Assembly (NCBI GenBank): GCA_903930515.1
Contig: CAIYYW010000198.1
Span: forward strand, 1 to 12,795
Origin: an uncultured delta proteobacterium
GTDB lineage: Bacteria; RBG-13-61-14; DRUE01
DNA length: 12,795 bases
Direction: 5' to 3'
This document shows positions 1 to 12,795 of this stretch, piece by piece. The notes under the pieces are model-generated. The model worked only from the letters and a program-made list of their open reading frames with translations. It was not told the origin of the DNA and searched no databases. Each line of letters opens with the position of its first letter. Within the stretch, counting starts at the first letter, position 1. Both the position numbers and the translations under genes were made by a program.

Positions 1-2
1 AC

Positions 3-80
3 GCCAAGTTATATACCATTGGGGCCGGAACCAGCGAAGTGAGAAGAATAATCATTGCCCGAGAGCTTTTGAAGTTGTAG
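3..80 (+). CDS. Acyl-CoA dehydrogenase, C-terminal end only (partial)
   Basis: The window opens inside a gene. Frame 3 reads 25 residues to a TAG stop: AKLYTIGAGTSEVRR, then IIIARELLKL. The G-T-S-E-V-R-R plus I-I-A-R-E-L-L signature is the classic C-terminus of acyl-CoA dehydrogenases, FAD enzymes that oxidise acyl-CoA to trans-2-enoyl-CoA and pass electrons to electron-transfer flavoprotein. The G-T-S-E stretch lies close to the flavin in known structures. Everything upstream, including the catalytic glutamate, lies outside the window, so the substrate class cannot be told. The thiolase follows 148 bp later on the same strand, which fits a beta-oxidation-type gene group, although the thiolase has its own candidate promoter. 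No convincing terminator follows this stop, so read-through into the thiolase is possible. Confidence 0.85.
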   Translation, partial: AKLYTIGAGTSEVRRIIIARELLKL

Positions 81-130
81 AATATTTTTAAGGCGCGCAA
101 TCAAGAGTGTCTGCGCCACGAAATCCATGA

Positions 131-176
131 AACCGCGAAAAAAGCTATTGAAAATTCTTGAAATTCTCGCGCGGTT
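131..176 (+). repeat. Inverted and direct repeats upstream of the thiolase promoter
   Basis: AACCGCG at 131-137 is matched by its exact reverse complement CGCGGTT at 170-176. Between them lie two near-identical direct copies, TTGAAAATTC (148-157) and TTGAAATTC (158-166). The second copy supplies the candidate -35 box. The arrangement could be a regulator site, but short repeats like these also arise by chance. Confidence 0.3.
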
Positions 177-186
177 GGGCTATTAA
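158..186 (+). promoter_or_regulatory. Candidate sigma70 promoter for the thiolase gene
   Basis: TTGAAA at 158-163 (5 of 6 to the -35 consensus) is followed after exactly 17 bases by TATTAA at 181-186 (4 of 6 to the -10 consensus). Transcription would start near 193, giving a leader of about 36 bases that contains the AGGAGG Shine-Dalgarno. Identified by eye only. Confidence 0.45.
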
Positions 187-228
187 GAAGGGACGGTAAA
201 TTCTAATAAAATTCAGGAGGAGACAAAA

Positions 229-1401
229 ATGAGAGAAGTGGTAATTGTTGACGGAATTCGCACCCCCATCGCCAGGGCTCACAAGGAAAAGGGATGGTTT
301 CGCACCATCAAATCGCCGGATATGCTGGCGGCTTTGTTGAAGGCGATTTTTGAGCGCAACCCCAAGATCAAGGCAGAGGATGTGGACGGATTTTATGTCG
401 GATGCGCGAACCAGACCCTGAGCCAGCACGGGATCGCCCGCCTGACCTGGCTCGGCTGCGGCCTTCCGGACAGCGTGCCCGCGGTCGCCTATGAAATGCA
501 GTGCGCTTCGGCCATGGCCGCGATCCACGGCGCCGCGAACGCGATCATCGCGGGGATGGGAGAGACCTATTTGGTGGGCGGAGCCGAGGATATGTTGCAT
601 GTGTCAATGGGCGCGAATATGGAGTTCTGGAGTCAGATCGGGAAGCATTACAATCCGTTTGAGCTGCCCATGGGAATGACTGCGGAGAAGGTTGCGGCGA
701 AATGGAACATCAACCGGCCGGAAATGGACAAGTTCGCGTATGAGAGCCATATGAAAGCGGCCAAGGCCTGGGAACAGGGCAAATTCAAGAACGAGGTGAT
801 TCCGGTTGAGGTCACTTATGAAGACGGCTCCAAACAGGTGGTTGACAAGGACCAGGGCCCGCGCGGAGACACCACTCTGGAGGCAATGGGCCAACTCAAG
901 CCGGTATTCCTTCCCCCGGATAAGAGCCGGGGAGTTACCGCGGGGAATTCCTCGCCCCTGAACCAGGGGGCGGCTTTGCTCTTCCTGATGGATCGCGCGA
1001 AAGCGGATTCCCTCGGCCTGTCCTATCACCTGAAATTCAAGTCCGGGGCCATCGCCGGTGTTGACCCGACGATGATGGGCATCGGCCCGATCCCCTCCAG
1101 CCAGAAGGCTATGAAGCTGGCCGGTCTATCTTCCAAGGACATTGATGTAGTGGAGATCAACGAGGCCTTTGCCAGCCAGTCCATTGTCAGCTTGAAAGAA
1201 CTGGGCATCCCGCAGGATAAAGCCAACCTCTGGGGAGGCGGAATCGCCATCGGACATCCCCTGGGAGCCTCCGGCGCCAGGATCACCGTCACCCTCAACA
1301 GCATTATGAAGACCGACCGGAAAGACGCCAAGTACGGACTCGCCACCCTCTGCGTCGGCTTCGGACAGGGCGCCGCGACCATCTGGGAAAGAGCCAAGTA
1401 A
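229..1401 (+). CDS. Thiolase (acetyl-CoA acyltransferase / acetyltransferase family)
   Basis: 390 residues, the normal length for a classical thiolase. Such enzymes cleave 3-ketoacyl-CoA with CoA to give acetyl-CoA, or run in reverse as acetoacetyl-CoA synthases. The N-terminal VVIVDGIRTPI is typical. The nucleophilic cysteine is C92 in EMQCASAMAAIH. The NEAF motif is at 311-314, the catalytic histidine is H343 in IAIGHPLGASGAR, and the second cysteine (acid/base) is C375 in TLCVGFGQGA. The last motif usually reads C-x-G-G-G-x-G, so the middle glycine has become phenylalanine (see findings). All catalytic residues are present, so the enzyme should be active. The start is secure: AGGAGG at 215-220 sits eight bases before ATG. 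It follows an acyl-CoA dehydrogenase end and is closed by a strong terminator, so it is probably transcribed alone or as the last gene of a beta-oxidation operon. Chain-length specificity cannot be judged. Confidence 0.93.
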   Translation: MREVVIVDGIRTPIARAHKEKGWFRTIKSPDMLAALLKAIFERNPKIKAEDVDGFYVGCANQTLSQHGIARLTWLGCGLPDSVPAVAYEMQCASAMAAIHGAANAIIAGMGETYLVGGAEDMLHVSMGANMEFWSQIGKHYNPFELPMGMTAEKVAAKWNINRPEMDKFAYESHMKAAKAWEQGKFKNEVIPVEVTYEDGSKQVVDKDQGPRGDTTLEAMGQLKPVFLPPDKSRGVTAGNSSPLNQGAALLFLMDRAKADSLGLSYHLKFKSGAIAGVDPTMMGIGPIPSSQKAMKLAGLSSKDIDVVEINEAFASQSIVSLKELGIPQDKANLWGGGIAIGHPLGASGARITVTLNSIMKTDRKDAKYGLATLCVGFGQGAATIWERAK

Positions 1402-1419
1402 TAAACAGCGATTAACCAT

Positions 1420-1457
1420 AAAAAGGGCGGTCTCGAATTTAGGGACCGCCCTTTTTC
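1420..1457 (+). terminator. Rho-independent terminator after the thiolase
   Basis: A perfect 13 bp stem: AAAAAGGGCGGTC at 1420-1432 pairs with GACCGCCCTTTTT at 1444-1456, with an 11-base loop. The run of T on the right and of A on the left means it could act in both directions. It lies 19 bases after the thiolase stop. Confidence 0.9.
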
Positions 1458-1503
1458 TTGATTGCGGTCCCGGCTTCACCGACCTCAAAATAGGCTTCTT
1501 GAT

Positions 1504-1532
1504 TTGACTGCGGAAAATGTCCGTGATATGTT
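1504..1532 (+). promoter_or_regulatory. Candidate sigma70 promoter for the SYLF-domain gene
   Basis: TTGACT at 1504-1509 (5 of 6) and TATGTT at 1527-1532 (4 of 6) are separated by 17 bases. The position just after the thiolase terminator and about 50 bases before the start codon supports an independent transcript. The leader contains a small perfect hairpin, TGATGC (1538-1543) with GCATCA (1552-1557). Confidence 0.45.
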
Positions 1533-1575
1533 TTAGCTGATGCTTTGAACGGCATCAAACTAATTGAATCGAACC

Positions 1576-1583
1576 AAAGGAGG
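1576..1583 (+). promoter_or_regulatory. Ribosome binding site that fixes the SYLF gene start
   Basis: AAAGGAGG lies six bases before the ATG at 1590. An in-frame ATG at 1545 has no such site and would place 15 polar residues ahead of the signal peptide, so 1590 is the better start. Confidence 0.8.
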
Positions 1584-1589
1584 CAGACT

Positions 1590-2150
1590 ATGAAAAGAAG
1601 GATAGTGGTATTAGCGGGCATGATTTTGGCGTGTTTGATCATCGCGGGACCGGGCCGGATCGCGGCCAAGGAGTCGAAAGCCGAGCTCAAGCAACGGCTG
1701 GACAGCGACAACAAGGACATCACGGCCAAACTGTTTGAAAAGAGCAAGGACGCAAAAGAGCTTTATAACAAGTCCTACGGCTACGCGACTTTCACCGCCA
1801 CCAAGGTGACCTTCGGCGCCAGCGGAGGCGGCGGCCGCGGAGTGGCGATTGAAAAGAAGAGCGGGAAGCGGATCTATATGAAGATGGCGACCGGCGGGGT
1901 CGGGTTCGGAATCGGAGCGCAACGGACCGAGTATGTGTTCCTGTTCGAGAACAAAGAGGTTTTCGACAAGTTTGTCCAGAAGGGCTGGCAGGCGGGAGCC
2001 AGTGCGAGCGCCGCGGCCGGCACGGAGGGAGCGAACAAGGCGGTCGGTTTCAAGGACGGGATCGCGGTGTTCCAGTTCACCAAGGCCGGGCTGGTGGCTT
2101 CCGCCGATGTCTCCGGCACCAAATATTGGAAGGATGACCAACTGAACTGA
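1590..2150 (+). CDS. Secreted SYLF / YSC84-domain protein
   Basis: 186 residues from the ATG at 1590. Residues 1-26 form a Sec signal peptide: MKRRIVVLAG followed by a long hydrophobic run ending near IAA-KES. An L-A-C at 13-15 resembles a lipobox, but the hydrophobic stretch continues past it, so a lipoprotein is unlikely. The mature part matches the SYLF (Ysc84-like) domain. It has a helical K-E-L-Y-N-K-S-Y-G-Y-A-T-F opening, a glycine-rich segment (FGASGGGGRGVAI), a second glycine segment (GGVGFGIGAQ), the V-F-L-F-E-N-K-E-V-F-D-K-F element, an alanine-rich GASASAAAGTEGA, and a closing KDGIAVFQFTKAGLVASADVSGTKY. Eukaryotic SYLF domains bind phosphoinositide lipids. Bacterial secreted versions are widespread, and their function is poorly defined. 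It has its own promoter and terminator, so it is monocistronic. The family call is firm; the function is unknown. Confidence 0.85.
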   Translation: MKRRIVVLAGMILACLIIAGPGRIAAKESKAELKQRLDSDNKDITAKLFEKSKDAKELYNKSYGYATFTATKVTFGASGGGGRGVAIEKKSGKRIYMKMATGGVGFGIGAQRTEYVFLFENKEVFDKFVQKGWQAGASASAAAGTEGANKAVGFKDGIAVFQFTKAGLVASADVSGTKYWKDDQLN

Positions 2151-2248
2151 GGGATGAGCGGGCTGACTTTGTGGAGCGGACCGATTGCCTGAAAAAATTA
2201 GCAGGCTGGAAGCCGGGCAATTGACCATCGTTAGCAGATTATCAGGCG

Positions 2249-2279
2249 GGGGCGGTCCTGAAAGGGATCGCCCCTTTTT
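2249..2279 (+). terminator. Rho-independent terminator after the SYLF gene
   Basis: GGGGCGGTCC at 2249-2258 pairs with GGATCGCCCC at 2265-2274, with one G-U pair and a six-base loop, followed by TTTTT. It lies about 100 bases after the stop codon, longer than usual, so the transcript carries a 3' untranslated tail. Confidence 0.75.
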
Positions 2280-2327
2280 CTTGGGCAAGGGTCTCTCCAA
2301 GAATTGACGGGTTGAGTGGTTTATCGG

Positions 2328-2383
2328 TTGATCCGGAGAAGAAGAAATTCCCGATCAGTCTGATCAAACAAGCCTTGGATCAA
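2328..2383. repeat. Cluster of four GATC sites with nested palindromes
   Basis: The 105 bases between the SYLF terminator and the carbonic-anhydrase-like gene hold no gene that I can see. They contain four GATC sites within 52 bases (2330, 2353, 2362, 2378). GATCAG-T-CTGATC at 2353-2365 is a perfect 13 bp palindrome. It sits between an outer inverted pair, TTGATCC (2328-2334) and GGATCAA (2377-2383). The palindrome lies 20 bases downstream of the stop of the minus-strand gene, so it might help end that transcript, but no T-run follows. Confidence 0.45.
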
Positions 2384-2384
2384 G

Positions 2385-2768
2385 CTATGCGCTCGGGGTC
2401 ACTTTTTCGTCTTCATCCACCCATAGCCCGATGACCTTGACATTCAATCCCCATTTTTCCACCGCCCTGACCGCGGCTTCCAATTGCTTGAGCTGAGTGT
2501 CCTTTCCCACCGGGTTGCCGGCGCAGTCAAAATGGGCGACCACCGCCACCGTCCTGGAAAGATGTTGGTTGACACTGACTCCCACCCGCTTCTTGATGGA
2601 GGCGATGGATTTGATGTCCATCTGCTCGGCCAAAATCTTGATCGGGCCGGACTCGGTGACCATGTCCACATAGTCCACCGCGAACTCCCTCTTGATCAAT
2701 TCCGCGACCGGAAACTGGGTGCGGCCGTCAATGCAATTAATGGCAGTGGCAAACTTCTTGTATTCCAT
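2385..2768 (-). CDS. Very short beta-carbonic-anhydrase-like protein
   Basis: 127 residues, no signal peptide, presumably cytoplasmic. It carries the full beta-carbonic anhydrase zinc-site pattern: C12-x-D14-x-R16 in NCIDGRTQ, and H79-x-x-C82 in AHFDCAGNP. In known enzymes the two cysteines and the histidine bind zinc, and the Asp-Arg pair positions the catalytic water for hydration of CO2 to bicarbonate. Typical beta enzymes are about 170-230 residues. This one begins only 11 residues before the first zinc ligand, so it lacks the N-terminal helices that make the dimer, and its tail after H-x-x-C is only 45 residues. The start is forced by a TAA codon directly ahead of the ATG. No good Shine-Dalgarno is visible; GGGAAAG about ten bases upstream is the best. 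It is the last minus-strand gene of its group and follows the OFA transporter across a terminator. Zinc-site assignment is strong; enzyme activity is unproven. Confidence 0.75.
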   Translation of the reverse strand: MEYKKFATAINCIDGRTQFPVAELIKREFAVDYVDMVTESGPIKILAEQMDIKSIASIKKRVGVSVNQHLSRTVAVVAHFDCAGNPVGKDTQLKQLEAAVRAVEKWGLNVKVIGLWVDEDEKVTPSA

Positions 2769-2783
2769 TTACAGTCTTTCCCG

Positions 2784-2811
2784 ATTATAAAACATAAAGG
2801 GACGGCCGCAA
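2784..2811 (-). promoter_or_regulatory. Candidate promoter for the carbonic-anhydrase-like gene, inside a terminator
   Basis: On the minus strand a perfect TATAAT lies at 2789-2784. A weak -35, TTGCGG, lies at 2811-2806 with a 16-base spacer, in the loop and arm of the preceding terminator hairpin. The expected transcription start (about 2777) would leave a leader of only about 9 bases before the ATG at 2768. Confidence 0.4.
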
Positions 2812-2825
2812 AGCCGCCCCTTTAT
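2794..2825 (-). terminator. Rho-independent terminator after the OFA transporter
   Basis: ATAAAGGGACGGC (2794-2806) pairs with GCCGCCCCTTTAT (2813-2825) except for one A-C mismatch, with a six-base loop. Read on the minus strand it ends in TTTATGTTTTA, a fair T-rich tail, 22 bases after the transporter stop. Confidence 0.75.
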
Positions 2826-2846
2826 TATCATCTGATTGAGTGTCGC

Positions 2847-4049
2847 TCAGGCCGCGGCTCCCTTTTTCACCGGCTTCTTGACCGTCAGGGAAATCAGCAA
2901 GGTAACGATCAGGAGCGCTCCGGAGATGTAGAAGGCATAATTGAAGGTGTGATATTTGTCATAGATCATTCCGGCGACCAGGGCCATGAGCGATCCCACT
3001 CCCCAGGAGGTGAAGATCACGCCGTAGTTGATCCCGAAATTTTTCAGGCCGTAGAAATCTTTGACGATGGAGGGGAACAGGGCGAGGTTGGAACCGTAGT
3101 TCATCCCGATGCAGACCGAGAAAACGATCAGCAGGATCGGATGGGCGATGAACGGGGTGAGGAACATCAAGACCGCCTGGAACAGGGTGAAAATCTGGAG
3201 CACCCGAATTCTGCCCATCTTGTCCGAGGCGGTTCCGGCAATGATCCTTCCGCCCGCGTTCCCGATCGCGAGCAGGGCGACCAGGATGAACCCGGCTTTG
3301 TATCCGGCCTGTACATCCACCACCTTGGCGAGTTTGCCGATCACCATCAGGCCGGCTCCGGCGTTGAACGCGAACATCAGCCAGAGCAGATACGAGACCG
3401 GGGTGGTAATAACTTCCATCCCGGTGAAGTCTCCGGCTCCGAGCGGCGCCTTGGTCCCGGATTTAGCGGCCGGGGCCGCGCTGGGCGGATTGACCAGCAT
3501 CTGGGAAAACAGGACCACCACGATCATAAAGGCGATGCCCAGAATCATCAAAGTATTTTGAATCCCGTTCTTGCCGATCAGGAAATTAACCAACGGAGCG
3601 ATATAAACCGAGGCCAGCCCGAACCCGGCGACCACCAAACCGGCGATCATTCCGGTCTTGGCGGGCGGGAACCATTTCACCGCCGGCGGGGTTGCGGAGG
3701 CATAACCGAAACCGATCCCTGCCCCGGCCAAAACTCCGAAGCCCAGGATATACATAGTCACATCCTGGAACCGGCTGGCCAGGATCAGGCCCAAACCAGT
3801 CAGGATGCCGCCCACGCTGGCGACCATTCTCGGCCCGAACCGGTCTTGCAATTTGCCGGCCGGGACCATCATCAGCGCGAAGATCAGGCAGGCAATGGTA
3901 TAAGGCAAAGCCCGCTGCGTCTCGGTCCATCCCCATTCTTTGGGAATACTCTTGGAAATCACGCTCCAGGAATAAAGCACGCCCAGCGCCAGGTTGATCC
4001 CGGTGCCGGAAAAGGTTACCACCCATCCTTTTTTGGAACCATCAGCCAT
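2847..4049 (-). CDS. OFA-family major facilitator transporter
   Basis: 400 residues from the ATG at 4049, with about 12 hydrophobic segments, an inner-membrane carrier. The opening GWVVTFSGTGINLALGVLYS is characteristic of the OFA (oxalate/formate antiporter) family. Motif A of the major facilitator superfamily is clear after helix 2 as GKLQDRFGPRM, and the half-way repeat is seen as GTASDKMGRIRV in the second half. A hydrophilic loop with proline, alanine and lysine (around VNPPSAAPAAKSGTKAP) separates the two six-helix bundles. Family members carry organic anions such as oxalate, formate or other carboxylates, and many are of unknown substrate. The start is set by AAGGAGG seven bases upstream. 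A longer open frame begins at 4109 but has no ribosome binding site. Neighbouring acyl-CoA genes suggest a carboxylate substrate, but the sequence does not identify it. Confidence 0.85.
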   Translation of the reverse strand: MADGSKKGWVVTFSGTGINLALGVLYSWSVISKSIPKEWGWTETQRALPYTIACLIFALMMVPAGKLQDRFGPRMVASVGGILTGLGLILASRFQDVTMYILGFGVLAGAGIGFGYASATPPAVKWFPPAKTGMIAGLVVAGFGLASVYIAPLVNFLIGKNGIQNTLMILGIAFMIVVVLFSQMLVNPPSAAPAAKSGTKAPLGAGDFTGMEVITTPVSYLLWLMFAFNAGAGLMVIGKLAKVVDVQAGYKAGFILVALLAIGNAGGRIIAGTASDKMGRIRVLQIFTLFQAVLMFLTPFIAHPILLIVFSVCIGMNYGSNLALFPSIVKDFYGLKNFGINYGVIFTSWGVGSLMALVAGMIYDKYHTFNYAFYISGALLIVTLLISLTVKKPVKKGAAA

Positions 4050-4056
4050 AGTAAAA

Positions 4057-4063
4057 CCTCCTT
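4057..4063 (-). promoter_or_regulatory. Ribosome binding site that fixes the OFA transporter start
   Basis: AAGGAGG on the minus strand, seven bases ahead of the ATG at 4049. This excludes the in-frame upstream start at 4109, which would add 20 residues not seen in the family. Confidence 0.85.
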
Positions 4064-4121
4064 GTAAAATTTTCAGCCTTAAAACTTCTGAAGCGACATT
4101 CCGGGGCAACTTCCATCTGAC

Positions 4122-4140
4122 GCCAAATCCGTAGTTTGGC
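4122..4140 (-). promoter_or_regulatory. Hairpin or operator at the transporter transcription start
   Basis: GCCAAA (4122-4127) and TTTGGC (4135-4140) form a perfect inverted repeat with a seven-base centre. It begins two bases after the candidate -10 box, so it covers the predicted +1. That is a usual place for a repressor site; it could equally be a leader hairpin. Confidence 0.35.
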
Positions 4141-4142
4141 TT

Positions 4143-4170
4143 ATTCTACCGGAATCTTCTAATAATTCAA
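4143..4170 (-). promoter_or_regulatory. Candidate sigma70 promoter for the OFA transporter
   Basis: On the minus strand TTGAAT (4170-4165, 4 of 6) and TAGAAT (4148-4143, 5 of 6) are 16 bases apart. The leader would be about 87 bases. No hairpin terminator separates the upstream iron-sulfur gene (stop at 4191) from this promoter, so read-through is also possible. Confidence 0.4.
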
Positions 4171-4190
4171 GAATAAAATGAGCCGGTTTT

Positions 4191-5177
4191 CTAAGGGAGA
4201 CCAAGCGCCCGGTTGATGATTTCCGTGAGCGGGGTGAGTTTGAGGCTCTGCTTTTGAGCCAAAGGCCCGAGCATATCCACGCAGATCGGGCACAAGCAGA
4301 CCATCTCCCCTGCCCCGCTCTCCTGCGCGTCCCTCAGGTTTTTTTCCTGAAGCGATCCCGCGGACTTGCCGCTCGCCAGATACGCCCCGCCGCAGCAGAG
4401 CGCGCTCTTCCGGTCGTATTTACGCTCAAGCCGCTCTACCCCGATCAGGTCAAAAATCTCGTCCACCGCCGACTCCTTTCCCGGCGAATACCGGCTCGCG
4501 CAGGGCCGCTGGTAAGCGATCTTGATGCCGAGCCGCCTGATCCGATCCGGGTGCGCCTTGAGCCAGTCCCGGAAATATTCCACAATATGAATTGCCCGGA
4601 ACGGAACCTTGATCCCGAGCCGGGGCGCCAGATTATGTGCCAGGGCGAAACAGTCGTCATGGAAAAACACGATCTCCTCCGCGCCGGTCTTGGCGAGGTT
4701 TGCGATCATATGTGGCGCCCGGCGCTCAAGAACTTGGCGGTCGCCCATATGGAGAAAAAGCACATAGCAGAAGATATGCCGGCCTTTAAGGATGGTGGCG
4801 TTCTCGAAAATCGGTCCCTGGAAAAAATGCGGATGGGTCTTGGGAAAAACGCAGCCGCTGATCACGGTACCGGAAATGAAGGGCGGCTGATACTCCTGAT
4901 CCGAAACATAGCGCGCCTCGGTATGCAAAATGGCTTGATCGTTGCTCGGCTTTTTCCCCCATTTTTCCATCTGCTCCAAAATCAGATCAAACGGATGAGC
5001 ATCCTTTGGACAGTTCTCCTCGCACCCGAAACAGGTCACGCAGTTTTCCAGCGCCGAACTGAACTCGCCGGAATAAAGCCTCTGGAATTCAGCTTTACCC
5101 TGCTCCAAGGAGAATTTTTGGTTCTGGCACTTTTGCAGGCATTCCCCGCAAAGATCACATTTTTCCCGGTCAAACAT
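4191..5177 (-). CDS. CCG-domain iron-sulfur protein (HdrD/GlpC-like)
   Basis: 328 residues, no signal peptide or membrane segment, so cytoplasmic. The N-terminus has two 4Fe-4S ferredoxin-type motifs: C7-x2-C10-x2-C13-x3-C17 and C46-x2-C49-x2-C52-x3-C56-P. The C-terminal half has one complete CCG cysteine-rich domain: C226 in RPCASRY, C261-C262 in ALCCGGAY, and C296-x2-C299 in CPIC. In heterodisulfide reductase this domain type holds a special 4Fe-4S centre. The usual first CCG domain is missing or reduced; only the sequence around HDDC176 recalls it. Relatives include subunits of heterodisulfide reductase, glycolate oxidase and anaerobic glycerol-3-phosphate dehydrogenase, all passing electrons between a dehydrogenase and a quinone or disulfide. 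The start lies seven bases after the stop of the upstream aminopeptidase gene, so translation is probably coupled. No flavin partner is next to it, so its electron donor is unknown. Confidence 0.85.
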   Translation of the reverse strand: MFDREKCDLCGECLQKCQNQKFSLEQGKAEFQRLYSGEFSSALENCVTCFGCEENCPKDAHPFDLILEQMEKWGKKPSNDQAILHTEARYVSDQEYQPPFISGTVISGCVFPKTHPHFFQGPIFENATILKGRHIFCYVLFLHMGDRQVLERRAPHMIANLAKTGAEEIVFFHDDCFALAHNLAPRLGIKVPFRAIHIVEYFRDWLKAHPDRIRRLGIKIAYQRPCASRYSPGKESAVDEIFDLIGVERLERKYDRKSALCCGGAYLASGKSAGSLQEKNLRDAQESGAGEMVCLCPICVDMLGPLAQKQSLKLTPLTEIINRALGLP

Positions 5178-5184
5178 TTTCGGC

Positions 5185-6258
5185 TCAGGTTCCGCTCTTG
5201 AGCCACTCCTTCAGATATTTCTCCGGGTCTCCCGGATTTTTCGCGATCATTTCCTGCAGAAACCCGACCATTTTTTCCAAATCCGACCCGTTCTTCTCAT
5301 AAACCTTCTGGTAAAGGGAGAGGTCGTGGTAATAGACCAGCCTTCCCGCGACCGTGGCATTGTTAAGCTCGCGCTTGGGCCAGGCCGCGTAATAATCGGT
5401 TTTCATTTTCGGGATCCAGTTGTCAGTGAAATCTTTCTTGGTGTTTTCAAAAATCCCCTGCTTCTCCCGCAATTTCTCCGCGTCGCTCAGGTCGGTCCGG
5501 GAATAAAGAGCGCGCAACTGGTCCGCCAAGGTGTTGATGTAAAGATAAAAAGTGTAATCGTCCTGGTTTGATCCCAGCCCGTATTTCACCTGCTCCGAAT
5601 CCGGCCCGTATTTATCAACGCAGTAATTGATCGCGCCCTGGTTGCCGATGAAGAGCGCCAGGTTCTCGTTGAACTCCGGATACCCCTTGGCCCAGACCGT
5701 GCCGTGCGCCAGTTCGTGGATGATCGTGTTCACCAGCTCGTAATCGTCCCATTTCAGCATCGGCGTGTAAAGCGGGTCGGAAACGATCCCGAGCATACTG
5801 TAGGCGTTCGCGATCCTCACATAAACATCATATCCCTTCCCCTCCAGTTCGGATTCCTTTTTCTGCGCGTCTTCCTTTTTGAAAAAACCCAAATAGGGCA
5901 TCTCGCCCACCACCGGGAATTGCCACCGGAGCGGCTCAATGGAAAATTTCGGGCACGCGGTCAGGTTATAGGTGAGCGCGTCCCGGTCCAGCTCCCGATA
6001 AATGGTATAGCTCTTGTTGCGGACCAGGCCGAGTTTATCCTCCGAATATTGCTTCACCTCCAACGCCAGCTCCAGCTTGGCCCGAACCTCCGGGTCCAGG
6101 TCCTTGCGTTTCAATACCCGCTGGATCGGCACCCGGTCCAAAAGGAGATATAGCTGGCCCGGAGCCTGCTCCAAGAGGTATGCCAACTCCTCCGGTCCGC
6201 AGGAAACGAACCCGAGCGCGAGCGCGACGATCAGAAATAATTTTACTTTTTTTACCAT
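5185..6258 (-). CDS. Putative lipoprotein aminopeptidase (PF10023 / DUF2265 type)
   Basis: 357 residues. The N-terminus MVKKVKLFLIVALALGFVSC is a lipoprotein signal peptide with C20 as the likely lipid-modified residue; the lipobox F-V-S-C is slightly unusual at -3. The mature protein carries a zinc-metallopeptidase site, H181-E182-L-A-H185, followed 13 residues later by E198 in FNENLALFIGNQGA, which fits a gluzincin arrangement (two histidines and a glutamate). This layout and the surrounding sequence (Y-E-L-V-N-T-I-I-H-E-L-A-H-G-T, then N-E-x-L-A-x-F-I-G-x-x-G) match the putative aminopeptidase family PF10023, for which experimental data are sparse. Location would be the periplasmic face of the inner or outer membrane. 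The start is supported by AGGAGT six bases upstream. The next gene, a cytoplasmic iron-sulfur protein, begins seven bases after its stop, an odd pairing. Family call is good; substrate unknown. Confidence 0.8.
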   Translation of the reverse strand: MVKKVKLFLIVALALGFVSCGPEELAYLLEQAPGQLYLLLDRVPIQRVLKRKDLDPEVRAKLELALEVKQYSEDKLGLVRNKSYTIYRELDRDALTYNLTACPKFSIEPLRWQFPVVGEMPYLGFFKKEDAQKKESELEGKGYDVYVRIANAYSMLGIVSDPLYTPMLKWDDYELVNTIIHELAHGTVWAKGYPEFNENLALFIGNQGAINYCVDKYGPDSEQVKYGLGSNQDDYTFYLYINTLADQLRALYSRTDLSDAEKLREKQGIFENTKKDFTDNWIPKMKTDYYAAWPKRELNNATVAGRLVYYHDLSLYQKVYEKNGSDLEKMVGFLQEMIAKNPGDPEKYLKEWLKSGT

Positions 6259-6281
6259 CCGGCTACTCCTGTCTTTTCCTT

Positions 6282-6311
6282 ATTATAAATAAAAAAAGGG
6301 CGAGTTGTAAA
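6282..6311 (-). promoter_or_regulatory. Candidate sigma70 promoter for the aminopeptidase gene, overlapping a terminator
   Basis: On the minus strand TTTACA (6311-6306, 5 of 6) and a perfect TATAAT (6287-6282) are 18 bases apart. The -35 box lies in the loop of the terminator of the preceding dehydrogenase gene, and the spacer contains that terminator's descending arm and T-run. The leader would be about 17 bases. Confidence 0.5.
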
Positions 6312-6326
6312 CCAACCCGCCCTTTT
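6294..6326 (-). terminator. Rho-independent terminator after the short-chain dehydrogenase
   Basis: AAAAGGGCGAGTTG (6294-6307) and CAACCCGCCCTTTT (6313-6326) form a 14 bp stem with one mismatch in the DNA arms, a G-U pair in the minus-strand RNA. The loop is five bases. Read on the minus strand it ends in seven T, 28 bases after the dehydrogenase stop. Confidence 0.85.
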
Positions 6327-6353
6327 CAAACCGAACCGGCTAACTGCTCCGGT

Positions 6354-7265
6354 TCAGGGTTTAACTTTCTTGTCCTCAGGCATCGGCGTTCCCGGCATAT
6401 ATCCCCAGTTGACCTTGTCAATTACGGTCTTGATCTCGCCGGCTTTGGTCGCGAGGTCCGCGGGAGTCCAACTGGCTCCGCCAGCCTTCCATTCCATGGC
6501 CGGACGGGGCAGGCGATAGAGTTGCACGAACGGCCCGAATACTCCGAACACCTGTCCGGTAATGGCCTTGGCCGCGTCGGAAAGCAGGAACACCACCAGG
6601 GGGGCGATATGCTCGGCCTTGTAGGCCTTGAGCATTTCCGCGATTTTGAGGTCGGAGGTCATCCGGGTATAGGCCATCGGAGCGATCGCGTTGACCCGGA
6701 CATTGGACCGGCTCATTTCCAGGGCCAACACGCTGTTCAGGCCCACGATCCCGAGCTTGGCCGCGCCGTAATTGGCCTGGCCCGCGTTCCCGAGCAAGCC
6801 GGAGGTGGAGGTGGTATTAACAATCGCGCCACCCTGGTCCTTGTGCTCGCGGAAATAACGACCAGCCGCCCGCGCGGTCATAAAATGTCCGCGCATATGA
6901 ACCTTGATCACCGAGTCCCATTCCGCATTCTCCATATTGAAGCTCATCTTGTCACGAAGGATCCCGGCGTTGTTGACCAGGCCGTCAAACCGTCCCCATT
7001 TGTCAACCCCAGCCTTGATCAGGCTCTCTCCGCCAGCCTCTTCCGAGATGTCCTGGTAGTGACCGACCGCGTCTCCGCCCATCTTTTTAATCTCTTCCAC
7101 CACCACATCCGCAACCTTGTTGTCATTGCCCGCGCCGTCCCGCGATCCGCCCAGGTCATTGATCACGACCCTGGCGCCTTCCTTCACGCAAAGCAGAGCC
7201 TCTTCCTTGCCGATCCCAGCTCCCGATCCGGTCACCGCGATTACTTTTCCATCAAGTAGTCCCAT
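6354..7265 (-). CDS. Short-chain dehydrogenase, (R)-3-hydroxyacyl-CoA dehydrogenase-like (MFE-2 N-terminal type)
   Basis: 303 residues, cytoplasmic. Rossmann motif TGSGAGIG at 12-19; D37 in VVINDLGG at the end of the second strand favours NAD+ over NADP+; NNAG at 98-101; catalytic S153, Y166 and K170 in QANYGAAK. The segment VIKVHMRGHF has histidine-methionine where classical SDRs have an asparagine. The same V-H-x-R-G is found in the dehydrogenase part of peroxisomal multifunctional enzyme 2 (HSD17B4), as are the NDLGG and GNAGQANYGAAKLG stretches. That domain oxidises (R)-3-hydroxyacyl-CoA to 3-ketoacyl-CoA. Here it stands alone, without the fused hydratase and SCP2 domains. A tail after the SDR core (about 250-303) resembles the MFE-2 linker region. 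AGGAGG seven bases before the ATG at 7265 sets the start; a TTG two codons earlier is only one base from the ribosome site and is rejected. Supplying a thiolase substrate fits the window. Confidence 0.85.
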   Translation of the reverse strand: MGLLDGKVIAVTGSGAGIGKEEALLCVKEGARVVINDLGGSRDGAGNDNKVADVVVEEIKKMGGDAVGHYQDISEEAGGESLIKAGVDKWGRFDGLVNNAGILRDKMSFNMENAEWDSVIKVHMRGHFMTARAAGRYFREHKDQGGAIVNTTSTSGLLGNAGQANYGAAKLGIVGLNSVLALEMSRSNVRVNAIAPMAYTRMTSDLKIAEMLKAYKAEHIAPLVVFLLSDAAKAITGQVFGVFGPFVQLYRLPRPAMEWKAGGASWTPADLATKAGEIKTVIDKVNWGYMPGTPMPEDKKVKP

Positions 7266-7272
7266 AGCCAAT

Positions 7273-7278
7273 CCTCCT
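7273..7278 (-). promoter_or_regulatory. Ribosome binding site that fixes the dehydrogenase start
   Basis: AGGAGG on the minus strand, seven bases before the ATG at 7265. The alternative TTG start at 7271 would be only one base from it, too close for initiation. Confidence 0.8.
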
Positions 7279-7295
7279 TTTTAAATTTTTTTTAA

Positions 7296-7326
7296 CTTAA
7301 AATCCCCTCGGTGATTGCGCTGTCAA
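7296..7326 (-). promoter_or_regulatory. Candidate promoter for the short-chain dehydrogenase
   Basis: On the minus strand a perfect -35 TTGACA lies at 7326-7321. The -10 is poor: TTTTAA with an 18-base spacer or TTTAAG with 19. The leader is extremely A/T-rich before the AGGAGG. Confidence 0.35.
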
Positions 7327-7430
7327 TTTAGCCAAATCCCGGCTCATTGTCAAGAATATTTCGCCCTCTTTTTCCAGACCCGGCTCCTCCAATCCCTGGA
7401 AAGGCCTTGAAAAGAAACCCTGTATTATTC

Positions 7431-7459
7431 TTGCGTTTTTTCCGGGAAAGTGGTATCAG
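7431..7459 (+). promoter_or_regulatory. Candidate extended -10 promoter for the CoA transferase
   Basis: TTGCGT (7431-7436, weak -35) is followed after 17 bases by TATCAG (7454-7459, 4 of 6), preceded by TGG, which fits the TGn extended -10 element. Transcription would begin near 7466, inside the palindrome at 7463-7482. Confidence 0.35.
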
Positions 7460-7462
7460 GGT

Positions 7463-7482
7463 CCTGAAATTATTATTTCAGG
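7463..7482 (+). promoter_or_regulatory. Perfect palindrome overlapping the CoA transferase ribosome site
   Basis: CCTGAAAT (7463-7470) and ATTTCAGG (7475-7482) are exact reverse complements with a four-base TATT centre. The right arm runs into the Shine-Dalgarno AGGAGG (7480-7485), four bases before the ATG at 7490. It could be a repressor operator at +1 or an RNA hairpin that partly hides the ribosome site. Confidence 0.55.
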
Positions 7483-7489
7483 AGGAAAA

Positions 7490-8701
7490 ATGAAGCAGAT
7501 ACTGGACGGGGTCAAGGTCCTGGATTTGTCGCAATTTTTGAGCGGGCCGAGGTGCACGGAGATGCTGGCGGATTTCGGAGCGGAGGTGGTTAAGCTGGAG
7601 CCGCCTTTGGGGGAAGGGATGCGCTGGCTGATGTCGCCGGTGCCGGGATTGGACCGGTCAATGTCAAATTGGCATCGGAGCAAGAAGGGGATCACCTTGG
7701 AAATCCGGAATCCCAAGGGCAGGGAATTGTTTTTAAAGCTGGTGAAACATTTTGATGTGTTGGTGGAAAACCTGGCTCCGGGCGCAATGGAAAAGGCCGG
7801 GCTGTCATACGCGGAATTGGCCAAGATTCATCCCCGGCTGATCTTTTGTTCCATCTCCGGGTTCGGACGCACCGGCCCGAATTCGGAGCGGGTGGCGTTT
7901 GACATTATCGCCCAGGCCACCAGCGGCATCCTCTGGTCGCTGGGGATTCCGGACCGGGTGCATTCGGTTTTCATCGGCGACCTGGTGAGCGGGGCGTATG
8001 CGGCGTACGCGGTCCTGCTGGCGATGCTGGACCGGATCCGGACCGGGCAGGGCCAGTTGATTGATGTCTCAATGCAGGATGTGCTCTATTTCCATAATTA
8101 CCGGGCGATGCAGCTCAGGAGCGTAGCCGAGGTGGAGGCGACCTTGCACGAGGCCGTGGGCGGGACCTTTGACGATTTCTTCTCCGGAGACAAGAAGAAG
8201 AGCGTTCCGTTCTGGAGCATCTACCAGGCGCAGGGCGGTAATATCGCGGTGGTGTTCCTGACTGACGCGCAATGGAAAAAGGTGTGCAAGATCATCGGCA
8301 AGCCGGAGCTGGCCGACGACCCCCGGTTCTCGAATGTAATTTTACGGACCAAGAACCGCGAGGACTACCGGCAATATATTATTGACTGGGTCAGCCGGCA
8401 TAAGCTGGATCAGGTTGAGAAGATTTTGGTCGAGAACCGGATTCCCTGCGGACGGGTGGCCAAGACCGAGGAGGTCAACCTGGACCCGCATCTAAAGGAG
8501 CGGGAAATGCTTTCCTGGTGCGAGGATCCGGTTTACGGGAAAGTGCCGACCCCGGGGATTCCGATCAAGATGAGCCAGACCCCGGGCGAGATCAAACGGA
8601 GCGCGCCCCGCCTGGGCGAGCATAACCTGGAGGTTTACGGAAAATATCTGGGCCTGACTGAAAAGGATTTGGCGGAGTTGAAGAAAGAGGGCGTGATCTA
8701 G
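7490..8701 (+). CDS. Family III CoA transferase (CaiB/BaiF)
   Basis: 403 residues, usual family length, cytoplasmic. The opening LDGVKVLDLSQFLSGPRCTEMLADFGAEVVKLEPP is the family signature. The CoA-binding region continues with R-S-K-K-G-I-T-L and a D-V-L-V-E-N-L-A-P-G-A-M-E-K stretch. The catalytic aspartate, which forms the acyl-enzyme anhydride, is D164 in FIGDLVSGAYAAYAVLLAML. The position that is histidine in alpha-methylacyl-CoA racemases is F137 (VAFDIIAQATSG), arguing for transferase rather than racemase chemistry. The glycine loop is AQGGN. These enzymes move CoA from one acyl-CoA to a free carboxylic acid, activating it without ATP. The acid pair cannot be told; oxalate/formate, carnitine, benzylsuccinate and bile acid types all share these features. 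The gene diverges from the dehydrogenase and stands alone. Its stop codon overlaps the tatC stop on the other strand. Confidence 0.9.
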   Translation: MKQILDGVKVLDLSQFLSGPRCTEMLADFGAEVVKLEPPLGEGMRWLMSPVPGLDRSMSNWHRSKKGITLEIRNPKGRELFLKLVKHFDVLVENLAPGAMEKAGLSYAELAKIHPRLIFCSISGFGRTGPNSERVAFDIIAQATSGILWSLGIPDRVHSVFIGDLVSGAYAAYAVLLAMLDRIRTGQGQLIDVSMQDVLYFHNYRAMQLRSVAEVEATLHEAVGGTFDDFFSGDKKKSVPFWSIYQAQGGNIAVVFLTDAQWKKVCKIIGKPELADDPRFSNVILRTKNREDYRQYIIDWVSRHKLDQVEKILVENRIPCGRVAKTEEVNLDPHLKEREMLSWCEDPVYGKVPTPGIPIKMSQTPGEIKRSAPRLGEHNLEVYGKYLGLTEKDLAELKKEGVI

Positions 8702-9483
8702 CCGGCCGGTTCCTGCTCGGAATCCCGGGGCTTGAAAATCCAGACCAGGATGGCGCTGATCTCATAGAGGAACCAGAGCGGGAAGGCCAGGAGCAACTGG
8801 CTGATCACATCCGGGCCGGGCGTGAGGGCCGCGGCCAGGACGAAGATGACGATCACGGCGTATTTTCGGTTGCGATGAAAAAATCCCGGGCCGATCAAAC
8901 CGATCCGGCCCAGGAACACCGCGACCAGCGGGAACTCAAACACCAGCCCGAAGGCGAGCAGGACCCGGGTGGCGAAGGAGAAATAATCGCTGAGCCGGGG
9001 ATTGAACTGGACATCGCTGAAGGTGAACTGGGCGAAATACCGGAATCCGAACGGAAAGATCACGAAATACCCGAACGCGGCCCCGCCTACGAACAGGAGG
9101 GTGGAAAAAAAGATGAACGGAAAAATAAATTTCTTCTCCTTCTTGTAGAGCGCGGGCGCGATGAATTTCCAGAGCTGGTAAAAAATCACCGGAGACGCGG
9201 CGAAGATCGCGGCCAGGAAGGAGAGTTTGAGGTCAAAGATGAACCCTTCCGCCGGGGAGGTGAACTGGAACGCACCTTTGCCGGCAATGGCCTTTTGCAT
9301 GGGCAATTTGAAATACTTGACCAGGGGCTTGTCAAATAAGCCGAAGATCACGCAAAATACCGCCACCACCGTCACCAGGGTGATCAGGATTCTCTTGCGC
9401 AACTCCTCCAGATGCTCGATGAAAGTCATCTCGCCTCCCAGAGCGTTCTTTTTAATTCTCTTCTTCTCTTCCTGGTCCGCCAT
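8698..9483 (-). CDS. tatC: Twin-arginine translocase subunit TatC
   Basis: 261 residues, inner-membrane protein with six membrane helices. TatC is the receptor that recognises the twin-arginine signal peptide of folded, often cofactor-bearing proteins. Hallmarks: HLEELRKR at 24-31 before helix 1, FIAPALYKKEKK with E116 after helix 2, E183 in VFEFPLVAVF, and TPGPDVISQ at 221-229 with D225 before the last helices. Two starts are possible. ATG at 9483 overlaps tatB by 32 bases and has a GAGG nine bases upstream. ATG at 9429 (MTFIEHLEELRKR) has a GGGAGG only four bases away and would remove 18 charged residues. I give the longer form, with little preference. It is the last gene of the five-gene operon, and its stop shares a CTAG with the converging CoA transferase; no terminator is visible between them. 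Confidence 0.93.
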   Translation of the reverse strand: MADQEEKKRIKKNALGGEMTFIEHLEELRKRILITLVTVVAVFCVIFGLFDKPLVKYFKLPMQKAIAGKGAFQFTSPAEGFIFDLKLSFLAAIFAASPVIFYQLWKFIAPALYKKEKKFIFPFIFFSTLLFVGGAAFGYFVIFPFGFRYFAQFTFSDVQFNPRLSDYFSFATRVLLAFGLVFEFPLVAVFLGRIGLIGPGFFHRNRKYAVIVIFVLAAALTPGPDVISQLLLAFPLWFLYEISAILVWIFKPRDSEQEPAG

Positions 9484-9856
9484 CCGGCTTTGCCTCTTCC
9501 GGAATCCCTTCCGCCGCCGCGGTTGGTTTTGTTTCCGGTGTCTCTTCCATCGCCTCTCCCGATTTTTCTTCCGGCTTTTCTTCCGGCCCCGCTTCCAGCC
9601 TCTTCAATTCCTCAATTTCCTTTTCCATCTGCCTTTGCACCAGCAGAGGAACATCGGAAATCTCCCGCAAGGATTCCCGGATATCATTCATCTCCGCGTC
9701 CGCGCCGATTTCCTTTTTTACCTCCTCCGCGGTTTTCTTGATCTCCGCCATCAATCTCCCCACAATCTTCAGCACCTCCGGCAATCGCTTAGGCCCCAGC
9801 ACAAGCAGCGCCACCAGGATGATGACTAAAAGTTCTGAGGATCCAATTCCAAACAT
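9452..9856 (-). CDS. tatB: Sec-independent translocase protein TatB
   Basis: 134 residues. One N-terminal membrane helix, MFGIGSSELLVIILVALLVLG, is followed by the hinge GPKRLPEVLKIVGRLMAEIKK and a charged amphipathic helix. The rest is an acidic, glutamate- and proline-rich tail (about 85-134), probably disordered. E8 in the helix and the L-G-P-x-R-L-P-E hinge favour TatB over TatA, which usually has F-G-x-K-K-L-P. At 134 residues it is longer than most TatA. TatB partners TatC in the receptor complex that binds twin-arginine signals. The ATG lies one base after the apbE stop, with AGAGG inside the end of apbE, so translation is coupled; the end overlaps tatC. No separate tatA is in the window, so either this protein also serves as TatA or tatA lies elsewhere. 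Confidence 0.88.
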   Translation of the reverse strand: MFGIGSSELLVIILVALLVLGPKRLPEVLKIVGRLMAEIKKTAEEVKKEIGADAEMNDIRESLREISDVPLLVQRQMEKEIEELKRLEAGPEEKPEEKSGEAMEETPETKPTAAAEGIPEEAKPDGGPGREEEN

Positions 9857-9857
9857 C

Positions 9858-10880
9858 TCAATCCTCTCGCGGGGCGGCCTGACCCCAAGTCATGTTTTCG
9901 TAAAACCATTCAGTGGCGCCGAAATCTCCGGAAGGCTCCAGGAATAGCGCCTCCAGGTCGGGCCGGGATTGAAGGAGCTTAAGCCCGGCTTCCCTGCCCA
10001 GCACGAACAAGGCGGTGGCCCAGGCGTCCGCGATCAGGCCGGTATCGGCTTTCACGCTCACGCTCGCTTCCCTTTGAACCGGGTATCCGGTCCGGGGGTC
10101 AATGATGTGGGAATATCGGACGCCGTTGAAGATATAGAACCGCTCGTAGTCTCCGCTGGTGGCGATGGCTCCCCGTTTGAGATAAACCTTGCCGATGATT
10201 TTTTCGCGGTAGCGCGGGTGCTGGATTCCGATGGCGATTCCCTTTCCCGTAACGCCGAAAACCGTCAGGTCCCCTCCGGCGTTCACCAGTCCGGATTTGA
10301 CTCCGTTTTCCTTCAAGACCCCGGCGGCCCGGTCCGCGGCATATCCCTTGGCGATCCCTCCCAAGTCAATGCCCATTCCGGGTTCGGGCAGGAAAACGGT
10401 CTGGTGGTCTTGATCCAAAACAATTTTCCCACACCCGACCAGTTTCAGTTTTTCCTTTACCTCCGCGTCTCCGGGCGGGCTGGGATTGGCGTCTCCGATT
10501 TTCCAGACCGATAGCATGGGCAGGATGGTGGGGTCAAAGGCTCCCTGACTTTCCCGGCAGACCTGGAGCGATTTTTCCAGCAGCATCATCATCTCGTCAT
10601 CAACCTTGACCGGGCTGATCCCGGCTTGGCGGTTGATCCGGCTCAGCATGGAATCAGGCCGGTATTTGCTCAGCTTGAAATCCAGCCGTTCTATTTCCCC
10701 GAACCCTTTTGATGCCGCCTGCTCCAGTTGTTTATCGTCCGCTCCCCGGGCGATGATCTCCACCTGGGTCCCCATCAAGAATTGGACCCGCTTGATTTCC
10801 CGGTCCGGTTGAGGGCAGGCGGAGAGCAATCCCGCCAGGGACAGGCTCAGCAAGAAGATGGGTATGCGGAAATATTTCAT
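9858..10880 (-). CDS. apbE: FAD:protein FMN transferase (ApbE), lipoprotein
   Basis: 340 residues. The signal peptide ends in a good lipobox L-S-A-C with C22 as the lipid attachment site, so the enzyme is held on the outer face of a membrane. ApbE moves FMN from FAD onto a threonine of exported target proteins such as RnfG, NqrC and FMN-binding-domain reductases. Motifs in order: R-V-Q-F-L-M-G-T near the start, GAFDPTI at 113-119, DLGGIAKGYAAD at 172-183, NAGGD at 200-204, ATSGDYERF at 240-248, HIIDPRTGYP at 258-267, and DAWATALFVLG at 285-295 with the Mg-binding D285. All key elements are intact, so it should be active. Its ATG overlaps the stop of the SUMF1-like gene (ATGA), and tatB starts one base after its stop. 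No flavinylation substrate is encoded in the window. Confidence 0.93.
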   Translation of the reverse strand: MKYFRIPIFLLSLSLAGLLSACPQPDREIKRVQFLMGTQVEIIARGADDKQLEQAASKGFGEIERLDFKLSKYRPDSMLSRINRQAGISPVKVDDEMMMLLEKSLQVCRESQGAFDPTILPMLSVWKIGDANPSPPGDAEVKEKLKLVGCGKIVLDQDHQTVFLPEPGMGIDLGGIAKGYAADRAAGVLKENGVKSGLVNAGGDLTVFGVTGKGIAIGIQHPRYREKIIGKVYLKRGAIATSGDYERFYIFNGVRYSHIIDPRTGYPVQREASVSVKADTGLIADAWATALFVLGREAGLKLLQSRPDLEALFLEPSGDFGATEWFYENMTWGQAAPRED

Positions 10881-11692
10881 CGGGCCGAACCGAGTTTCAC
10901 CTTCTCGGACGAGAGCGCGCAGCGGAAGCCGTTATATTCGCTTCGGTCATCCGGGGGCAGAGGGTTCCGGGCTGAGGACAGGAGCAGGAATATTGAATAG
11001 AAATAGGCGCCTCCCCGGGTCACTTTCATCTTGCCGGTTTGGTCAAAAGTTTTATCCGATCCCGGATACGATTTATACCAGTCGTCGGTCCATTCCCAGA
11101 CATTCCCGGCCAGGTCCATAATCCCATAGGGGCTGGCGCCTTTGGGAAAACTCCCGACCGGAACCGTATCCTCATACGGGCTGGTCCGGTTGTTGCTCAA
11201 ATGCTGGTCCCAGCCGTTCCCCCACGGATATGTCCGGCCGTCGGTTCCCCGCGCCGCCTTTTCCCATTCCGCCTCCGTGGGCAGCCTTTTCCCCACCCAT
11301 TTGCAATAGACCTCCGCGTCGTTCCAACTCATATTGACCACCGGATGGTTTTCCCTGCCCGCGGGAATCTGGCCCGCGCGCAATAAATACGGAAGCTGAT
11401 ACTCGGTTTGCCGGCAAAAATTTAAATACTGCCGGTTGGTCACTTCAAACTTGTCCAGGTAATAATCCGGCAGGTTTGCCTTGCGCCGTGGTTTTTCATT
11501 GTCGGCAATATAGTCAATGCTGGACCCTTTGTCCGAGCCCATCCAGAATTCCCCGGCCGGAACCAGGGTCATGATGGAGCCGTCCTTGATCCAGCGGGTC
11601 TCGCTCAGCCGCGTTTGTTGCTGGGAAAGCGCGGAAGCCGAACTCAACCCTAGGGTCAATAATACCATTGCTGAAATTCTTGCCCGGTTCAT
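10877..11692 (-). CDS. Exported SUMF1/FGE-like protein lacking the catalytic cysteines
   Basis: 271 residues with a Sec signal peptide (1 to about 22, ending SASA-LS). The remainder is a formylglycine-generating-enzyme (sulfatase-modifying factor) domain: LVPAGEFWMGS near 43-53, Y-Y-L-D-K-F-E-V-T-N-R-Q-Y, PVVNMSWNDAEVYCKWVGKRLPTEAEWEKAARG around 117-149, TYPWGNGWD, YGIMDLAGNVWEWTDDW at 189-205, RGGAYF, and GFRCAL at 255-260. True FGEs carry two cysteines in the R-C-A-A-R region shortly before the G-F-R-C-A end (C336 and C341 in human SUMF1). Here that stretch reads SIFLLLSSARNP, so the positions (roughly 234 and 239) are not cysteine. It is therefore unlikely to make formylglycine. Such FGE-like folds also occur as binding or structural modules. 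ATGA overlaps join it to both the TPR gene and apbE. Confidence 0.85.
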   Translation of the reverse strand: MNRARISAMVLLTLGLSSASALSQQQTRLSETRWIKDGSIMTLVPAGEFWMGSDKGSSIDYIADNEKPRRKANLPDYYLDKFEVTNRQYLNFCRQTEYQLPYLLRAGQIPAGRENHPVVNMSWNDAEVYCKWVGKRLPTEAEWEKAARGTDGRTYPWGNGWDQHLSNNRTSPYEDTVPVGSFPKGASPYGIMDLAGNVWEWTDDWYKSYPGSDKTFDQTGKMKVTRGGAYFYSIFLLLSSARNPLPPDDRSEYNGFRCALSSEKVKLGSAR

Positions 11693-12699
11693 TTCTGGAT
11701 CTTTTTCTTAAGCTCTTCCGGATGATAGCCCAGTTGCAGGCTCCGGTTATATTCTTCCCGCGCCTTTTGCCGGTCGCCCAGGCGCGCGTAGCAAAGCCCG
11801 AGATAGTAATGGCCGGTGCCGCTGTCGGGCTTGAGTTCAAGATATCTCTGAAGGTGCTTAAGCGCGAGCTGGTTCTGGTTGAGGGAAAGGAAAAGCTGGC
11901 CCAGGTTATAATGAGCCTCGGGCTGGAGCGGGTCGGTCGCCAGCGCCTCCTGATATTCTTCAATCGCCCGCTCAACATTATTCCCGATCAAATAGATATT
12001 GCCCAAATCCAGGTGAGCGTCCACGAATCCCGGACTCAGCGCGGTCTCAATCAAAAACGCCGCCTTCGCGTCCTCCATCCGGTTCGCCGCCAGGAGCGCG
12101 ACCCCCAGGTGGAAATAAAAATGGTAGGTTCCGGGATCCTCCGTGCGCAGGATCGCCTCGCGGTAGAGCTTGACCGCTTCTTCCGGCTGGTGGATCTCCA
12201 GATAGCATCCGGCCAAATTGTTATAGGAGATGAAATAATCCGGGTTGAGGGCAATGGCTTTTTTGTATTCAACGATCGCTTCTTGAGCCCGCTCCTGGCG
12301 CTGGTAAAGGGTGCCCAGCTTGTGATGCAACTGGGGATCGTCGGGCTTCAGCTCCAGGGCCTTTTTATAATACGCCTCGGCCTGGTCCCAGTTGCCCTCC
12401 CCTTTCCATTCGCAGCATACCCCGGCGACATAAAGGTAATCCGGATTCTTCGGCTCCAACTCAATCGCCTTGCCCAGCGCCGAAATCCCCTCGTCATTTT
12501 TTTTCATCTGGCAGAGCGTAAGCCCCTTCCCGTACCAGGCCGTCGCCAGCGCCGGATTTTCCTTGAGTGCCGCCTCATAATAACCGAGCGCCATCGGCCA
12601 GTTCCGCAGCTTCATAAACTCCTCTCCCATCCGCGCCATATTCTCCCCCGCGGCCTGGATCAGGAGCAGGCTGAAAATTACCAGCAGCAGCTTCTTCAT
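11689..12699 (-). CDS. Exported TPR-repeat protein
   Basis: 336 residues from the ATG at 12699. Residues 1-18 (MKKLLLVIFSLLLIQAAG) form a Sec signal peptide. The rest is filled by about nine tetratricopeptide repeats from residue 24 to near the end. Clear units include ALGYYEAALKENP, AEAYYKKALELKP, AIVEYKKAIALNPDY, AIEEYQEALATDP and ALKHLQRYLELKPDS. TPR proteins are scaffolds for protein-protein contacts; nothing here points to a specific partner. The ATG at 12699 is chosen because it opens directly on the signal peptide. A TTG at 12735 would add 12 residues and lies inside the candidate -35 box. No good Shine-Dalgarno precedes the ATG, and the promoter would give almost no leader. It is the first gene of the operon, and its TGA overlaps the next ATG. 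Confidence 0.85.
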   Translation of the reverse strand: MKKLLLVIFSLLLIQAAGENMARMGEEFMKLRNWPMALGYYEAALKENPALATAWYGKGLTLCQMKKNDEGISALGKAIELEPKNPDYLYVAGVCCEWKGEGNWDQAEAYYKKALELKPDDPQLHHKLGTLYQRQERAQEAIVEYKKAIALNPDYFISYNNLAGCYLEIHQPEEAVKLYREAILRTEDPGTYHFYFHLGVALLAANRMEDAKAAFLIETALSPGFVDAHLDLGNIYLIGNNVERAIEEYQEALATDPLQPEAHYNLGQLFLSLNQNQLALKHLQRYLELKPDSGTGHYYLGLCYARLGDRQKAREEYNRSLQLGYHPEELKKKIQK

Positions 12700-12706
12700 C
12701 AAGCTT

Positions 12707-12735
12707 AAGATAAATCTTCCCGCTCGGTTTGGCAA
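12707..12735 (-). promoter_or_regulatory. Candidate promoter of the TPR-SUMF-apbE-tatBC operon
   Basis: On the minus strand TTGCCA (12735-12730, 5 of 6) and TATCTT (12712-12707, 4 of 6) are 17 bases apart. The expected start near 12700 practically coincides with the ATG at 12699, suggesting a leaderless mRNA. The remaining 60 bases to the window edge show nothing else. Confidence 0.35.
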
Positions 12736-12795
12736 GAGAAGGGGGCGAAAAACGGGGAAAGCGCGGAATCGCGGCTGACTTGTCCTCGGTAATCC

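Follow-up and report, generated by a model that had tools for sequence, protein, structure and literature searches.

What joins a TPR protein, an FGE-like protein, ApbE, TatB and TatC in a single run of closely packed genes? A preliminary description of this locus read the run as a tight five-gene unit dedicated to the maturation of one flavin-bearing envelope protein. The window analysed here is all of contig C198 (12,795 bases) of the source genome, designated G000, which consists of 401 contigs and is 93% complete. It has been compared with two relatives, the congener G001 and G002, which belongs to the same order but to a different family; searches at the class level and at the phylum level gave the same three genomes. 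The features of the locus are as follows.

11689..12699, minus strand: tpr, coding for a TPR protein of 336 aa (Pfam TPR_2, E 6e-49).
11689..11692, minus strand: junction of tpr and fge-like, a 4-base ATGA overlap, the same in G001.
10877..11692, minus strand: fge-like, coding for an FGE-like protein of 271 aa (FGE-sulfatase, PF03781, E 3e-56).
10877..10880, minus strand: junction of fge-like and apbE, a 4-base ATGA overlap, kept in G000, G001 and G002.
9858..10880, minus strand: apbE, coding for an FAD:protein FMN transferase of 340 aa (PF02424, E 3e-87).
9857, minus strand: junction of apbE and tatB, a one-base gap (ORF coordinates).
9452..9856, minus strand: tatB, 134 aa (TIGR01410, 73.1 bits, cut-off 56.5).
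9452-9483, minus strand: junction of tatB and tatC, a 32-base overlap (ORF coordinates).
8698..9483, minus strand: tatC, 261 aa (TIGR00945, 206.6 bits, cut-off 132.7).

The two ATGA overlaps, the one-base gap and the 32-base overlap are all present as originally described, and TatB and TatC are genuine, both equivalog models being matched above their cut-offs. Judging from the overlaps, the five genes are likely read as one transcript. About 100 bases of contig sequence lie 5′ of tpr, which is the first operon gene as far as the contig shows; its start at ATG 12699 is a choice, and its frame is open to the contig end. A promoter scan gives a weak promoter-like match directly 5′ of tpr, while a terminator scan finds terminators no more numerous than in shuffles. 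At the other end, the stop codons of tatC and of a convergent caiB-like (CoA-transferase) gene meet tail to tail within the palindromic CTAG at 8698-8701, leaving no room for a terminator between the two genes. The stops are interlocked in G000, whereas the tatC and caiB genes of G001 are ~100 bases apart.

The operon is real and is conserved in the genus. G001 has the same gene order and the same junctions to the base (overlaps of 4 and 4, a gap of 1, and an overlap of 32), with tatC starting at 3537 inside tatB, whose stop is at 3568. The tatC gene of G001 is split by a contig end, with 28 codons on C110 and the remainder on C795, where it is followed by the same convergent caiB gene. Protein identity between G000 and G001 is 61-74% across the operon genes (70% for the TPR protein, which occupies the same place in the operon). 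For all five genes, dN (0.17-0.29) is lower than dS (0.94-2.05, near saturation). The identity of the junctions at this level of protein divergence, together with dN below dS, indicates that the arrangement has been selected or inherited and is not due to chance.

In G002, the genes for the FGE-like protein and ApbE adjoin with the same ATGA overlap (L016, 7547-7550), at 44-54% protein identity and in different surroundings. The contig is 193 kb long and the pair lies near 125-127 kb, so this is not a contig-edge artefact. The tatB and tatC genes of G002, which overlap by 14 bases, are by themselves on C96, and C75 carries the best TPR match behind a glycogen synthase-like gene, so that tatBC, the best TPR match and apbE are on three contigs. 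Separate occurrence of the parts in relatives had been named in the preliminary description as evidence against a unit; tatBC, apbE and the best TPR match are indeed apart in G002, but the FGE-like gene is still coupled to apbE. This ATGA overlap is the sole junction common to all three phylum genomes compared. Since only the FGE-like–apbE pair has been kept together in G002, the pair is taken to be the older core; the unit of five genes is known from one genus only. Outside the phylum, pairwise tblastn found no FGE-like–ApbE or ApbE–Tat adjacency in a sample that comprised the best loci for ApbE (27) and for FGE (about 27), taken with 1.5-kb flanks, and 79 FGE loci whose flanks extended up to 7 kb. 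A literature search for ApbE together with formylglycine-generating protein found no published FGE-like–ApbE pairing, and the word “sulfatase” is absent from the text of the eLife 2021 survey.

The FGE-like protein has a signal-like N-terminus (signal peptides and twin-arginine signals were judged by eye throughout) and contains the FGE core motifs GNVWEW, RGG and GFRC. Its structural model (pTM 0.80) matches the fold of human FGE with a Z of about 24 and an rmsd of 3.5 over about 220 residues, and that of PorK with a Z of about 22. In an alignment with human FGE, the first catalytic cysteine (human C336) is replaced by Tyr232, which is invariant in the three genomes, while the second (human C341) corresponds either to a three-residue deletion or to Ile234; the human numbering is taken from PDB mutant titles. 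One regular expression applied to the 79 FGE loci finds a cysteine at the first catalytic position in 59 of the 79 segments, and a genome scan with the FGE-like protein mostly matches other FGE subfamilies. As both cysteines are missing, the protein does not qualify as an FGE enzyme, and the earlier impression that it is non-enzymatic is borne out in this respect. It is probably an inactive look-alike of the sulfatase-activating enzymes, and a role as a true sulfatase maturase has been rejected on the same grounds. A weak or unusual enzymatic activity may still be compatible with the loss of the FGE cysteines, by analogy with PvdO, which has the FGE fold and is annotated as a dehydrogenase.

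The FGE-like protein shares the fold and the core motifs with the FGE/SUMF1 family (PF03781) but differs from it in the loss of both cysteines and in having an N-terminal signal, and the operon contains no sulfatase gene. PorK/GldK of type IX secretion are likewise signal-bearing, with an FGE fold and no catalytic cysteines, and the Cys-less FGE fold of PorK has a non-catalytic docking role as a protein-binding hub (PMC12421860). Membership of the GldK/PorK family itself has been rejected, with 83.2 bits for the GldK/PorK model against a cut-off of 350. Unlike PorK/GldK, the FGE-like protein has no T9SS context that could be seen and is much shorter (271 versus about 490 aa), which leaves no room for the large insertions of PorK. 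Among the FGE-like proteins of other phyla, those at L106 and L107 (G007 and G155) have cysteine-rich N-terminal motifs of a CxxCH-like type (CRTTCHQAE, CKACH) that are possibly haem-binding. The FGE match at L051, on a contig titled as a Bifidobacterium breve MAG, resembles those on cyanobacterial contigs in identity and extent; this contig is possibly mislabelled or contaminated.

ApbE is aligned to PF02424 over the full length of the model (1-266 of 266). The operon protein retains the Asp-Ser-His triad that has been defined in FmnB and in V. cholerae ApbE (PMC12052999); its S242, H258 and D285 align with S257, H273 and D301 of FmnB (7esa). The lipobox-like N-terminus, LLSAC, suggests that ApbE is an exported lipoprotein. 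With its full ApbE domain, its triad, this N-terminus and FMN_bind clients in the genome, the protein resembles the ApbE/FmnB flavin transferases, but its gene is set apart from theirs by its translational coupling to a Cys-less FGE-like gene.

Two FMN_bind proteins with SGAS have been found in G000, both on contigs other than C198. The first is an RnfG-like secreted protein on C317, and the other, encoded on C45 next to a priA-like gene, is a NosR/NapH-like membrane protein that has 4Fe-4S motifs. Both have relatives in G001, and G002 keeps the NosR/NapH-like kind, again beside a priA-like gene. The published flavinylation motif is D-x-x-[ST]-G-A-[ST]. In the genus, the motif reads [RK]x[IV]SGAS (L014, L015, L162, L164), in which Arg or Lys replaces Asp and Ser is the acceptor; in G002 it is DAVSGAT. 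According to a review, replacement of the motif Asp had minor effects only. No twin-arginine signal is visible in the FMN_bind proteins.

The TPR protein has a signal-like hydrophobic stretch at its N-terminus and reached no specific family model at cut-off. The overlap of tatB with tatC, and a TatA encoded elsewhere in the genome (G000:C223), are in line with other TatBC operons; on the other hand, the apbE, FGE-like and TPR genes upstream in G000 set this unit apart from them and from the solitary tatBC of G002. The exported operon members have no visible twin-arginine signal either. A search of G000 for TAT_signal gives 20 matches at E<=5, the highest-ranking of which have RRxF motifs. Of the Tat-signal proteins examined, most are Cys-type sulfatases, glycosidase-like proteins and phosphoesterase-like proteins. 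At least five contain the CxPSR sulfatase motif (L208 on C228, L209 on C110, L210 on C107, L211 on C10 and L217 on C289); four of these five are confirmed as sulfatases by Pfam, and the remaining one is in a broken gene. At L208:5316-6937, the sulfatase frame is in two pieces, with CSPSR in one of them, as a result of a frameshift, a pseudogene or an assembly error. A radical-SAM protein near a Tat client has a weak match to the maturase model TIGR03942 (37.5 bits versus 349).

These client sets bear directly on the original reading of the locus. A genome search detected one copy of ApbE and one of TatC in each of the three genomes, so that each is general-purpose and must serve every client, although, given its completeness and number of contigs, G000 could have a second apbE or tatC that escaped detection. 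Since the FMN_bind proteins are without a visible Tat signal and the Tat-signal proteins are of other kinds, ApbE and TatBC serve different client sets, as far as can be told from sequence. The operon has the appearance of shared housekeeping and not of a one-client machine. A unit in which Tat exports one envelope flavoprotein, ApbE flavinylates it, and the FGE-like and TPR proteins act as its chaperones would agree with the co-operonic arrangement conserved in the genus. However, the operon contains no client gene, the FMN_bind proteins are unlinked to it, ApbE and TatC are the only copies detected, and the five genes are dispersed in G002. A Tat-delivered flavoprotein has therefore been rejected as the client, and a dedicated unit of this kind is highly improbable.

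The FGE-like protein could instead serve the Tat clients, as a periplasmic binder of exported Cys-type sulfatases. SUMF2, a human FGE paralogue, interacts with sulfatases, and its structure (1y4j) is among both the sequence and the fold matches of the FGE-like protein. The CxPSR motif of the Tat-signal proteins is the one that FGE folds bind in true FGEs. Against this comparison, the substrate-reacting cysteine is gone from the FGE-like protein, and in G002 its gene stays with apbE and away from tatBC; we regard the sulfatase-binding role as quite unlikely. Gene-order inertia is a more serious alternative, in which five envelope genes share a transcript without working together and the FGE-like and apbE genes adjoin by descent only. 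The separation of tatBC, TPR and apbE in G002, the general-purpose character of the single ApbE and TatC, and the results of the outside-phylum tblastn sampling are all consistent with it. Inertia accounts less readily for junctions that agree base for base within the genus, where the proteins are 61-74% identical, or for an ATGA overlap that survives into another family at 44-54% identity when its surroundings have changed. This explanation is possible but doubtful.

The explanation that we tentatively favour, and consider quite possible though short of probable, is a composite, genus-level envelope-maturation operon with the FGE-like protein and ApbE at its core and a non-catalytic docking role for the FGE-like protein. 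The FGE-like–ApbE pair would be the older part. ApbE, as an exported lipoprotein, would transfer FMN from FAD to the FMN_bind proteins, which would be encoded elsewhere in the genome and would not depend on Tat to cross the membrane. The FGE-like protein, secreted and dead as an FGE, would most likely dock ApbE or the clients of ApbE, in the way that the FGE fold of PorK acts. In this genus, a periplasmic TPR scaffold would have been added upstream of the pair and the only tatBC downstream of it, the latter exporting its separate set of sulfatases, glycosidases and phosphoesterases. We infer secretion from signals judged by eye, and the interaction of the FGE-like protein with ApbE and their joint function are likewise inferred. 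The favoured explanation is weakened in that two families from a single phylum can give a functional linkage only slight support, and the pair could itself be a case of gene-order inertia.

A narrower proposal is that ApbE has a dedicated partner in the Cys-less, secreted FGE-like protein, which might, for instance, present the [RK]x[IV]SGAS clients as a specificity or docking subunit. We consider this rather unlikely, but if it were true, protein flavinylation would have an accessory subunit in the FGE-like protein, and the use of the FGE fold as a docking hub would have one more instance. The locus also carries a warning that one conserved operon need not be one pathway, since the clients of TatBC and those of ApbE appear to differ at this locus. 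In existing descriptions, ApbE acts unaided, with a short sequence motif as its target. If it had a non-catalytic FGE-like partner that was conserved and translationally coupled to it, this would point to an accessory factor for flavinylation in some lineages.
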